From NCBI RefSeq assembly GCF_020297485.1, contig NZ_JAIWZC010000001.1, positions 2,542,001 to 2,606,000 of the forward strand: a stretch of 64,000 bases of DNA, written 5' to 3'. Both the position numbers and the translations under genes were made by a program. Under the pieces are notes generated by a model that did no database searches, had not been told where the DNA came from, and was given only the letters and a program-made list of their open reading frames with translations. Every line of letters starts with the position of its first letter. The first letter of the stretch is position 1. This document shows positions 1-64,000 of this stretch, one piece after another. The stretch comes from Enterocloster clostridioformis (GTDB taxonomy: Bacteria > Bacillota > Clostridia > Lachnospirales > Lachnospiraceae).

Positions 1-65
1 TGCAGCCAATAAAACATATTTTCCGTCAGACACACCCTTTATGCCTTTAGCATCCCAACAGCGTC

Positions 66-1469
66 TTAGAATGTCCAGGCCTTTGCCAGAAGTTTAGTGC
101 CTTTCCGGATTTCCTCCTCGCTGAGACTTGCATATCCCAGCATAACGGTTGACCCCAGCAGGTTCGCCTCCGGCTGTATGAAACATCCCGATATTCCATA
201 GACCTTCACTCCCAGGGCAGCCGCACGGGCCACCAGGCGTTCCTCCGCCTCCCCCTGCCTGTGGGTCAGCAGCACATGCAGTCCCGCATATTCTCCCCTG
301 ATTAAGAACCGGTCCTCCAGTTCCTTAAGCCCGGTCATCAGCGCATCATGTTTTCCCTTATACAGGGCCCTCATGCGGTTTAAATGTCTCTCATAATATC
401 CCTGGGTTATAAACTGATAGAGAATGTTCTGGTCAATCCTGGACACCGTGGAGAGATAGAAACCGGCCCTTTCCCGGTATGCCTCCAGCAAATGCTCCGG
501 CAGCACCATGAAGCCCACACGGATAGCCGGAGCTATAGATTTGGATAATGTTCCCATATAAATCACACGGCCTCCCCGGTCCATGCCCTGCAGCGCGGGA
601 ATGGGTTTCCCCTTATATCGGAATTCACTGTCATAGTCATCTTCAATCAGATACCTGTCCGCACCGCTGTAGGCCCAGGCCAGCAGCTCCTGCCGCCGCT
701 TCACAGGCATGACGATCCCTGTGGGATACTGATGGGAAGGCATCACATATGCCACATCCGCGCCGCTACAGGCAAGGCGCTCCACATCCATTCCGTACCG
801 GTCCATATCCACGGGAATCACAGGGTATCCCTCCCCCCTAAGCACTCTGTATGCCTGCTTGTATGTGGGGTTTTCCATGGCAATTTTCCTTCCATTTCCC
901 AAAATCTGGGGCAGAAGCATCAGCAGGTACTCGCTTCCCGCGCCAATGAGAATCTGTTCCGGCCTGCAGTCCACCCCCCTGGCAGAATGGAGGTAAGCTC
1001 CTATGGCAGTTCTGAGAGCTCTCTCTCCCTGAGGGTCCCCTGCCGCAAACATCTCCTTGTTATCATCTACCAGTGTATTCCTGCTGATTTTCCTCCACGT
1101 ATTAAAGGGAAAGCTGTCCAAATCAATTCCTCTGGGAGAAAAATCCACCTCGTAACGGTCTTTCCCGGTATCTCCCGGCTCTACAAAGGAGCCTCCGCCC
1201 TTTTGCCGTACCTCCACCAGTTCCTCTATCTTACAGACAAAATAGCCTTTGCATGGCAGTGCCTCGATATATCCTTCGGACAGCAGCTGGTCATAGGCCA
1301 TCTGGGTGGTACTGCGGCTCAGCCTCAGGTTCCTGGCCAGTATGCGGGTGGAGGGCAGACGGCTTCCCGCCTCCAGCTTTCCCCGGCGGATTTCATTTTT
1401 TATGTACTGGTAAATCTGTTCATAGAGAGGACTGTCCGACTGGCTGTCAAAAGGTATTATCAGTTCCAT
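66..1469 (-). CDS. MocR-family PLP-dependent transcriptional regulator
   Basis: A GntR-type winged-helix domain (about residues 10-75, with RLPSTRILARNLRLSRST) is fused to a class I aminotransferase-like domain (about 110-460). The PLP lysine lies near residue 310 in MGTLSKSIAPAIRVGF, and IEDDYDSEFRYKGKPIPALQ is typical of MocR/PdxR proteins. In this family the aminotransferase domain is usually a ligand sensor, not an enzyme. The start was set at the ATG at 1469 (MELIIPFDSQ) because an AGGAAGGGG ribosome site precedes it; an upstream in-frame extension has no such signal. It is divergent from the membrane-protein gene at 1723, the usual position of a MocR target, though no vitamin B6 gene is nearby. 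Family assignment is firm; effector and target are unknown. Confidence 0.93.
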   Translation of the reverse strand: MELIIPFDSQSDSPLYEQIYQYIKNEIRRGKLEAGSRLPSTRILARNLRLSRSTTQMAYDQLLSEGYIEALPCKGYFVCKIEELVEVRQKGGGSFVEPGDTGKDRYEVDFSPRGIDLDSFPFNTWRKISRNTLVDDNKEMFAAGDPQGERALRTAIGAYLHSARGVDCRPEQILIGAGSEYLLMLLPQILGNGRKIAMENPTYKQAYRVLRGEGYPVIPVDMDRYGMDVERLACSGADVAYVMPSHQYPTGIVMPVKRRQELLAWAYSGADRYLIEDDYDSEFRYKGKPIPALQGMDRGGRVIYMGTLSKSIAPAIRVGFMVLPEHLLEAYRERAGFYLSTVSRIDQNILYQFITQGYYERHLNRMRALYKGKHDALMTGLKELEDRFLIRGEYAGLHVLLTHRQGEAEERLVARAAALGVKVYGISGCFIQPEANLLGSTVMLGYASLSEEEIRKGTKLLAKAWTF

Positions 1470-1528
1470 TTTCCGCCCCTTCCTGCCGCAAGCTGGCATT
1501 ACCATTCATATTTGAAACAAACATTTTA

Positions 1529-1557
1529 ATCATACCAGTCCCACAGGGATATGTCAA
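1529..1557 (-). promoter_or_regulatory. Sigma-A-type promoter of the MocR gene
   Basis: Reading the minus strand: TTGACA at 1557-1552, a 17-nt spacer, then TATGAT at 1534-1529. It lies about 60 bp upstream of the MocR start and is a near-consensus housekeeping promoter. Confidence 0.75.
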
Positions 1558-1649
1558 TATTTTCTCACATTTGTTCAGTTAACTAATACTCTTTTCGCAA
1601 AATACAAAGATTATTTCACGATAATATACTCTTTTTTCTGATTTGTACA

Positions 1650-1678
1650 TTGTAATCATCGCGGTATGGAATTATAAT
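1650..1678 (+). promoter_or_regulatory. Promoter of the membrane-protein gene
   Basis: TTGTAA at 1650-1655, a 17-nt spacer, and a perfect TATAAT at 1673-1678, about 45 bp upstream of the start at 1723. The two divergent promoters lie within about 150 bp, so one MocR dimer could control both. Confidence 0.65.
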
Positions 1679-1722
1679 AAAAGTAGAAAGAGAACCCAAT
1701 AAAATCAGTTGAGAAAGGATGG

Positions 1723-2199
1723 ATGGACATGAGCGAACAGACTCTGAATATGTTAAAGAAACTATCTCCCAAAAAAGAACATTCACTGGCTTTCCGCTGT
1801 TTCATAGGAGCTGCGGCCATTGTGCTGCTGACCGTGTCTGTGCACATCCTGGTATTCACAGCCATAGAGAGACACAGCGCGGTAAGGGACTTTCCGGAAT
1901 GGTACCAGCTCCTTGCAGCCCTGTCTGTGGATGCGCTTTACCCGCTGTTCATAGTGTCCCTGGTATCCATCATCAAGCGGGTATTCCGCATACCGGTGCA
2001 CCGTCTGGAGCGCAAGGTTTTCAAGTTCACCTATCTCTGCCTCGGCCTTATCGCAGCCTCCAGAATCAGCATGTATGTGGGGCTCTATGTATTCTTCATG
2101 GCTTTGTTTGCAGCAGGCACGGCCATTTATATTATCATCGGCATACGTTTTCTCTACGAGCTTTTCAAGTTCCACTTTATATCCTGCCGGTATTATTAA
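1723..2199 (+). CDS. Small multi-pass membrane protein, unknown function
   Basis: A 158-residue protein I do not recognise. After a charged N-terminus (about 25 residues) there are roughly four hydrophobic segments: around 27-48, 62-85, 100-118 and 120-145. A basic loop (KRVFRIPVHRLERK) sits between segments two and three. No catalytic motif is visible. GAAAGGA at 1713-1719 serves as ribosome site; ATG 1729 has better spacing than ATG 1723, so the protein may be two residues shorter. It is monocistronic, has its own promoter and is followed by a strong terminator. Its only functional clue is divergence from the MocR regulator, which suggests an exporter, sensor or tolerance factor responding to an amine or amino acid; this is inference. 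Confidence 0.7.
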   Translation: MDMSEQTLNMLKKLSPKKEHSLAFRCFIGAAAIVLLTVSVHILVFTAIERHSAVRDFPEWYQLLAALSVDALYPLFIVSLVSIIKRVFRIPVHRLERKVFKFTYLCLGLIAASRISMYVGLYVFFMALFAAGTAIYIIIGIRFLYELFKFHFISCRYY

Positions 2200-2255
2200 A
2201 GGACATATGATAAGGTGTTTCATCACAGTGTGATGCAGGAGCCGCAGGCATAATA

Positions 2256-2300
2256 AATGCCGGGGACCTTTTTCATCAGGTACCCGGCATTTTCTTTATC
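2256..2300. terminator. Bidirectional intrinsic terminator between converging genes
   Basis: Stem 2256-2268 pairs with 2279-2291 (12 of 13 positions; core AATGCCGGG/CCCGGCATT), followed by a T-rich tail on the plus strand and A-rich flanks. It separates the membrane-protein gene from glnS, which converge here. Confidence 0.85.
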
Positions 2301-2349
2301 TCATTGATGATTGTCCTGTTTTATCTGTTCTGTTCCCTTATGTTTTATC

Positions 2350-4044
2350 CTATTTAGGAAGCTTGAATGAGCTCTTTAAGGATACAATCCGGTTAAACAC
2401 CGGATTCTCAGGCGTGCTGTCCTTGCAGTCCACACAGAAGAATCCGTTGCGCACGAACTGATAGCTGTCATAGGCTTTTCCCTCTGCCAGGGCCGGCTCC
2501 ACGTAGCACTCCTTTAACACAACCAGGGAATGGGGATTTAAATTCAGGCTGCCGTCCTCATTCAGCTTGCCCTTCTCCTCGTCCACAATGTTCTCATACA
2601 GGCGGCATTCCACCTGCCTCGCGGTGGGAACAGCCACCCAGTGAATGGTTCCCTTTACTTTGCGTCCCTCAAAACCGGAACCGCTCTTCGTCTCCGGGTC
2701 ATAGGTACCGTGAACCACTGTAATATTGCCGTCGGCATCCTTCTCACATCCTGTACATTTCACGAAATATGCTCCCATCAGGCGAACCTCATTGCCGGGG
2801 AACATGCGGAAATACTTTTTCGGAGGCTCTTCCATGAAATCCTCCCGCTCAATATAAAGCTCCCGCCCAAATGGAACCTTCCTGTCTCCCAACCCCGGAT
2901 TCTCCAGATTATTGGGAACATCCAGCATCTCCGCCTGGCCTTCCGGATAATTGTCAATGACCAGCTTCACCGGATTCAGAATAGCCATCATACGCGGCTT
3001 CTTAAGCTTTAAGTCCTCGCGGATACAGTATTCCAGCATGGCGTAGTCCACGGAGCTGTTGGCCTTGGATACGCCGACCATCTCCACGAACATCTTGATG
3101 GCCTCCGGTGTATATCCCCTTCTTCTCAGAGCCGCGATGGACACCAGACGCGGGTCGTCCCAGCCGTCCACGATTTTATCCTCCACCAGCTTCTTGATAT
3201 AGCGTTTGCCGGTTATCACATTGGTCAGATACAGTTTGGCAAACTCAATCTGGCGGGGCGGATTCTCAAACTCACACTCCTTTACCACCCAGTCATAGAG
3301 CGGCCTGTGGTCCTCAAATTCCAGGGTGCAGATGGAATGGGTGATGTGTTCAATGGCATCCTCAATGGGATGGGCGAAATCATACATGGGATAAATGCAC
3401 CACTTATCGCCTGTGTTGTGGTGGGACATGCGGGCAACACGGTAGATAACCGGGTCCCTCATGTTGATATTAGGGGAAGCCATATCGATTTTGGCTCTCA
3501 GCACCTTCTCCCCGTCCCGGTACTTTCCTTCCTTCATCTCCTCAAACAGGGCAAGATTCTCCTCCACGGAACGGTTCCTGTAAGGACTCTCCTTGCCGGG
3601 TGTGGTAAAATCTCCCCTGTACTCCCTGATCTGGTCCGCTGTCAGGTCACAGACAAAGGCCTTTCCCTTCTTAATCAGGAACACGGCGCACTGGTACATC
3701 TGGTCAAAATAATTAGACGCAAAGAAAAGCCTGTCCTCAAAATCAGCGCCCAGCCACTTCACGTCATCCATGATGGACTCCACGAATTCAGTCTTTTCCT
3801 TTGTGGGGTTTGTATCGTCAAAACGCAGGTTGAACTTGCCGCCGTACTTCTGTGCCAGGCCGTAGTTCAGTAAGATGGACTTGGCATGTCCGATATGCAA
3901 ATAACCGTTGGGCTCCGGCGGAAAACGGGTCTGGACATGGTTATAAACGCCCTCTGCCAGGTCCTTGTCAATCTCCTGTTCTATGAAATTCCTGGAGACC
4001 ACCTCCTTTTCCTCAGTTTCCATTACGGTATCCCTGTCTGCCAT
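2350..4044 (-). CDS. glnS: Glutaminyl-tRNA synthetase
   Basis: A class I aminoacyl-tRNA synthetase of the GlnRS type, 564 residues, the usual length. The ATP-binding [16 protein letters not shown] motif is at about residues 42-57, followed by the GlnRS-specific RFDDTNP block, the YPMYDFAHP region and the C-terminal anticodon-binding beta-barrel. The second signature loop reads [12 protein letters not shown] before DGWDDPR, where E. coli has VMSKRK, so the KMSKS lysine context is altered; I believe this is a lineage variant and not damage. A GGAGG ribosome site precedes ATG 4044. It charges tRNA-Gln directly, implying the cell does not depend solely on the GatCAB transamidation route. Confidence 0.97.
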
Positions 4045-4153
4045 AATTGTTCCTCCGTTACGTTGCTATTGTGGTAAATATAATTATTAATCATAACACA
4101 ATTCTTTTATCAGTGAAAGGGGAAAATACGTTTTGCAGTGGAAATCTTATCCC

Positions 4154-4167
4154 ATGTCTGCTATACT
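4154..4167 (+). promoter_or_regulatory. Extended -10 promoter of azlCD
   Basis: TGCTATACT at 4159-4167 fits an extended -10 element (TGnTATAAT); no good -35 box is seen 17 bp upstream. Transcription would begin near 4174, which argues that translation starts at ATG 4216 and not ATG 4186. Confidence 0.55.
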
Positions 4168-4215
4168 ATATTAATGTGCTAAATTATGTACAATTATGAG
4201 GAGATTTACCAAACC

Positions 4216-4917
4216 ATGAAAAAAGCAGCAAAATTCGCTCTGATAAAGACCATCCCCATATTTCTGGGCTACATATTCTTAGGAATCGCCTTTGGACTCC
4301 TGTTACAGAAATCCGGTTTAAGTGTGTTCTGGGCCTTTCTCATCAGTACCCTTGTCTATGCGGGTTCCATGCAGTTTGCTCTGGTGGGCATTCTCACCGG
4401 CGGCTTAAGCTATGTGACCACAGCTGTCATGACCCTGTTTATCAACAGCCGCCATGCCTTCTACGGACTCACCTTCATTGAGCGTTTCAAGGAAATGAGA
4501 AAAGCCTATCCTTACATGGTATTTTCCCTGACGGATGAAACTTATTCCCTGTTATGTTCCATGGCACGTCCGTCCGCATTTACGGACAAAGAATGGAAGG
4601 CAGCCACTTTCTTTACAGCGTTTTTTGACCAGTGCTACTGGATAGCCGGGTCGGTGCTTGGCGCCCTTATGGGTGAGCTGATTACCTTTGACACCACAGG
4701 TATTGATTTTGCCATGACCGCCCTGTTCGTGGTCATATGTGTGGACCAGTGGAAGGCGGCAAAGACCCACATACCGGCTGTCACCGGTTTTATATGCGGC
4801 GCACTGTTTCTGGTGCTCATCCGCTCTTCCAACTTTATCCTTCCTGCCCTGGCAGCTGCCGTAGCCATGCTGCTGTTCCTGCGCAGGACCGTGGAACAGA
4901 AAATGGAGGAGGATTAA
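4216..4917 (+). CDS. azlC: AzlC-family branched-chain amino acid exporter, large subunit
   Basis: A polytopic membrane protein of about 233 residues with the AzlC-family hallmark stretch PIFLGYIFLGIAFGLL near the N-terminus, GSMQFALVGIL, and INSRHAFYGL. AzlC works with the small AzlD subunit encoded directly downstream (stop and next start separated by three bases) to export branched-chain amino acids or analogues at the cytoplasmic membrane. The start is placed at ATG 4216 (MKKAAKF), preceded by GAGGAG at 4198-4203. An upstream in-frame ATG at 4186 lies almost on the predicted transcription start and has no ribosome site. Substrate is inferred from the family only. Confidence 0.92.
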   Translation: MKKAAKFALIKTIPIFLGYIFLGIAFGLLLQKSGLSVFWAFLISTLVYAGSMQFALVGILTGGLSYVTTAVMTLFINSRHAFYGLTFIERFKEMRKAYPYMVFSLTDETYSLLCSMARPSAFTDKEWKAATFFTAFFDQCYWIAGSVLGALMGELITFDTTGIDFAMTALFVVICVDQWKAAKTHIPAVTGFICGALFLVLIRSSNFILPALAAAVAMLLFLRRTVEQKMEED

Positions 4918-4920
4918 ACC

Positions 4921-5250
4921 ATGACCCACTCAAATTATGTACTAATTACCATACTGATTTGCGCTCTGTGCACCCAGATTACCCGGTGGCTTCCCTTCCT
5001 CCTCTTCGGCGGTAAAAAGGAAGTCCCCGGGCTGGTCCGCTACCTGGGGACCAGCCTCCCGGCCGCCATCATGGCCGTGCTGGTGGTCTACTGCCTGAAG
5101 GGAATCACACCTTTAGCCTGCCCCTATGGCCTGCCGGAGCTCATATCCGTTGCCGTGGTGGTGGGGCTCCACCTCTGGAAGGGCAATACCCTTGCCAGCA
5201 TCGCGCTGGGAACGGTATGCTACATGCTGCTTGTGCAGATGGTATTCTGA
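4921..5250 (+). CDS. azlD: AzlD-family branched-chain amino acid exporter, small subunit
   Basis: A 109-residue hydrophobic protein with about three to four membrane segments, matching the usual length of AzlD proteins. The N-terminal TQITRWLPFLLFGGKKEVP and the mid-region GTSLPAAIMAVLVVYCLK are the family's conserved blocks. It follows azlC by three bases and is therefore translationally coupled. The pair forms a two-component exporter; AzlD is required for AzlC function in characterised systems such as Bacillus subtilis. Nothing unusual is seen. Transcription probably ends at the hairpin at 5377-5418. Confidence 0.92.
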   Translation: MTHSNYVLITILICALCTQITRWLPFLLFGGKKEVPGLVRYLGTSLPAAIMAVLVVYCLKGITPLACPYGLPELISVAVVVGLHLWKGNTLASIALGTVCYMLLVQMVF

Positions 5251-5252
5251 TG

Positions 5253-5318
5253 TTGCTCTGACCATGTTCTGGCTATACTCAGCCAATATTCTGGCCGTAT
5301 CCTGTCAATATTCTGGCC
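5253..5318 (+). repeat. Three imperfect 22-bp tandem repeats
   Basis: Three head-to-tail units end at 5274, 5296 and 5318, each finishing in CTGGCY. The last two share AATATTCTGGCC exactly; the first has ATGTTCTGGCT. They lie just after azlD and before its terminator. No function is evident. Confidence 0.7.
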
Positions 5319-5376
5319 GAACTCCAGGGGCGGCCTCCGGCAGTTTGAATATCTGCATCGCAATAAAGTCCCATAC

Positions 5377-5424
5377 AAAAAGCCTGTTCACGCCGCATGA
5401 TGGTGTGAACAGGCTTTTCTATAT
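5377..5424. terminator. Bidirectional terminator between azlD and the HD-GYP gene
   Basis: A 17-bp stem, 5377-5393 with 5402-5418 (AAAAGCCTGTTCAC arm, one G-U pair), with an 8-base loop. The arms carry A and T runs on both sides, so it can stop transcription from both converging units. Confidence 0.88.
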
Positions 5425-5481
5425 AGATTTTCCCCACGGCCTTTTACTTATACCTTTCCAGCTGCATTCCCCATATCACCG

Positions 5482-8046
5482 TCATGCATCCGTCCCTTCC
5501 AGCTCCCTGCCGCAGACGCCGTTCCCTTCATTCAGAACCGGCCTGATAATTCCATCCTTCACCAGGCCGATAAATACCGGCACCAGCTCCGGATCAAACT
5601 GTGTTCCCGCGCCCCGTTCCAGCTCATTGACCGCGAATTCCACCGACATGCTGGGCTTATAGCTGCGCTTGGATACCATGGCGTCAAAGGAATCTGCAAT
5701 GCACAGGATTCTGGCCGCCAGAGGAATATCCTTCCCTGCGATGCGCCTGGGGTATCCCCTTCCGTCATACCGCTCATGGTGTCCCAGGACAGCGGGAATC
5801 ACATAATCCATGGAGGGAAGATGGCGTATGATTTCCACGGATGCCTCCACGTGGCGCTTCATGGTGCTGTACTCCTCGTCCGTCAGTTTGCCGGTTTTGT
5901 TCAGAATATTTTCCGGTATCCCGATTTTCCCGATATCGTGAAGCAGGGCTGACTCCTTAAGAATCTCCTGGTACTCCTCGCTGGTTTTCAGGGCCTGCCC
6001 CATGGCATGGGCATAATAAGCCACATTCTTGGAATGCTGGAATGTATAGTGGTCTTTTGCGTCGATAGCAGCCGTCAGGGCGTAGATGGTTGGAGCATAT
6101 TCGGAATACATGCTTCGGTGCTTCTTTGCCAGTCCCTCATCCGTATCCCTCACACCGATGATTCCGTCTGAGTATACCCGGATTCCGTTCTTTCCGGAAC
6201 GCTTCACATGGTATACCGCGCAGTCCGCATTGGATATGAGCTCATTCATGGACGCTGCCGCGTACGGAGCAGCGCAGATTCCGCAGCTGACAGTCAGCGG
6301 CTTTAAGTAAGTATCCGTACAGTCCAGATTCATGTTCTGAATCTGCCGTGAAATATTCTCAGCCAGATTCTGCGCTGAATAGATATCATAGTCAGGCAGG
6401 ATAACGGCAAATTCCTTGCCGCTGTAACGTCCGCAGTAACCGTTATCCCCCACGGTCCCCTGTATGATACGCGCAATATGCACCAGTGCCTTATCTCCCT
6501 CATGATTGCCGTAAAGCTGGTTGTACAGCTTAAAATCATCCACGTTGAAGATGACAAGGGCCAGGGAAGTGCGCTTGCATTTTACGTAATTTTCCTCCAG
6601 TGTCTCGCAGAAATATTTCCGGTTCAAAAGTCCGGTAAGCTCATCTGTCCTGGCTTCCTCATATGCCTTTTCGTAGAGCCTGGAGTTCTTTACCGCAATG
6701 GAGCTGACGGATTCAATGGAGTTAAGGAATATGATGTCCTCCTCGGAATACCCCCCGGCACGCATCTTTCCCCGCTTCTCCTTGCCCCCCATAAGCACCA
6801 GTCCGGCCAGGTCGTCCCCGCCCTTAAGAGGCAGGATACACTCAATCTTAAGGACCTCCATCTGGTATTTTTCTTCCTCCCACATGGACTTGTATTCCAC
6901 GGTCCTTCGGAAATCCTTAAGCAGCAGACAGGAGTCATGGCTTTTAAGCCAGTTGATGAGCGGCGCGCTGCCTGCCAGAGAAAAATTCTTGTCATCCAGG
7001 GGACTGCTGCTGAACACCGCAGGATAATTTCCCTGTGAATCCTTGATGCAAATATAAATTTTCCTTGTGTGCAGGGTACTTCCTATGACGTTCACCAGGG
7101 CATTGAGGATTTCCGTCAGTCTGAGTGACTGGGACACAATGGCCGTGTATTCGCTGAGCCGTTCTGTCTGGCTCATCTCTTCCTTAATGAAAATCCGGTC
7201 AAAAAATCCCTTGGCCACAATGTAAATCAACAGGGTGACCATCATGGTCATAGTAGCCACAATCATAACGCTGAAGGGCGCCAGCATTGGCACATCCCTG
7301 CGGATGATGCCGTCCAGAGTCTGAGCCACATTATAAAAGGCCAGGGCGCTTACTGCCATGGCAATGATATAGCAGTTGCCTCTGGATACCAGCAGTGTCA
7401 TGCGGAACACGTGCCTGGAATAAAGGGTATAGAACATCACCCCTGCATTCAGAATCCCTGACAGGATATCTATGGGGAAACCATTGAACAGCGGCACAGC
7501 CATATTTCCCGCAAAAAGCAGAAATATGCCTAAAAGCAGCGGAACCACTTTGGCCTTAAGGGCCCTGTTTTTCCGGCTGCTCCATATGATGGCGGCTGTA
7601 TGTATGATTACCAGGAAGCAGAGTCCGTACATAATGCTGGCACGCCAGTCCATATGATAGACAAACACGGCGCTGGCCCCGTTCCACTCGATGGCGGGCG
7701 GCTGGACCAGGCTTCCTGTCCATATGTTATAGAGATTCACCAGAAGGATAAGCACCAGCCACATTTTGTGGGAGCCTTTGGCCTTATGGCCGCAGAAATC
7801 CCTGATGAAGCAGAAAAACGCACATGGCACCAGGCTGATTCCTGCCAGCGAAAGATGGAACCACAGCTCATAGGACGGCCAGGCCCGGAGCCTCATCAAA
7901 AGAGAGCCGCCGGTCCACAGAATCATGGCGCCCAGCACAGCGATAAAATCACGAATCAGCCGTGATTTCTTAGCCGACATAAAAGCCAGCATAAGAAAGG
8001 TATAGAAATATAAAGCTGTTATGGATATAAAAACATAGCTTCTCAT
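5482..8046 (-). CDS. 7TM-GAF-GGDEF-HD-GYP cyclic-di-GMP signalling receptor
   Basis: An 854-residue membrane receptor. The first 220 residues form about seven hydrophobic segments of the 7TM histidine-kinase-N type. A GAF-like region follows (about 310-450), then a GGDEF domain (about 470-625) opening with DELTGLLNR, and an HD-GYP domain (about 645-840). The HD-GYP site looks intact: LHDIGKIGIPENIL, HHERYDGRGYP, and AARILCIADSFDAM. The GGDEF signature is degenerate, reading RYSGKEF where RYGGEEF is expected, so the cyclase is probably inactive and may bind GTP as a regulator. The likely net activity is c-di-GMP hydrolysis controlled by an extracytoplasmic or membrane signal. It starts 14 bp after the GH3 gene stop and is the last gene of that operon. 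AGGAG precedes the ATG. Confidence 0.92.
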   Translation of the reverse strand: MRSYVFISITALYFYTFLMLAFMSAKKSRLIRDFIAVLGAMILWTGGSLLMRLRAWPSYELWFHLSLAGISLVPCAFFCFIRDFCGHKAKGSHKMWLVLILLVNLYNIWTGSLVQPPAIEWNGASAVFVYHMDWRASIMYGLCFLVIIHTAAIIWSSRKNRALKAKVVPLLLGIFLLFAGNMAVPLFNGFPIDILSGILNAGVMFYTLYSRHVFRMTLLVSRGNCYIIAMAVSALAFYNVAQTLDGIIRRDVPMLAPFSVMIVATMTMMVTLLIYIVAKGFFDRIFIKEEMSQTERLSEYTAIVSQSLRLTEILNALVNVIGSTLHTRKIYICIKDSQGNYPAVFSSSPLDDKNFSLAGSAPLINWLKSHDSCLLLKDFRRTVEYKSMWEEEKYQMEVLKIECILPLKGGDDLAGLVLMGGKEKRGKMRAGGYSEEDIIFLNSIESVSSIAVKNSRLYEKAYEEARTDELTGLLNRKYFCETLEENYVKCKRTSLALVIFNVDDFKLYNQLYGNHEGDKALVHIARIIQGTVGDNGYCGRYSGKEFAVILPDYDIYSAQNLAENISRQIQNMNLDCTDTYLKPLTVSCGICAAPYAAASMNELISNADCAVYHVKRSGKNGIRVYSDGIIGVRDTDEGLAKKHRSMYSEYAPTIYALTAAIDAKDHYTFQHSKNVAYYAHAMGQALKTSEEYQEILKESALLHDIGKIGIPENILNKTGKLTDEEYSTMKRHVEASVEIIRHLPSMDYVIPAVLGHHERYDGRGYPRRIAGKDIPLAARILCIADSFDAMVSKRSYKPSMSVEFAVNELERGAGTQFDPELVPVFIGLVKDGIIRPVLNEGNGVCGRELEGTDA

Positions 8047-8060
8047 ACAATCAGTGTCTC

Positions 8061-9695
8061 CTAGTATCTCCTGTGCCCGTCAAAAGCTGCCTGCATCTTT
8101 ATCATTTCCTGAATATCATGGATGGATGGGTTGATATGCCTCAGTGTCTTTCCGGTCTTTTCCCGGTAGGATGCAAAGGTGCCGCACCGAAGAATGGTTA
8201 TCTCCAGCGGGTCCATGCCCAGTATCCGTTTCAAATCATGGTAATCCTGGTCCACGTATTTAAAATAAATGGTCAGGTGTTCCTTCAGAAGTTCCCGGCT
8301 GACGGCCCGGTTCACCACACAGCCGGGCGCCAGCTCCACGTACATATGGAGATAGGGCCTTCCCCTGTCCTCGGTAAACTCCTTCAGAGCCGCCCAGTCC
8401 GTCACATCAATTCCCGAAAGGCTGATAACATTCTTAATGGAATTTTCCGAAATCCTTGTAAACCCGGCAATATCAATAATATCCGGCACCCGGTCAATGT
8501 ACTCAAACCTGGGAATCCGCGTCTCATCCTCCTTGCTGGCAAGTCCCAGACAGCGGTAGACATCCCCCACCCGGTACCGGGCAAATGCCCCGCCTTTCAA
8601 CACAGTAAGGACAATTTCATATACTTCTCCGGCTGCCACCTCATCCATACATATGGCCCTGGGAACATAGGAGGGATCATCCAGATTTTTGTACATTTCC
8701 GTTTCCGGTATGAATTCATAAAAGCATGCATCCGGGAAAAAGTAAAGTCCGTTGCGGTTCCATGTCTCTGTCCCGATAAAACTGGGTTCTGTCCCCGCAA
8801 ACACTTCCACCGGCCTGATACCCCACAACTCCTCCAGGTCATCTTTATAGCAGCGGTTATCTGTTCCAGCGCACAAAAATCCCTTCAGTTTGAACAGGTC
8901 CTTAGGCATCAGTCCCCGTCCTTCCTTCTCACACTGTTTTTTCGCCTTAAGATACCGCAGTGTCATGGAAGGAGGCATGGTAAACATTTTTTTCAGGAAG
9001 GATCCGCCCTTCTTACCGCCCTCAGACAGGCTGGCAATGCTCATACTCACATAATAAGCCACGCTGCCCATGCCGAAGAAGAAATCAATCCCCTTTCCCA
9101 GCCCCATCTTAAATCCCTTCTTATTCCGCTCGGAAAAGGTCATATTCACGGCCTCGTCCACCGGAGGAAGGAACTCTATGTGGAGTTCGTCCGACAATCC
9201 CAGTGGAATCAGGCCAGTGATATAGGGCAAAGGCGCCAGTCCATACAAAAATGTATCGCCGATTCCGATGTCAAAGCTTCCCCTGCCCTTGCTGGTAGCC
9301 ATCATCAGGCAGGTCAGGATATTATTCTTGTAGGTTTTCAGCATACCGCTGGTGTAGGGCGCCACCTTGATAGGATGCTTTCCGCCCTCCCATGTGGTCT
9401 GAATCCATATGATCGGTTTATCAGGAAGCATGTCCTCCTTTTTCAAAAGAAGGACATCCGCATAATCTTCGTAGGTGGTCAGCGGCACCATGGACCGGAA
9501 CTCATCTATGCTCTCCGGCCTCCTATCCTTTAGAATCTTCTTTCCAAGAGGACTTGCGCACCAGAGTCCAATCTGCTCCTCCAAAAGCCTTCTCTGGATT
9601 TTCATATAGGATTCCAGGTCCAGGTCCAGAAAACCGCAGTATTCCTGCCATATCCTGTCATATTCCTGATTGGTCAGCTTTTCCTCAAATGTCAT
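8061..9695 (-). CDS. GH3-family acyl-adenylating (amido-synthetase-like) enzyme
   Basis: A 544-residue member of the GH3 auxin-responsive promoter family, ANL-like enzymes that adenylate a carboxylic acid and, in plants, couple it to an amino acid. The third ATP motif is clear (FARYRVGDVYRCLG, around residue 375) and an FAGTEPSFIGTE block matches the second (YASTE-like) motif. The first phosphate loop is unorthodox: TTWEGGKHPIKVAPYTSG (about 100-117) in place of a Ser/Thr/Gly loop. A bacterial substrate cannot be deduced. It sits between an ICMT-like methyltransferase gene (gap 6 bp) and a c-di-GMP receptor gene (gap 14 bp), so the three are surely cotranscribed. The family call is strong; the reaction is inference. 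Confidence 0.88.
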   Translation of the reverse strand: MTFEEKLTNQEYDRIWQEYCGFLDLDLESYMKIQRRLLEEQIGLWCASPLGKKILKDRRPESIDEFRSMVPLTTYEDYADVLLLKKEDMLPDKPIIWIQTTWEGGKHPIKVAPYTSGMLKTYKNNILTCLMMATSKGRGSFDIGIGDTFLYGLAPLPYITGLIPLGLSDELHIEFLPPVDEAVNMTFSERNKKGFKMGLGKGIDFFFGMGSVAYYVSMSIASLSEGGKKGGSFLKKMFTMPPSMTLRYLKAKKQCEKEGRGLMPKDLFKLKGFLCAGTDNRCYKDDLEELWGIRPVEVFAGTEPSFIGTETWNRNGLYFFPDACFYEFIPETEMYKNLDDPSYVPRAICMDEVAAGEVYEIVLTVLKGGAFARYRVGDVYRCLGLASKEDETRIPRFEYIDRVPDIIDIAGFTRISENSIKNVISLSGIDVTDWAALKEFTEDRGRPYLHMYVELAPGCVVNRAVSRELLKEHLTIYFKYVDQDYHDLKRILGMDPLEITILRCGTFASYREKTGKTLRHINPSIHDIQEMIKMQAAFDGHRRY

Positions 9696-9701
9696 TCCAG
9701 T

Positions 9702-10235
9702 TCACCGCCTTTTCCACAGTCTGGGTAGTAAAAATGGTACTTGTTCCTGGTAATCCCTGTAGTCGCAAAATTCCTCTACAAATATAAGCCTGTCCTGATA
9801 CCAGGCATACAGAAGGTTCAGAAAAGAAAGACACAGACCGAGCATCACCCGGTTCGGATTCCCTGTGGACAGGCCCATACAGAAAAAACAGCCAAAAAAC
9901 CACCATATGCCCGGATGACGGCACCAGCCATACATACCTGAGCGGCAGACCTTGTGCCGGTCCGCCTCCTGGCAATAAGTACTGTCAAAGGGCAGCGCAA
10001 AATACAGCGTATAAATCAGCATCGCCAGAAAAAACGCGCCCGGAAGGAGCCAGACTGACTGTCCCTTAACCCCTGAGGAAACACAAGAATACACCATTCT
10101 TCCTCCCACCACAGCCAGCAGCAGGTTGCCTGCCGCAAAAAGCGGGGCGAAGCCATTTTTTTTCAAAAAAACCCGATTCCAGTCATATAGGAAAAACATC
10201 CCAAAAGCCCCTAATCCAAAGCCCCAGTCCAACAT
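9702..10235 (-). CDS. ICMT/PEMT-like integral membrane methyltransferase
   Basis: A 177-residue membrane protein with about five hydrophobic segments. The C-terminal half carries the isoprenylcysteine carboxyl methyltransferase / phospholipid methyltransferase signature: GMYGWCRHPGIWWFFG (about 113-128), then an acidic residue in FVEEF, then DYRDYQEQVPFLLPRL at the C-terminus. RHP and the Glu are the SAM-binding residues in this family. It is the first gene of the operon with the GH3 enzyme and the HD-GYP receptor; AGGGGGG precedes the ATG. Known relatives methylate lipid or small hydrophobic carboxylates or amines. The true substrate is unknown, but the GH3 neighbour suggests a carboxylate-derived small molecule. 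Confidence 0.82.
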   Translation of the reverse strand: MLDWGFGLGAFGMFFLYDWNRVFLKKNGFAPLFAAGNLLLAVVGGRMVYSCVSSGVKGQSVWLLPGAFFLAMLIYTLYFALPFDSTYCQEADRHKVCRSGMYGWCRHPGIWWFFGCFFCMGLSTGNPNRVMLGLCLSFLNLLYAWYQDRLIFVEEFCDYRDYQEQVPFLLPRLWKRR

Positions 10236-10611
10236 CTATATCCCCCCTGCCCAATATATAAAAGGGAGCCCGCTCTCTTTATGACTCCAGACCCCCAACC
10301 ATATCCAAAATAAATCCTCCCATCTGTTCTCAACCTTGGGAAATTATGTAAAGTACCATGTAAATATTAACTATTTGCCGAATAGTATAAATTCTATCAT
10401 AAATATGTCGAAAAAGGAAGGGATTTACCCGGATATTATTTATTCTTTCTTATAAATAATTAGGTTATTTTGTAATCATATTAAATTTATTGTTTTTTAG
10501 GTACAATTATCCTCCCCTCGCCTGTTTAAGGATACTCCGGCCGGGAAGATTATTAATCCAGATATTTACAAGGGTACAAAGAATTGAGCCGTCAATTCTC
10601 ATGTGGCCATG

Positions 10612-10644
10612 GCAGAAAAAAAGGGACAGTCCAGGCTATCCCTT
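10612..10644 (-). terminator. Intrinsic terminator ending the tRNA-Thr region
   Basis: On the minus strand AAGGGATAG pairs with CTGTCCCTT (10644-10636 with 10629-10621), loop of six, followed directly by a run of seven T residues. The stop codon of the small ORF at 10636-10743 lies inside the stem. Confidence 0.8.
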
Positions 10645-10743
10645 AAAATCCATATCCGTTGTAAATTCCCTGCCGCAATATGGGCAAGTGACACGAGCCA
10701 CTGGCTCCTCTGCCCCGTTTACAGTTTCATACGTATTCACCAA
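10636..10743 (-). CDS. Possible 35-residue zinc-knuckle-like peptide
   Basis: An open frame on the minus strand, too short for ordinary gene calling, reads ...NTYETVNGAEEP and then ARVTCPYCGREFTTDMDFKG before a TAG located in a terminator stem. CPYCGREF resembles half of a zinc ribbon. The frame has TTG or GTG starts only (10743 or 10740), with no convincing ribosome site, and it lies just past the tRNA-Thr terminator. It could be a real small protein, the tail of a decayed gene, or chance. The compact fit to the terminator is the main argument for reality. Confidence 0.3.
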   Translation of the reverse strand: MVNTYETVNGAEEPVARVTCPYCGREFTTDMDFKG

Positions 10744-10752
10744 TGCGGAACA

Positions 10753-10782
10753 AAAAGAAAAAAGCCCGGTAAATACCAGGCT
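10753..10782 (-). terminator. tRNA-Thr terminator
   Basis: On the minus strand AGCCTGGTA (10782-10774) pairs with TACCGGGCT (10771-10763) with one mismatch, followed by TTTTTTCTTTTTG. It lies 8 bp beyond the mature tRNA 3' end. Confidence 0.82.
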
Positions 10783-10789
10783 ATCCACA

Positions 10790-10862
10790 AGCTGCTGACG
10801 GGAATCGGACCCGTGACCTCCGCACTACCAATGCGACGCTCTACCGACTGAGCCACAGCAGC
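10790..10862 (-). tRNA. tRNA-Thr (anticodon GGT)
   Basis: A 73-nt cloverleaf on the minus strand: acceptor GCTGCTG/CAGCAGC, D arm GCTC/GAGC, anticodon stem TCGCA/TGCGG with loop TTGGTAG giving anticodon GGT, T arm ACGGG/CCCGT and discriminator T. CCA is not encoded. It has its own consensus promoter and terminator. Confidence 0.95.
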
Positions 10863-10898
10863 TTATTCTGTTTTGGTACGCTCTCGCGGGCCTTGTAT

Positions 10899-10927
10899 AT
10901 ATTATCATGACCACATGGTTTTGTCAA
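10899..10927 (-). promoter_or_regulatory. tRNA-Thr promoter
   Basis: Minus strand TTGACA at 10927-10922, exactly 17 nt, then TAATAT at 10904-10899, 36 bp upstream of the tRNA. A GC-rich stretch (GCCCGCGAGAGCG) follows the -10 box, as expected for a stringently controlled stable RNA promoter. Confidence 0.82.
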
Positions 10928-11079
10928 CAATAATTTTCAATTTTTTCTTCCATTCTATCCCCGCTCATTCAAACCGCTGCCCCCTCAAGCCTCCCAGGCA
11001 ATTGTGAGCAGCGGTATGTGAGCCGGCTTTCTCAAAGCATCTGAAAATAAGAATCCTAAAATCAATCCTATTCCAAATA

Positions 11080-12027
11080 TCAGAAAATCCCGTCATACCC
11101 TTCCCGCAGCGTATCACAGGAACGCCCCAGCTTCTCCAGCTCCTCCGGTGTCAGGGACAGCGGCAGGACTCTCTGTACTCCGTTCTGGTTTATGATGCAG
11201 GGAACGCCTGCAAACACGTCCATCTGGCCGTACTCTCCCCGCAGCATGGCGGATACGGTAAGTACGCTGTGCTCATCCCCCAGGATGGCCTTGGTTATTC
11301 TGGTAAGGGCCATTCCAATACCATAATAGGTGGCATTCTTGGCCTCTATGATTTTGTAGGCGGCAGTGCGGACCTCCTCCTCAATGTCATCAAACCGCTG
11401 CCTGCACAACGCTTCCCCGTTTTCCCCGCACAGCTCCAGAATGGGCTTGGTGGCCAGCAGCGCCTGGCTCCACGGCACGAACTCGCTGTCCCCATGCTCT
11501 CCCATGACATAGGCGTGGACATTTCTCGGGTCCGCCTTCAGATAATCGCCTAACAGGTACCTGAGTCTGGCTGTGTCCAGGGCTGTTCCTGTTCCCATCA
11601 CCCGTCTTGGATTAAAGCCCGACAGGGTACAGGTTATCCTGGTCATGATGTCAACCGGATTGGTTGCCACCAGAAACAGGCCATTGAATCCCGATGAGGT
11701 AACCGGCTCAATGATGGATCGGAACACCTCGGCATTCCTTTTCAGAAGGTCCAGACGGGTTTCACCCTGTTTCTGCGCCACGCCGGCACAGATGACCACG
11801 ATATCCGCATCCCTGCAGTCATCGTACTCCCCTGCGTATATTGTCATGCTGGAATTGGCAAATGCCAGGCCATGGTTTAAATCCATTGCCTCCCCCTCGG
11901 CCCTCTTCTTGTTCACATCAATGAGCACCAGCTCATCGCACACCGACTGATTCAGAAGACAGTAGGCATAGCTCATGCCCACCATTCCAGTTCCTACGAT
12001 TACCACTTTTCTCTTATCTGCTCTCAT
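11080..12027 (-). CDS. ldh: L-lactate dehydrogenase
   Basis: A 315-residue NAD-dependent LDH that reduces pyruvate to L-lactate at the end of fermentation. The Rossmann motif GTGMVGMSYA is at residues 12-21, the substrate-binding loop contains CAGVAQKQGETRLDLL with the conserved Arg, ATNPVDIMT is present, and the catalytic His lies in YVMGEHGDSEFVPWS (about 172-186). Gln in AQKQGE is the residue typical of lactate over malate dehydrogenase. AAGGAG precedes ATG 12027. It lies 122 bp after pilT and is probably a separate unit. Allosteric fructose-1,6-bisphosphate control is common in the family but cannot be read here. Confidence 0.95.
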   Translation of the reverse strand: MRADKRKVVIVGTGMVGMSYAYCLLNQSVCDELVLIDVNKKRAEGEAMDLNHGLAFANSSMTIYAGEYDDCRDADIVVICAGVAQKQGETRLDLLKRNAEVFRSIIEPVTSSGFNGLFLVATNPVDIMTRITCTLSGFNPRRVMGTGTALDTARLRYLLGDYLKADPRNVHAYVMGEHGDSEFVPWSQALLATKPILELCGENGEALCRQRFDDIEEEVRTAAYKIIEAKNATYYGIGMALTRITKAILGDEHSVLTVSAMLRGEYGQMDVFAGVPCIINQNGVQRVLPLSLTPEELEKLGRSCDTLREGYDGIF

Positions 12028-12149
12028 GTTCTGCTCCTTTCCTGCCGTCCCGGTCTGCTGTTCATATCCTTAGTATAACTGGAAAACCCGCGTCTTATTC
12101 CGGCAGGATTTACAGCTGGTCTTTCCGGGACCTGCGGCGGTTTTTGCGG

Positions 12150-13211
12150 TTATCTGGCCAGTTTCTTTTCCATGAGCTCACTGTTGCTGCTGTAAGCCGC
12201 CGCATTTTCACGGGAAATCACTCCGTCACGGTATAGTTTAATAAGGCTGTTATCCATGGATACCATACCTTCCTCCTGGGAGGTGGCAATGACTCCGTCT
12301 ATCTGGTGAATCTTGGATTCACGTATCATATTGCGGATTGCATTGTTTAAAAACATGATTTCAAATGCCGGCTGCACCCCGCCGTCCACAGTGGGTATGA
12401 GCTGCTGGGATATGACCGCATCCAGCACCATGGCCAGCTGGGTCCTTATCTGCTGCTGCTGATTTGGCGGAAATGCATCAATGACACGGTCGATGGTATT
12501 GGCCGCCCCCACGGTGTGAAGGGTGGAGAGAATCAGATGGCCTGTCTCCGCTGCTGTCATGGCTATGCTGATAGTCTCATAATCTCTCATTTCTCCTAAC
12601 AGGATGACATCCGGCGCCTGGCGCAGGGATGCCCTCAGGCCAGTAACGTAGCTGTCCGTATCCGTAACAATCTCTCTCTGGGTCACCACGCTCTGTTTAT
12701 GCCTGTGCAGGTATTCAATGGGGTCCTCCAGTGTGATGACATGGGCATTTCTGGTGCTGTTGATTTCATCAATAATACAAGCCAGGGTCGTGCTTTTGCC
12801 GCTGCCTGCCGGTCCGGTCACCAGTACCATTCCCTTGGTAAGCCTGGATACGCCGATGATACTGTCCGGCAGATGAAGCTGTCCGGCATCCGGCAGTTCA
12901 AAACGCACCACGCGGATGATTCCCGCCAAGGATCCTCTCTGGCGGAACACACTGGCCCTGAAACGCGACACCCCAGGGATGGCAAAGGAGAAATCATCAT
13001 CTCCGTGGGACTGGACCTTATCCATGCCCCGGTTCTTTGCCAGGCCGTATATCTCGGTAATCATCTTATCCATCTCGTCGGGCATGATCCGGTTATCACC
13101 CTGATAGATAATCCGGCCGCCAATCTTATAGGAGAAGGGCATGCCTGGAATAAGAAATATGTCAGCCGCATTCTGCTCCACGGCCGATGTAAGCAATTCC
13201 ATCACATTCAT
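12150..13211 (-). CDS. pilT: PilT-type pilus retraction ATPase
   Basis: A 353-residue secretion NTPase of the PilT class. An N-terminal PAS-like domain is followed by Walker A GPAGSGKSTT (about 134-143), the Asp box TLEDPIEYLHRHK, Walker B-like DVILLGEMRD and the His box GHLILSTLHT. NNAIRNMIRESK near the C-terminus matches the AIRNLIRE motif characteristic of PilT retraction ATPases, not PilB assembly motors. No PilB is visible among its neighbours, which is odd: either PilB lies elsewhere or this protein supplies the only motor. It is the last gene of the pilus-like cluster at 12.1-17.2 kb. The start ATG follows GGAGCAAAACAG. Confidence 0.93.
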   Translation of the reverse strand: MNVMELLTSAVEQNAADIFLIPGMPFSYKIGGRIIYQGDNRIMPDEMDKMITEIYGLAKNRGMDKVQSHGDDDFSFAIPGVSRFRASVFRQRGSLAGIIRVVRFELPDAGQLHLPDSIIGVSRLTKGMVLVTGPAGSGKSTTLACIIDEINSTRNAHVITLEDPIEYLHRHKQSVVTQREIVTDTDSYVTGLRASLRQAPDVILLGEMRDYETISIAMTAAETGHLILSTLHTVGAANTIDRVIDAFPPNQQQQIRTQLAMVLDAVISQQLIPTVDGGVQPAFEIMFLNNAIRNMIRESKIHQIDGVIATSQEEGMVSMDNSLIKLYRDGVISRENAAAYSSNSELMEKKLAR

Positions 13212-13236
13212 CTGTTTTGCTCCTTTTGCCTCTGTT

Positions 13237-13716
13237 TTATTCCTGGAATGGGGCTGCTCCGCCCCACACAGGCATTGAATTATCTATTTCATACTCATCA
13301 CTGGCATATACATACCATGATTTTATATCGTAATGTTTTTCACCGCACATGAGAACCAGCTCAATGCGCAGGGACTGTCCCCTGTCCATGGGGATGTCCG
13401 TGGAAATAAGACCGCTCTCCCTGTCATAAAGCTCTCCCAGCCTGTCCTTGATATCCAGGCTGCACTGGGTGGAATCCTTTTCCTCCCCCATTTCCTCTGT
13501 CAGGACCTGGTCCACTTCCTTAAGCCACTGCTGCCCCCTGCTGTCCGCCTCATAATATGCCCGGACCGCCTCCCCGTTTCGCCCGGCCAGCTTTAAATCG
13601 CCCTGGGCGCTGCTTAAGGACAGCAGTCCAAAGGTAGCCATGCACAGAACGATGAAAATAAGAATCAGGGACGACGCCCCTATATTCACTTTATTCCTGG
13701 ATGCCTCTCCTGCCAT
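13237..13716 (-). CDS. Pilus-cluster protein with N-terminal membrane anchor
   Basis: A protein of about 159 residues I cannot assign to a named family. After a short polar leader (MAGEASRNKVN) comes one hydrophobic segment (about 12-32, ASSLILIFIVLCMATFGLL) followed by SLSSAQGDLKLA, resembling the anchor of pilin-like minor subunits. The remainder is soluble and acidic, with a predicted helix around DSRGQQWLKEVDQVL. There is no prepilin peptidase Gly-Phe site. ATG 13716 was preferred to 13740 because AAGGAAAGG precedes it. It lies 25 bp before pilT and 93 bp after the previous gene. Probably a minor structural component or assembly factor of the pilus-like machine. Confidence 0.7.
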   Translation of the reverse strand: MAGEASRNKVNIGASSLILIFIVLCMATFGLLSLSSAQGDLKLAGRNGEAVRAYYEADSRGQQWLKEVDQVLTEEMGEEKDSTQCSLDIKDRLGELYDRESGLISTDIPMDRGQSLRIELVLMCGEKHYDIKSWYVYASDEYEIDNSMPVWGGAAPFQE

Positions 13717-13833
13717 CTGCCTTTCCTTTCCGTGTTTCATTTTCCCGAACCTTGCCGGCGGCTGAATATTCCTGAATCTTAAGCCCTGCCGCCGGCTGCA
13801 TGTAAAACTGCGCGCAGCGGGGCCTGCATGCTC

Positions 13834-14349
13834 TTAGGGCTGCGCATAGGTCTCTGTCTGCAAACGGTACAGCAGCTTTCCCTTGTCAGTTCCTCTGGCA
13901 TAGCGCATGATAAGTATGTCCGCCCGCTTCATTTTATCCACAGTTCCGGTGTATATGACGCCCAAAAAGGACGGTTCATTGTCAGGTTCGGTCTCCTCCC
14001 AGCTGTTGTTCCAGTACATGGTATGTATACCTACGTAGCCTTCACTCTGTACCAGCTCCTGGTTCCATTCAGCCTGTTCCCGGTTTTTCCCGTCAGCATC
14101 TGCCAGGTGTTCCCATATATTACGGTCCGGAAGCATCTCCGGCCACCTAAGAGACTGCCCCGCCTTCAGCTCTTCTGCCAGGCTCTGCGCCTTTAACACC
14201 GCCTGATTTATGTCCCGGGCATCCCTGCTTATGTTGTCAGCCTTCACGAACACCAGAACACAGATACTGGCGCAGATGATAAAGAAACCCACCACCACCA
14301 GCATTTCCATTAAAAATGGCCCTGAACCGGACCCGCTTTTCCTATTCAT
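13834..14349 (-). CDS. Pseudopilin-like protein
   Basis: About 171 residues. The N-terminus has a short basic leader (MNRKSGSGSG), then PFLMEMLVVVGFFIICASIC, a 20-residue hydrophobic helix with a Glu (ME) four residues in, much like the type IV prepilin pattern although the cleavage-site Gly is displaced. The rest is a soluble domain with IHTMYWNNSWEETEPDN. ATG 14349 is preferred because GGAGG lies 11 bases upstream; a TTG at 14358 is too close to it. It overlaps the preceding DUF4860-type gene by 8 bp. Probably a minor pilin; processing by a prepilin peptidase is uncertain. Confidence 0.72.
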   Translation of the reverse strand: MNRKSGSGSGPFLMEMLVVVGFFIICASICVLVFVKADNISRDARDINQAVLKAQSLAEELKAGQSLRWPEMLPDRNIWEHLADADGKNREQAEWNQELVQSEGYVGIHTMYWNNSWEETEPDNEPSFLGVIYTGTVDKMKRADILIMRYARGTDKGKLLYRLQTETYAQP

Positions 14350-14836
14350 CCGTCTCAAGTCCTCCGCTCCGCAGGGAAAGCTCCAGGCTTCCGCCGCCCT
14401 CTCCCACGGTCTCTATATGCAGCAGCCTGCCTTTCCTGGAAAGCTTCAGGCCCCGGCATTCCAGAATCTCCAGACCGTCCGCAAACCCCAAACCGCTGGA
14501 TGTGTCTGTGAACAATTCCCGGATGCTCCCATCGTCCCAGTAAATCCATGTGACGTATTCTGATTCCCCGATTTCCTGTTTCATCTCCAGCACCTGGGTT
14601 CCATCCACATCCACCACATTTACCATCCCGGCCCGGTCACCCTGGCGCACCTTGTTGGCAATGTAGCTCAGAGCTGTGCTGCCTGTATAATTGGCGTCGC
14701 TGCGCACATTGATATTTTCATATACCCGGCTGCCAATCAGCACTGTGAAAAGGGCACACAGCACAAATACCAGAAATAACAGCATGGTAAAAAGCACGCT
14801 AACGGCATTTCCCTTCTTGTCTGTCTTCCGATTCAT
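14342..14836 (-). CDS. DUF4860-type pilus-cluster membrane protein
   Basis: A 164-residue protein with one N-terminal membrane helix (about 12-33, SVLFTMLLFLVFVLCALFTV) preceded by basic residues. The following region (VYENINVRSDANYTGSTALS and YIANKVRQGD) and the FTDTSSGLGFADGLEIL block match my recollection of the DUF4860 family, found in Clostridia beside PilC and PilT genes. No enzyme motif is visible. It overlaps the downstream pseudopilin gene by 8 bp and follows the 15179 gene by 13 bp, so it belongs to the same transcript. Likely a minor pilin or an inner-membrane assembly component. Confidence 0.75.
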   Translation of the reverse strand: MNRKTDKKGNAVSVLFTMLLFLVFVLCALFTVLIGSRVYENINVRSDANYTGSTALSYIANKVRQGDRAGMVNVVDVDGTQVLEMKQEIGESEYVTWIYWDDGSIRELFTDTSSGLGFADGLEILECRGLKLSRKGRLLHIETVGEGGGSLELSLRSGGLETDE

Positions 14837-14849
14837 AACTGTATGCCCC

Positions 14850-15179
14850 CTACTCGTCTATGGGTATGATGGTGATTTCCGGCATCACATTGGATGCAAA
14901 ACCATCGTAAAACACATTGTATTTCTTCCTGTTAATCTGGATCGCATAATTCTCCTCCAGATATCCCACGCTGGGAGGATAACGGCCCTCAATGGCATAG
15001 CACTGGACCGAAGCCCTTGCCACTGCCTTCCTGAGAGTCTCCTCCTCCCTTGCGCCTGTCCTCCCTGAAAAATTCAGCACAGCCGCCGCAAATACCGCCA
15101 CCACGGCCGCCATGGCTGCCAGGGACAGAATGTAACCCAGCGCCTGGTTCTTCTCTTTTTTCTGAGACTTAACCTTCAT
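14850..15179 (-). CDS. Small pilin-like protein
   Basis: 109 residues with a lysine-rich start (MKVKSQKKEKNQ), one hydrophobic helix (about 14-34) and a short extracytoplasmic domain containing CYAIEGRYPPSVGYLEENYA. The YPPS.GYLE pattern recurs in pilin-like proteins just after the helix, where residues are counted toward a folded head (compare GRYPTS in GspG-like subunits). There is no canonical GFTLIE cleavage site. AGGAGG lies six bases before the ATG. It is placed directly after the PilC gene, the usual position for the major pilin in Gram-positive type IV pilus operons, so it may be the principal subunit; that is inference. Confidence 0.7.
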   Translation of the reverse strand: MKVKSQKKEKNQALGYILSLAAMAAVVAVFAAAVLNFSGRTGAREEETLRKAVARASVQCYAIEGRYPPSVGYLEENYAIQINRKKYNVFYDGFASNVMPEITIIPIDE

Positions 15180-15196
15180 CTGCTGCCTCCTAACTG

Positions 15197-16255
15197 TTAT
15201 CCGATAGCGGACAATACGCCCACCAGTGGAAGCATGACGGACAGAAGGACAAGTCCCACTGATATGGCCAGAACTGCCACTATAGTCGGTTCAAACCTGG
15301 CAATCATATCGTCGATGGCGGTATCGGCCATCTCCTCATAATCCTGGGATATCTCGTCCATAACGCTGTCCAGATGGCCGCTTCTGGTTCCTACTTTAAT
15401 CATCTGCACATAAAAACCGGAAAACAGGCCGGTATCCTTCATGGCCTGGTAATAGCTCTCACCCGTCTGAAGCTGCTCCGAGCATTTTCCGATGCGGACC
15501 GCCACGCTTTCGTTCTCAACCAGCTCCTTTGCCAGGTCCATGCCCTTTTCCAGCTCCATACCGCTCTTTAAGGTCAGGGCCAGTACTGAGGTAAACCGGC
15601 GGTTAGCCACTGCCAGGGCAATCTTGCTGCGGCCCTTCACGAAACTCACAAAACGCTCCACCAAAGCAAAACGTTTGCCGAATTTGGAGGCTGTCCAGAT
15701 CCCGCATAACACCAGGGCCAGCACAGCCCCCACAATAAGGGCGCCGCCGCTTAACCAGCCTCCCAGCCTCATGGCCGAGGCTGCCACAGGAGGCATCCGC
15801 GCCCCCAGCTGCTCATATACCTTGTTGAACACAGGCATGACCTTGGAAAACAGCACAAAGAGGACCACCAAAAGCATTACCACCATCATCACAGGATATG
15901 TGACCGCATTCTTTATGGCCCGCAGGAGCCGGTATTCCTTCTCATAATAATCGGACAGCGATTTCATCATCTGGTCCATGGTTCCTGTCTGCTGGCCCAG
16001 CTTGGCCATATGCACCACATAAGCCGGGAAAACGCCCGTATCCTCCATAACCTTGAAGAAGGGGTCCCCCAGCTCCACGCCCTCTGCCATGTACAAAAGC
16101 ATATCCTTCTCGCTCTGCGCGGCCGCGTCCTCAGCCATAATGGCCAGCCCTTCCTCCAGCGGAACAGCCGCTTCCAACAGCAGGGATATCTGCAGACAGA
16201 AGGCCGACAGCTCCTCATAGGAATACCGGTAATAAGACTCTCCCTTTTTCGCCAT
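15197..16255 (-). CDS. pilC: PilC/GspF-family inner-membrane platform protein
   Basis: 352 residues with the twofold T2SSF architecture: two cytoplasmic helical domains (about 12-135 and 215-335), each followed by membrane helices. The repeat signature is visible as LGDPFFKVMEDTGVFPAYVV and TGESYYQAMKDTGLFSGFYV, with membrane segments around 120-145, 175-195 and a C-terminal helix ending LMLPLVGVLSAIG. It forms the platform that transmits ATPase motion to the growing or retracting pilus. GGAGG precedes ATG 16255. It is 18 bp upstream of the small pilin gene and 16 bp after the transglutaminase gene, so it is central to the operon. Confidence 0.92.
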   Translation of the reverse strand: MAKKGESYYRYSYEELSAFCLQISLLLEAAVPLEEGLAIMAEDAAAQSEKDMLLYMAEGVELGDPFFKVMEDTGVFPAYVVHMAKLGQQTGTMDQMMKSLSDYYEKEYRLLRAIKNAVTYPVMMVVMLLVVLFVLFSKVMPVFNKVYEQLGARMPPVAASAMRLGGWLSGGALIVGAVLALVLCGIWTASKFGKRFALVERFVSFVKGRSKIALAVANRRFTSVLALTLKSGMELEKGMDLAKELVENESVAVRIGKCSEQLQTGESYYQAMKDTGLFSGFYVQMIKVGTRSGHLDSVMDEISQDYEEMADTAIDDMIARFEPTIVAVLAISVGLVLLSVMLPLVGVLSAIG

Positions 16256-16270
16256 CTCTTTTGCCTCCCC

Positions 16271-17194
16271 TTAATAGCTGTATTTTGCCCGGTAGTTAGA
16301 GCCGTTTCCAATGTACTGCATGATTTCCTGGCTCTGTCCGCTGGAGGACGCAAACGTGGGGTCCATCAGCTTCCAGCTGTTGCCATCAAAATAGATGATA
16401 TTATCAACCCATCCCTGGCCTTCCAGATATACATTAATCCACGCGTGATACAGATTCCCCGTATAACCCACTACCAGCTTGGTGGGAATGTCCTGGGACC
16501 TGAGCATGGCTGTCATGAGAGCCGCATAGTCAAAACAGATACCCTTTTTCTGCGCCAAAACCACATCCACATTGGGCAGATAGCCGGACTGGACCGAACT
16601 TGCCTTGGCCGTATCATAGGTAACGTTGTTGATTACATAATTATAAACATTTGACACCACGCCCAGCTGGTCCGTTGCGCTGGCAGCCACGGACGCGCCT
16701 GTCTGCACCGCGGCGCTGGCCGCATTAAAATTCACATACTGGTTGGGGTAAAGGAAGGGTCCGAACTGATTGGTTATGCTGGCATTTACATTCTGGCTGA
16801 ACGCCTGGGAATACTGGTTTCCCTGGATATTTTCAAACACCTTCACCGAATAGCTGCCGCTGCCCTCAGACAGAGGGAACACCTCGTATACGCCGCTGCT
16901 GCTTAAATCATATGTATATGTCTCGGAACCGCTTTTTGTAATCTGAACCTTAATCTTGCCAACGCTACCCGTATACTTTACCATGATATAGCCCTCTGAC
17001 ACATTGGATGCATCCAGAGTGGCCTTCTCGTTGCTGTATGCAGTGACCCCGGAAGCAATGGGAGTCAGTACATGGCTTCCGGCAGGCTTTGTGTAAGCCA
17101 GGGCCGTCGCCGGTGCCTGGATGCTGCTGACGGCAAAAAAAGCCGCTGCCGCTGCCGCCGCAAACTTTCCAACAGGTTTATATGCTGTCTTCAT
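16271..17194 (-). CDS. Secreted transglutaminase-like protein
   Basis: A 307-residue exported protein. It has a signal peptide (basic MKTAYKPVGK, hydrophobic Ala-rich core, ALA-Y site near 33), an N-terminal beta-rich region, and a transglutaminase-like core with all three catalytic elements: Cys in KKGICFDYAALM (about 217-228), His in YHAWINVYL and Asp in LMDPTF near the C-terminus. Such enzymes act on cell-surface peptides as proteases, amidases or cross-linkers. It is the first gene of the pilus-like cluster, 16 bp ahead of pilC, hinting that its substrate is the fibre or its anchor. AAGGAG precedes ATG 17194. The fold assignment is firm, the role inferred. Confidence 0.88.
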   Translation of the reverse strand: MKTAYKPVGKFAAAAAAAFFAVSSIQAPATALAYTKPAGSHVLTPIASGVTAYSNEKATLDASNVSEGYIMVKYTGSVGKIKVQITKSGSETYTYDLSSSGVYEVFPLSEGSGSYSVKVFENIQGNQYSQAFSQNVNASITNQFGPFLYPNQYVNFNAASAAVQTGASVAASATDQLGVVSNVYNYVINNVTYDTAKASSVQSGYLPNVDVVLAQKKGICFDYAALMTAMLRSQDIPTKLVVGYTGNLYHAWINVYLEGQGWVDNIIYFDGNSWKLMDPTFASSSGQSQEIMQYIGNGSNYRAKYSY

Positions 17195-17224
17195 AACATT
17201 ATCACTCCTTTATCTCTAAAAGGA

Positions 17225-17968
17225 CTACATCTCCAGGCGCTGCCTTACAATCTCATAGGCCAGCACGCCTGCCGCAACTGATGCGTTCAGGGAATCAATA
17301 TCTCCCTTCATGGGAATGGAAGCAACCATATCGCAGTGCTCGCGCACAAGCTTTCCGACCCCCTCCCCTTCATTTCCCACCACAAGTCCGATGGAACCTT
17401 TCAGGTTCATCTTATACATAAGTTCTCCGCCCATGTCGGCACAGACAAACCACATACCCTTTTTCTTCAAATCTTCCATGGTAGCCGTCAGATTTGTGAC
17501 CTTTGCCACCGGCGTGTAGTTTAAGGCTCCTGCCGATGTCTTTGCCACGGTGGCTGTCAGCCCCGCGGCGCGGCGTTTGGGAATAATGACGCCATGGGCC
17601 CCTGCCAGGTTGGCCGTACGGATGATGGCTCCCAGATTGTGGGGATCCTCTATGCCGTCCAGCAGTATGAGGAAGGGCGGCTCTCCCTTTTCCTCTGCCG
17701 CCTTCAGCATATCTTCCACCTCGGCGTACTCATAGGCCGCAGCATAGGCAATAACACCCTGATGCTTTCCTGTCTCGGATATCTGGTCCAGCCTCTCCCT
17801 TGGCACGTAGTTAATGATGGTATCGTATTTCCTGGCTTCCCTCAGGATGGTGCGCACCGGACCGTCCTGACAGCCGTCCAGGACGAACAGCTTGTCGATG
17901 GTCCTGCCGGACCGGAATGCCTCCAGCACGGCATTGCGCCCCTCTATGGTCAGTTCTTCGTATCTCAT
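17225..17968 (-). CDS. rlmB: 23S rRNA (guanosine-2'-O-)-methyltransferase RlmB
   Basis: A 247-residue SpoU/TrmH-family SAM-dependent methyltransferase with an N-terminal L30e-like substrate domain (1-75) and a knotted catalytic domain. All three motifs are present: LDGIEDPHNLGAIIRTANLAG (about 102-122), VVGNEGEGVGKLV and IPMKGDIDSLNASVAAG. It is expected to methylate the ribose of a guanosine in the 23S peptidyl-transferase loop region. It overlaps mrnC by four bases (ATGA) and follows cysS, a conserved Firmicutes order. AAGGAG precedes the ATG. Confidence 0.94.
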   Translation of the reverse strand: MRYEELTIEGRNAVLEAFRSGRTIDKLFVLDGCQDGPVRTILREARKYDTIINYVPRERLDQISETGKHQGVIAYAAAYEYAEVEDMLKAAEEKGEPPFLILLDGIEDPHNLGAIIRTANLAGAHGVIIPKRRAAGLTATVAKTSAGALNYTPVAKVTNLTATMEDLKKKGMWFVCADMGGELMYKMNLKGSIGLVVGNEGEGVGKLVREHCDMVASIPMKGDIDSLNASVAAGVLAYEIVRQRLEM

Positions 17969-18435
17969 GTCTTATCTCCTTCCGGGTCCGGCATCCTGCC
18001 CAGCTTCTCAAGTCCCTGGCTTATCAGATATACCAGCCTGTTGTATTCCTGTCTCAGGAACAGCCACCCTACCAGGGCTTCCATCCCTGTGGCCATGCGG
18101 TAATCAATGACAGACGCGTTCTTGGCTGATGTGGCTGATTTTGCGTTGCGTCCCCGCTTGAACACAGCGTGCTCCTCCCGGGTAAGCATGTCCTCAATGG
18201 CCTTTATGAGCTCTGCCTGCGTACCGGCCTTTACAAGCTCCGAGCTCTGCCTGTGCATTTTATTTACCTGCATGCTTCCCCGGTTTATCACCTTGGTGCG
18301 TATGATGACCTCATACACCGAATCTCCAATATAGGCCAGAACCAGTGGCGAGTAAGAATTCTCATCCACTGGTTCAAGCCTCATGCACTGTCTATAATAT
18401 GTGAGAAATTCCTGAATGGTTACGCTCTCTTCCAC
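17965..18435 (-). CDS. mrnC: Mini-ribonuclease III
   Basis: A 156-residue stand-alone RNase III catalytic domain lacking a dsRNA-binding domain, as in B. subtilis MrnC, which trims 23S rRNA precursor ends. The catalytic acidic motif LAYIGDSVYEVIIRTKVINR (about 30-49) and the second acidic site ATGMEALVGWLFL are both present, together with KMHRQSSELVKAGTQ. It begins with GTG at 18435, overlaps the cysS end by 16 bp and the rlmB start by four, so expression is coupled. It is adjacent to rlmB, which acts on the same rRNA. Confidence 0.94.
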   Translation of the reverse strand: MEESVTIQEFLTYYRQCMRLEPVDENSYSPLVLAYIGDSVYEVIIRTKVINRGSMQVNKMHRQSSELVKAGTQAELIKAIEDMLTREEHAVFKRGRNAKSATSAKNASVIDYRMATGMEALVGWLFLRQEYNRLVYLISQGLEKLGRMPDPEGDKT

Positions 18436-19829
18436 TTTACGCCCTCTCTGGTATCCTCTAATATAATTCCCATATCCAGAAGCTTTCCGCGGATTTCATC
18501 CGCCAGCGCAAAGTTCTTCTCTTTCCTGGCCTGCTGTCTGGCTTCAATCATCTCTTCGATCTCGCTGTCCAGCACTTCTTCCTTCTTCTCCGTGATAATG
18601 CCCAGTACATCGCAAAGTTCTTCTATCATTGTCTCCATATAAGATACGAATTCCCTGGTACTGGATTCATCTGCCGTGGTATTAGCCAGCTTCACCAGTT
18701 CAAATATGGCTGAAATGGCGTCCGCGGTGTTGAAGTCATCGTCCATGGCCTCCTCGTACTTGCCCCGAAGCTTATCTGCCTCTTCCATATTTCCCTGCTC
18801 CCCGGCTGTCCTGGGGCCGTCTGATGCCTTTGCCTCCAGGTCCCTTAACTTCTCCACACAGGTCAGTATACGCTCCAGACCATTCTTGGAAGCCTCCATC
18901 AGGTCTGCGCTGAAGTTAAGGGGACTGCGGTAATGGGCGCTGAGCATGAAGAAACGCAGCACCTGCAAGTCGTATTTTTCACTGATTTCCCTTACTGTAA
19001 AGAAATTCCCCAGGGATTTGGACATTTTCTTATTGTCAATATTCAGGAACCCGTTGTGCATCCAGTATGTTGCAAAGTTCTTGTCGTTGGCGCACTCACT
19101 CTGGGCAATCTCGTTCTCATGATGTGGGAATATCAAATCCTCGCCGCCGGCGTGAATATCAATCTGCTCGCCCAGGTAGCGTTTGGACATAACGGAGCAC
19201 TCAATATGCCAGCCCGGACGTCCGTCGCACCACGGCGACTCCCAGAAAGGTTCTCCTTCCTTCTTAGGCTTCCAGAGCACGAAATCATTGGGGTCTTCCT
19301 TGCCCTCCTCGCCGGTGACCTTGATTTCACGGAACCCGGACTGAAGCTCATCCAGGTTCTTATGGGACAGCTTTCCGTATTCCTTAAAAGAACCGGTCCT
19401 GAAGTACACGGTCCCGTCCCCTGCCACATAGGCGTGATTTTTGTCGATAAGGGTCTGTATCATCTCCAGCATGCCGCAGATTTCCTGGGTTGCCTGGGGA
19501 TGGACGGTAGCAGGCTTTACATTCATGGCTGCCATGTCCTTTTTGCACTCCTCAATGTACCGGCGTGACACTGTATCCGCGTCCACACCCTCCTCGATTG
19601 CCTTTTTGATGATTTTGTCATCCACATCCGTGAAGTTGGACACGTAGCGCACGTCGTACCCCTTATACTCAAAATACCTGCGAACCGTGTCAAATACAAT
19701 CATGGGCCTGGCGTTTCCTATATGGATGAAATTATACACCGTGGGGCCGCAGACGTACATCTTGACCTCTCCCGGGGTCAGGGGAACAAATTCCTCTTTT
19801 CTTCTGCTCAGTGTGTTAAATATCTTCAT
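18420..19829 (-). CDS. cysS: Cysteinyl-tRNA synthetase
   Basis: A 469-residue class I synthetase. The first zinc ligand region is MYVCGPTVYNFIHIGNARPM (about 24-43), combining a Cys ligand and the HIGH motif. Further ligands appear in WHIECSVM and the HHENEIAQSECAN region, and the second signature is KKMSKSLGNFFTVRE (about 265-279). The C-terminal helical anticodon domain is complete. GGAGAATAAGAGT precedes ATG 19829. It heads the cysS-mrnC-rlmB operon. No T-box leader was found in the short gap to ispF. Confidence 0.97.
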   Translation of the reverse strand: MKIFNTLSRRKEEFVPLTPGEVKMYVCGPTVYNFIHIGNARPMIVFDTVRRYFEYKGYDVRYVSNFTDVDDKIIKKAIEEGVDADTVSRRYIEECKKDMAAMNVKPATVHPQATQEICGMLEMIQTLIDKNHAYVAGDGTVYFRTGSFKEYGKLSHKNLDELQSGFREIKVTGEEGKEDPNDFVLWKPKKEGEPFWESPWCDGRPGWHIECSVMSKRYLGEQIDIHAGGEDLIFPHHENEIAQSECANDKNFATYWMHNGFLNIDNKKMSKSLGNFFTVREISEKYDLQVLRFFMLSAHYRSPLNFSADLMEASKNGLERILTCVEKLRDLEAKASDGPRTAGEQGNMEEADKLRGKYEEAMDDDFNTADAISAIFELVKLANTTADESSTREFVSYMETMIEELCDVLGIITEKKEEVLDSEIEEMIEARQQARKEKNFALADEIRGKLLDMGIILEDTREGVKWKRA

Positions 19830-19912
19830 ACTCTTATTCTCCTCAAATGAATCTCCTGCGGCATGTCTGGAGCATGCCAGGTCAGCTGTGTCAGAATGTG
19901 TTTTATCCTGTT

Positions 19913-20464
19913 TTATTCTTCATTCGCCCGGCTGCAGCCAGGGCAGCCTCCACAGCCGCCTTCCATTATCTTACTATCATAGCAGTAATCTGCTGTTTCC
20001 GTCAATAAGGTAATTGCCTGAGAAGAGATTCCTTCCCCGGTTCCCGTAAATCCAAGTCCTTCCTCTGTAGTGGCCTTGACGCTTACCCTGGACACATCCA
20101 GGCGGAGGGCGTCTGCTATGTTAGCCGCCATCCGGGGCCTGTATGGGGCCAGCTTGGGACGCTGGGCTATGATGGTGGCGTCTATATTCTCAACCACGTA
20201 GCCTTTCCCGTCCAGAAGTTCTCCTACCTTCCTTAACAGTTCTATGCTGGAAATACCTTTATATGCCGGGTCCGTGTCCGGGAAATGCTGTCCGATGTCT
20301 CCCAGGGCAGCAGCCCCCAACAGGGCATCCATCACCGCGTGGACCAGAACATCCGCGTCGGAATGGCCCAGAAGGCCCTTTTCATATGGGATATTGACGC
20401 CGCCTAAGATTAGATCGCGGCCTTGTACTAATTTGTGAACATCGTATCCTTGTCCGATTCTCAT
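19913..20464 (-). CDS. ispF: 2-C-methyl-D-erythritol 2,4-cyclodiphosphate synthase
   Basis: Catalyses ring closure of CDP-ME 2-phosphate to MEcPP in the MEP isoprenoid pathway. Zinc ligands appear in GQGYDVHKL (residues 5-13) and [20 protein letters not shown], and the nucleotide loop is [17 protein letters not shown]. The start is ATG 20464 ([10 protein letters not shown]), preceded by AAGGAG; an upstream in-frame ATG overlaps the repeat array. The core ends near residue 157, but this protein has a tail of about 26 residues with a Cys cluster ([10 protein letters not shown]), absent from typical IspF. The tail could bind metal or an Fe-S cluster, or be neutral. It is separated by 83 bp from cysS. 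Confidence 0.95.
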
Positions 20465-20502
20465 AGTGTCTCCTTCCGTGTTCATCGCGATACCGTTACC
20501 CC

Positions 20503-20586
20503 CGCCATGCACACCGTGATTATGTTACTCCGCCATGTGCACCGTGATTACATTACTCCGCCATGCACACCGTGATTGCGCTGCGC
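20503..20586. repeat. Three 28-bp tandem repeats upstream of ispF
   Basis: Units start at 20503, 20531 and 20559, each beginning CGCCATG and containing CACCGTGATT; unit three diverges in its last ten bases. The end of the third unit (ACACCGTGAT, 20569-20578 region) is complemented by ATCACGGTGT just after it, giving a 10-bp hairpin. There are no spacers of unique sequence, so this is not a CRISPR. Confidence 0.8.
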
Positions 20587-20615
20587 TCCATCACGGTGTC
20601 GGGCTTCGCCCTATA

Positions 20616-20678
20616 AAATAAGCCATAAGGAAATCTTCTTTTGTGCGAGCACAACGAAGATTTCCTTCTGTCTTATTT
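20616..20678. terminator. Long hairpin downstream of the lipid kinase gene
   Basis: Nested inverted repeats: AAATAAG/CTTATTT outside, then a 12-bp arm AAGGAAATCTTC with GAAGATTTCCTT, then TTGTG/CACAA around a four-base loop. The U-rich flank suits termination of the kinase transcript on the minus strand; the size (63 bp) also suits a degenerate palindromic mobile repeat. Confidence 0.6.
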
Positions 20679-20698
20679 TGCATGGCTCATTGCCTGCG

Positions 20699-21622
20699 TC
20701 ATATCATCATCCTTACCTTCCTGGCTATGCAGCTGGCTTGTATGTCTGTCTGGAAGCCGCAGCTCTCGCCGTCTGCATGGACGGGCAGCGCTGCTTCTGT
20801 GTGGATGGATACTTCCCTGCATTCGTAGGTTCTGACACCTTTGGGCCGCCGCCTTCCTATGAGGGCTGACAGCAGAACGGGTATCAGCTTTATCCTGGTG
20901 CTGTGGCTCATGACGCAGATGTTTAATTTTCCGTCGCTTCCGTCTGCCCTGGGGGCAAAGAGGAAGCCGCCGCCCTCTGAGGGCTGTATGTGACAGGATA
21001 TGAAAAGAATGTTGTTGAACTCTACCTTTTTTATCCCGTCCAATAAAATATATCCTTTGCTGGATTTACATTTAAAAAACTGGTGTATGCCTATGAGTAT
21101 ATAAGAAAGTTTCCCCATACCGAAACGATTTAAACGCTGACGGCATCTGGAAGACAGGGCATCCTGACAGACGGCCGCATCAAATCCGATTCCGGCGCTG
21201 ACCAGGAACCGTCGGTGGGATACCTCCTGATTTCCATAGGTAAGGACTCCGTAATCAATCATGGTGAAATGCCGGGGGGCCAGCTGTTTCTTAAGACACT
21301 TTATGGTGCGTCCGGGCATGCGGAGACTCCTGGCCAGGTCGCTGCCGGAACCGGCCGGGATATAACCCAGACTTAAAGGCCCATGGAAAGACACACCGTC
21401 CAGAACCTCGTTCATGGTCCCCTCCCCGCCCACGGCGATGATATATCTGGGCTCACCATGACTGTCTGTCAGCCGCCTTGCCGCGGTTCTTGCGTCCCCA
21501 ATGCCTTCTGTCAGGAAAACTTCGTATTCAATATTATGACTGTCCATATAACGGGCTATGGCTTTCCAGATTCTGAGACCCTTGCCGGAGCCTGCTTTGG
21601 GATTTACAATGAAGTTATACAT
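20699..21622 (-). CDS. YegS/DagK-family lipid kinase
   Basis: A 307-residue diacylglycerol-kinase catalytic-domain protein. The N-terminal domain (1-130) carries FIVNPKAGSGKG at residues 4-15 and the nucleotide motif VGGEGTMNEVLDG (about 74-86), where GGDGT is usual, followed by GYIPAGSGSDLARSL. The C-terminal beta-sandwich includes SAGIGFDAAVC and ends with HADGESCG, the conserved lipid-kinase end motif. Such enzymes phosphorylate diacylglycerol or related lipids to feed phosphatidate back into phospholipid synthesis. Monocistronic; the ribosome site (AAAGGACG) is rather far from the ATG. Confidence 0.9.
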   Translation of the reverse strand: MYNFIVNPKAGSGKGLRIWKAIARYMDSHNIEYEVFLTEGIGDARTAARRLTDSHGEPRYIIAVGGEGTMNEVLDGVSFHGPLSLGYIPAGSGSDLARSLRMPGRTIKCLKKQLAPRHFTMIDYGVLTYGNQEVSHRRFLVSAGIGFDAAVCQDALSSRCRQRLNRFGMGKLSYILIGIHQFFKCKSSKGYILLDGIKKVEFNNILFISCHIQPSEGGGFLFAPRADGSDGKLNICVMSHSTRIKLIPVLLSALIGRRRPKGVRTYECREVSIHTEAALPVHADGESCGFQTDIQASCIARKVRMMI

Positions 21623-21729
21623 GAAGGATTCAGGTCGTCCTTTCTAATATTTTACTCTGCCTTAAATTATAGCATAATACCCTATAAAACACTAAGAAAA
21701 TTTCTATAAAAAAAGTTGTAAAAAAAGTC

Positions 21730-21758
21730 TTGACAATTACCACAATTTATCATATACT
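21730..21758 (+). promoter_or_regulatory. Promoter of the tRNA-Val/tRNA-Met unit
   Basis: TTGACA at 21730-21735, a 17-nt spacer, and TATACT at 21753-21758, about 43 bp before tRNA-Val. Near-consensus stable RNA promoter. Confidence 0.82.
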
Positions 21759-21800
21759 GTACAGGCAGTCGCGAGTGAGACACAAACGGCGGCAGGGTAC

Positions 21801-21873
21801 GGGGTCTTAGCTCAGCTGGGAGAGCATCTGCCTTACAAGCAGAGGGTCACAGGTTCGAGCCCTGTAGGCCCCA
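21801..21873 (+). tRNA. tRNA-Val (anticodon TAC)
   Basis: A 73-nt cloverleaf: acceptor GGGGTCT/AGGCCCC, D arm GCTC/GAGC, anticodon stem TCTGC/GCAGA with loop CTTACAA (anticodon TAC), T arm ACAGG/CCTGT with TTCGAGC loop, discriminator A. CCA is not encoded. Confidence 0.97.
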
Positions 21874-21893
21874 CTATCTACCAAACTTAATAT

Positions 21894-21967
21894 GGCGGAA
21901 TAGCTCAGTTGGCTAGAGCACACGGTTCATACCCGTGGTGTCGAGAGTTCAAATCTCCCTTCCGCTA
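21894..21967 (+). tRNA. Elongator tRNA-Met (anticodon CAT)
   Basis: A 74-nt cloverleaf: acceptor GGCGGAA/TTCCGCT with a G1-U72 pair typical of clostridial elongator Met tRNA, anticodon stem CACGG/CCGTG with loop TTCATAC, T loop TTCAAAT. One A-C mismatch occurs in the T stem (GAGAG/CTCCC). It lacks the three GC pairs of an initiator anticodon stem. Confidence 0.94.
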
Positions 21968-21972
21968 CTCGA

Positions 21973-22005
21973 GAAGCTTTGGATTGTCAAAGCTTCTTTT
22001 ATTTT
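21973..22005 (+). terminator. Terminator of the tRNA-Val/Met operon
   Basis: GAAGCTTTG (21973-21981) pairs with CAAAGCTTC (21988-21996), loop of six, followed by TTTTATTTTG. It starts six bases after tRNA-Met. Confidence 0.9.
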
Positions 22006-22071
22006 GTCGCCGGGTTTTGCCCGCCAGGGCGTTTTACCCGTCTGAAATCTGTCAGGGAGGACATGAGCATC

Positions 22072-23199
22072 ATGGAAAAGGAACAAATTTTTCAGAGAAA
22101 CGCGGGATTTTTCGCATTTTTTCTAAGCGGCATATGTGCTATCAGCAGCGGTGTGGTCGTAAGCATTCTGCAGGAAATCTACGGCTTTGCATATGGCATG
22201 ACAGGGACACTGCTGTCCCTTATGAGCATAGGCAATCTGCTGGCCGGCTTTGCCTCAGGCATGCTGCCCGCAAAAATCGGCACCAAGAAAACAGTGGTGC
22301 TCCTGACAGCAGGCTATGGGGCCGGATATCTGATCATGGGTTTTTCCGGATGGATGCTGGTTCTCATGCTGGGATTTTTCATGGTCGGCGTTGCTAAAGG
22401 AAGCACCATCAATACCTGTACCATACTGGTGGCCGATAACTCCGGCGATCGTACAAAGGGCATGAACATCATGCACGGCTGCTACGCCCTGGGCGCGCTT
22501 TTGTGTCCATTCTTCATCGCCGCCGCCATGAAGGCAGGAAATACCGTCCCCATGCTGGTGTTAGCAGCCTGCGGTTTCCTGCTGTGGCTGACCTTCTGTG
22601 TGACTCCCGCCGAAACAAAGGCCATGAAAAAGGACAGGAATATAAATAAAAGCTTCCTTAAAAGCAGAAAATTCTGGATGCTCACCGGTCTTCTGTTCTG
22701 CCAGAACGCGGCGGAAACCAGCGTAACCGGCTGGATGGTTACATATTTTAAGGGAAACGGCATCATATCAGGATCTCTCAGCCCCTACACCGTAACCGTG
22801 ATGTGGGGAGCCACGCTGATTGCCCGCCTGCTCATAGCATTTGTAATCCCTATCAAAAACAGCTATTCCGCCATGATTAAAATGGGCATTGGCTGCATCA
22901 TCTTCTACATGGGCCTGATGATGGCCAGTACCCAGACCACTGCCATTCTCCTGCTGTTCGCCTTTGCCTTTGCCATGGCCGGCATGAATCCCACTGCCGT
23001 GGCCAGCGCGGGCCGTATGACCAGCGCGGCCAGCATGGGAATTATGCTTCCGGCTGCCAGCAGCGGCGCCATCATCATGCCCTGGATAATCGGCATGGTG
23101 TCTGAATATGCTGGCATTGAAATCGGAATGGCTTCCAATATCATTCCCTGCGCAGGCATGCTGTTATTCAGTGTAGCTGTAAAACGGTTGAAAGAATAG
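22072..23199 (+). CDS. MFS transporter
   Basis: About 375 residues with twelve hydrophobic segments in two six-helix halves separated by a charged loop (TKAMKKDRNINKS, near 190). The loop between helices two and three reads GMLPAKIGTKKTVV, a form of the MFS G.LaD..GrR.v motif with a similar Gly-Lys-Lys turn. The substrate cannot be determined. AGGGAGG at 22054-22060 gives good spacing to ATG 22072; ATG 22063 is only two bases away from it. The longer reading frame upstream runs through the tRNA terminator and is rejected. It is followed after 13 bp by a truncated sce7726-type gene, perhaps once cotranscribed. Confidence 0.88.
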   Translation: MEKEQIFQRNAGFFAFFLSGICAISSGVVVSILQEIYGFAYGMTGTLLSLMSIGNLLAGFASGMLPAKIGTKKTVVLLTAGYGAGYLIMGFSGWMLVLMLGFFMVGVAKGSTINTCTILVADNSGDRTKGMNIMHGCYALGALLCPFFIAAAMKAGNTVPMLVLAACGFLLWLTFCVTPAETKAMKKDRNINKSFLKSRKFWMLTGLLFCQNAAETSVTGWMVTYFKGNGIISGSLSPYTVTVMWGATLIARLLIAFVIPIKNSYSAMIKMGIGCIIFYMGLMMASTQTTAILLLFAFAFAMAGMNPTAVASAGRMTSAASMGIMLPAASSGAIIMPWIIGMVSEYAGIEIGMASNIIPCAGMLLFSVAVKRLKE

Positions 23200-23212
23200 G
23201 AGCTGTAAATCC

Positions 23213-23360
23213 ATGCTCCGCGATAAGGACATACGGGAGCCTCTCTTTGATTTCCTGGAGGAAATGTACGGAAAAATACGTATTCTGGAAGAAAAACAGA
23301 TAGGAAAATCCAGAGCGGATATCGTCATGGTCCTGCCGGAGCTGGCCCATATCCAGGAAC
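23213..23360 (+). pseudogene. Truncated sce7726-family protein gene
   Basis: ATG 23213, with AGGAG ten bases upstream, opens MLRDKDIREPLFDFLEEMYG and KIRILEEKQIGKSRADIVMV, the N-terminus I recognise from sce7726-family proteins (about 200 residues, nuclease-like fold suspected). After about 48 residues family similarity stops and the frame continues into unrelated sequence leading to the transposase remnant. The rest of the gene is missing from this window. Between 23372 and 23466 another frame (KYKEKSKQFVIDKIAERIPE and onward) looks protein-like but was not identified. The gene was evidently broken by insertion and deletion. Confidence 0.65.
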
Positions 23361-23466
23361 TGAATGAAATGCCAAATATAAGGAAAAGAGCAAACAATTC
23401 GTCATTGATAAAATCGCAGAAAGGATACCTGAGGATACACTCTCAAAGCAGATAAGCGATGCCCTA

Positions 23467-24342
23467 GAACTCCGGGATTCCGTCCAGGATATTTTCAAAG
23501 ATGTTATGTGACTTACATCGGAGAGAAAGACGGTGTGGATTTCCAGCATCTGTATATCGACGGCTCAAAATTTGAGGCAAACGCGAACAAATACACATGG
23601 GTGTGGAAAAGGCGACAGAGAAATCCAGATATCGGCTTTTTGCAAAGATTACAGACCTGTTGACCGATATGAACGAAACCCTGTCATATACAGGGCTGAA
23701 AATCGAGACAAACACCGAGTATACGCCAGCCGGTCTGGAGGCCATTTTGTCTAAATACGCCTTCTTCTGCCATATATGAGAAGAAATTCATTTCCGGACG
23801 GGGACACAGAAAGAGCCAGGAGCAGCGTTATTATGAGAAACTGAAGGAATACAGCGATAAACTTTTCATTTTGCGTATAGGAAGCCGGTAAAGGGGAACC
23901 GGTATGGGCGGCAGGAAGAGTACTACACATGTGAAGACTGCGGAGGTTGTCCATATGCGGAAAAATGTAAAAAGACAGACAAAAACCGGACAGTCAGGAT
24001 CAATGAGGAATTAAGTTCCATGCATAAAGAGTAACCTTGAGAGCATACAGGGAGCCCTGCTGCGGATGAACCATTCCATCCAGGCGGAGTATTAAAGGAG
24101 CGTGAGAAAAGGACTGAACTCGGCGAAATTGGAGCTTTTCTGGTTTCTATCGGGCATAATCTCTATAAATTTCACAACAAACAGATGAGACTCCAGAAGG
24201 CTGCTTAAGAGTGAAAAGGTGCAGATTTTATGGGGAAAGAGGTATTATACACGTTTAAGAGTCAGATGCAGGTAAAGTGACGGCATAAACAGGGGGGGCT
24301 GTGGAAAGTGGAGCATTTCAACTCCACTTTTTTCACAGCCCC
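23467..24342 (+). mobile_element. Decayed IS1182-like transposase remnant, copy 1
   Basis: Translated pieces in shifting frames match an IS5/IS1182-type DDE transposase: LRDSVQDIFKDVM, then GVDFQHLYIDGSKFEANANK, EAILSKYA, FISGRGHRKSQEQRYYEKL, EDCGGCPYAEKCKKTDKNR and a C-terminal SIGHNLYKFHNKQMRLQKAA. At least four frameshifts are present. The element lacks its 5' third, starting abruptly at AGAACTCCGGG. Compared with copy 2 (34031-35250, opposite strand) it is nearly identical and shares the main frameshifts, but also has a private TAA (gagtattaaag) and a missing T in a T run. The 3' end forms an inverted repeat (24295-24342). Confidence 0.85.
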
Positions 24343-24348
24343 TTTTTT
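24295..24348 (+). terminator. Hairpin at the 3' end of transposase copy 1
   Basis: GGGGCTGTG (24295-24303) pairs with CACAGCCCC (24334-24342), and AGTGGAG with CTCCACT inside; six T residues follow. The outer arm probably includes the IS end. It can act as a plus-strand terminator and separates the remnant from the transketolase operon, whose last stop is 22 bp away. Confidence 0.7.
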
Positions 24349-24363
24349 CCGGACTTTTAATTT

Positions 24364-25320
24364 CTAATTTTGCCTGCATGATTCAACCTGCTTCATTAAA
24401 TCCACAGCCCTTTTTCTGATTCCTTCCGCATCCAAGCCATAGTATTCAAATACCTGGCCGGAGGTGCCTGAGATAACCGGCTCATCGGGAAGAGCCAGAT
24501 GCACCACTGTTCTGGGACACTCTTCGCCTATTGCCTGACTGACCATGGCTCCCAGCCCCCCGAAGGGCGAGTGTTCTTCAACCGTCATGACCGCCTTTAC
24601 CCCTGACGCCTTTTCCACCAATGTTTTTCTGTCCATAGGCTTAAGGCAGTACATGTCAAGCACGGCTGCTTCTATCCCATCCCCGCGAAGCATACGGGCC
24701 GCATCCAGTACAGGACGCACCATCTCACCGCAGGCCACAAGCAGTACATCGCTTCCGTCCATCAAAGTTACCGCCTGGTCCATGACAAAGGGGCCCCCTC
24801 CATCTTCATACACATCCTCCACCGGATTTCGTCCCACCCTCAGATAAGCCGGTCTGTCATCCTTTACCAGCGCCTCCATCAGGCACCGGGTTTCATGCCT
24901 GTCGCAGGGCAGATAAACCCTCATGTTGGGAATGGCCGATAAAGCGGCTATATCCTGTGCAGAATGGTGGCTCATTCCCAGGGCGCCATAGCTGATTCCC
25001 CCGCTGATACCAATCAAGGTTACATTTGTGTCCGAATATGCCACATCCACCTTAATCTGCTCATAACTCCTGGCGGAAATAAAGCTTGCCGGAGAGGCCG
25101 CAAATACCCGTTTCCCACACTTTGCCAGCCCTGCCGCTATGCTGACCAGATTCTGCTCAGCTATCCCGGTCTCCACAAACTGATTCGGATACTCCCTGGC
25201 AAAATTTGTCAGGGATGCACTGCCCCGCGAATCGCTACACAATACCACAATGTCCTTGTCTGTCTCTGCCTGCTCCATCAGCACCTCACAGATAACCTGT
25301 CTGTTTGCTGTTTTATTCAT
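24364..25320 (-). CDS. Transketolase, C-terminal subunit
   Basis: 318 residues corresponding to the pyrimidine-binding and C-terminal domains of transketolase. The conserved ETGIAEQNLVSIAAGLAKCG (about 51-70) includes the Glu that activates thiamine diphosphate. YEQIKVDVAYSDTNVTLIG and the C-terminal EEHSPFGGLGAMVSQ follow. It overlaps the N-terminal subunit gene by eight bases, so the two halves form one split enzyme transferring two-carbon units between ketose and aldose phosphates, or a related sugar-specific enzyme. It is the last gene of a nine-gene operon. Split transketolases are common in Firmicutes carbohydrate clusters; the specific donor here is not known. Confidence 0.93.
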   Translation of the reverse strand: MNKTANRQVICEVLMEQAETDKDIVVLCSDSRGSASLTNFAREYPNQFVETGIAEQNLVSIAAGLAKCGKRVFAASPASFISARSYEQIKVDVAYSDTNVTLIGISGGISYGALGMSHHSAQDIAALSAIPNMRVYLPCDRHETRCLMEALVKDDRPAYLRVGRNPVEDVYEDGGGPFVMDQAVTLMDGSDVLLVACGEMVRPVLDAARMLRGDGIEAAVLDMYCLKPMDRKTLVEKASGVKAVMTVEEHSPFGGLGAMVSQAIGEECPRTVVHLALPDEPVISGTSGQVFEYYGLDAEGIRKRAVDLMKQVESCRQN

Positions 25321-26143
25321 GCAGCGCCTCCTCCTTCCTCTCCTCCAGGTCCTTTATAATTTGTTCGTATTCTTCACGGCTTGGCACCTTATGATGCCAT
25401 TCAGCCTTATTCTCCATGAGCGCTGAACCATACCCCTTGACCGTGTCTGCAATCACAACAGACGGCTTCCCCTTCACCGACTTTGCCTCCCTGAATGCAC
25501 GATCCAGACTGTCAATGTCATTTCCATCCGCCTGAATGGCATGCCATCCAAAGCTTTCCCAGCGCTCCTTCTGACACTCCTGTCTCATTACTACTTCTGT
25601 ATTCCCGGAAATCTGGAGATGATTTCTGTCCACCACCGCGCACAGGTTATCCAGTCCATAATGTCCGGCTGCCATAGCGCCCTCCCAGACGCTTCCCTCA
25701 GCAAGTTCCCCGTCACCCATTACCGTATACACCCGGTAGCTTCTCCCATCCATTCTGCCTGCCAGGGCCATGCCCACGCAGACCGGAAGTCCGTGGCCCA
25801 GGGAACCGGAATTCATCTCAATTCCGGGCAGTTTATTATTGGGATGTCCGATATACTTGGAACCAAATTTCGAGAAATTAGCTCTTACATCCTTTATATC
25901 CAGAAACCCCTTGGCGGCAAGGACTGCATAATAGGCTTCCATTGAATGGCCTTTGCTGAGCACAAAGCGGTCCCGTTCAGGAGAGTCCATGTTATCCGGG
26001 CTGATATTCATATGTTTAAAGTATAATGCCACCAGGATATCCATAACGCTCATGTCTCCGCCAATGTGTCCGGTCCCTGCTTCCATAATCATATTGACTG
26101 CATCTTTTCTTAATTCAAATGACAATGCCTTTAAATGTTCCAT
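25313..26143 (-). CDS. Transketolase, N-terminal subunit
   Basis: 276 residues comprising the thiamine diphosphate pyrophosphate-binding domain. Family residues are clear: GTGHIGGDMSVMDILVALYF (about 23-42), SKGHSMEAYYAVLA, GSLGHGLPVCVGMALAGR and the metal/TPP motif GDGELAEGSVWEGAMAAGHY, followed by DRNHLQISG. ATG 26143 (MEHLKALSFELR) follows AAGGGGGAAG. The gene overlaps the phosphatase gene by 29 bp and its partner subunit by eight, implying tight translational coupling. Its presence in an ABC-importer operon suggests that the imported compound enters the pentose phosphate pool. Confidence 0.93.
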   Translation of the reverse strand: MEHLKALSFELRKDAVNMIMEAGTGHIGGDMSVMDILVALYFKHMNISPDNMDSPERDRFVLSKGHSMEAYYAVLAAKGFLDIKDVRANFSKFGSKYIGHPNNKLPGIEMNSGSLGHGLPVCVGMALAGRMDGRSYRVYTVMGDGELAEGSVWEGAMAAGHYGLDNLCAVVDRNHLQISGNTEVVMRQECQKERWESFGWHAIQADGNDIDSLDRAFREAKSVKGKPSVVIADTVKGYGSALMENKAEWHHKVPSREEYEQIIKDLEERKEEALHE

Positions 26144-26768
26144 CCATCTTCCCCCTTGATACACCAATGCATTCCGAAAGATTCATATCCACAGTCCTCC
26201 CATGGAAGGTCACCTGCGCTATTCCGCAGTTATCCAATTTTGTATCCCAAAACTTTCTGACCAGCCTGCCAAGCATTGTATTCAAAATACCACATATAAT
26301 GGCTCCATGGGCCGTAATCAGCACATTGCGGTACTTCTTTTCCATGGGGACCAGTAACTTCTCCACCACCGTGGCTGCCCGGTTCATGATATCCTCAAAG
26401 CTCTCAGCTCCAATATCCGGCCTGTAAGTCTCCGGAGCATCCTCATATCTATAGATAGGTGCTACCAAATCGTGATATCCATGGTCCTGATAAGTGCCTT
26501 TCGACAGTCCATACCCCTGTTCTATCAGCAGCGATTCATCTATGATTGGTATACGCCTCTGTCCCAGTATAATCCGGGCCGTCTCCACGGCCCTGTCCAG
26601 CGGACTGGTATAACATACCTCCCGCGGCACGTCCCTTAATTTACGGGCGGCAGCCCGCGCCTGTTCTCTCCCACGCTCATTTAACGGAATATTTACCTGC
26701 CCCTGCATTCTCCGTTCTACATTCCAGTATGTCTCCCCATGCCTTACAAAATAAATGTCACAGCTCAT
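26115..26768 (-). CDS. Histidine-phosphatase-family (phosphoglycerate mutase-like) enzyme
   Basis: 217 residues with the catalytic FVRHGETYWNVERRMQGQ motif at residues 6-23 (phospho-acceptor His in RHGE), PLDRAVETARIIL, and the second catalytic His in LITAHGAIICGIL. Acting in the cytosol, members remove phosphate from sugar phosphates or other metabolites. The start is ATG 26768 (MSCDIYFVRH), preceded by AAGGAG; a longer upstream frame is unlikely. It sits between the ABC ATPase gene (36 bp) and the transketolase pair (29-bp overlap), so a sugar-phosphate or phospho-metabolite substrate is likely. Cofactor-dependent mutase activity is improbable given its short form. Confidence 0.9.
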   Translation of the reverse strand: MSCDIYFVRHGETYWNVERRMQGQVNIPLNERGREQARAAARKLRDVPREVCYTSPLDRAVETARIILGQRRIPIIDESLLIEQGYGLSKGTYQDHGYHDLVAPIYRYEDAPETYRPDIGAESFEDIMNRAATVVEKLLVPMEKKYRNVLITAHGAIICGILNTMLGRLVRKFWDTKLDNCGIAQVTFHGRTVDMNLSECIGVSRGKMDGTFKGIVI

Positions 26769-26804
26769 CTGCTCTCCTTTATTCCCAACTGCCCCCAAAA
26801 GCTT

Positions 26805-27872
26805 TTACTCTGATATCAGGTGGGGCTTTCCCTGCTGTATTTCCATATATATATCCCCTTCATGGACCTGCATGCCAGTGTCGAACGCATCTGCAACCCA
26901 CTCCTTATCCTGCTGGTCCACAATAAAATAGCGTACCTTTTCCCCCAGAAACATGGAATGCCTCACCCTGCCCTTTATGTAAATGCATCCCTCATTCTCA
27001 GGCTTTATGACAAGACGGATGGACTCCGGACGGATGCTGACCGTGATATTCTGTTTTTCCCTGCAGCTTTCATCTGCCTCTATCTTCTGTCCGCAGTAGG
27101 TCAGCACTGCGTGATGGCCGGTATCCTCGTTCATGCCCTCAATGAAATTGGCCACTCCTATGAAATCTGCCACGAATTTGGTTTTTGGCTTGAAATAAAT
27201 CTCCCTGGGCTCTCCATACTGCTGGATATTGCCGTGCTCCAGAACTAGTATCTTATCAGACATGGACAGCGCCTCCTGCTGGTCGTGGGTAACATATATC
27301 ATTGTAATCCCCAGTTTTCTCTGAATCAGGCGGAGCTCCACCCGCACGGACTCCCTTAACTTTGCATCCAGATTAGAAAGCGGCTCATCCAGCAGCAGCA
27401 GGTCAGCGCTGTTTACCAGAGCTCTTGCAATCGCCACCCTTTGCTGCTGTCCCCCGGACATCTGGTTGGGGTATCTTTTCTCTAATCCTGTAAGATTTAC
27501 CAGTTCCAGCACCTCTTTAACCTTACGGCTGATTTCCTCTTTGGGGATTTTCTGGTTCTTAAGCCCGTATGATACATTTTCCTCCACTGTCATATGCGGG
27601 AACAGCGCATACTCCTGGAACACCATGGGAGTGTTCCTCTTCTGCGGAGGCAGTCTCTCAATGCTCCGCCCGTTTAAGATGATGCTACCCCCATCCAGAT
27701 GGTAGAAACCGGCAATCATTCTTAACAGGGTGGTTTTTCCGCATCCGGACGGGCCCAGGAAGGTGATGAACTTCCCTCTTTCTATATCCAGGGAAATATG
27801 ATTAATAATCACGTTTTTCCCAAACACCTTTACTATATCCTTCATTTGTAATAAAACATCCTTTTCACTCAT
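26805..27872 (-). CDS. ABC transporter ATP-binding protein (AfuC/PotA-like)
   Basis: 355 residues. ABC nucleotide-binding domain at 1-235: Walker A GPSGCGKTTLLR (about 39-50), Q loop VFQEYALFPHMT, signature MSGGQQQRVAIARAL, Walker B LLLLDEPLSNLDAKLR and switch His in YVTHDQQEA. The C-terminal 120 residues form a TOBE-type regulatory domain, as in importers of Fe(III), polyamines, phosphonates or hexose phosphates. ATG 27872 (MSEKDVLLQ) follows GAGGAG. The gene lies 19 bp after the permease gene. The group is recognisable but the substrate class is not fixed by sequence. Confidence 0.95.
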   Translation of the reverse strand: MSEKDVLLQMKDIVKVFGKNVIINHISLDIERGKFITFLGPSGCGKTTLLRMIAGFYHLDGGSIILNGRSIERLPPQKRNTPMVFQEYALFPHMTVEENVSYGLKNQKIPKEEISRKVKEVLELVNLTGLEKRYPNQMSGGQQQRVAIARALVNSADLLLLDEPLSNLDAKLRESVRVELRLIQRKLGITMIYVTHDQQEALSMSDKILVLEHGNIQQYGEPREIYFKPKTKFVADFIGVANFIEGMNEDTGHHAVLTYCGQKIEADESCREKQNITVSIRPESIRLVIKPENEGCIYIKGRVRHSMFLGEKVRYFIVDQQDKEWVADAFDTGMQVHEGDIYMEIQQGKPHLISE

Positions 27873-27891
27873 GATGCGTCTCCTCTCTGTT

Positions 27892-29553
27892 CTATAGGTC
27901 AAATATGTTGATTTTATCACGAAGCAAAAGCTTCGCTATGCCAAAGGTCAGCAGAATAATCAGCATCATGCCAAGGGCTGTTGCTGCAGCATCTCCATAA
28001 GCCCCCCAGTCAGCCAGATTCAGAATGGTATTGGATGCCACATTCCACTTTGCGGAAACAAGGAATATGACTGTACTCAGGGTGTTCATACATTTCATAA
28101 AACTGTATACAAGGCAGATAGACATTGGATTCTTAAGCATGGGCATGACAATGGTCCTGAATGTTTTTACACTGGAACTGCCCAGATTGGCTGCTGCCTC
28201 CTCAATGGACTTGTCAATCTGTTTAAATCCGGCCACAGCATTCCGGTACCCTACCGGTATCTGGCGGATTACCATACCTATAACGATGATTGCGCCGGTT
28301 CCTGTCAGCATCAACGGCTTCTTATTGAATACAATAATCAGCGATATACCGATAAATGTTCCCGGCAGGGATGCCGGAAGCATTGCAAGAAAATCAGCGG
28401 TCTGACGCCCCGGAAACCGTTTCCTGGTGACCAGATAACCCAGAAGTATGCCCAGGCAGGCAGTTGCAATCGCAGCCACAACAGACAATTTCCAGCTGTT
28501 TGCCATGGTCTTTGAATTCAGTACATTGCTGTAAAAATGACTGAATGTAAAGGTATTGTCCACGCCAAGTGTTTCCGTAAAGGAGAATCCCACCACCCCC
28601 CCAATCAGGATACAGATAATCAGGCACACAAAGGAGCATACGGAAAACAGGAACACTTTGACCGGCATTGAAACAAACTCTCTTGTAAGGCCTCCTGTGG
28701 GCTTTCCGGTTACCGTTACATATGATTTCCGGTCCAGATAAAACTTCTGGATAAAAAACATGAGCAGGGAGGGAACCACAAGAAACAGGCTTAAGGCTGC
28801 TGCTAGAGGCATATCATAATTTCCGGTCACTGTGGTATAGGCCAATGTGGCCAATGTATTATAGTTTCCTCCTATAAGTTTGGGATTTCCAAAATCCGCC
28901 AGTGTATTGATGAATACCAGCAGGTATGCGCTGGCTATTCCAGGAGTTGCCAGGGGAACCGTCACCGTGCAGAACAGCCTGAATCCCGACGCTCCCAGGT
29001 TCTGTGCCGACAGCTCCACATTGGGGCTGATGGCCCTTAACACGCCGGAAATGGTAATATAGGCCAAAGGAAAAAAGGCAAGGCTCTGTACAATCCACAG
29101 ACCGAACCACCCATAGGGGTCAGTGATCAGCCCCAGAAGCCTGTATGTTATGACACCCCGGCGACCAAACAGCAGCAGGAACGCAAGGCCTGTCATAACG
29201 GACGGCGCCATATTGGGCAGAAGGGCTATGACACGGAACACCCTGCTTCCGGGCAGCCTGGCGTAATTCATGGCATAGGCGAAAATAAACCCGATTACTA
29301 TGGCAGTCGTGGTAGCCAGTACAGAAGAAACCATAGTATGCCGGAAGGCAGTCATTACCTTGGATGAGGTAAATGCCTTTGTCCAGTCCTCTGCCCCGGG
29401 CAGTAATGCCAGCTTTAAGAATGGATATACAATAAACAGAATAAAGACAAGGAAAATAAGTAATACAAAAAGTGTCAGTCCTGGGTCTGCTATCATATCC
29501 TTCATGTCTGTCAGCAGTCCCTTTTTTTCACGTACCTTTTGTGAACTTTCCAT
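27892..29553 (-). CDS. Fused two-domain ABC permease (AfuB-like)
   Basis: 553 residues with about twelve membrane helices, made of two BPD-type permease domains (about 60-270 and 340-545). Each has its cytoplasmic EAA loop: ELSAQNLGASGFRLF in the first half and EEAAANLGSSSVKTF in the second, the contact sites for the ATPase dimer. Tandem permeases of this size occur in the Fe(III)/2-aminoethylphosphonate/hexose-phosphate importer group. A ribosome site AGAGGTGA precedes ATG 29553. The 108-bp gap from the binding-protein gene carries a stable stem-loop, probably lowering permease expression relative to the binding protein. Confidence 0.94.
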   Translation of the reverse strand: MESSQKVREKKGLLTDMKDMIADPGLTLFVLLIFLVFILFIVYPFLKLALLPGAEDWTKAFTSSKVMTAFRHTMVSSVLATTTAIVIGFIFAYAMNYARLPGSRVFRVIALLPNMAPSVMTGLAFLLLFGRRGVITYRLLGLITDPYGWFGLWIVQSLAFFPLAYITISGVLRAISPNVELSAQNLGASGFRLFCTVTVPLATPGIASAYLLVFINTLADFGNPKLIGGNYNTLATLAYTTVTGNYDMPLAAALSLFLVVPSLLMFFIQKFYLDRKSYVTVTGKPTGGLTREFVSMPVKVFLFSVCSFVCLIICILIGGVVGFSFTETLGVDNTFTFSHFYSNVLNSKTMANSWKLSVVAAIATACLGILLGYLVTRKRFPGRQTADFLAMLPASLPGTFIGISLIIVFNKKPLMLTGTGAIIVIGMVIRQIPVGYRNAVAGFKQIDKSIEEAAANLGSSSVKTFRTIVMPMLKNPMSICLVYSFMKCMNTLSTVIFLVSAKWNVASNTILNLADWGAYGDAAATALGMMLIILLTFGIAKLLLRDKINIFDL

Positions 29554-29580
29554 TCATTATCACCTCTTTCATTGAATTTG

Positions 29581-29649
29581 GTGTATATTTTGGGGGCGCT
29601 CCCTTTTCCGTCTGGAAAATATGGAGCGCCCCCATACACAAGTACACAG
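29581..29649 (-). promoter_or_regulatory. Intercistronic stem-loop between binding protein and permease genes
   Basis: An 11-bp GC-rich stem GGGGGCGCTCC/GGAGCGCCCCC (29592-29602 with 29633-29643) is extended by GTGTAT/ATACAC flanks. On the transcribed minus strand no T run follows, so it is more likely an mRNA-stabilising or partial-attenuation element than a full terminator. Confidence 0.75.
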
Positions 29650-29661
29650 GTGTGTTCTATG

Positions 29662-30786
29662 TTACGGCATCATAGCTGCAAATTTATCTACCGTCTCACT
29701 CTTTACAGACGCCGCCGCAATCGGGTCATACTCCCGGTTGAAATTCAGTTCTGATAATTTGCTTCCGCCCTCCGGCGCGATACAGTCATCCCTTACAGCC
29801 ACACAGTTGGCCAGCTCTACCAATGCATCCAGCGCATCCTTTGTTAGACAGAAATCCACAAAGGCCTGAGCAGCCTGATTATCCTCAGAACCTGCCACCA
29901 TGGAAACCGGAACCATTGTCCATCCGGCTCCCTCGTATACCGTACTTGACATAGGATAGCCTGATGTCTTTACTATCAATTGGTCGGCAAGAAAGTTCAC
30001 GCAGATAAGATACTCTCCCAGACCGGTCTTTTCAGCCGGTGTATAGCCACTGGAGGTATACTGTCCCACCTGCTCGTTAAACTGTTCCAGGTATTCCCAG
30101 CCCTTTTCCTCACCCATGTATTCCAGCACAGAGGAAATAAAGGTATAGCCTGTTCCGGAAGAGGACGGGTCCGGTGTGATGATTTCCCCTTTAAAAGCAG
30201 GGTTTATAAGCTCTTCCAGAGTTGTCGGCATCTCAAGTCCGCTGTCTGCGAATTCCTTCTTCCAGCGCTCTGTGTTAACGCCAATGGAAAGCGTTTCAAT
30301 GTACTGGGATTTCCAGACACCGTTGGGGTCCAGGTACTCAGACGGAATTTCTGCCTCTGTAGAGGACTTATAAGGTACCAGAAGTCCCTGCTGCACCAGA
30401 TTCTCATGACCGTCCACAGTTCCTCCAAGATATACGTTAACGGATGGATTATCTTTTTCTGCCGTCATCTTAGCAACAGCTTCCCCAGTAGGCATACGCA
30501 GATATGACACCTTACATCCGGTCCTCTCTTCAAACATTTCCGCCAGTCTTTTTACCATGTCCTCATGGTAAGAACCCAGAATACTGATTTCCTGACCGGA
30601 CAGGTCCAGCTGGCCGGCCTCCGCCGGTTCCGCTTCTTCCGACTTCCCATCGCTCTCCGGGGCCTTTGTTGTCTCTTCCTGCTTTACCGTGCTTTCCGCC
30701 GTCTTCTGGTTACTGCCGCCGCAGCCTCCCAACAGGGATGCCGTCATTGCTGCTGATACCGCAAGTGCTAATAGATTCCGTTTCAT
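29662..30786 (-). CDS. Extracellular solute-binding lipoprotein (AfuA-like)
   Basis: About 374 residues. A lipoprotein signal peptide (MKRNLLALAVSAAMTASLLG, then lipobox Cys in GGCGG) is followed by a Ser/Thr/Glu-rich linker and a periplasmic-binding-protein type 2 fold: EISILGSYHEDMVKRLAEMF, YLRMPTGEAVAKMTAE, and the phosphate-like loop DPSSSGTGYTFISSV (about 192-206). The SSSGTG segment resembles the anion-binding loop of AfuA/FutA/PhnS proteins, which suits a phosphorylated ligand or an Fe(III) complex. ATG 30786 follows AAGGAG; a longer frame extends back over the neighbouring gene in another phase and is rejected. The gene lies 16 bp after the 285-residue membrane protein gene. Confidence 0.93.
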   Translation of the reverse strand: MKRNLLALAVSAAMTASLLGGCGGSNQKTAESTVKQEETTKAPESDGKSEEAEPAEAGQLDLSGQEISILGSYHEDMVKRLAEMFEERTGCKVSYLRMPTGEAVAKMTAEKDNPSVNVYLGGTVDGHENLVQQGLLVPYKSSTEAEIPSEYLDPNGVWKSQYIETLSIGVNTERWKKEFADSGLEMPTTLEELINPAFKGEIITPDPSSSGTGYTFISSVLEYMGEEKGWEYLEQFNEQVGQYTSSGYTPAEKTGLGEYLICVNFLADQLIVKTSGYPMSSTVYEGAGWTMVPVSMVAGSEDNQAAQAFVDFCLTKDALDALVELANCVAVRDDCIAPEGGSKLSELNFNREYDPIAAASVKSETVDKFAAMMP

Positions 30787-30802
30787 AAGCCACCCTCTCC
30801 TT

Positions 30803-31660
30803 TTACTGTGGATTCTGTGCAAAATCCGCCAAAAATGCCGGCGTGTCCGCCGCAAAGAACATGATACTTCCCACTGTGTTGTCCACATCATATACCTGGC
30901 AGAAGCCATTCTCAAACACCACAATGTAAATCTGCGGAATATCCTTCTGGATGTCGGAGGAATATATCTCAATCTGACATACCGCCTCCCCCTTGCTCCG
31001 GGCCATTTCGGAAAAGTCTTTGCTTCCTTCCAGCTTCTTACCCTGCATGACAATCTCTTTTAACCGGCTTTTTTCATTTACCGTCAGGTTGGACCGTTCC
31101 GACTGTCTGCGCAGCACCACCCTGTTGTAGGAACCTATAAGTTCACCCAGATTGTCGGTGGTATAGAAATGGTCGCAAATCCTGTCTGTCATGGAAGAGA
31201 CCTGATGCTCCGTGAATTCATTGCCGTACATGATTCCATCCCGCACAATATAACTATCCGCTGTAAAGTAAATACTGGGACTCTCCAGGAAATGGATGAC
31301 CCCGCTTACGGTCCTCCTCGGGGAACCGGACTTTTTTCCTGCTTCTGTTGTAACAGGAAGCTTGTACAGCATTTCATAATACTCCAGGATTTCTTCAATG
31401 GACTCAATTTTAACCGCCCCCCACAAATCGTCGCTTAGGTCCAGTGATATGGGCACGGACCGGTTCATCAGGGTATATACATAATTCTCATCATCAATGG
31501 TATGGACCTTGCCATATGGAAGCTGCATATACACCCAGAACATGCATACAGACACAGCTATACAGCATATTGCTACTACATCTGCCCGCGCAGCGCTTTT
31601 GTTTTGCATTTTTTGCACATTTTTTTGTTGTGACTTTAGTATATTCTGTAATTTATTCAT
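30803..31660 (-). CDS. Single-pass membrane protein of the two-component/transport operon
   Basis: 285 residues, unknown to me by name; the overall look recalls DUF3919-type proteins but I cannot confirm this. A basic N-terminus (about 27 residues) precedes one membrane helix (about 28-47, VVAICCIAVSVCMFWVYMQL), and the remaining 240 residues are extracytoplasmic. That domain contains SPSIYFTADSYIVRDGIMYG and a C-terminal YIVVFENGFCQVYDVDNTVG, suggesting a mixed alpha/beta fold. It lies between the histidine kinase gene (18 bp) and the binding-protein gene (16 bp). An accessory sensor linking the binding protein to the kinase is a reasonable guess, not shown. Confidence 0.8.
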   Translation of the reverse strand: MNKLQNILKSQQKNVQKMQNKSAARADVVAICCIAVSVCMFWVYMQLPYGKVHTIDDENYVYTLMNRSVPISLDLSDDLWGAVKIESIEEILEYYEMLYKLPVTTEAGKKSGSPRRTVSGVIHFLESPSIYFTADSYIVRDGIMYGNEFTEHQVSSMTDRICDHFYTTDNLGELIGSYNRVVLRRQSERSNLTVNEKSRLKEIVMQGKKLEGSKDFSEMARSKGEAVCQIEIYSSDIQKDIPQIYIVVFENGFCQVYDVDNTVGSIMFFAADTPAFLADFAQNPQ

Positions 31661-31678
31661 AATAATTCCCTAATTGTT

Positions 31679-33118
31679 TCATAAATGTAACTTTGAAAAA
31701 GTGACCACAAATTCTGCCCCTGACTCATCCCCATCCCACAGACAGATACTTCCCTTAAGCCGGTCCATAATGGAGGCGCACACTGCAAGCCCCAGGCCGT
31801 TTCCACGTCCTGTGCCTCCCTGAACCTGGTAAAAAGGTTTGAATATAAGTTGGGCGTTTTCACGGCTGATGCCGCAGCCATTGTCCCTTATGTGCAGGCT
31901 GATGTTTCCTTCAGTACGTTCCTCCCATATATAAATCTCATCACAGCCGCTGTGGTTTATGGCATTATCCAGTATGGTGAGGATTACCTCCTTACACATC
32001 TGTCTATCAGTCCTCAGTACAGACCCGCTGCTGCACCGGTTTTCCAGCCGGATGTTCCACCGGTGGAATCTTGGCCTCAGCAGCCTGGCGCATTCCTCTA
32101 CCACTTCTTCCAGACCAAAGGAGCTGATATGAAGAGGTCCCCAATCCGCCTTGATATGGGATTCCTCCAGCATCATCTCAATGGAATGCAACAGAGTCTC
32201 TCCTGCCTCCTCTATAATAAAAGCGTCCTCGCAAACCTCATTGTTATCACTGCGCAGCTGAATCATCTGGGAATACCCGATAATGGAGGTCAGAGGCGTT
32301 TTCAACTGATGCGTGGTATTATTAAAAAACTGATGAAGCTGTTCTTTTTGTTCGTCCAAACGTGTTATGTACTCATTCAGCCTCTCGCACATGTGATTAA
32401 ACGCCTCTCCCAGCTCCTGTATCTCATCATTGCTGTTAAGGACCACCCTTTGGTTCAGGTTCCCCTTCTGGATAGAGGAAACCTTCTGGCGAAGTTCATT
32501 CACAGATGCAACCAGCCTGCCAAACAGAAACCACAGAAGAAATGAAAGCGCCACCACCGCAATACCCGACATGGTCAGCAATATGGCTGCAATGGACATC
32601 ATATCCTTGTATTCCTGTACCATGGGATATATGTAACGAATCACCCCCACTGTTGTGGCCGTATCTGTATGGGTATCGTAAATAGGGCTTGAAAAGGATA
32701 AGACCTTTTGGTTATCCACCTTCAGAAAGCTGTATGCTTTCTGGCTGAACGCCTTTTCCACATCCGCGCTGGCAAGTACCCTGACTCCTCTTACATCTGA
32801 ATCAGACAGCAGTCCTTCCCGGGAATAGATTTGCACCCTGACATCCGCCATCTCCGAGAGATAACCTGCAAAATGGGATGCTATCTTTTTTAAATACCCC
32901 TGCCGATCATCTTCAGTGGAGGCCCGGAAATATTTCATGGTATATACCTGCCCCGTATAGCTGCGGCTTGTGAGCCGCTCCACTGCAGACGCATTCAGCT
33001 GCCTGGACAATACAATCAGGGATATTATGTTAAACACAACAATAAAAGGGATTATGATGCACAGGTTCATCTTCACCATGCGCACTTTCAGCTTACTCTT
33101 TATCTTCTTTTTCTCCAC
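31679..33118 (-). CDS. Membrane sensor histidine kinase
   Basis: 479 residues: membrane helix one (about 18-38), an extracytoplasmic sensor of about 135 residues, helix two (about 175-198), HAMP (199-250), a HisKA dimerisation domain with phospho-acceptor His270 in NNTTHQLKTPLTSIIGYSQM, and a HATPase domain with N box LDNAINHS, G1 DNGCGISREN and G2 GRGNGLGLAV. All catalytic motifs are intact. The frame begins with GTG 33118, overlapping the response-regulator gene by 26 bp; an internal ATG at 33079 is possible. It phosphorylates the adjacent OmpR-type regulator and presumably senses the transported solute or its binding protein. Confidence 0.94.
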   Translation of the reverse strand: MEKKKIKSKLKVRMVKMNLCIIIPFIVVFNIISLIVLSRQLNASAVERLTSRSYTGQVYTMKYFRASTEDDRQGYLKKIASHFAGYLSEMADVRVQIYSREGLLSDSDVRGVRVLASADVEKAFSQKAYSFLKVDNQKVLSFSSPIYDTHTDTATTVGVIRYIYPMVQEYKDMMSIAAILLTMSGIAVVALSFLLWFLFGRLVASVNELRQKVSSIQKGNLNQRVVLNSNDEIQELGEAFNHMCERLNEYITRLDEQKEQLHQFFNNTTHQLKTPLTSIIGYSQMIQLRSDNNEVCEDAFIIEEAGETLLHSIEMMLEESHIKADWGPLHISSFGLEEVVEECARLLRPRFHRWNIRLENRCSSGSVLRTDRQMCKEVILTILDNAINHSGCDEIYIWEERTEGNISLHIRDNGCGISRENAQLIFKPFYQVQGGTGRGNGLGLAVCASIMDRLKGSICLWDGDESGAEFVVTFSKLHL

Positions 33119-33803
33119 TGTCCGGCACCTCGAACTTATAACCTACTCCGTAAATTGTATGTATGTAATTTCCATAGGGCTCTATCTTAGCCCTCAGCCG
33201 CTTAATAAGTATATCCACTGCCCTGGTATTTCCCACATAATCAAACCCCCATATCTCATTGATAAGCTGTTCCCTGGTAAATACATGGGCATAATGCCTG
33301 GCCAAAAAATATACTGTATCAAATTCTTTGTAAGTCAGTTCCCTGGTATCTCCTTCAATGAATACCTTCCTCATACCCGGATGAAGCTCCAGGTTTCCAT
33401 AACAAAGGGTCTTTTGGTTATCCGTCTGACGCATCTGGATATAATTCATACGCCTCCACAAAACCTTTACCTTAAGCACCAGCTCCTTAATATTGAGGGG
33501 TTTGGTAATAAAATCATCTGCCCCCAGCTCCAGTCCCAGAATTTTGCTGTATGTCTTGTCCTGGGCCGTGATAAAGATAACCGGCAGCGTCTCATCGTAT
33601 TCCTGTACTGCCTGCAATACCTCGTAACCATCCATATCCGGCAGCATAATATCAAGGAGCACAATATCCGGGGCCTGGCACTTCACTTTTTGAATCGCTT
33701 CCGTGCCGTTGTAGGCGCCTATGGTATCATATCCTTCCATCTCAAAGCTGCGCCGTATGAGTTTCACAATATCTTTTTCATCATCGACAACTAAAACCTT
33801 CAT
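33093..33803 (-). CDS. OmpR/PhoB-family response regulator
   Basis: 236 residues. Receiver domain (1-118) with acidic pocket DDEKD, phospho-acceptor Asp in VLLDIMLPDMDG (about residue 51), Thr in VIFITAQDK and Lys in FITKPLNIKE. The C-terminal winged-helix domain (about 135-230) contains LTYKEFDTVYFLARH and RAVDILIKRLRAKI. AGGGAGGGAATG precedes ATG 33803. It is the first gene of the nine-gene operon, so it likely controls its own operon. Direct repeats upstream (33892-33924) may be its binding site. Confidence 0.95.
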   Translation of the reverse strand: MKVLVVDDEKDIVKLIRRSFEMEGYDTIGAYNGTEAIQKVKCQAPDIVLLDIMLPDMDGYEVLQAVQEYDETLPVIFITAQDKTYSKILGLELGADDFITKPLNIKELVLKVKVLWRRMNYIQMRQTDNQKTLCYGNLELHPGMRKVFIEGDTRELTYKEFDTVYFLARHYAHVFTREQLINEIWGFDYVGNTRAVDILIKRLRAKIEPYGNYIHTIYGVGYKFEVPDSGEKEDKE

Positions 33804-33891
33804 CCTGTCATTCCCTCCCTGGTCTTGTTAATTGCTTTCCTCTGCCTGAACTGTTACTGCTTCTCTCATTATAATCTACTTTACTGAAAAA

Positions 33892-33924
33892 AGTATAGCG
33901 TGTTATATAGTGTTGTATACAGTG
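33892..33924 (-). promoter_or_regulatory. Possible response-regulator binding repeats
   Basis: On the minus strand the segment contains AACACTATA followed about 11 bp later by AACACGCTATA, with a related TGTATAC just before, a direct-repeat spacing like that used by OmpR-family dimers. A TATAAT box lies about 20 bp downstream without a good -35, as expected for an activated promoter. Confidence 0.35.
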
Positions 33925-34009
33925 CCCCCACCTCTTACATTTTCCGAAGATATCCATTACTATATTATTTATTGGAAAATTTAACCACACAAGAGGAGGT
34001 ATTACATCA

Positions 34010-34042
34010 TGACAGCTACACCAAGGTTAACGGGGCCATGAA
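34010..34042 (+). pseudogene. 5' stub of an interrupted plus-strand gene
   Basis: AGAGGAGG followed nine bases later by ATG 34010 opens MTATPRLTGP and then a stop at the transposase junction. A good ribosome site leading into ten codons suggests that a gene start was severed by the insertion of copy 2. The original product cannot be identified. Confidence 0.4.
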
Positions 34043-35250
34043 AAAAGTGGAGTTGAAATGCTCCACTTTCCACAGCCCCCTGTTTATGCCGTCACTTTAC
34101 CCGCATCTGACTCTTAAACGTGTATAATACCTCTTTCCCCATAAAATCTGCACCTATTCACTCTTAAGCAGCCTTCTGGAGTCTCATCTGTTTGTTGTGA
34201 AATTTATAGAGATTATGCCCGATAGAAACCAGAAAAAGCTCCAATTTCACCGAGTTCAGTCCTTTTCTCACGCTCCTTTTATACTCCGCCTGGATGGAAT
34301 GGTTCATCCGCAGCAGGGCTCCCTGTATGCTCTCAAGGTTACTCTTTATGCATGGAACTTAATTCCTCATTGATCCTGACTGTCCGGTTTTTGTCTGTCT
34401 TTTTACATTTTTCCGCATATGGACAACCTCCGCAGTCTTCACATGTGTAGTACTCTTCCTGCCGCCCATACCGGTTCCCCTTTACCGGCTTCCTATACGC
34501 AAAATGAAAAGTTTATCGCTGTATTCCTTCAGTTTCTCATAATAACGCTGCTCCTGGCTCTTTCTGTGTCCCCGTCCGGAAATGAATTTCTTCTCATATA
34601 TGGCAGAAGAAGGCGTATTTAGACAAAATGGCCTCCAGACCGGCTGGCGTATACTCGGTGTTTGTCTCGATTTTCAGCCCTGTATATGACAGGGTTTCGT
34701 TCATATCGGTCAACAGGTCTGTAATCTTTGCAAAAAGCCGATATCTGGATTTCTCTGTCGCCTTTTCCACACCCATGTGTATTTGTTCGCGTTTGCCTCA
34801 AATTTTGAGCCGTCGATATACAGATGCTGGAAATCCACACCGTCTTTCTCTCCGATGTAAGTCACATAACATCTTTGAAAATATCCTGGACGGAATCCCG
34901 GAGTTCTTCATTGTTAAAATTAATGAAAGAACGATAACTGGGTATTTCGTAATCCGTCAGATACATGTAGCGTATATTTGTCCTGCAGCGGTCTTCTAAT
35001 TCCCTTAAGGATGCATACTCTGTGTCCATAAAGCCGAACAGAATTGTCTTTAATATGTTGACACGATTATATCCGGGCCGTCCGAACTTACAAAAAGGTT
35101 CGGGGTGCAGATACTTTTCTATTCCAATCTCCTCCATGATTCTGTCAAATGTTAATACCGGAGCACAGATATCCAAAAAATCTGTAATAAACAGTGGCAA
35201 TCTCCCCTGCTTTGGGCTATAATAATCTCTGGTATTATTTTTTATGCTAG
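34031..35250 (-). mobile_element. Decayed IS1182-like element, copy 2
   Basis: The minus strand carries the fuller copy. It starts with an intact N-terminal 112 residues (35200-34862: DICAPVLTFDRIMEEIGIEK, CKFGRPGYNRVNILKTILFG), a DUF772-type domain, then stops at the same VM-stop frameshift as copy 1, followed by the same later frame changes. Unlike copy 1 it retains GAGTATAAAAGG and the full T run near the 3' end, so copy 1 has decayed further. The 3' end GGGGCTGTG... reaches about 34031; the 5' end is not defined, about 35250. Orientation is opposite to copy 1, so the pair flanks the nine-gene operon as inverted repeats. Neither copy can encode a functional transposase. Confidence 0.87.
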
Positions 35251-35315
35251 ATTATTATACCACAAAAAGAAGAACTTCTCCAGGTGACTCTTTCTTATAT
35301 TAACACTCAGACAAA

Positions 35316-35353
35316 GGGCCGCATATCAAGATAACACCAAGATAATGCGGCCC
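35316..35353 (-). terminator. Probable terminator of the fructose operon
   Basis: GGGCCGCAT (35316-35324) pairs perfectly with ATGCGGCCC (35345-35353) around a 20-base loop, 84 bp beyond the fruA stop. Its T tract is weak, so termination may be partial. Confidence 0.55.
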
Positions 35354-35436
35354 TTCCCAATTCCTCTCACATACTCTTATATTTTTATAACCAAATACTC
35401 CCCTGTCAGACGCAGCACCGCATATCTTATCTTCCT

Positions 35437-37416
35437 CTATTCCTCCGCGTTCTTCTTAAGCATCCCCAGAATCACGCATCCGGCCGCTGCTCCCACAACC
35501 ACCGCAGCCAAATACATAAAGGGATTTCCAATGGTGGGAAGGACGAAGATACCTCCATGGGGCGCCCTGAGGGTACAGCCAAACGCCATGGAAAGTCCTC
35601 CCGCAATAGCGGAACCGATGATACAGGAAGGAATCACGCGCAGCGGGTCCTGGGCCGCAAAGGGGATGGCTCCCTCTGTGATAAAGGACAGGCCCATCAC
35701 ATAGTTGACAATACCGGACTGACGCTCCTTTGCCGTGAATTTCTTCTTAAAGAAGGATGTGCACAGGGCAATGGCAATCGGAGGCACCATACCGCCTGCC
35801 ATAACGGCTGCCATGACCTCAAAGTTGCCTTCCGCCAGCTGTGCGGTTCCAAACACATAAGCTGCCTTGTTAAACGGACCGCCCATGTCAATGGACATCA
35901 TGCCGCCTAATACCATGCCCAGCACGATCCGGCTGACGCCGCCCATTCCGTTCAGGAAGTGGGTCAGACCGTCGTTAATCATACCCATATACGGGTTGAC
36001 AAATGTGGTTACCACTGCTGCCAGGAAGATACCGATAACCGGATAGAGAAGCACCGGCTTGATGCCCTCCAGTGACTTTGGAAGTCTGGAGAAAAGCTTT
36101 CTTAAGCCCGCCACGATATATCCGCCTACAAAACCCGCAAACAGAGCGCCCAGGAACCCTGCGTTCACATCGCCCCCTGCCGGATTGGCAAAGGTGGCTC
36201 CCGTTTTGGCAATCAGTCCTGCCACCAGGCCCACTGCCAGGCCGGGACGGTCCGCGATACTCATGGCGATGAAGCCGGCCAGGATAGGAAGCATCATTCC
36301 GAATGCCTGCTCACCCACGGTCTTAAGATAGGCTGCCAGAGGCGTATTCTTTCCGAAGTTGGCCGGGTTAATGGAATAATCGTCAAACAGGAACGCCAGG
36401 GCAATCAGGATACCTCCGCCGATAACAAAGGGAAGCATGTGGGATACGCCGTTCATCAGGTGCTTATAGATGGTCCGCCCAATGCTGTCACTGCCTTCCG
36501 GCACAGACTCTCCACCCGCAGCTCCCGTATGGTGGTACACCGGCACCGTGCCGTCCACTGCCCGTTTGATCAGCTCTTCAGCCTTGTGGATACCGTCGGC
36601 TACAGGGACCATGATAACAGGCTTTCCGTCAAACCTGGCCATCTCCACGTTCTTGTCTGCGGCAATGATAATGGCATCCGCCGCTGCGATTTCTTCCCTT
36701 GTGAGCACATTCTGGGCTCCGCCGGAGCCGTCGGTCTCAGCCTTTAAGGCAATCCCCAGCTTCTTTCCCGTATTCTCCAGGTTCTCAGCTGCCATATAGG
36801 TATGGGCAATACCGGTGGGGCAGGCCGTAACAGCCAAAACCCGGTAACCGGAGGAAGTGTCTGCTTCGGCACCCGCCTGTGCCTTCGCGCCTGCCTTGGC
36901 ACCCGTCTCAGCATCCTCCTTTGCATTCTGGCCCGCCTCTCCCTCAGGCGCTCCAAAACGCTCAACCTCCGCTTCATCAATGATGCGTAAAAATTCATCC
37001 TTATCCTCCGCCCCGATAAGCCCTTCCTTGAATCCAGGATTCATAAGCAGGGTGGACAGGCGGGATAATGCCTCCAGGTGCACGTCTGCTCCCTCAGCAG
37101 GCGCCGCGATCATGAACAGAAGGTTTGCCAGGGAACCGTCAAAGGCGTCGTAATCAACGCCCTCAGGAACCACCATGGCTGCCAGTCCGGGCTCCTTTAC
37201 CGCCTCTACCTTTGCGTGGGGAATGGCGATCCCCTCACCAATGGCCGTGCTGCCCAAAGCTTCCCTTGCCAGTATGCCCTCCTTGTATCCGGCGGTGTCC
37301 TTAAGCCTTCCGCCTGCATCCATCAGGGATACCAGCCTGTCAATGGCCTCCTCCTTATCTGAAACCTTTACGCCCAGCTCAATGCTCTCTTTTTTTAATA
37401 ACTCTGTAATCCGCAT
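35437..37416 (-). CDS. fruA: PTS fructose transporter, fused EIIA-EIIB-EIIC
   Basis: 659 residues with three PTS domains. EIIA (about 1-150) has its phospho-His in EGIAIPHAKVEAV; a low-complexity Ala/Lys/Gly/Glu linker (about 155-190) joins EIIB (about 193-295), with phospho-Cys in AVTACPTGIAHTYMAAENLE; EIIC (about 315-655) has about nine membrane helices. The protein imports fructose and releases fructose 1-phosphate for the 1-phosphofructokinase encoded 21 bp upstream. The order regulator-fruK-fruA on the minus strand is typical. Nothing is broken. Confidence 0.96.
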   Translation of the reverse strand: MRITELLKKESIELGVKVSDKEEAIDRLVSLMDAGGRLKDTAGYKEGILAREALGSTAIGEGIAIPHAKVEAVKEPGLAAMVVPEGVDYDAFDGSLANLLFMIAAPAEGADVHLEALSRLSTLLMNPGFKEGLIGAEDKDEFLRIIDEAEVERFGAPEGEAGQNAKEDAETGAKAGAKAQAGAEADTSSGYRVLAVTACPTGIAHTYMAAENLENTGKKLGIALKAETDGSGGAQNVLTREEIAAADAIIIAADKNVEMARFDGKPVIMVPVADGIHKAEELIKRAVDGTVPVYHHTGAAGGESVPEGSDSIGRTIYKHLMNGVSHMLPFVIGGGILIALAFLFDDYSINPANFGKNTPLAAYLKTVGEQAFGMMLPILAGFIAMSIADRPGLAVGLVAGLIAKTGATFANPAGGDVNAGFLGALFAGFVGGYIVAGLRKLFSRLPKSLEGIKPVLLYPVIGIFLAAVVTTFVNPYMGMINDGLTHFLNGMGGVSRIVLGMVLGGMMSIDMGGPFNKAAYVFGTAQLAEGNFEVMAAVMAGGMVPPIAIALCTSFFKKKFTAKERQSGIVNYVMGLSFITEGAIPFAAQDPLRVIPSCIIGSAIAGGLSMAFGCTLRAPHGGIFVLPTIGNPFMYLAAVVVGAAAGCVILGMLKKNAEE

Positions 37417-37437
37417 AAATGCGCCCCTCCTGACCGA

Positions 37438-38340
37438 TTAAAGTGTGTTTAATAGTCTCATAATTTCATCTTTTGTTCCAATGCCGTCGGAAAATGCAGT
37501 AGCGCCGCCGCAGGCTGTTCCCAGCTTCAGAGCGTATGCATAATCCCCTTTTTCCAGATATCCGGCTATGAATCCTGCCACCATGGAATCCCCTGCTCCA
37601 ACGGAATTCTTGACGGTTCCCCTGGCAACTCCCTGGCGGTGTACACTGCCGTCCTCCGCTACCAGTATGGCTCCGTCTCCTGCCATGGATACCAGCACAT
37701 TCACCGCTCCCTGTTCCTTAAGCTTCCTGGCATGGAGAACGATTTCCTCTTCTGTCTTAAGTTCCTGACCGAACATCTGTCCCAATTCATGGTTGTTAGG
37801 TTTAATGAGGAACGGATGGTACTGTAAGACCTTTTGGAGCAAATCCTTCTCCGCATCCACTGCCATGCGGATTCCCCTGCCGTCCAGGTGTTCCATGATT
37901 CTCTGGTAGATGTCATTGTCAATGGCAGCCGGTATGCTTCCCGAAAGGACCAGCACATCCCCTTCCTTTAAATAGGAAAGCTTCTGAAAAAGCTGCTCCA
38001 CATCGCCGGCCGTAATTTCCGGTCCCATGCCGTTAATCTCGCTTTCCTGGTCGGACTTCAGCTTTACGTTGATGCGGGACATGCCCTTCTCCACCTGGAT
38101 GAAATCAGAGTCAAAACCCAGGCTCCTGACTCCCCGCTCAATCTCCCGGCCCGTGAACCCGGCTATGAAACCCAGAGCCGTGCTCCTGTATCCCAGGTTT
38201 GCCAAAAGCGCCGAAACATTGATGCCCTTGCCTCCGTAGAAGATGTTTTCCCGGATGGTCCGGTTTACACTTCCCAATGTGAAATGTTCTACTGCCACCA
38301 CATAGTCCAGTGCCGGATTAAATGTTACTGTGTAAATCAT
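37438..38340 (-). CDS. fruK: 1-phosphofructokinase
   Basis: About 300 residues of the PfkB family, beginning MIYTVTFNPALDYVV, the standard N-terminus of FruK/LacC-type kinases. The glycine-rich substrate loop YGGKGINVSALLANLG is at about 36-51, and the catalytic PfkB signature is GTVKNSVGAGDSMVAGFIAG with the Asp base. It converts fructose 1-phosphate to fructose 1,6-bisphosphate. ATG 38340 fits the family; a further ATG at 38352 lies closer to GGAAAGG, so the start is uncertain by four residues. It is cotranscribed with fruA and preceded by two candidate RpiR operators. Confidence 0.95.
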   Translation of the reverse strand: MIYTVTFNPALDYVVAVEHFTLGSVNRTIRENIFYGGKGINVSALLANLGYRSTALGFIAGFTGREIERGVRSLGFDSDFIQVEKGMSRINVKLKSDQESEINGMGPEITAGDVEQLFQKLSYLKEGDVLVLSGSIPAAIDNDIYQRIMEHLDGRGIRMAVDAEKDLLQKVLQYHPFLIKPNNHELGQMFGQELKTEEEIVLHARKLKEQGAVNVLVSMAGDGAILVAEDGSVHRQGVARGTVKNSVGAGDSMVAGFIAGYLEKGDYAYALKLGTACGGATAFSDGIGTKDEIMRLLNTL

Positions 38341-38363
38341 ATATCTCTGCATCGCCTTTCCAT

Positions 38364-38376
38364 GAAAATTTATTTC
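38364..38376. promoter_or_regulatory. Candidate RpiR operator 1, upstream of fruK
   Basis: GAAAATTTATTTC, an imperfect inverted repeat (GAAA-N5-TTTC), 24 bp before fruK. It is repeated exactly at 38432-38444 and related to the site before the regulator gene. Confidence 0.5.
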
Positions 38377-38431
38377 TTATCTTGTCTCTATCATAATACG
38401 ATACCATATTTTCGTCAATAGTATTTTATAA

Positions 38432-38444
38432 GAAAATTTATTTC
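38432..38444. promoter_or_regulatory. Candidate RpiR operator 2, upstream of fruK
   Basis: Exact second copy of GAAAATTTATTTC, 68 bp from the first. Paired sites around a promoter are typical for SIS-domain RpiR regulators. Confidence 0.5.
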
Positions 38445-38469
38445 ACATATTTTTCGTCACAATATACAA

Positions 38470-38507
38470 ACAGACGGCCTGTTTCCATAAAAAGCCGCCT
38501 GTTTTTT
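38470..38507. terminator. Hairpin between the RpiR gene and fruK
   Basis: ACAG-CGGC (38470-38478) pairs with GCCG-CTGT (38494-38502) with one internal mismatch, followed by TTTTTT on the plus strand and an A-rich loop. It may end the regulator transcript. Confidence 0.5.
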
Positions 38508-38558
38508 GTGCATTATTTTCTATTTTATCATTAGTACTGCCTTGCAGCTACTGTCTCA

Positions 38559-39413
38559 TCATTTCTTATCCGGTGATATGGCTTTTTCATGACGCCGTAT
38601 ATGCTCCACAGAGTCTTCCATACCGGCCCGCAGCAGAAGATACAGTATCTCCATAACTGCCGTAGCCGTCACCCTGGAAAACCAGAACTCCTCTGTCAGC
38701 AGCTTTTCCCTGGTGGCAGTGACAATCTTGTAATCGCAAATCCCGGCCAAAGGTGAATTTCCATTGTTGGTAATGAGAATGACCGTGCATCCATTATCCC
38801 TTGCCCCCTCCGCCAGTGTCTGGAGACGCTTGGAGCTTCCTGAATTGGATATGACCATAACCACATCCTCATGTCCCAGGTTAAAGGTATAGGCTGTCTG
38901 TGTTTCCCATATATCCCCCGCCACAGCCGGTATTCCCAGCTGGTTGAATTTAAAGGCGCCGTCCAGAGCAACGGGAATGGTATTGCCCACGGCTGCCAGC
39001 TGCACCATTCGGGCATGCTCCAGCTTGTCCAGGATATGTTCCAGATTAGCCGGGTCCATCATGTTCACGGTCTCTGTCAGCTCGGCCACCTTGTTGGCCA
39101 ATATATTCTGAAGGGACTGCCGCAGATCGCCGCGGTCAATGTCATTGGACACATTTCTGTCCATTTGTTCTTCTTCCAGCACCTCCCTGGCCAATGCCAG
39201 CTTCAGGCTGTGGAACCCTTTGAAGCCGCACCGCCTGCAAAAACGGGATACGGTGGCGTCACTGGTCCCGCTGGCCCTGGCCAGCTCGCCTACTGTCATA
39301 TCCACTACCTCCGCCTTATGCTCCATCATGTAATCCGCTATCTTTTTCTCTGCTTCAAAAAGTTCGTCATAGGAGGAGCAGATAACTCCCAACGCGCTTC
39401 GTGTCTCTCCCAT
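38559..39413 (-). CDS. RpiR/MurR-family transcriptional regulator
   Basis: About 284 residues. The N-terminal helix-turn-helix domain (about 10-80) contains MTVGELARASGTSDATVSRF followed by CRRCGFKGFHSLKLALAREV, the RpiR signature. The C-terminal SIS domain (about 120-265) binds phosphosugars, with GNTIPVALDGAFKFNQLGIP and VISNSGSSKRLQ. ATG 39413 (MGETRSALG) follows AGGCGG; the longer start has no ribosome site. Located just upstream of fruK-fruA and preceded by a motif like those before fruK, it probably represses or activates the fructose operon in response to fructose 1-phosphate. This role is inferred. Confidence 0.93.
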   Translation of the reverse strand: MGETRSALGVICSSYDELFEAEKKIADYMMEHKAEVVDMTVGELARASGTSDATVSRFCRRCGFKGFHSLKLALAREVLEEEQMDRNVSNDIDRGDLRQSLQNILANKVAELTETVNMMDPANLEHILDKLEHARMVQLAAVGNTIPVALDGAFKFNQLGIPAVAGDIWETQTAYTFNLGHEDVVMVISNSGSSKRLQTLAEGARDNGCTVILITNNGNSPLAGICDYKIVTATREKLLTEEFWFSRVTATAVMEILYLLLRAGMEDSVEHIRRHEKAISPDKK

Positions 39414-39432
39414 ATCATATTCCGCCTGTCTC

Positions 39433-39446
39433 ATGTAAATTCATTT
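39433..39446. promoter_or_regulatory. Candidate RpiR autoregulatory operator
   Basis: TGTAAATTCATTTCA on the plus strand (GAAATGAATTTAC on the minus) resembles the two exact repeats before fruK and lies directly before the regulator start, consistent with autoregulation. Confidence 0.4.
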
Positions 39447-39660
39447 CATGCTTTAAATATAGCACACAAAATTTAAAAATAAAAGCTGTTTTTCGTCATA
39501 TATTATAATGCTTTATGAAACTTTATTAACTTTTCGTTACTCCCCTTGTTTTTCCTTTTTTACTGTGCTATAATCTCTAAACGTTAACATATTATTAACA
39601 ATTTGTTTACATTTAGCCGCATATTATCAGGTCTTCAAATGTGAGAAAGAGGCTGGTATC

Positions 39661-40326
39661 ATGAAAAATATTAAAACATTTCTTTCCAAGTACAAACATG
39701 CATGGCTGCTGTGTTACGGCTTCATTTATCTTCCATGGTTCTGTTACCTGGAAAAGACGGTCACCCGTCATTACCATGTAATGCATGTTGCACTGGATGA
39801 CTTTATACCCTTCAACGAATATTTTATTATTCCCTACATGATGTGGTTTTTATACGTGGCGGGAACCATTGTTTTCTTCCTTTTCCGAAATAAGGAAGAT
39901 TATTACAGGATTTGTACCTTCCTGTTCTCAGGTATGACCATCAGCCTGATTATCTGTACCTTTTTCCACAACGGCACGGATTTCAGACCGGTCATTGACC
40001 CGGGTAAGAACGTATTTTCCGGCATGGTTGCCGCCCTGTACCAGACGGACACGCCTACCAATGTATTCCCCAGCATCCATGTGTACAACTCCATCGGCAC
40101 CCACATCGCCATCATGAAGAGTGAGTCCCTTAAGAAATATCCCTGGGTGCGGGCCGGTTCAGCCATCCTTATGGTTTCCATCTGCCTGTCTACCGTGTTC
40201 TTAAAACAGCACTCGGTCATTGATATGGTGGGAGCCGCCATCATGGCTTATGTGATTTACGGAATCGTCTACGGATACAACTGGTCCGCCGAGGACAAGA
40301 AGGTCACCCAGAAGGCGCTCAGTTAG
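39661..40326 (+). CDS. PAP2-superfamily membrane phosphatase
   Basis: 221 residues with about six membrane helices. The PAP2 active-site motifs C2 and C3 are clear: PSIHVYNSIGTH (about 140-151, His acid) and KQHSVIDMVGAA (about 182-193, nucleophilic His). The lysine/arginine motif C1 is less evident, around DFRPVIDPGK. The form resembles inositol-phosphorylceramide-synthase-like or lipid phosphate phosphatases acting at the membrane outer face. It has its own promoter region after an AT-rich gap; TGAGAAAGAGGCTGG before the ATG gives a modest ribosome site. Monocistronic, followed by a strong hairpin. Confidence 0.87.
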   Translation: MKNIKTFLSKYKHAWLLCYGFIYLPWFCYLEKTVTRHYHVMHVALDDFIPFNEYFIIPYMMWFLYVAGTIVFFLFRNKEDYYRICTFLFSGMTISLIICTFFHNGTDFRPVIDPGKNVFSGMVAALYQTDTPTNVFPSIHVYNSIGTHIAIMKSESLKKYPWVRAGSAILMVSICLSTVFLKQHSVIDMVGAAIMAYVIYGIVYGYNWSAEDKKVTQKALS

Positions 40327-40371
40327 ATGGACAAAAATCAAACAAACGGAAACTAAATGTTCGGAATTTAA

Positions 40372-40422
40372 AACCGCTGTACGCCAGTCACTACCTACCG
40401 GCATACAGCGGTTCACTATTTT
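40372..40422. terminator. Terminator after the PAP2 gene
   Basis: AACCGCTGTACGCC (40372-40385) pairs with GGCATACAGCGGTT (40400-40413), one mismatch, 14-base loop, followed by CACTATTTT. It also abuts the 3' side of the deleted permease gene on the other strand. Confidence 0.85.
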
Positions 40423-40885
40423 GGTGGCGGTAACGATTCCCGCATTCTGGCTGAAAGCCACATTGGGAAGGCCGCCAAAGAAGGCTCCTATGATATTGCT
40501 TAACCCGAATCCCAGGATACCTCCCCGCAGTTCCTTATCCGTGGCTTCCCGGTCCATCCCGCCCATGGCGGCGGTCACATCCCCCATGGCCTGCAGGGAA
40601 TTGATGGCGGCCAGCAGCCCAATTACCACACAGGATAATGAATCCACCCCCGACAATCAACGGCAGTCCAGCTCCAAACTGAAGGCTGCCTTTCCTGAAT
40701 CCGACAGAGAATACCCGCAAAAGGGTGGCCAAAGCAGATACCACAAGAGCCGCCTGGACAATGATGACCTTATTTTCCCCGCATAAACCCGCCACGCCCG
40801 CAATGATGATGGCAGGGGCAACACATCCCACTATCATCGCCGCAATGTGTTGGAAAACCAGCCTGATTATTTGAAAATTCGATTG
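40421..40885 (-). pseudogene. NCS2 purine/uracil permease with large internal deletion
   Basis: Two frames recall one nucleobase permease of about 450 residues. The first (40885 to about 40655) has FQHIAAMIVGCVAPAIIIAG and GAGLPLIVG, the N-terminal helices. The second, in another frame, has DSLSCVVIGLLAAINSLQAM followed by GDVTAAMGGMDREATDKELR and LPNVAFSQNAGIVTATK, the central helices with the NCS2 QN..G motif. Roughly 150 residues between them are missing, and the C-terminal third is gone at the terminator junction. No start codon with a ribosome site remains. It is a clear remnant on the minus strand. Confidence 0.85.
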
Positions 40886-40888
40886 GGC

Positions 40889-41221
40889 TTACCGCTCCTT
40901 GGAAAAAGGATTCAGCATCTTGCTCACCACTTCCGCCTCAGACGGGCCTTCAAACAGGGTGCTTGCCTGGTCCTTGGCAGGTATGCTGTCCACCTTGGAG
41001 CCGTCAACGCCGCCCCTCATCTCTACTTCATGCTTATAGTCAGCCAGGTATTTTTCGATGGCGCTGATTTTGTCCTCAGGCGCCTCCATACCTTCCCTAG
41101 ATAGTCCCATGATGTCCATGACCGTATCCAGCTCACTGGCATCCCAGTCCTTAAGAACTGTGTCTGCAAGAAACTGAATCCGCTCCCTGATTGAATTACA
41201 CTTCAGAAATTCTTTTACCAT
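40889..41221 (-). CDS. Hypothetical 110-residue helical protein
   Basis: I do not recognise this protein. It is hydrophilic and predicted mostly helical: MVKEFLKCNSIRERIQFLAD, SELDTVMDIMGLSREGM, and a C-terminal SEAEVVSKMLNPFSKER. It has no membrane segment or Cys cluster. GGAGG lies nine bases before ATG 41221, so it is well equipped for translation. The downstream permease remnant begins just after its stop, suggesting that both were once one operon and that only the first gene survived the deletion. A regulatory or partner role for the lost permease is possible but unsupported. Confidence 0.65.
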   Translation of the reverse strand: MVKEFLKCNSIRERIQFLADTVLKDWDASELDTVMDIMGLSREGMEAPEDKISAIEKYLADYKHEVEMRGGVDGSKVDSIPAKDQASTLFEGPSEAEVVSKMLNPFSKER

Positions 41222-41291
41222 TTTCTAAGACCTCCATGCATATGGAAATTTCTTGATACCGGCTATACTATACTACTTCGTTAAAATGATG

Positions 41292-42311
41292 TCAATTAAA
41301 ACCGTAAAATTTCTGCGTTATTTTATAACCCAGAATCAAAAGCTCCCTTCCACCCTTGCCGGGGAGGTTGCATCCCTGTCCCAAAAAGCCCATCCTGAGC
41401 CGCAGGAAAAGGGGCAGGTTCTGTTTTTTCAGATACTGCCACAGCTCCTTCTTTTTCTCCAGGTTTTCCTCTGTCCCGGATTTGATGGCCAGGACAGAAC
41501 AAATGGTCATCATGATTTCCAGGTACTGTATCATGTAGTGGCGCAGCTTCCTGCTGCTTATCTTCATGGCGTCATAATACCCCAGCATCAGCTTGGTGAC
41601 CCGAATCTGCTGGTCAATGCGGCCAATCATCACCTCTTCGTTGACGGACTGGTCCTGCCTTCCGATGTAATAGCGGTAGAAATTCACATCCAGGTAATAA
41701 ATATGCTTCACATGAGGCAGGGGCTGGTACACAAAAATATTGTCCACATAAAAGGTGTGTTTGGGAAGCTCCAGACCGCACCGGATAAGCAGCCCTGTCC
41801 TGTAAATAACAGAGTGCATCAGTATATACTGCCCTGTCATGAAAAACTTCACATCATTCCATCCGAATACCTTGTCCTTGGGAAATGCCGTGTGGTATTT
41901 CATCACCTTTTTCCTTCTGGCCCCTTCCTTCTCATAGACAAAGTTGGTAACCAGCATGTCCAGTGTCTCTCCCCCATATACAAACCGCCTCAGGGTTGCA
42001 AGAACCTGCTCATATGCTTCCTCATTGACCCAGTCGTCACTGTCCACCACCTTGAAGAATATGCCCGTGGCATTTTTAAGCCCTGTATTCACGGCTTCTC
42101 CATGCCCGCCGTTTTCCTGATGAATCGCGCGGCAGATGGTGGGATATTCCCGGGCATACCGGTCAGCAATCTCTCCTGTCCTGTCTTTGGCGGATCCGTC
42201 ATCCACAATGATGATTTCCACTTCCTCCCCGCCTGTAAGCAGGGTGTTGATACAGTGCTCCATATAGCTTTCCGAGTTGTAGCAGGGGATTGCCACAGTC
42301 AATAACTTCAC
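41292..42311 (-). CDS. Family 2 glycosyltransferase
   Basis: 339 residues with an N-terminal GT-A domain (about 1-210): LLTVAIPCYNSESYMEHCIN, the nucleotide-binding IIIVDDGSAKD (about 33-43), ENGGHGEAVNTGLKNA and the metal-binding DSDDW (about 93-97). The C-terminal part is helical with no clear membrane segment. Such enzymes transfer a sugar from a nucleotide-sugar to a polysaccharide or lipid acceptor in the cytoplasm. The acceptor is unknown. It stands alone, 25 bp downstream of the CPBP protease gene on the same strand, so the two may be cotranscribed. Confidence 0.9.
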   Translation of the reverse strand: MKLLTVAIPCYNSESYMEHCINTLLTGGEEVEIIIVDDGSAKDRTGEIADRYAREYPTICRAIHQENGGHGEAVNTGLKNATGIFFKVVDSDDWVNEEAYEQVLATLRRFVYGGETLDMLVTNFVYEKEGARRKKVMKYHTAFPKDKVFGWNDVKFFMTGQYILMHSVIYRTGLLIRCGLELPKHTFYVDNIFVYQPLPHVKHIYYLDVNFYRYYIGRQDQSVNEEVMIGRIDQQIRVTKLMLGYYDAMKISSRKLRHYMIQYLEIMMTICSVLAIKSGTEENLEKKKELWQYLKKQNLPLFLRLRMGFLGQGCNLPGKGGRELLILGYKITQKFYGFN

Positions 42312-42336
42312 GTTTCTACCTCCTCGTTATGAGTAT

Positions 42337-42786
42337 TTAACCAAACGCTGCCAGGACTGCCAGATTGGCGGCCCCATGCATCAATACTGCCATAGGATAT
42401 CTACGGTATTCACTACCTTCATAGCCCCATGCCAGCACCATTCCTAAAAAAAATGCGTATGTGCCTTGAATCCAATTTCCATGATACATTCCAAAGGCCA
42501 GGGAGGATATGACCGCCGCCGGAAAAAGGGCCATGAAACGCCTCAGCCATCCGTACAGAACCAGGCGGAAAGCTCCTTCCTCCAGAACGGGCGCCAGGAC
42601 CAATGTCATCCACAAAAATCCCGCTCCACGGGATAGGGCAGGCTCCATGGCTTCCTCGTAAGAAGACAGGAGACTTTCAGGCCATGGTATAACCTTCACC
42701 AGCAGATTGCCTGCCAGCGCCGCCAACGCTGCCGCCAGTATACGCTTCTGCCACCCTGGGGGCAGGGCCTGTTTTCTATCCCTCAT
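42337..42786 (-). CDS. CPBP-family intramembrane metalloprotease
   Basis: 149 residues, small for the family, with about four membrane helices. All three catalytic motifs are present: EEGAFRLVLYGWL (about 70-82), FGMYHGNWIQG with the first His, and MHGAANLAVL with the second His and Asn near the C-terminus. CPBP/Abi proteases cleave substrates within the membrane, for instance CAAX-like or peptide maturation and self-immunity. No substrate or bacteriocin gene is nearby. It is 25 bp upstream of the glycosyltransferase gene. Confidence 0.85.
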   Translation of the reverse strand: MRDRKQALPPGWQKRILAAALAALAGNLLVKVIPWPESLLSSYEEAMEPALSRGAGFLWMTLVLAPVLEEGAFRLVLYGWLRRFMALFPAAVISSLAFGMYHGNWIQGTYAFFLGMVLAWGYEGSEYRRYPMAVLMHGAANLAVLAAFG

Positions 42787-42943
42787 ACACTTCCTGTCCT
42801 TCCAGTCTTATTCTGTTGACAGTATAGCATGGCTCCCCGGGTTTTGCCACCATCTTTTTTCTCTTTCCATTGCATTTTCTCCCATATTACCCTATAATAA
42901 ACTTAATTTATATGACAATTTTAAGACAAGCGAGGTATGGATT

Positions 42944-43873
42944 ATGGCGAAAAAACGCATCGTAATGGCCATTGGCCACAAAGATATGGGAACCAATCTT
43001 CCTGAACAAAAGGCAGCTGTGGCGGGAACCGCCAAAATCATCGCTGATTTCATCCAGGAGGGGTGGCAGGTAGCCATTGTACACAGCAACGCTCCCCAGG
43101 TAGGCATGATTCACACGGCCATGAATGAATTCGGCAAACAGCATGATGGCTATAGCCAGGCTCCCATGTCTGTCTGCTCCGCCATGAGCCAGGGTTATAT
43201 TGGATACGATCTTCAGAACGGAATCCGGGCTGAACTCATTAAGAGAGGCATCTACAAACCAGTAAGCACTGTATTGACCCAGGTGACAGTGGACCCGTAC
43301 GATGAGGCCTTCTATACCCCCGTCAAAGTCATCGGACGTGTGATGACCAAGGAGGAAGCAGACATTGAGGAAGCCAAGGGCAACCATGTGACAGAAGTGG
43401 AAGGCGGTTACCGCAGAATCGTCGCCTCCCCCCATCCTGTTGCCATTGTGGAGATCGACGCCATCAAAGCCCTTATGGACGCGGACCAGATTGTCATTGC
43501 CTGCGGAGGCGGAGGCATTCCTGTCATGGAACAGGGCTATAACTTAAGGGGCGCCAGCGCCATCATTGAGAAGGACCTTGCCACCGGACTGCTGGCCAAG
43601 GAGATCGATGCAGATGTGATGATGATACTCACCAGCGTGGATAATGTGACCTTAAACTACGGCACTCCCCAGGAACAGCCCATCAGCCACATGACCATAG
43701 ACCAGGCCAGGGATTATATCAGCCAGGGCCAGTTTGAATTTGCCTCCATGCTGCCAAAGGTATCTGCCTCCATTGATTTCCTGGAGAGCGGAAAAGGCAG
43801 GAAGGCCATCATCACCACCCTGGATAAGGCAAAGGACAGCCTGAAAGGCCATGCAGGCACGGTAATTGAATAA
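42944..43873 (+). CDS. arcC: Carbamate kinase, variant subfamily
   Basis: 309 residues of the amino-acid-kinase fold, matching carbamate kinase through SNAPQVGMIHTAMNEFGK, MSVCSAMSQGYIGYDLQNGI, VTVDPYDEAFYTPVKVIG and the ATP site IACGGGGIPV followed by IEKDLATGLLA. The N-terminal phosphate loop, normally LGGNAL, here reads AIGHKDMGTNLPEQ; I recall a Lachnospiraceae subfamily with GHKALGTTLPEQ, so this is probably a natural variant. Its usual role is ATP formation from carbamoyl phosphate. No arginine deiminase or ornithine carbamoyltransferase gene is adjacent, so the pathway is unclear. ATG 42944 is preceded by GAGG. Confidence 0.9.
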   Translation: MAKKRIVMAIGHKDMGTNLPEQKAAVAGTAKIIADFIQEGWQVAIVHSNAPQVGMIHTAMNEFGKQHDGYSQAPMSVCSAMSQGYIGYDLQNGIRAELIKRGIYKPVSTVLTQVTVDPYDEAFYTPVKVIGRVMTKEEADIEEAKGNHVTEVEGGYRRIVASPHPVAIVEIDAIKALMDADQIVIACGGGGIPVMEQGYNLRGASAIIEKDLATGLLAKEIDADVMMILTSVDNVTLNYGTPQEQPISHMTIDQARDYISQGQFEFASMLPKVSASIDFLESGKGRKAIITTLDKAKDSLKGHAGTVIE

Positions 43874-43905
43874 GCACCTTGATTTTCCAAGATATAACAG
43901 TAAAA

Positions 43906-43952
43906 ATCCATTAACCGCCAGTATTTCCCAAACGGTTAATGGATTCTTTTTT
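43906..43952 (+). terminator. Terminator of the carbamate kinase gene
   Basis: Perfect 12-bp stem ATCCATTAACCG/CGGTTAATGGAT (43906-43917 with 43933-43944), followed by TCTTTTTTG. Confidence 0.9.
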
Positions 43953-44027
43953 GTACGCATTTTAATATGATCTTAATCTGTCAGATATGCAGGCAGCCGC
44001 GCAAAGCTATAAGCCATTACAATGTTA

Positions 44028-44534
44028 TCATACCTCTGTCAGTACCCGCTCCGTAATATAGCTGACCATCTCATCCTTTCGCATCCCCAGAGACAGGGCC
44101 AGCTCGGAATACAGATTATCCTCCGCAGTCTTAAAATACCGCTCGTCCAGATCCGTCATCTTCTTTCCCTGCTCCAAGCGGTCCTTCCGGCGCAGGTATA
44201 ATGCTTTTATCATGCTGATCCACACCCGGCAGTCACAGGTCTTAAGGGCTTCCTTATACCGTTCCTCCCGCTGTTTATCATTGGTCACCTCCATCTCCTT
44301 CACATCAGAGATTTTGTCAATCAGTTCAAGGGCCTCTTCTTTGGAAAGAAGCGGCCTGGTTATGGTTTTCTCCGAATCCACAGGCGCCACAATCTTGCTG
44401 TCTTGCTGATAATAGGGACGGAGTACATAATACAGCCGGTCCTTAGGACCGTCAGGTCTGTCTACTGTGATAATATCCATCACCTCGCAGACGCCCCTGA
44501 TACCGTATATGATATACTGACCTTTCTGATACAT
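44028..44534 (-). CDS. CarD-family transcription factor
   Basis: About 168 residues. The N-terminal Tudor-like RNA-polymerase-interacting domain (about 1-60) starts MYQKGQYIIYGIRGVCEVMD and contains LYYVLRPYYQQDSKIVAPVD; the C-terminal helical domain contains CDCRVWISMIKALYLRRKDR. CarD/CdnL proteins bind the RNA polymerase beta subunit and stabilise open complexes, especially at stable-RNA promoters. ATG 44534 follows AGGCGGT and fits the family; a 58-residue upstream extension is not credible. Monocistronic as far as can be seen. Confidence 0.92.
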   Translation of the reverse strand: MYQKGQYIIYGIRGVCEVMDIITVDRPDGPKDRLYYVLRPYYQQDSKIVAPVDSEKTITRPLLSKEEALELIDKISDVKEMEVTNDKQREERYKEALKTCDCRVWISMIKALYLRRKDRLEQGKKMTDLDERYFKTAEDNLYSELALSLGMRKDEMVSYITERVLTEV

Positions 44535-44730
44535 AATTTTACCGCCTACTTCCCTTATTTTATAATACTTATATTGTATCACTAAAAAGTTGTCGATGTC
44601 AGAAGTTTTTTGGCGGTGTCTCAAATTTTGTAAAAAATACACCATGATGCCACCTGTTTTTTTGTATACAATAACCAGTTCACTTTCCTTTTCAGGTCCC
44701 TGCTGCAATGGTGAGTGCCCATCCCCTCTT

Positions 44731-45208
44731 TCATAGACTGGATTTTATAATAATCCTGAGCGCAAAATTGGCGGCATCTGTTTTTGCGCAAACCACGTCT
44801 CCGGCTTTAATCTCTGCCCGCTCTGTTCGGGCCGCTGTCTGCTCCTTCCTTGGCATCTCCTCCATCTGAACCGCTGCTTTCATCTGCCTTACTGTCCCCG
44901 CCCTCGGTTTTGCTTCCGTTTCCCGTCTCCTTTGGTCTGCGTCCGGCATTTTCCTTATCCACTCTATTGCCTGCGTCGCCATCTCCGGGCCGGCCGCCAC
45001 TGCGGTCAGTTTCTCCAATAATCAGGGTTATCTGTGAATCCGAAATTTCCTTGACCACACCTGTAATTTCATTTTCGTGGCCATCGCTGCTTTCTTTCAA
45101 CACTTCAACGGTATTTGCTGGCGTATTATCCTGTTTTCCCTGACTCCCACAACCGGATGCCAATACTGCGCCCATCAGCATGGCCAAAAAAATAACTCTC
45201 TTTTTCAT
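44731..45208 (-). pseudogene. Lipoprotein gene with an apparent frameshift
   Basis: ATG 45208, with AAGGAG, opens a lipoprotein: signal MKKRVIFLAMLMGAVLASGC then a short linker, then EITGVVKEISDSQITLIIGE. A Gly/Asp/Glu/Lys-rich low-complexity stretch follows, and this frame stops at 44807 after NRAGRD. In a second frame the same region ends ERAEIKAGDVVCAKTDAANF then ALRIII, stopping at 44731, which looks like the true C-terminal part (a KEGD...D...A..I pattern). I infer a one-base shift within the repetitive segment, either mutation, phase variation or sequencing error. If intact it would be a secreted binding protein of about 158 residues. Confidence 0.6.
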
Positions 45209-45249
45209 GTACATACTCCTTTTGAGCCTGCGGCCGCGATTCCCGCTTC

Positions 45250-48200
45250 TTAAGCGTTCTTCACCGTGGCAATGTCAATCAGCGTCAGTTCCTTGGCCCG
45301 GTTCTCCAGACTGGTTGCCAGCGCGTTGGCCGTATCCAGGGAGGTCAGGACATTGACGCCTGTCTCGATGGCATTGCGGCGGATGATGAAACCGTCATGG
45401 CTGCGCTCTGCGCCCTGGGCCGGAATATCGATAATCAGATCAATCTGGTGGCCCAGCACCAGGTCCAGGATATTGGGGGATTCCTGCTCCAGCTTGCGGA
45501 TTTCGTAAGCCTTTACACCGTTCTTGTTCAGTGTCCGCGCAGTGCCTCTGGTGGCAAATATCTGATACCCCACAGCGGCAAACCTGCGGGCAATATCCAC
45601 CGCCTCCTCCTGGTCGCTGTGGCGAACGGACATAATCATTTTCTTGTATTTTGGAAGACGGATTCCCGCCCCCTCAAACGCTTTATAAAGCGCTTCATTG
45701 AACGTCTTTGCAATGCCCAGGCACTCGCCGGTGGACTTCATCTCAGGTCCAAGGCTTATGTCAGCGCCCCGAATCTTCTCAAAGGAGAACACAGGCATCT
45801 TGATGGCAATATAATCTGCAGCCGGCTGTAATCCCGGTTTATAACCCAGCTCCCGGATGGTATGACCGCAGATAATCCGGGTGGCCAGCGGTACAATGGG
45901 GATTCCGGTTACCTTGCTGATATAGGGAACCGTACGTGAGGAACGGGGATTCACCTCGATGATATATACGTCGTCCCCATCCACAATAAACTGAATATTA
46001 ATCATACCCTTTACATGAAGGGCCTTTGCCAGCTTCTCAGTGTAGTCCACAATGGTATCGATATTGTGCTGGGTAATGTCCTGGGCCGGATATACGGAGA
46101 TACTGTCGCCGGAGTGGATACCGGTACGCTCAATATGCTGCATGATACCGGGAATCAGGATGTCGGTGCCGTCACAGATGGCATCCACCTCGATTTCCTT
46201 GCCCATGATATACTTGTCAACCAGAATCGGATGCTCCTGGGCTATCTGGTTGATGATGCCGATGAACTCGTCGATATCCTCATCGCTTATGGCAATCTGC
46301 ATCCCCTGTCCGCCCAGCACGTAGGATGGCCTCACCAGCACAGGATAGCCCAGCTTATTGGCTGCTTCCTTTGCCTCCTCAGCCGTAAATACAGTATGTC
46401 CTGCGGGCCTTGGGATATTGCACTGCTCCAGGATGGCGTCGAAGCGCCCCCTGTCCTCTGCCGCGTCCACATCCTCTGCCGCCGTACCCAGAATGGGAAC
46501 TCCCATCTTCATCAGGGCCTCTGTCAGCTTGATGGCTGTCTGTCCGCCGAACTGCACCACTGCGCCATCCGGCTTCTCAATATCCACGATGTTCTCCACA
46601 TCCTCCGGGGTAAGGGGTTCAAAATACAGCTTATCCGCAATATCAAAGTCCGTGCTGACGGTTTCCGGATTATTGTTTACAATAATGGTCTCATAGCCTT
46701 CCCTGCTGAAAGCCCAGGTACTGTGGACAGAACAGAAGTCAAACTCAATTCCCTGTCCTATACGGATTGGGCCGGACCCCAGAACGAGCACCTTCTTTCG
46801 TCCGCTGGTCTGCTCAGCCTCGTTGAAACCGCCGAAGCAGGAATAATAGTATGGTGTCTCGGCCGCAAACTCGGCCGCGCAGGTGTCCACCATCTTGTAA
46901 ACCGCGCGGATATCGTTGTCATGGCGCAGCTTCTTGATTTCTTCCCGGGAGGTTCCCGTAAGCACTGCTATTACATTGTCGGGATACTCGATTCTCTTGG
47001 CCTCTGCCAGAAGCTCTGCCGTCAGCTTCTTTTCTCCTGAGCCCACTGCCTTTAAGGCATCCTCCATCTCCACCAGAATAGCCAGCTTGTCAATGAACCA
47101 GAAGTCAATCTTAGTAATGTCATGTATCTGCTCATAGGTGAATCCGCGGCGCAGCGCCTCTGCAATTCTCCAGATGCGCATGTCATCCACCCTGTATAAT
47201 TCCTCTGTCAGTGTTTCGTAGGAAAGGTCTGTAAAATCATAGGACAGCAGGCAGTCTACATGCTGCTCCAGGGATCGGATGGCCTTCATGAGAGCGCCTT
47301 CAAAATTGGTGCAGATACTCATGACCTCTCCTGTGGCCTTCATCTGGGTTCCCAGTGTGCGTTTTGCGCTGATGAATTTATCAAACGGAAGCCTTGGCAT
47401 CTTTACCACGCAGTAATCCAGCATGGGCTCAAAGCTTGCATATGTTTTCTTTGTAACCGCATTTCTGATTTCGTCCAGGGTATATCCCAGGGCGATCTTG
47501 GCAGCTACCTTGGCAATGGGATATCCCGTTGCCTTGCTTGCCAGGGCCGATGAACGGCTTACACGGGGATTTACCTCAATAACACAGTACTCAAAGCTGT
47601 CCGGATTCAGGGCGTACTGAACGTTGCAGCCGCCCGTGATTCCCAGCTCGCTGATGATGTTGAGCGCAGAGGTACGGAGCATCTGGTACTCCTTGTCCCC
47701 CAGTGTCTGGGAGGGAGCCACCACGATACTGTCTCCTGTATGGACACCCACAGGGTCAATGTTCTCCATATTACAAACCGTGATTACATTACCTGCGCCG
47801 TCGCGCATCACCTCGTACTCGATTTCCTTCCATCCGGCGATGCAGCGTTCCACCAGCACCTGTCCCACACGGGAAAGACGCAGTCCGTTTTCCAGGATTT
47901 CAGCGCACTGCTCCGGATTGCCGGCAATGCCTCCGCCGGAACCGCCCAGGGTGTATGCGGGACGAAGCACTACGGGATAACCGATTTTTTCGGCAATCTC
48001 CAGGCCATGCTTTACATCCTCCACAATATCAGAGGGAGCCACAGGCTCGCCGATTTTCTCCATGGTTTCCTTGAACATCTCCCGGTCCTCGGCCTTCTTG
48101 ATGGTCAGGGCCGTGGTGCCAATCAGGCGCACATTGTGTTCTTTTAAGAAACCTGCATCCTCCAGCTCCATGGCCAGGTTAAGGCCTGCCTGTCCGCCCA

Positions 48201-48468
48201 GTGTGGGCAGCACGCTGTCCGGTTTCTCTTTTAAAATAAGCTGTTCCACCACCTCCACGGTAAGGGGCTCAATGTAGACACGGTCCGCGATATCCTTGTC
48301 TGTCATGATGGTTGCCGGGTTGGAGTTGAGAAGCACAACCTCAATTCCCTCTTCCTTCAGGGAACGGCAGGCCTGGGTGCCTGCATAATCGAATTCTGCC
48401 GCCTGTCCGATGACAATGGGTCCGGATCCAAGCACCAGTACTTTTTTGATATCAGGATTCTTTGGCAT
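45250..48468 (-). CDS. carB: Carbamoyl-phosphate synthase, large subunit
   Basis: 1072 residues, full length, with the two homologous ATP-grasp halves. The N-terminal half begins KKVLVLGSGPIVIGQAAEFD and the second half has KKVLVLGSGPIRIGQGIEFD near residue 560, a classical CarB duplication. Biotin-carboxylase-like motifs VNPRVSRSSALASKATGYP and EVNPRSSRTVPYISKVTG are present, and the last 130 residues form the MGS-like allosteric domain (ARRFAAVGYQIFATRGTART). It makes carbamoyl phosphate for pyrimidines and arginine. The start overlaps the carA stop by one base. Confidence 0.98.
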   Translation of the reverse strand: MPKNPDIKKVLVLGSGPIVIGQAAEFDYAGTQACRSLKEEGIEVVLLNSNPATIMTDKDIADRVYIEPLTVEVVEQLILKEKPDSVLPTLGGQAGLNLAMELEDAGFLKEHNVRLIGTTALTIKKAEDREMFKETMEKIGEPVAPSDIVEDVKHGLEIAEKIGYPVVLRPAYTLGGSGGGIAGNPEQCAEILENGLRLSRVGQVLVERCIAGWKEIEYEVMRDGAGNVITVCNMENIDPVGVHTGDSIVVAPSQTLGDKEYQMLRTSALNIISELGITGGCNVQYALNPDSFEYCVIEVNPRVSRSSALASKATGYPIAKVAAKIALGYTLDEIRNAVTKKTYASFEPMLDYCVVKMPRLPFDKFISAKRTLGTQMKATGEVMSICTNFEGALMKAIRSLEQHVDCLLSYDFTDLSYETLTEELYRVDDMRIWRIAEALRRGFTYEQIHDITKIDFWFIDKLAILVEMEDALKAVGSGEKKLTAELLAEAKRIEYPDNVIAVLTGTSREEIKKLRHDNDIRAVYKMVDTCAAEFAAETPYYYSCFGGFNEAEQTSGRKKVLVLGSGPIRIGQGIEFDFCSVHSTWAFSREGYETIIVNNNPETVSTDFDIADKLYFEPLTPEDVENIVDIEKPDGAVVQFGGQTAIKLTEALMKMGVPILGTAAEDVDAAEDRGRFDAILEQCNIPRPAGHTVFTAEEAKEAANKLGYPVLVRPSYVLGGQGMQIAISDEDIDEFIGIINQIAQEHPILVDKYIMGKEIEVDAICDGTDILIPGIMQHIERTGIHSGDSISVYPAQDITQHNIDTIVDYTEKLAKALHVKGMINIQFIVDGDDVYIIEVNPRSSRTVPYISKVTGIPIVPLATRIICGHTIRELGYKPGLQPAADYIAIKMPVFSFEKIRGADISLGPEMKSTGECLGIAKTFNEALYKAFEGAGIRLPKYKKMIMSVRHSDQEEAVDIARRFAAVGYQIFATRGTARTLNKNGVKAYEIRKLEQESPNILDLVLGHQIDLIIDIPAQGAERSHDGFIIRRNAIETGVNVLTSLDTANALATSLENRAKELTLIDIATVKNA

Positions 48469-49541
48469 CAGTCATTCACCTCCATCATTTTAAGGAAACG
48501 GTCAAAGAGGTAACCGGAATCCAGGGGTCCGGGGCATGCTTCCGGGTGGTACTGCACCGTAAAGATATTCTTGCCCACATACTTTAATCCCTCGTTGGTG
48601 CTGTCATTTACATTGACAAATGCAGGTACGGCCACCGATGGGTCCAGGTTGTCCGTATCCACCACATAGCCATGGTTCTGGGAAGAAATATAAACCCTTC
48701 CTGTCTCCAAATCCTTCACGGGATGGTTTCCGCCTCTGTGTCCGTATTTTAATTTATGGGTATCAATGCCGTTGGCCAGGGCCATGAGCTGGTGTCCCAG
48801 ACAAATGGCAAAGATAGGCACATCTGATTCATAAAGCTTTTTCACTTCCTCGATAATGGCTGCATTTTCCTTCGGATCCCCGGGGCCGTTGCTGAGCATG
48901 ATACCGTCGGGTTTTCCTGCCAGTACTTCCCTGGCGGGTGTGTCAGCCGGATAAACAGTTACCTCGCATCCCCTCTGGTTCAGAGAACGGGCAATGTTTC
49001 TCTTAGCGCCGTAATCCATGAGGGCAACCTTCTTACCGTTTCCGGGAAGGACGTAGGTCTCCTTTGTGGTGGTTTTAAGCACCACGCCAGTCACGGCATA
49101 CTCCTTCATACGTTTTATGGGCTCGCTAAAATCGGTATATTCCTTTGTAGTAATCATACCGTTCATGGTGCCTTTTTCTCTTAATATTTTGGTAAGGGCT
49201 CTTGTATCGACACCGCAGATACCGGGAATGTCGTGTTCTTTTAAGAAGTTCTGAATGGTATCCTCGCTTCTGAAATTGCTGGGGATTCTTGATAATTCTC
49301 TTACAATATAGCCATCCGGCCAGGGCTTTGCTGACTCCATGTCCTGATGGCAGATTCCATAATTGCCAATAAGGGGATATGTCATGACAACGGCCTGTCC
49401 TGCATAGGACGGATCGGTCAGCACTTCCAGATAACCGGTCATTGACGTGTTAAACACGATTTCACTGATGACTTCACGTTCAGAACCAATGCTGGTCCCG
49501 GTGAATACAGTTCCATCTTCCAGTATGAGGTATGCTTTCAT
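48468..49541 (-). CDS. carA: Carbamoyl-phosphate synthase, small subunit
   Basis: About 357 residues. The N-terminal domain starts MKAYLILEDGTVFTGTSIGS, and the class I glutamine amidotransferase domain (about 175-350) has the nucleophile Cys in IFAICLGHQLMALANG and the His-Glu pair in QYHPEACPGPLDSG. It supplies ammonia from glutamine to CarB. ATG 49541 is the family start; the longer frame upstream (to 49637) is not supported. The two genes form a dedicated carAB operon. No attenuator or PyrR-binding loop is obvious in the roughly 95 bp upstream. Confidence 0.97.
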   Translation of the reverse strand: MKAYLILEDGTVFTGTSIGSEREVISEIVFNTSMTGYLEVLTDPSYAGQAVVMTYPLIGNYGICHQDMESAKPWPDGYIVRELSRIPSNFRSEDTIQNFLKEHDIPGICGVDTRALTKILREKGTMNGMITTKEYTDFSEPIKRMKEYAVTGVVLKTTTKETYVLPGNGKKVALMDYGAKRNIARSLNQRGCEVTVYPADTPAREVLAGKPDGIMLSNGPGDPKENAAIIEEVKKLYESDVPIFAICLGHQLMALANGIDTHKLKYGHRGGNHPVKDLETGRVYISSQNHGYVVDTDNLDPSVAVPAFVNVNDSTNEGLKYVGKNIFTVQYHPEACPGPLDSGYLFDRFLKMMEVND

Positions 49542-49935
49542 ATGGGGGTACCTGTCCTTTCTTATGTGTTTGCTTAAGGGCCATGTGACCTCAGCCCAAA
49601 TTGTAAAGATTATACTGTATTTCATATGAATTTGCAATGACTTTGGAAGCTAAATTTTTTTGTACCAATCAAATTTTTTTGTGCAAACAGGCCGGGAGGA
49701 AGCCGGAATACAACATGGGCAGGGTCCAAAAATATGCGCCCTGCCCACGTCTTTTATGTCTGTTTTTTATAGGGAATTACTGCTTTTTACAGAGGATTTC
49801 TGCCTCCCATCCTTCCTCCGCGGCGCCGGGCCTCTGCCCCGTGCTCTCCATCGGTTCCCGGAAAACCTCTCCTGCTGAATCGGCCATGGAACCCCTGTCC
49901 GCAGGCTACCCCGTCCTCCATCCCAGTTCAAATCA
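49542..49935. other. 394-bp gap between carA and the peptidoglycan-binding gene
   Basis: No credible gene is present. It holds the hairpin at 49717-49746 and an AT-rich carA upstream segment (49600-49690) with promoter-like character but no clear box pair. Confidence 0.6.
49717..49757. terminator. Hairpin upstream of carA
   Basis: GGGCAGGG (49717-49724) pairs perfectly with CCCTGCCC (49739-49746) around a 14-base loop, followed by ACGTCTTTTATG. It would end transcription of the gene at 49936-51186 on the minus strand or protect carA from read-through. Confidence 0.65.
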
Positions 49936-51186
49936 TCACACCAATTCCGCAATCCGGGTAATTCCCACATAAATATGCGATATTTTATACCATGTGGCAA
50001 AATCCACCACTCCTGTCTGGGGCAGTCCGAAGATGGACTGGAATTCCCGCACCGCGTCCGCGGTCCTGGTGCCGTATATCCCGTCAGGCGTCACCCTGGG
50101 AATGGCCGAATAAACAGTTGCTATTTCATCCAGCTGTTCCTGCATCTGGCGCACCTTATCCCCGGAGCTTCCTATGGTCAGGTCACTGCCCGGCCAGGAG
50201 GCCGGTATCCCGGATATCTGCTCCGCCGTGTTCACGTAGATGCTGTCCCCGTAAAAATAACGCAGTATCTCTATGGGACTATAGCCCTGCTCTCCAAGGG
50301 AGCATGACCCCCACTGTGTCATCCAGTTAGGACACTGGACCTGGCGTCCGTCACAGTACTGAGTCAAAATAGGCTGTCTCACACCCGGACGGGACAGGTA
50401 GTTGTCAAATATCTCATCCACAGTCAGACTGATGCTCTCAAATATATTTCTTCCATATATCCACTTATGGTCAAAGGCAGTGGAGGACGTAATGGTAAAA
50501 TCATAGCCCTGGTTCCTGTACCACTCCGTGTATACCCGGTTCAGGGTAAAGGACATGATTGCCAGCACATTGGCCGTTATGGTGGCCCTGGGCCAGGTGG
50601 AATATATTTCACTGGAGGCCACGTTCTTTATGTAGTCCCTGTAAGGCACATAATAGTCCTTGGCCGTACTGTCCGTGGGAACACCGTCGTGGACCACCAC
50701 AGTCTGAGGCACTACCACCCGGCTGAGAACGATTTCCCCGCTCTCGTTCACTGGTTTTATCTCTGGTTCCGCTATCTTTGGAGGATAATTCCCGTACAGG
50801 GTGTGGTCCGGTATCACCACCGGGTCTTCGGGAGGTGTTTCCCCGCCAACCGGTGTCATGGCCGCCGGCTGTATGGCCGTGGCCTGGGCCAGTATTTCGG
50901 TTCCGGATATGGCCAGAGGCTCAAAGCCCTCCGCCTCCACCATCAGGTTATATTCCGAATAGGGCTGGATAATGCTTGGTTCCAGACTGTATTCCACAGG
51001 TGGCGCCGGAAGCTGTACCTGTTCTGTCTGGCCTGAGCTGTTGGTGGTCAGCTGCTCCACAGGCCGGTCCGGTTCTCCTTTATAGCTGATGGTGACCCTG
51101 GCGTTCTGTATGGGAAAATTATTCTGTATGTTGATTACGTTAATCTGCAGCAGTCCACTGGATGTCCGTTCTGGATTGGTTGCCAT
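49936..51186 (-). CDS. Peptidoglycan-binding, SpoIID-like cell-wall protein
   Basis: 416 residues. The N-terminal 90 residues look like a beta-sandwich (RVTISYKGEPDRPVEQL). A Pro-rich linker follows, then a region (about 195-330) with YRDYIKNVASSEIYSTWPRA and ITANVLAIMSFTLNRVYTEW, recalling the catalytic core of SpoIID/LytB-type cell-wall enzymes, and finally a PG_binding_1 repeat (about 340-395: LTIGSSGDKVRQMQEQL then GTRTADAVREFQSIFGL). There is no signal peptide, which suits sporulation proteins acting in the forespore or proteins released by lysis. The assignment of the middle domain is tentative; the C-terminal domain is clear. It is transcribed alone. Confidence 0.75.
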   Translation of the reverse strand: MATNPERTSSGLLQINVINIQNNFPIQNARVTISYKGEPDRPVEQLTTNSSGQTEQVQLPAPPVEYSLEPSIIQPYSEYNLMVEAEGFEPLAISGTEILAQATAIQPAAMTPVGGETPPEDPVVIPDHTLYGNYPPKIAEPEIKPVNESGEIVLSRVVVPQTVVVHDGVPTDSTAKDYYVPYRDYIKNVASSEIYSTWPRATITANVLAIMSFTLNRVYTEWYRNQGYDFTITSSTAFDHKWIYGRNIFESISLTVDEIFDNYLSRPGVRQPILTQYCDGRQVQCPNWMTQWGSCSLGEQGYSPIEILRYFYGDSIYVNTAEQISGIPASWPGSDLTIGSSGDKVRQMQEQLDEIATVYSAIPRVTPDGIYGTRTADAVREFQSIFGLPQTGVVDFATWYKISHIYVGITRIAELV

Positions 51187-51288
51187 GTAATACCTCGCAG
51201 TTTCTTTTCATTACCTAAATATAATACCGCCCAGCCTATTATATGCATGTATTTTCCCTTAAACCTGAAAAGGACAAAAAGAAACAGG

Positions 51289-51924
51289 CTACAGCTCATA
51301 TCCCTTAATCCGAAGATAAGCCCGTATGGATTCCATGGCCCCCTCTGTTCCCAGGGATGCCGTGTTCAGCATCAGATCGTAATTTTCCACATTTTCCCAA
51401 TCCCGGCCTGTATAGTACCTGTGGTAATCCCTCCGCTCCCTGTCAATACGCTTGATGTTCTTCCTGATATCCTTTGGCTCATAATAGCCCAGAGCGCTGA
51501 TTCGCTTTTCCCGGTATTCCATATCCGCGTACAGGAATACTCTCACCAGACCTTCCGCGCCCTCCAGCACATAATCAGCACATCGTCCCATGATGACGCA
51601 GCTCTCCTCCGCCGCCAGCTTTCGTATGACCTCGGACTGGAACCGGAACAGATTGTCCGCCGACACCAGGTCGGAGCCAAAGGAAGGACTTCCCTTTTCC
51701 GGGGTCAGGCTCTTTACAATCTTATACAAAAGCTTGTTTCCCGCCTTCTCGTCTGCCAGATAGTAATAGCTCTCCTTGATGCCGCTTTGGTCTGAATTCA
51801 TGCGCAGAATATTCTTGTCATAGAAATGGATTCCCAGCTCCCTGGCCAGCCTGGAGCCGATTTCACTGCCGCCGCTGCCGTACTGTCTTCCAATGGTCAC
51901 AATGAGTTGCTTTCCTTCCTTCAT
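51289..51924 (-). CDS. Cytidylate-kinase-like protein
   Basis: About 211 residues of the Cytidylate_kinase2 type. It begins MKEGKQLIVTIGRQYGSGGS, where GRQYGSGG is the P-loop variant of this family, then LARELGIHFYDKNIL, VIMGRCADYVLEG and RDYHRYYTGRDW. Members are annotated as nucleoside monophosphate kinases, but in Firmicutes their substrate is often unproven. The start is ATG 51924, preceded by AGGAGG at eight bases; a 36-codon upstream extension reaches into the mobile element and is rejected. The IS91-like element ends 67 bp upstream of this start, so the original promoter is probably displaced. Confidence 0.86.
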   Translation of the reverse strand: MKEGKQLIVTIGRQYGSGGSEIGSRLARELGIHFYDKNILRMNSDQSGIKESYYYLADEKAGNKLLYKIVKSLTPEKGSPSFGSDLVSADNLFRFQSEVIRKLAAEESCVIMGRCADYVLEGAEGLVRVFLYADMEYREKRISALGYYEPKDIRKNIKRIDRERRDYHRYYTGRDWENVENYDLMLNTASLGTEGAMESIRAYLRIKGYEL

Positions 51925-51990
51925 ACGCCCATCCTCCTGTTCTGACAGCGCAGGCCTGCGCCTGCTTCCATGGTTTGTTTTCATGGTTTC

Positions 51991-52014
51991 ATTGTACCAA
52001 GTCGCTAGTGCGAC
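51991..52014. repeat. Left end of the IS91-like element
   Basis: Contains the 15-bp inverted repeat and a five-pair hairpin GTCGC/GCGAC with loop TAGT immediately inside. The remaining 235 bp to the recombinase gene are AT-rich with no gene. Confidence 0.7.
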
Positions 52015-52249
52015 GGCTAGCCCAAGGTACATAAAACCACCACTTTTTTTATAAAAAATAGCAGTTTTTAAATTTATGATGTATTGTTAAGTTACCACAC
52101 CAAACAACTTCATAACTTTAAGAACTGCTATGCTTATGTTATCATGGATTTCTAAACTCAACAACTATATATCTTATTTTTTTACTCGTCCACCACCTCT
52201 TTTTGAAATGTAACTACTGTTTTTATTGCATTTCAAAGGAGATTTTACT

Positions 52250-53116
52250 ATGGACAAATATTTAAATTCTTTCAGGGAAATGATTTCCCTTCGCGGTCTT
52301 ACCGACCATACCCTTAAAAATTACTGTACTTACATCCGGGCGTATCTGGATTACCTCGCAAATGTTCTTCACAAATCGCCAGAAGATGTTTCCTGGGATG
52401 AACTTCGTGACTACATCAAATGGCTACAGAAATCCAGAGACCTTTCTGACCGCACCATCAACTGTGCCATTTCACAACTGCGCTTTTTCACCATGTATGT
52501 TCTTCACAAAACATGGGATGACACACAGCTTCCCATGCGTAAGTTTGACGAGTACCTTCCCTATGTTCCCTCGAAACAGGAAACATGGCAGTTTATTTCT
52601 TCCATACCTGATTTAAAGCAGAAGACTATGGTTACACTCATGTATTCCTCAGGGCTTCGTATCGGTGAAGTATGCCGTCTGCGTTACGAGGATGTTGACC
52701 GCAAAAACATGCGGCTTCACATCACACACTCCAAAAACAGGAATGACCGCTATGCCATTCTTTCTAAAGCGGCACTTGACCTGCTGACACGCTACTGGTT
52801 TGAATACGGCAGACCAAAAGGCTTTCTTTTTCCAAAGCAAAGTGGCGAGGACAGACCCATCGACACATTCTTCCTTTCAAGACACATCCATGCCCATGAG
52901 GACAGGCTCGGATGGGAACGCAGGCTTACCTGTCATTCCTTTCGTCATGCTTTTGGTACCCATCTGTATGAAAACGGAACCGACCTGCTTACCATAAAAG
53001 CGCTTATGGGACATAAATCTTTGTCTTCCACCACTATTTATGTCCATCTTTCCGGTAATGCCATCCGCAATGCCGTCAGCCCTTTTGACCGATTGGCAGG
53101 TGAATACCATGAGTGA
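52250..53116 (+). CDS. Tyrosine recombinase of the IS91-like element
   Basis: About 288 residues. The N-terminal SAM-like core-binding domain (about 1-90) is followed by a catalytic domain with the full set: Arg in SSGLRIGEVCRL (about 150-161), a Lys in HITHSKNRNDRYAI, His-X-X-Arg in CHSFRHAFGTHLYENG, His in LMGHKSLSSTTIY and the nucleophilic Tyr in TIYVHLS. The start is ATG 52250 (MDKYLNSF) after AAAGGAG. It overlaps the transposase gene by eight bases (ATGAGTGA). In other IS91-group elements an upstream integrase-like gene assists or regulates transposition; a site-specific resolving role is possible. Confidence 0.9.
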   Translation: MDKYLNSFREMISLRGLTDHTLKNYCTYIRAYLDYLANVLHKSPEDVSWDELRDYIKWLQKSRDLSDRTINCAISQLRFFTMYVLHKTWDDTQLPMRKFDEYLPYVPSKQETWQFISSIPDLKQKTMVTLMYSSGLRIGEVCRLRYEDVDRKNMRLHITHSKNRNDRYAILSKAALDLLTRYWFEYGRPKGFLFPKQSGEDRPIDTFFLSRHIHAHEDRLGWERRLTCHSFRHAFGTHLYENGTDLLTIKALMGHKSLSSTTIYVHLSGNAIRNAVSPFDRLAGEYHE

Positions 53117-54266
53117 TTACAAAATCAGGCAGATATTTGAGCAGTCCTATGAAGCTTTCTCAGCACCGGGGCACTATCAGTCGGATGTCCAACGCAAAGC
53201 CGCCCGAGCCATCTTAAACTGCAAATCCGGAAGGCTTGGTGTCAACTTAAGTCAGTGTACCGACTGTGGGCATGTGGAAGTCCACAATAATTCCTGCCGC
53301 AACCGCAACTGCCCCAACTGTCAGGCTGTGAAGAAAGAAATCTGGGTAGATAAACGCAGTGCTGAGGTCATTGATTCACCCTATTTTCATGTAGTGTTTA
53401 CACTTCCACATGAATTAAATCCCCTCATTTACTGCAACCAGAAGCTTCTGTATGGACTTCTTCACAGATGCTGCGCCGAAACACTTCTGGAATTATCTGC
53501 TGATAAGAAGTGGCTCGGGGCAACACCCGGGATTATCCAAGTACTTCATACTTGGAATCAGGAGCTGGATTACCATGTACATATGCACTGCATTGTTTCC
53601 GGCGGCGGGCTTACCGGAGATGGAAAAATCCGTAAATCCTCATCTAAGTTTTTTATCCGTACGGAGGTCCTGCGGGATAAGTTTAAGGGGAAATATATGG
53701 CACACCTTGTCTCCCTTTATGAAAGCGGCTCCCTTAACTTTTCATCCTCCTGTGAAAACCTGCGTAATTCTTACCACTGGAAGGAATTTAAAAATAAGCT
53801 TTATGAAATGGACTGGTGCCCCTACATCAAGAAAACCTTCAACGGCTTCGGCAATGTCATTGAATACCTTGGACGCTACATCCACAAAATCGCCATCTCT
53901 AACAGCAGGATCCTTTCTGTTACGGAAGATACGGTAACATTCTCTGCCCGTGGAAAAAAGCCGGGTGAACCAAAACGTCAGATTACTCTTGGCAACACGG
54001 AGTTTATACGCCGTTACCTGATGCATGTGCTGCCTTCCGGCTTTCAGAAAATACGCTATTATGGTTTTCTGAACAATCGGATGAAATATAAGAATCTGAA
54101 GGTTATCTTTAAGCTTCAGAATGGACAGCGTTTCAAGCAGCGTTACGCCGGAATGTCCCTGGCAGAGCTTTTAAAAGCAGTCTGGAATTTCGATATCTGT
54201 GTGTGTCCTGAATGTGGTCATACAGCCATGAAACAGCTGGGAAGGTGTCATGTTCCTTCTTCCTGA
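53109..54266 (+). CDS. IS91-family HUH transposase
   Basis: 385 residues. The N-terminal zinc-binding domain (about 45-75) contains CTDCGHVEVHNNSCRNRNC and PNCQ. The HUH motif is WNQELDYHVHMHCIVSGGGL, and the catalytic Tyr region reads VIEYLGRYIHKIAISNSRI, a single-tyrosine arrangement. A C-terminal zinc knuckle follows (CVCPECGHTAMKQLGRCHV). It cleaves and rejoins single strands to move the element by rolling-circle replication. ATG 53109 lies inside the recombinase stop overlap. Intact. Confidence 0.93.
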   Translation: MSDYKIRQIFEQSYEAFSAPGHYQSDVQRKAARAILNCKSGRLGVNLSQCTDCGHVEVHNNSCRNRNCPNCQAVKKEIWVDKRSAEVIDSPYFHVVFTLPHELNPLIYCNQKLLYGLLHRCCAETLLELSADKKWLGATPGIIQVLHTWNQELDYHVHMHCIVSGGGLTGDGKIRKSSSKFFIRTEVLRDKFKGKYMAHLVSLYESGSLNFSSSCENLRNSYHWKEFKNKLYEMDWCPYIKKTFNGFGNVIEYLGRYIHKIAISNSRILSVTEDTVTFSARGKKPGEPKRQITLGNTEFIRRYLMHVLPSGFQKIRYYGFLNNRMKYKNLKVIFKLQNGQRFKQRYAGMSLAELLKAVWNFDICVCPECGHTAMKQLGRCHVPSS

Positions 54267-54469
54267 CAGGCTGCTTTCCTATATATTTTTTAAGACCTGC
54301 CATCGGGAGGTCTGCGAAGCATACCCAAAAATATGGGATACAGCTAAAATCGTCCTGCTTCTGCATTGCAGACCACCATAATCCACTATTTTAAGCTTCC
54401 CTGGGGAAATACTATCCCCATACAGCCTATGGCTAAAGTTCCGCGACTTGGTACAATTGGAAAGAATCA

Positions 54470-54528
54470 CATTCAGAGCAGTTTATCTTTTGCATAAGCT
54501 GTTCATTTTTTTGTCGCTCTGAATCTGA
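54470..54528. repeat. Inverted repeat right of the IS91-like element
   Basis: ATTCAGAGC near 54471 is complemented by GCTCTGAAT near 54516-54524, around a T-rich loop of about 36 bases. It may be an old terminator or the true outer end of a larger element. Confidence 0.4.
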
Positions 54529-54592
54529 TACTTTCCTTAAGAATTATACCACAATGCGGCCTGAGATTTAAACGTTATTCCAAAAATCCTTC

Positions 54593-54621
54593 TTGACATA
54601 CCGCCCAACAGTGCTTATAAT
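54593..54621 (+). promoter_or_regulatory. Promoter of the riboflavin operon
   Basis: Consensus TTGACA (54593-54598), 17-nt spacer, consensus TATAAT (54616-54621). Transcription would begin near 54628, just before the riboswitch. Confidence 0.9.
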
Positions 54622-54639
54622 AACAATCAATTGAATAAA

Positions 54640-54746
54640 CTCTTCAGGGCAGGGTGCAATTCCCTACCGGTGGTACAGCCCACGAGCCGCAAGGCATGAT
54701 TCGGTGAAACTCCGAAGCCGACAGTACAGTCTGGATGAAAGAAGAT
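54640..54746 (+). ncRNA. FMN riboswitch (RFN element)
   Basis: Contains the highly conserved RFN blocks in order: CTTCAGGGCAGGGTG, TCCCTACCGGTGGTA, CAGCCCACGAGCC, GATTCGGTGAAACTCCGAAG, CCGACAGTACAGTC and TGGATGAAAGAAGA. Binding of FMN is known to favour the downstream terminator, repressing riboflavin synthesis genes. It lies 264 bp upstream of ribD, unusually far because two terminators follow it. Confidence 0.97.
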
Positions 54747-54796
54747 GAATCGTTGACATGGACGCGCTTACGCGCTTTTCGTGGCTGGCTGACAGT

Positions 54797-54830
54797 GCCC
54801 TGGAATGGACTATCATTCCAGGGCTTTTGT
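54797..54830 (+). terminator. Riboswitch expression-platform terminator (first)
   Basis: GCCCTGGAAT (54797-54806) pairs with ATTCCAGGGC (54815-54824), eight-base loop, then TTTT. Located about 50 bp after the aptamer, as expected for FMN-controlled attenuation. Confidence 0.88.
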
Positions 54831-54894
54831 GTACCTCCCATGCCCATGTCCTCCTGAAGGCGCGAAACATTGTGCCTTGTGGTTTTATATTTTC

Positions 54895-54929
54895 TGCCTT
54901 GAACGATACGGTTCAAGGCATTTTTTTAT
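54895..54929 (+). terminator. Second leader terminator before ribD
   Basis: TGCCTTGAAC (54895-54904) pairs with GTTCAAGGCA (54911-54920), loop GATACG, then seven T residues. It lies between the first terminator and ribD and is a stronger intrinsic terminator than the first; read-through or an antiterminating structure must exist for operon expression. Confidence 0.85.
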
Positions 54930-55010
54930 AGAAGTTTTTAAAGCTGTATACCAGGGGACAGGCCATGGCAGCACCATGCGGGTCCCTGCATTTGTAAAGG
55001 AGGCACTGCA

Positions 55011-56114
55011 TTGAATGATACTGATTACATGTCCATCGCACTGAAACTGGCCGAAAAGGGCTGTGGAAAGGTCAGCCCCAATCCCATGGTGGGTGCTGTT
55101 ATTGTAAAGGAGGGCCGCATCATCGGCCAGGGCAGCCACCTCTGTTTTGGCGGTCCCCATGCAGAGCGAAATGCCCTGGCATCCCTGACCGAATCTCCCA
55201 GGGGGGCAACCCTGTATGTAACCCTGGAGCCCTGCTGCCATCACGGCAAGACTCCGCCCTGCACGGACGCCATCGTGGAAAGCGGCATCCGCCGGGTCGT
55301 CATAGGCACAAGGGATCCCAATCCCATGGTGTCCGGCAAAGGCACCGGAGTTTTAATAACCAACGGCATTGAGGTGACAGAGGGTATCCTGGAAGAAGAA
55401 TGCAGGGAGCTCAATCACGTATTCTTCCACTACATAAAGACCGGGCGTCCCCTGGTTGTCATGAAATATGCCATGACGCTGGACGGCAAGACAGCCACCC
55501 GGGCCGGGCATTCCCGATGGATTACAGGGGAGCGCTCGCGCCAAAGGGTCCATGAGGACAGAAGCAGGTATTTTGCAGTCATGTGCGGGGTGGGAACCAT
55601 ACTGGCCGATGATTCCCTGCTCACATGCCGCCTCCCGGCTACAAGGAATCCGGTGCGGATTATCTGCGATTCACGGCTTCGCACGCCGCCGGATTCCCGG
55701 GTTGTCACCACCTGTTCCCAGGCCAGGACCATACTGGCCACCTGCTGCCCTGACAGGAAGGCATGGCTTCCCTATGAGGAAAAGGGCTGTGAAATCCTCC
55801 TCCTTCCGCCCCGTGAGGGACGCGTGGACCTGAATGCCCTCACAGAACACCTGGGACAGATGGGCATTGACAGCGTCCTGCTGGAGGGCGGCGGCGCCCT
55901 CAACTGGTCTGCCCTGGACCAGGGAATCGTAAACAGGGTCCAGGCTTACATTTCCCCAAGACTCTTTGGCGGCGCAACCGCCAAAACGCCTGTCGGCGGC
56001 AGCGGGGTGGAATTCCCATACCAGGGCTATTCTCTGGGAAAGACCAAAATCACGGCCCTGGGCCAGGACATTCTTATCGAAGGAGAGTTGGCGCCATGTT
56101 CACAGGAATCATAG
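55011..56114 (+). CDS. ribD: Bifunctional pyrimidine deaminase/reductase RibD
   Basis: 367 residues. The N-terminal deaminase domain (about 1-145) has zinc motifs CFGGPHAERNALASL (about 43-57) and EPCCHHGKTPPCTDAI; the C-terminal reductase (about 150-360) includes MKYAMTLDGKTATRAGHSRW and LLEGGGALNWSALD. It catalyses the second and third steps of riboflavin synthesis. The start is a TTG at 55011, decided by AAAGGAGG seven bases upstream; the first ATG (55029) would lie too far from it. It overlaps ribE by 19 bp. Confidence 0.96.
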   Translation: MNDTDYMSIALKLAEKGCGKVSPNPMVGAVIVKEGRIIGQGSHLCFGGPHAERNALASLTESPRGATLYVTLEPCCHHGKTPPCTDAIVESGIRRVVIGTRDPNPMVSGKGTGVLITNGIEVTEGILEEECRELNHVFFHYIKTGRPLVVMKYAMTLDGKTATRAGHSRWITGERSRQRVHEDRSRYFAVMCGVGTILADDSLLTCRLPATRNPVRIICDSRLRTPPDSRVVTTCSQARTILATCCPDRKAWLPYEEKGCEILLLPPREGRVDLNALTEHLGQMGIDSVLLEGGGALNWSALDQGIVNRVQAYISPRLFGGATAKTPVGGSGVEFPYQGYSLGKTKITALGQDILIEGELAPCSQES

Positions 56115-56776
56115 AAGAAACCGGAATCCTGCTGTCTGTTAAGGGCGGTTCATCCGGTTCCCGCCTGGTCATCGGAGCAGACAGGATCCTGGAAGATATA
56201 AAAAGAGGGGACAGCATTGCCGTCAACGGCGTCTGCCTTACCGCGGCATCCTTCGATTCCGGCTGTTTTTTGGCGGATGTGATGCCTGAAACCCTGAAGC
56301 GTTCCAATCTTGGCTGTCTGCCCATCAAAAGTTCTCTTAACCTGGAACGGGCCATGATAGCAGGCGGCAGGTTCGGCGGACATATTGTGTCAGGCCATAT
56401 TGACGGAACCGGGACTATTGTAAATGTTGTCCGCGACGGCAACGCCCTGTGGTACACCATCCGTTCTGCCCCGTCCATTCTGCGCCGCATCATTGAAAAG
56501 GGATCCATTGCCATAGACGGCGTCAGCCTGACGGTTGCCCAGGTAAGGGAACAGGATTTCAGCGTATCCCTGATTCCCCATACAGCCTCCCACACCACCC
56601 TGGGAGCCCTGAAACCGGGCCGCGTGGTCAACCTGGAAAATGACTGCGTGGGGAAATATATCGAAAGATTTATGAAAATCTCCCCGTCTGCCCACAGCAC
56701 AGAAGATGAGGACACCAAAAACAGGGGGACCGGCAGCCGGATCACACCGGAATTGCTCAAACAATGTGGATTTTGA
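56096..56776 (+). CDS. ribE: Riboflavin synthase, alpha subunit
   Basis: 226 residues with the twofold lumazine-binding structure. The first repeat begins [15 protein letters not shown] and has [15 protein letters not shown] (about 41-55); the second repeat has [15 protein letters not shown] and [15 protein letters not shown]. The last 20-25 residues are a polar extension. The enzyme dismutates two 6,7-dimethyl-8-ribityllumazine molecules to riboflavin, using the product of RibH encoded downstream. It overlaps ribD and lies 46 bp before ribBA. Confidence 0.95.
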
Positions 56777-56822
56777 GCAGCCACGGAACAGGACCATTAA
56801 AAATAAGGAGGATTACCGCACC

Positions 56823-58022
56823 ATGGAAGGATTCAACACCATAGAAGAAGTACTGGACGACCTGCGCCAGGGAAAAATCGTACTGGTGACAGACGATGAA
56901 AGCAGGGAAAATGAGGGCGATTTTATCTGCGCCGCCCAATATGCCACCACGGAAAACGTGAATTTTATGGCAGTGCACGGCAGAGGTCTTATCTGTATGC
57001 CCATGAGCACACAACTGTGCACAAGGCTTAAGTTCCCGCAGATGGTATCCGACAATTCCGACAACCACGAGACAGCCTTTACCGTATCCATTGACCACAT
57101 AAGCACCTCCACCGGCATTTCCGCGGCCGAACGGGGCGTAACGGCCAGACAGTGTGTCAATGCCCTGTCCCGGCCTGAGGATTTCCGTCGTCCCGGCCAC
57201 ATGTTTCCGCTGGCAGCCAGAAAAAATGGGGTGCTGGAACGGAACGGCCATACCGAAGCCACCGTTGACCTGATGCGTCTGGCCGGTCTCAGTGAATGCG
57301 GACTTTGCTGTGAAATCATGAGGGAGGACGGAACCATGATGCGGATGCCCCAGCTTCTTCAATACGCCGGACAATGGAACATGAAAATCACCACCATCAA
57401 GGCCCTCCAGGACTACCGCAAACAGCACGATACGCTGGTGGAATGCGCTGCCGTCACCCATATGCCAACCCGTTACGGCACCTTTAAGGCTTACGGCTAC
57501 AGGAACCTGCTGAACGGAGAACATCATGTGGCCTTAGTAAAAGGTGAGATTGGGGACGGCCGTGACTTATTATGCCGGGTCCACTCGGAATGCCTGACAG
57601 GCGACGCCTTTGGCTCCCTGCGCTGCGACTGCGGACAGCAGCTTGCCGCGGCCATGGCCCGGATTGAGCAGGAAGGCAGGGGAGTTCTCCTCTACATGCG
57701 CCAGGAAGGCAGAGGCATCGGGCTTCTCAATAAGCTGCGGGCTTACGAACTGCAGGATCAGGGCATGGATACCCTGGAAGCCAATCTGGCTCTGGGTTTT
57801 CCCGGGGATTTGAGGGAATATTTCATAGGCGCCCAGATATTAAGGGACCTAGGTGCCAGGACCCTGCGGCTTCTGACCAATAACCCGGATAAGGTATACC
57901 AGCTCTCCGGCTTTGGCCTGGATATCAAAGAACGGGTGCCGATCCAGATGACGCCCACAGACCATGATCTGTTCTATTTAAGGACAAAGGAACAGCGCAT
58001 GGGACATTTGACACATTATTAA
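56823..58022 (+). CDS. ribBA: Bifunctional DHBP synthase / GTP cyclohydrolase II (RibBA)
   Basis: About 399 residues. The N-terminal 3,4-dihydroxy-2-butanone-4-phosphate synthase domain (about 1-200) has [18 protein letters not shown] and [20 protein letters not shown] and [10 protein letters not shown]; the GTP cyclohydrolase II domain (about 205-395) has the zinc Cys set in [20 protein letters not shown] and [13 protein letters not shown]. It supplies both precursors of riboflavin. ATG 56823 (MEGFNTIEE) follows AAGGAGG. The longer frame overlapping ribE is rejected. Confidence 0.96.
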
Positions 58023-58079
58023 GGAACCTGACACATTATTTTAAGAAACCATCACATGCTAAGAATAGGAGAATACGCC

Positions 58080-58598
58080 ATGTATATATTAGAAGGAAAA
58101 CTTGTTCCAAAAAAAATAAGGATAGGCATTGTCGCATCCCGTTTCAATGAATTCATTACCTCCAAGCTCCTGTCCGGCGCCCTGGACTGCCTTCGGCGCC
58201 ATGAGGTGCCGGAGGACGCTGTCACGGTAGCCTGGGTTCCGGGCGCCTTTGAGATTCCACTCATCGCCTCCCGTATGGCTTCCAGCAGACGCTATGACGC
58301 CGTCATATGCCTGGGCGCCGTAATCCGGGGCAGCACCAGCCACTACGACTATGTGTGCAGCGAGGTCTCAAAAGGCATTGCCCAGACCTCCCTTACCACC
58401 GGGGTCCCGGTCATGTTCGGCGTTCTGACCACGGAGAACATCGAGCAGGCCATTGAACGGGCCGGAACCAAAGCAGGCAACAAAGGCTATGACTGCGCTG
58501 CGGGAGCCATAGAGATGGTAAACCTGATACACGAACTCCGCCAAAGGACGGCGGATGACAGCTTATCCGCCATGCCCCCGGTCCAGGATGAACCGTGA
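58080..58598 (+). CDS. ribH: 6,7-dimethyl-8-ribityllumazine synthase
   Basis: About 172 residues. Starting [20 protein letters not shown], it carries [26 protein letters not shown] (about 59-67), [17 protein letters not shown] with the active-site His, and [15 protein letters not shown]. It condenses the RibD- and RibB-derived substrates, forming an icosahedral or pentameric shell. AGGAG precedes ATG 58080. It ends the operon ribD-ribE-ribBA-ribH; the last residues are extended by a Ser/Pro-rich tail. Confidence 0.95.
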
Positions 58599-58924
58599 CG
58601 CCCGGGCAGGCAGGAGTCCTGGTCCTCTATGAGCTGCCGCCTTTCCTGCTCACGGCCGCGCAGCTTCCCCTCCAGTCCCAGATAGGCGCGCTTTCCTGAT
58701 TCCACCGGAGGCAGCTCATCCTCACCCTCCCGGAACCAGGCTGCCACGGAGTCACGCCCTCTGCCTTCTGCATCTTTCCGCCGCCCGGCCATATGATATC
58801 CTCTGCAAATGTGGATATAAGAAAGATATAAGAAATCCGAATAAAATGCAAATCCATGACTCCGCAGTAAAAGCTGTGTTCCCCGGCCCGGTCCAGCTCC
58901 TCCGGCACGCGGTCTATGCGCATT
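58599..58924. other. Gene-poor scar between ribH and the broken sugar locus
   Basis: Two minus-strand frames (MAGRRKDAEGRG..., from 58792 into ribH, and MRIDRVPEELDRAGEHSFYC, from 58923) are open but match nothing I know. The first has a GAGGATATC ribosome-like site. Given the surrounding truncated genes, these are more likely residues of deleted genes. Confidence 0.5.
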
Positions 58925-59442
58925 TCATGGATTATTTTGGGGCGCCCCCCTTACGTTTTCCATGAACCACGCCAGTTTTGAGGCTGGAAAGTAGGGCGAC
59001 AGATTGATTCCTGTTGTACGACGCACCCATTCCGCTTTTCCCGATTCCTCCACCCGCGCGCAGATATCCTTTGCCCTGGAACACTGCCATACGATGGCAT
59101 CCGCCTTCTTCTCAATGGCAGCCTCAATCATGGATACCCGCTTCTCCGGATCCACTTCCTCCTGGGGAATGGCGATAGTCAGGTCCACGCCAGATTATCC
59201 GCTGTCTGCTGCGCAAAATCAGATACGGAAATCCACCAGGGATTGTTCAGTGTCTTTCCCTCCCAGTAAACGCTGATGCCTTCCTTTTTCTCAGTTCCCG
59301 CTTCCGCCTCCCCGGCACTGTCATTGGTGGCGGATACTGCCTCCAGTCCATTGGACGTGCAGGCTGCCAGGCTCAGGGCCGCCATACCAGTCAACAGGAT
59401 AGTCCTCAAGGACTTCGGACAAAAAAAGAGCATATACAGCAT
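58925..59442 (-). pseudogene. Chimeric remnant of a sugar-binding protein and an FGGY kinase
   Basis: The upstream part (59442-59179) has a lipobox (MAALSLAACTSNGLEA) and a binding-protein start ISVYWEGKTLNNPWWISV, ending in a frameshift: one G is missing in CTGGCGTGG, so DNL-VDLTIAIPQEEVDPEKR continues in the next frame. At ADAIVW the sequence changes character: WQCSRAKDICARVEESGKAE then WVRRTTGINLSPYFPASKLA and WFMENVRG are the N-terminal region of a glycerol-kinase-like FGGY kinase. A deletion has joined the two genes in frame at AIV. The stop follows within ten residues. The start codon region also seems lost, because the binding-protein leader runs into a terminator. Confidence 0.75.
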
Positions 59443-59468
59443 AAAATGCCGTATGCTCTGCTCATCTT
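59429..59468 (-). terminator. Terminator after the mini-LacI gene
   Basis: On the minus strand GAGCATA pairs with TATGCTC, with a weaker inner GGCAT/ATGC stem, followed by TTTTTTT. It lies 17-50 bp beyond the mini-LacI stop and just before the binding-protein remnant. Confidence 0.7.
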
Positions 59469-59484
59469 CTATTTTTGATTTGTT

Positions 59485-59751
59485 TTAATCTGTTATTTTT
59501 TTCACACTTCCGCGTTTCACCGGGCTGGTCCCTATCTCCACACCGCACAGATAGGCCACCGCCTTGCTGGTGCCCTGTACATTGTTGATTCTCTGCTCCT
59601 TCAGCATGTATCCGCAGTCCATTTCCTTTATTTTCTGGATGATTTCCTGGCGGCGCTTCTCACCCACTCCTGGTTTGTTATTTAAAACCAGAGAAACCGT
59701 AGCCGTGGACACCCCCAGCATTTCCGCTATGTCTTTTGCTCTCAGCGCCAT
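59485..59751 (-). pseudogene. LacI-type regulator reduced to its DNA-binding domain
   Basis: 88 residues. The N-terminus MALRAKDIAEMLGVSTATVS and LVLNNKPGVGEKRRQEIIQK is a complete LacI helix-turn-helix with hinge. After about 70 residues the text jumps to IGTSPVKRGSVKKITD, which resembles the extreme C-terminus of LacI proteins (L..R.S..K). The core sugar-binding domain of about 250 residues is therefore missing by an in-frame internal deletion. AGAGGG lies eight bases before the ATG, and a terminator follows, so the 88-residue product could still be made. It might bind DNA weakly or be inert. Confidence 0.7.
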
Positions 59752-59856
59752 TTACAGACCCTCTTGCCATACAATTAAGTTGATTTTACTAAATTATTAA
59801 CTAAATTGCAATACCAAAAGGCATTCCGGATATCTCCGGACATCTCCATGGAAAGC

Positions 59857-60393
59857 CTAGATTCTTCCGCTGCCAAGCTCCAGCAGCTTCACGCTCCCGC
59901 TCTCAAGAGTGGCCCTGAGATTCAGAATGCGCTGGTTGGAGGACCCCCGGAAGGGAAGGCTGATATCCTTAAGAGCCTCCACGAACCGACCGTCCACCAG
60001 CACGTCAATCATGGACAGCATCCGGTCCGTATATTCACACCTGGCCCGGCCGTCCTTCAGAAGGTCCTGTTCCAGGGTATATCCTGTATAGCACCACAGA
60101 TTCTTCTGCGGATAGCGGGCCCTCACCTTTTCCAAAAAAGGCACCAGCACCTCCTGGTTCTCAGGCTCAAACGGCTCTCCCCCCAGAAGGGTGAGACCCT
60201 CTATATAATCCGGAGCAAGGGCTTCCAGGATTTCCTCCTGCGTCTCCCCTGTAAAGGGTATCCCGAAGTTAAAATCCCACGCCTCCTCGTTAAAACAGCC
60301 CGGACAGTGATGGGTACACCCTGACACAAACAGGGATACCCTCACGCCTGCGCCGTTGGCAATATCATTCTTCTTGATTGTACCGTAATTCAT
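59857..60393 (-). CDS. nrdG: Anaerobic ribonucleotide reductase activating protein
   Basis: 178 residues of the radical SAM superfamily. The cluster motif is SLFVSGCTHHCPGCFNEEAW (about 20-39), with CX3CX2C in CTHHCPGC, and the SAM-binding glycines follow in TLLGGEPFEPENQ. It generates the glycyl radical on NrdD from S-adenosylmethionine. It starts one base after the nrdD stop and is cotranscribed with it. Length and motifs are normal. Confidence 0.95.
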   Translation of the reverse strand: MNYGTIKKNDIANGAGVRVSLFVSGCTHHCPGCFNEEAWDFNFGIPFTGETQEEILEALAPDYIEGLTLLGGEPFEPENQEVLVPFLEKVRARYPQKNLWCYTGYTLEQDLLKDGRARCEYTDRMLSMIDVLVDGRFVEALKDISLPFRGSSNQRILNLRATLESGSVKLLELGSGRI

Positions 60394-60394
60394 C

Positions 60395-62554
60395 TTATAA
60401 ATGGAGCACCCTTTCCTTGATTTCCTGGGTCCTGCCCTGGTTCCAGAACTGAGTTCCGATATAGCCGCAGGTTCTCCTGGCCACGTTCAGCTTGTTCTCG
60501 TCCCGGTTGCCGCACTTGGGGCATTCCCACACCAGCTTGCCGCTCTCATCCGTCACAATCTGAATCTCGCCGTCAAATCCGCATTCCTGGCAGAAATCGC
60601 TCTTTGTGTTTAACTCCGCGTACATGATATTGTCATAGATATACCGTATGATCCCCAGCACGGCCGGAATATTGTTCTGCATGTTGGGCACCTCCACGTA
60701 GCTGATGGCTCCGCCGGTGGAAAGAGCCTGGAACTGCGACTCAAATTTCAGCTTTGAGAAGGCGTCAATTTCCTCGGAAACATTTACATGGTAGCTGTTG
60801 GTAATATAGCTTCTGTCCGTCACGCCCTCGATGATGCCGAAACGCTTCTGGAGGCATTTGGCAAACTTATAAGTGGTGCTCTCTATGGGCGAACCATAGA
60901 TGCTGAATCCGATGTTAGTCTCATCCTTCCAGCGGTTGCAGGCCTTATTCATGTACTCCATGACCTCCAGGGCAAAGGGAGTGGCCGCCTGGTCGGTATG
61001 GGACTTTCCGGTCATGTACTTCACGCACTCATAGAGCCCCGCATATCCCAGGGAAATAGTGGAATAACCGCCGTAAAGAAGCCTGTCAATGGTTTCGCCC
61101 TTCTTAAGCCTTGCCAGGGCGCCGTTCTGCCAGAGAATGGGCGCCGCGTCGGACAGAGTGCCTCTCAGACGGTTGTGGCGGCACATCAGGGCCCGGTAGC
61201 ACAGATCCAGCCTCTCGTCAAATATCTTCCAAAAGGCTTCCATATCCCCGCCGGAGGACAGGGCCACATCCACCAGGTTGATGGTCACCACGCCCTGGTT
61301 GAAACGGCCGTAGAATTTATAATTCCCGTTCTCATCCTTCCAGGGGCTTAAGGCGCTGCGGCATCCCATGACAGGGAAGCAGTTTCCTTCCTTTAATTCC
61401 ATCATCTTCTTCTCGGAAATATAGTCGGGAACAAGGCGCTTGGCCGTACATTTCGCAGCCATCTCGGTCAGGTAATAATACTCGGTTCCCTCGTTGACAT
61501 TATCCTCCTCCAGTACATAAATCAGCTTGGGGAATGCCGGCGTAATCCACACGCCCGACTCATTCTTCACGCCCTGGCAGCGCTGCTTCAGAGTCTCCTC
61601 GATAATCATGGCCAGGTCCTTTTTCTCCCGCTCGTTCTTAGCCTCATTCAGGTACATGAACACGGTCAGGAAGGGGGCCTGTCCGTTGGTGGTCATCAGT
61701 GTGATAACCTGATACTGGATGGTCTGGACTCCCTTGGTAACCTCCTTACGAAGTCTGTTTTCCACCACTTCATGGATGGCTTTCTCGGAAGGCATGCAGC
61801 CAAAGGTCTTTACCTCTTCCTGAACCTCCGCGTATATTTTCTTTCTGGACACATCCACAAAGGGAGCCAGATGGGCCAGGCTGATGCTCTGCCCGCCGTA
61901 CTGGTTGCTGGCTACCTGGGCGATAATCTGAGTGGCGATATTGCAGGCCGTGGAAAAGCTGTGGGGCTTCTCAATCCTGGTCTCGCTGATAACCGTGCCG
62001 TTCTGCAGCATGTCCTCCAGATTCACCAGGTCGCAGTTGTGCATGTGCTGAGCAAAATAATCGGAATCATGGAAATGAATAATGCCCTCCCTGTCCGCCT
62101 CCACGATATCCTGCGGAAGGAGCATCCTCTTGGTCAGGTCCTTGCTGACCTCGCCGGCCATGTAATCTCTCTGCACACTGTTAACCGTTGGATTCTTGTT
62201 GGAATTCTCCTGCTTCACATCCTCGTTATTGCACTCAATCAGGGACAGAATGCGGTTATCCGTTGTATTGGCCTTGCGTATGAGGGAGCGCTGGTAACGA
62301 TATCTCACATAATCCTTTGCAAGCTCAAACGCGCCTGTAGACATGATCTGGTTCTCCACCATATCCTGGATCTCCTCAACGGACACGGCCCTGTTAAGTT
62401 TTACACACTTGTACTCAACGTAATCCGCAATGTCCTTAATCTGCTCCAGACTCAGCTTGTTTTTTCCGGCAGCCGTATTTGCCTTTGCCACAGCCACCAC
62501 GATCTTATTGTTGTCAAAATCCTCTTCCGCGCCATTCCTCTTAATAATCTTCAT
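60395..62554 (-). CDS. nrdD: Anaerobic ribonucleoside-triphosphate reductase
   Basis: About 719 residues. An N-terminal ATP-cone (about 1-90, MKIIKRNGAEEDFDNNKIVV) regulates activity. The central barrel contains NCDLVNLEDMLQNG and conserved Cys residues; a zinc-binding region has CQECGFDG and CPKCGNRDENK (about 650-685), and the glycyl radical loop is RRTCGYIGTQFWNQGR near the C-terminus. It makes dNTPs from NTPs in the absence of oxygen. ATG 62554 follows AAGGAG. The NrdR box upstream implies repression when dNTPs suffice. Confidence 0.97.
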   Translation of the reverse strand: MKIIKRNGAEEDFDNNKIVVAVAKANTAAGKNKLSLEQIKDIADYVEYKCVKLNRAVSVEEIQDMVENQIMSTGAFELAKDYVRYRYQRSLIRKANTTDNRILSLIECNNEDVKQENSNKNPTVNSVQRDYMAGEVSKDLTKRMLLPQDIVEADREGIIHFHDSDYFAQHMHNCDLVNLEDMLQNGTVISETRIEKPHSFSTACNIATQIIAQVASNQYGGQSISLAHLAPFVDVSRKKIYAEVQEEVKTFGCMPSEKAIHEVVENRLRKEVTKGVQTIQYQVITLMTTNGQAPFLTVFMYLNEAKNEREKKDLAMIIEETLKQRCQGVKNESGVWITPAFPKLIYVLEEDNVNEGTEYYYLTEMAAKCTAKRLVPDYISEKKMMELKEGNCFPVMGCRSALSPWKDENGNYKFYGRFNQGVVTINLVDVALSSGGDMEAFWKIFDERLDLCYRALMCRHNRLRGTLSDAAPILWQNGALARLKKGETIDRLLYGGYSTISLGYAGLYECVKYMTGKSHTDQAATPFALEVMEYMNKACNRWKDETNIGFSIYGSPIESTTYKFAKCLQKRFGIIEGVTDRSYITNSYHVNVSEEIDAFSKLKFESQFQALSTGGAISYVEVPNMQNNIPAVLGIIRYIYDNIMYAELNTKSDFCQECGFDGEIQIVTDESGKLVWECPKCGNRDENKLNVARRTCGYIGTQFWNQGRTQEIKERVLHL

Positions 62555-62648
62555 CGTCACTACACTCCTTTTATCCAAATGCTCTCCCACGCTGCCTGTA
62601 TTCAGGTAAACGGTTTAAAGGCATCTTATCACAGAATACTGAAAAAAT

Positions 62649-62666
62649 CTGTTGCTTGTGCAACAG
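62649..62666. promoter_or_regulatory. Inverted repeat in the nrdD promoter region
   Basis: CTGTTGC-TTGT-GCAACAG, a perfect seven-base inverted repeat with a four-base centre, beside the likely -10 box (TATACT on the minus strand at 62670-62665). Possible operator or weak hairpin in the leader. Confidence 0.45.
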
Positions 62667-62678
62667 TATAAGATTTTA

Positions 62679-62694
62679 GCACTAAATGTTGTGT
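62679..62694. promoter_or_regulatory. NrdR box upstream of nrdD
   Basis: GCACTAAATGTTGTGT fits the 16-bp NrdR box consensus (acaCwAtATaTwGtgt) at most positions and overlaps the promoter spacer or -35. NrdR boxes usually occur in pairs about 31 bp apart; the second was not found. Confidence 0.6.
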
Positions 62695-62826
62695 TTTTCA
62701 AGAGGAAGTATACGATAAGATGTATTTCAGAAAAATAAATCAATTGGCTGAAATCCCGGCCAAACCCGAAAATAAGTCTGACAGCAAAAGGCGTCCTATT
62801 TCAGGTAGTCACCTGCCGGGGATGTG

Positions 62827-63882
62827 TTATATTGTTTCAGTATCCCAATCACCACAGAACCGTCCGGTTCCCGCACAGCTCTCCCTCTCCACCAGGTGGT
62901 GGGGAACAATGATTTTCGTAGCCACCAGCTCCGGATTTTCCACATGGCTTATCATCTGGGCGGCTGCCTCGATTCCCAGCTGGCAGGCATTCACATCCAC
63001 GGATGTCAAAGGCGGAAATGTAAGTCTGGAGAGAAGGGAATTATTAAAGGACAGGATGGATACATCTCCCGGAATGGATAGTCCCAGACCAATACAGGTC
63101 TTTTCCAGGGCCACTGCCAGTATGTCATCGCTGACCAGCACGGCCGTGGGTCTGTCCTCTCTTGCGAACAGGGCTTCCAGGGCCTGGTCCTGCTCCTCCG
63201 GCACAGAGGGCACCTCCACGCACAGCTGGCCGTCAAAAGGAATGCCCCTCTCTGCCAGGGCCAGCATATACCCCATTTTCCTGTCATTGTTATACAGCAG
63301 AAAGCGGTCTCCGGACAGGCAGGCAATCCTTACATGGCCCAGATTCAGCAGGTACTCAGCCGCCTCCCTGCCCGCGAGCACATTGTCGTTATCCACATAG
63401 ATGGTCTGGTTCACATTCCTGCATGCCTTTCCTATGAGCACATACAGCAGTCCCTCTTCATAGAGATAATCCAGAACCGGGTCCTGCTCCCTGGAGTAGA
63501 GCACGATAAATCCCTCTGCCAGGCCGGTTCTCGCCATGGTCTTTATGGCCTGCAGAACCTCATCCTCATTCTGTCCCGTGATCACGGTATTGATGTACTG
63601 CTTCTGGTTGCAATACTGGCTGATTCCCCGTATCATCTCCAGATAGAAGGGATTCTGGTAAGCCTCCCACTCCGACGGGGGCAGAATGATTCCCACGGTG
63701 CGGGAATTCTGGGTGGCCAGGCTGCTGGCTTGAAAATTCGGTTCATAGCCCAGCTTCGCCATGGCCTGCCGGACCTTTTCCTTGGTCTGGCGGCTGATAG
63801 AGGGATGATCCCTGCATGTCCGGCTTACGGTTGACGGCGACACCCCCGCAAGGGCAGCCACGTCTTTGATTGTAACAGGCAT
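62827..63882 (-). CDS. LacI-family transcriptional regulator
   Basis: About 351 residues, complete. The HTH reads MPVTIKDVAALAGVSPSTVS (1-20) followed by the hinge region GYEPNFQASSLATQNS, then a periplasmic-binding-like ligand domain with VGIILPPSEWEAYQNPFYLE, VDNDNVLAGREAAEYLLNLG and the C-terminal LTSVDVNACQLGIEAA. AAGGAGG lies six bases before ATG 63882; the longer upstream frame is not supported. Target genes probably lie outside the window beyond 64000. A palindrome TGTATATATACA near 63930 may be its own operator. Confidence 0.93.
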   Translation of the reverse strand: MPVTIKDVAALAGVSPSTVSRTCRDHPSISRQTKEKVRQAMAKLGYEPNFQASSLATQNSRTVGIILPPSEWEAYQNPFYLEMIRGISQYCNQKQYINTVITGQNEDEVLQAIKTMARTGLAEGFIVLYSREQDPVLDYLYEEGLLYVLIGKACRNVNQTIYVDNDNVLAGREAAEYLLNLGHVRIACLSGDRFLLYNNDRKMGYMLALAERGIPFDGQLCVEVPSVPEEQDQALEALFAREDRPTAVLVSDDILAVALEKTCIGLGLSIPGDVSILSFNNSLLSRLTFPPLTSVDVNACQLGIEAAAQMISHVENPELVATKIIVPHHLVERESCAGTGRFCGDWDTETI

Positions 63883-64000
63883 AAACAGCCTCCTTAATAT
63901 ACGTTTCATTTTCATCGTCACGGGGATGTATATATACATGTTGACCGAATCCATCACCGCAATCCATATACATCCTTCCTATATTGTAAAGTTTAATGCA

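Follow-up and report, generated by a model that had tools for sequence, protein, structure and literature searches.

Three genes lie on the minus strand of the 64,000-nucleotide stretch of Enterocloster clostridioformis DNA analyzed here (the window), and all coordinates below are window positions of minus-strand features. Gene 1 (9702..10235) encodes a 177-aa ICMT/PEMT-like membrane protein, a putative SAM methyltransferase; gene 2 (8061..9695) encodes a 544-aa GH3-like acyl-adenylating enzyme, a putative acyl-amide synthetase; and gene 3 (5482..8046) encodes an 854-aa receptor with 7TM, GAF-like, degenerate GGDEF and HD-GYP regions. The reading frames are separated by gaps of 6 and 14 bp, in agreement with an earlier sequence-only reading of this DNA as a three-gene unit. 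Directly past gene 3, an intrinsic-terminator hairpin with a T run (5372..5425; −27.2 kcal/mol; z −8.23, with 0 of 200 shuffles equally good) closes the unit; it was not listed by a pattern scan because its loop exceeds that scan's rule. A promoter-like site, TCGACA-16-TATACT (10384..10411), lies about 150 bp upstream of gene 1 and matches the consensus at 10 of 12 positions, but it is a weak candidate, as the 10 such sites in the region are little above the shuffle mean of 6.8 (sd 2.2). No c-di-GMP or other riboswitch was detected at the operon at the gathering threshold. Across the window, that scan matched only tRNAs and, away from the operon, one FMN riboswitch.

The receptor had been described as a 7TM/HD-GYP protein, and both ends of this description hold, while a degenerate GGDEF domain between them had been overlooked. 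The 7TM input (residues 1-290; 7177..8046) was assigned from a match to Pfam HisKA_7TM (PF16927; 37.1 bits versus a cut-off of 28.6) at residues 16-215, followed by more hydrophobic segments, and from hydropathy and the K/R pattern of the loops. HisKA_7TM matches 36 of 42 rows at E≤1e-3; it is not called at E≤1e-5 in the distant receptors of loci L098 and L099, both of which match the A4 profile instead. Residues P57, W62, P117, Y130, P191 and D193 are near-invariant and fall in predicted outside loops; over the whole 7TM domain, conservation of the outer face is a weak, non-significant trend (p 0.11). Sequence comparison of the domain with solved structures gave no match at E≤1. Residues 291-460 (6667..7176) are a probable GAF-like linker, assigned by position: Pfam GAF has no match in the E. 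clostridioformis protein; the receptors of L098 and L099 and some homologues do match it. The GGDEF domain (6187..6651) scores above its Pfam cut-off (E 1.8e-35) but carries NVDDFK for DxDxFK and SGKEF for GG[DE]EF. Among aligned receptors, K544 (6415-6417) is present in 52/52 and N501 in 44/52, with N or S at position 501 in 51/52. Both positions correspond to presumed metal ligands, as in PleD; with the acidic residues replaced, the domain is presumably not an active diguanylate cyclase. The HD-GYP domain (5584..6069) retains an intact signature, HDIGKIGIP and HHERYDGRGYP, matches HD_5 at E 1.4e-42 (145.8 bits versus a cut-off of 27.2), and all 13 of its checked residues are conserved in the 52 aligned receptors.

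Gene 2 had been read as a GH3 adenylating enzyme. It adopts the plant-GH3 fold over its full length, C-terminal domain included, with about 15% identity to plant GH3s in fold alignments. In the hmmscan, GH3_M exceeds its cut-off (45 versus 23.6 bits), while GH3_N (23.0) and GH3_C (18) fall under theirs (both 23.6); GH3_N reaches 24.9, over the cut-off, in the genome search. The YRVGD motif of the sequence-only reading is real: motif III, RYRVGD, is retained, Y374, R375, G377 and D378 and the motif II glutamate E303 each occur in 51/51 aligned homologues, and R-Y-R-x-G-D is common to all 51. The ATP-binding motif I, in contrast, is rewritten as TTWEGGKHPIK (9366-9398) and the canonical S/T-S-G-T-x-G..K is absent; T100, T101, W102, E103, G105 and K110 are invariant in the same 51 proteins, and L098 and L099 carry TSGKTG and TSGKAG, respectively. 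Judged by its motifs, the protein is hence assigned to a GH3-like divergent clade rather than to the canonical GH3 members, and ATP-dependent acyl-amide formation is its putative activity.

The weakest assignment in the operon is that of gene 1 as a methyltransferase. The RHP motif (R106 H107 P108), which lies ahead of the last helices and on which the ICMT-like call was based, is genuine and invariant in 56/56 aligned homologues, and the C-terminal region contains conserved Q-D-x-x-x-F and P-F-L-x-P. PEMT is the commonest Pfam family among the homologues (17 of 56 rows), but gene 1 itself falls under the cut-offs of the ICMT and PEMT families, PF04140 (17.2 versus 24) and PF04191 (22.5 versus 25), and to our knowledge RHP is not exclusive to methyltransferases. 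The assignment is weak because the ICMT/PEMT superfamily also includes reductases. Gene 1 may instead be a membrane reductase from the steroid-5-alpha-reductase/DUF1295 side of the superfamily that acts on an acyl chain, which we regard as improbable. This alternative concerns gene 1 only and is compatible with the signal-operon explanation proposed below.

The arrangement of the genes was followed in 80 loci selected through GH3 alone. Gene 1 and the receptor are each present in 79 of the 80, both absences falling at contig ends, and strand and order are retained in 80/80 as far as the contigs extend. Among 200 family genomes, 14 have all three genes, adjacent, with the identical 14 genomes recovered for each gene; neither gene 1 nor the receptor input occurs on its own in any of the 200 at the thresholds used. 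Wherever this GH3 clade occurs in the whole genomes of the family (14/14), phylum (10/10) and class (6/6) samples, gene 1 and the receptor are both beside it; these samples overlap in the E. clostridioformis genome itself and G327. The only member standing apart from the others is an orphan receptor (G335; 1/398 genomes). Weak matches to a different, generic GH3 (G433; G114, G348, G367), where neither partner is present, were left out of the counts. Routine separation of the three genes in related genomes had been named as the observation that would count against the proposal; it was looked for, and in the samples this GH3 clade always stands beside both partners. The arrangement is far beyond chance. 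There is accordingly good support for a coupling between the receptor and the synthase-like genes. The three proteins diverge in a highly correlated manner (r 0.76-0.87 over 69 loci), which, in a comparison confined to these three, shows only common inheritance.

Across these loci gene 1, GH3 and the 7TM input are constant and the output varies, being cyclase only, cyclase plus HD-GYP, or, as in E. clostridioformis, HD-GYP plus a dead GGDEF; in distant relatives the same 7TM input is joined to a cyclase or cyclase/phosphodiesterase output. The three genes are inherited together as a single unit, whose output is of the c-di-GMP type. No fusions among them were noticed in an unsystematic inspection of the loci, and P0189, at 313 aa the longest homologue of gene 1, consists of gene 1 repeated in tandem. 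Record names with the operon include Coprococcus comes, Eubacterium ramulus, Hungatella hathewayi and [Clostridium] clostridioforme, among others. The operon is also present under the names Acetobacterium and Fusibacter, and it is therefore not restricted to gut anaerobes.

Flanking reading frames of at least 90 aa were clustered across the 80 loci, with inspection by eye of the 14 largest clusters. No constant fourth gene was found, in a reading that could miss a rare acyltransferase partner. ABC-transporter-like genes flank 20 of the loci and MATE-like genes 8 (by eye), at scattered distances on both sides and outside the unit. DegV genes occur in 11 of the 80 loci, 9 upstream and 2 downstream, and the operon of some other lineages is directly preceded by three distantly related DegV genes of the fatty-acid-binding type, hinting at a fatty-acyl substrate. 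Genes 1 and 2 have no match in a PADLOC defense scan or, at E≤0.01, among PHROGs phage families; gene 3 gave only weak HD-domain cross-matches to Cas3/Cas10 models, and a defense system was rejected. A search of 72,556 plasmid records gave no match to the GH3 protein at E≤1e-10.

Among known systems, the BDSF quorum-sensing pair of Burkholderia consists of RpfF, a crotonase-type enzyme, and RpfR, with PAS-GGDEF-EAL architecture. Much as proposed for this operon, a signal synthase there works with a receptor that itself turns over c-di-GMP; in two reports the signal is a fatty acid and the ligand increases phosphodiesterase activity (PMC8846402; PMC6361424). In the present operon the place of the synthase would be taken by GH3 and an ICMT/PEMT-like membrane enzyme, and that of the receptor by a 7TM-HD-GYP protein of Bacillota. 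No RpfF crotonase-type or PAS-type RpfR domain is reported for the three proteins, and membership in the DSF/Rpf family was rejected; by analogy, the operon is best read as a possible functional counterpart of RpfF/RpfR built from unrelated parts, alike only in how it would work. Generic GH3 proteins of the same superfamily and phylum (L105, L106, L107) differ in keeping SSGTTG and match the operon's clade only at E 6e-14 to 2e-11. Their neighbors, by eye, are MarR-like (L105, L106) or PadR-like (L107) genes plus MFS-like genes, and neither gene 1 nor the 7TM receptor has a match within the 12 kb examined. Plant GH3 enzymes conjugate hormones, and we know of none with a receptor gene partner; JAR1, GH3.5 and GH3.12 carry SSGTSxGxxK where this clade has TTWExG...K. 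PhcS of Ralstonia is a sensor histidine kinase, and we know of no GH3 in the PhcB/PhcS system and no c-di-GMP enzyme in its receptor. In that system, the methyltransferase PhcB is reported to make a fatty-acid methyl ester that is sensed by the sensor protein.

These data have led us to propose, with a probability of roughly 0.55, that the operon is a self-contained system for the synthesis and perception of a signal. The soluble GH3-like enzyme would, judging by fold and family, activate an acyl acid, for which a fatty acid is the likeliest candidate, and join the activated acyl group to an amine or amino acid. The integral-membrane ICMT/PEMT-like enzyme would then methylate the polar end of the acyl amide, rendering it more lipophilic. 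The receptor may bind this product in its 7TM domain, probably at the outer face, and relay the resulting change by way of the GAF-like region and the catalytically dead GGDEF to the HD-GYP domain, which is intact and would hydrolyze c-di-GMP and lower its level. We infer both the identity of the product and its role as the receptor's ligand; a locally made signal controlling c-di-GMP, as the sequence-only reading had suggested, is the best reading. More tentatively, and with odds that lean against it, this may be a form of Bacillota signaling undescribed in the literature searched, in which a GH3-made, membrane-methylated fatty-acyl amide serves as a hormone-like autoinducer and a 7TM receptor directly sets c-di-GMP. 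The search, whose coverage excluded most subscription journals and preprints, returned no description of the three-gene operon.

The same genes could serve a membrane-lipid pathway, with GH3 and the PEMT-like enzyme producing an N-acyl amino-acid lipid, methylated or not, and the 7TM/HD-GYP protein doing no more than sensing membrane state or regulating use of the lipid. The model for this would be the ornithine-lipid operon OlsH/OlsG/OlsI of Singulisphaera, where the GH3 enzyme OlsH is reported to form an N-acyl amino acid and is encoded in an operon beside the N-methyltransferase OlsG (PMC12493201). The prevalence of PEMT among gene 1 homologues and the provision of fatty acids for lipid synthesis by FakB-type proteins agree with such a role. 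However, gene 2 scores 10.6 bits against the cut-off of 620 of the OlsH model (NCBIfam NF052613), and an OlsH identity was rejected; in the flanks read by eye no gene is constant across the 80 loci and no constant OlsI-like partner was noticed, the constant third gene is a receptor, and presence in only 14 of 200 family genomes would be odd for a structural lipid. Unlike the Ols operon, this one encodes a receptor and a membrane methyltransferase-like protein. We consider this pathway unlikely.

Less likely still is a sense-and-inactivate system, where the 7TM domain perceives an exogenous acid, such as a gut aromatic or fatty acid, and GH3 and gene 1 conjugate and methylate it so that the signal ends or the acid is detoxified, as plant GH3s inactivate auxin. 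Plant GH3.5, GH3.6 and GH3.8, named indole-3-acetate amido synthetases, do match gene 2 by profile and fold, PaaK-type phenylacetate ligases match its fold with similar Z, and transporter-like genes lie in the flanks; but those genes are scattered outside the unit, the DegV neighbors favor fatty over aromatic acids, and a methyl cap would be superfluous on a conjugate destined for disposal. Finally, the operon might act as a feedback loop within the cell that needs no diffusible molecule: GH3 and gene 1 would modify a metabolite or the receptor itself, and the receptor would report the cell's own fatty-acid or SAM/ATP status. Output domains on one receptor chain, a membrane-bound gene 1 product and DegV neighbors suit a fatty-acid gauge, but a multi-helix input of this size is suggestive of a ligand in the membrane or outside the cell, and the near-invariant outer-loop residues, within their non-significant overall trend, point the same way. 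This is the most doubtful of the explanations.

If the signal-operon explanation is correct, the all-or-none operon supplies both a probable synthase and its receptor, and what this class of 7TM c-di-GMP receptors senses could be tested directly through extraction of the GH3/gene 1 product. Bacillota GH3 proteins would gain a role, and an acyl-amide chemistry of the gut might come to light. On the more tentative autoinducer reading, evolution would have swapped the output between cyclase and phosphodiesterase while synthase and sensor were kept together, and the operon would represent a bacterial counterpart of the making and sensing of jasmonoyl-isoleucine in plants, common to gut commensals and environmental anaerobes.

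The sequence-only reading had described a three-gene unit with gaps of 6 bp (gene 1/GH3) and 14 bp (GH3/receptor). This layout holds: on the minus strand, the ORF of gene 1, the putative methyltransferase (10235-9702), is followed by the GH3 ORF, gene 2 (9695-8061), and the receptor ORF, gene 3 (8046-5482), and order and strand are kept in relatives. A strong hairpin with a T run (5372-5425) lies directly after the three ORFs, with azlC and azlD downstream in convergent orientation, while upstream about 550 bp without an evident gene separate the operon from a tRNA-Thr (10789-10863). A search of the genome returned a single GH3 match. Elsewhere, the window carries a type IV pilus/type II secretion-like gene run (12150-17194, minus; by eye, a PilT-like ATPase, a PilC-like membrane protein and pseudopilin-like proteins) and an FMN riboswitch (54636-54750, plus; 109.7 bits).

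GTDB species genomes were scanned with GH3 peptide patterns only, yielding 141 relatives. In the best 80 of 141, gene 1 was present in 79/80 loci and the receptor in 79/80, order and strand unchanged; the two incomplete loci (L033, L077) both lie at contig ends. Frame breaks in some copies, for example in the receptors of L004, L027 and L064 and the GH3 genes of L038 and L043, may be draft errors or decay.

Linkage was also followed in samples of 200 evenly drawn family, 398 phylum and 393 class genomes, the window's own genome being common to all three and G327 to two. Only some candidates were scored in each genome (at most 12 to 16 in the family searches), so that weak paralogues could escape. 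The family sample yielded 14 strong GH3 matches of 15, 14 7TM regions and 14 copies of gene 1, all in the same 14/200 genomes and side by side every time; the remaining match (G433) belongs to a different, generic GH3. The phylum sample gave 13 GH3 matches, 10 strong and three weak. All ten strong matches lie beside gene 1 and the receptor (the G261 set is split across two contigs), and the weak ones have neither neighbor. In the class sample, GH3 occurred in 6/393 genomes with its partners in 6/6, one receptor ORF (L127) being shortened. The 7TM region (E<=1e-8) was found in the same 10 phylum genomes and in G335, whose orphan receptor (L119 4741-7284, minus; 7TM-GGDEF-HD-GYP with an SGKVF motif) may be a "solo" one that eavesdrops on others; no GH3 of the operon clade was matched in that genome.

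In an operon-free relative of the same genus (G484; L130 4181-9269 compared with window 4186-12027), the LDH, tRNA-Thr, azlCD and glnS-like (by eye) flanks match the window. None of the three genes is present in this genome, and its tRNA lies about 110 bp from the azlD-matching stretch. The three genes are thus present or absent together, and gene 1, GH3 and the receptor form one unit. The tRNA-Thr of G484 has the opposite orientation with respect to the flanks, and between it and LDH lies an ars-like (arsenic-resistance-like, by eye) cluster; genes may have come and gone repeatedly at this tRNA.

GH3 motif I reads TSGKTG, TTWKGG or TTWEGG by clade (window 9366-9398; L096-L099, L125, L126); main-clade members all share one form. 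For an adenylation P-loop, such rewriting is unusual. The generic subfamily (SSGTTG) was found in three phylum genomes (L105, L106, L107) and is possibly a separate acyl-amide system: by eye, its neighbor is MarR-like in L105 and L106 and PadR-like in L107, in each case together with an MFS-like gene. One gene 1 homologue, P0189 (313 aa), contains two units in tandem.

The receptor consists of a HisKA_7TM region, a GAF-like linker, GGDEF and HD-GYP. In an alignment of 52 receptors (the window and 51 of 79 loci), the third GGDEF residue is lysine in 52/52, N or S replaces the first aspartate of DxDxFK in 51/52, and 52/52 retain all 13 of the HD-GYP residues examined. Both altered positions are, by PleD, presumably metal-binding residues, and since both are lost the cyclase is predicted to be dead; by its sequence, the window's receptor should be a phosphodiesterase. 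In distant versions of the operon, gene 1, GH3 and the 7TM region are all retained (the last recognized by the A4 profile; at 1e-5, Pfam HisKA_7TM did not pick up L098 or L099), but the outputs differ. Next to the dead GGDEF with HD-GYP of the main clade stand intact GGEEF with HD-GYP (L097, L100, L125, L126), SGEEF with HD-GYP (L096), GGDEF with HD-GYP (L098) and GGDEF only (L099, in whose 16 kb locus no HD-GYP match came below E 2). Among 68 database proteins sharing the 7TM region, 66 have both GGDEF and HD_5 and two GGDEF alone, one labelled partial and the other ending early inside the HD domain. Thus the two synthase-like genes accompany the sensor, and a c-di-GMP-type output is attached wherever the sensor was seen. 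Such a pattern would be expected of enzymes that make a ligand and the receptor that binds it.

A hint of the substrate comes from neighbors. The nearest upstream gene is a same-strand DegV family member in 9/79 loci, some loci having little or no upstream sequence. Spacing is within 3 bp or a 4-bp overlap in L006, L007, L008, L010, L013 and L055, and 81, 147 and 211 bp in L009, L039 and L026; Pfam confirmed the 4/4 scanned, the remainder being similar by BLAST. By sequence identity, the upstream DegVs form three groups ~22-27% identical to one another; this suggests that DegV may have been recruited beside the operon repeatedly, although the window's genome has only four DegV genes, none at the operon. 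Two more loci have DegV downstream on the opposite strand. FakB belongs to the DegV family. Since FakB proteins are described as binding fatty acids, these neighbors moderately favor a fatty-acyl substrate over an aromatic one.

Block inheritance and domain integrity are observed directly; the nature of the product and of the ligand, the direction in which sensing runs and the role in the cell's biology are inferred. We propose a model whereby the GH3 enzyme would convert a fatty acid to an acyl amide, the membrane enzyme would methylate it, and the product would reach the 7TM domain and alter HD-GYP activity, so that c-di-GMP would fall. Published analogs exist for each step: OlsH forms the amide (PMC12493201), PhcB makes a signal that is a methyl ester (PMC8578825), and in BDSF-RpfR a c-di-GMP phosphodiesterase responds directly to a fatty-acid signal (PMC8846402). 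That the operon is a signal synthesis-and-perception unit is somewhat favored (probability about 0.55); the bolder version, a methylated acyl-amide hormone made and sensed by the operon, is tentative. An operon-directed literature search, incomplete in coverage, returned no description of the three-gene operon. The pairing of a signal synthase with a c-di-GMP receptor is already known from RpfF/RpfR, but the parts here are unrelated. The operon makes the question of the receptor's ligand directly testable.
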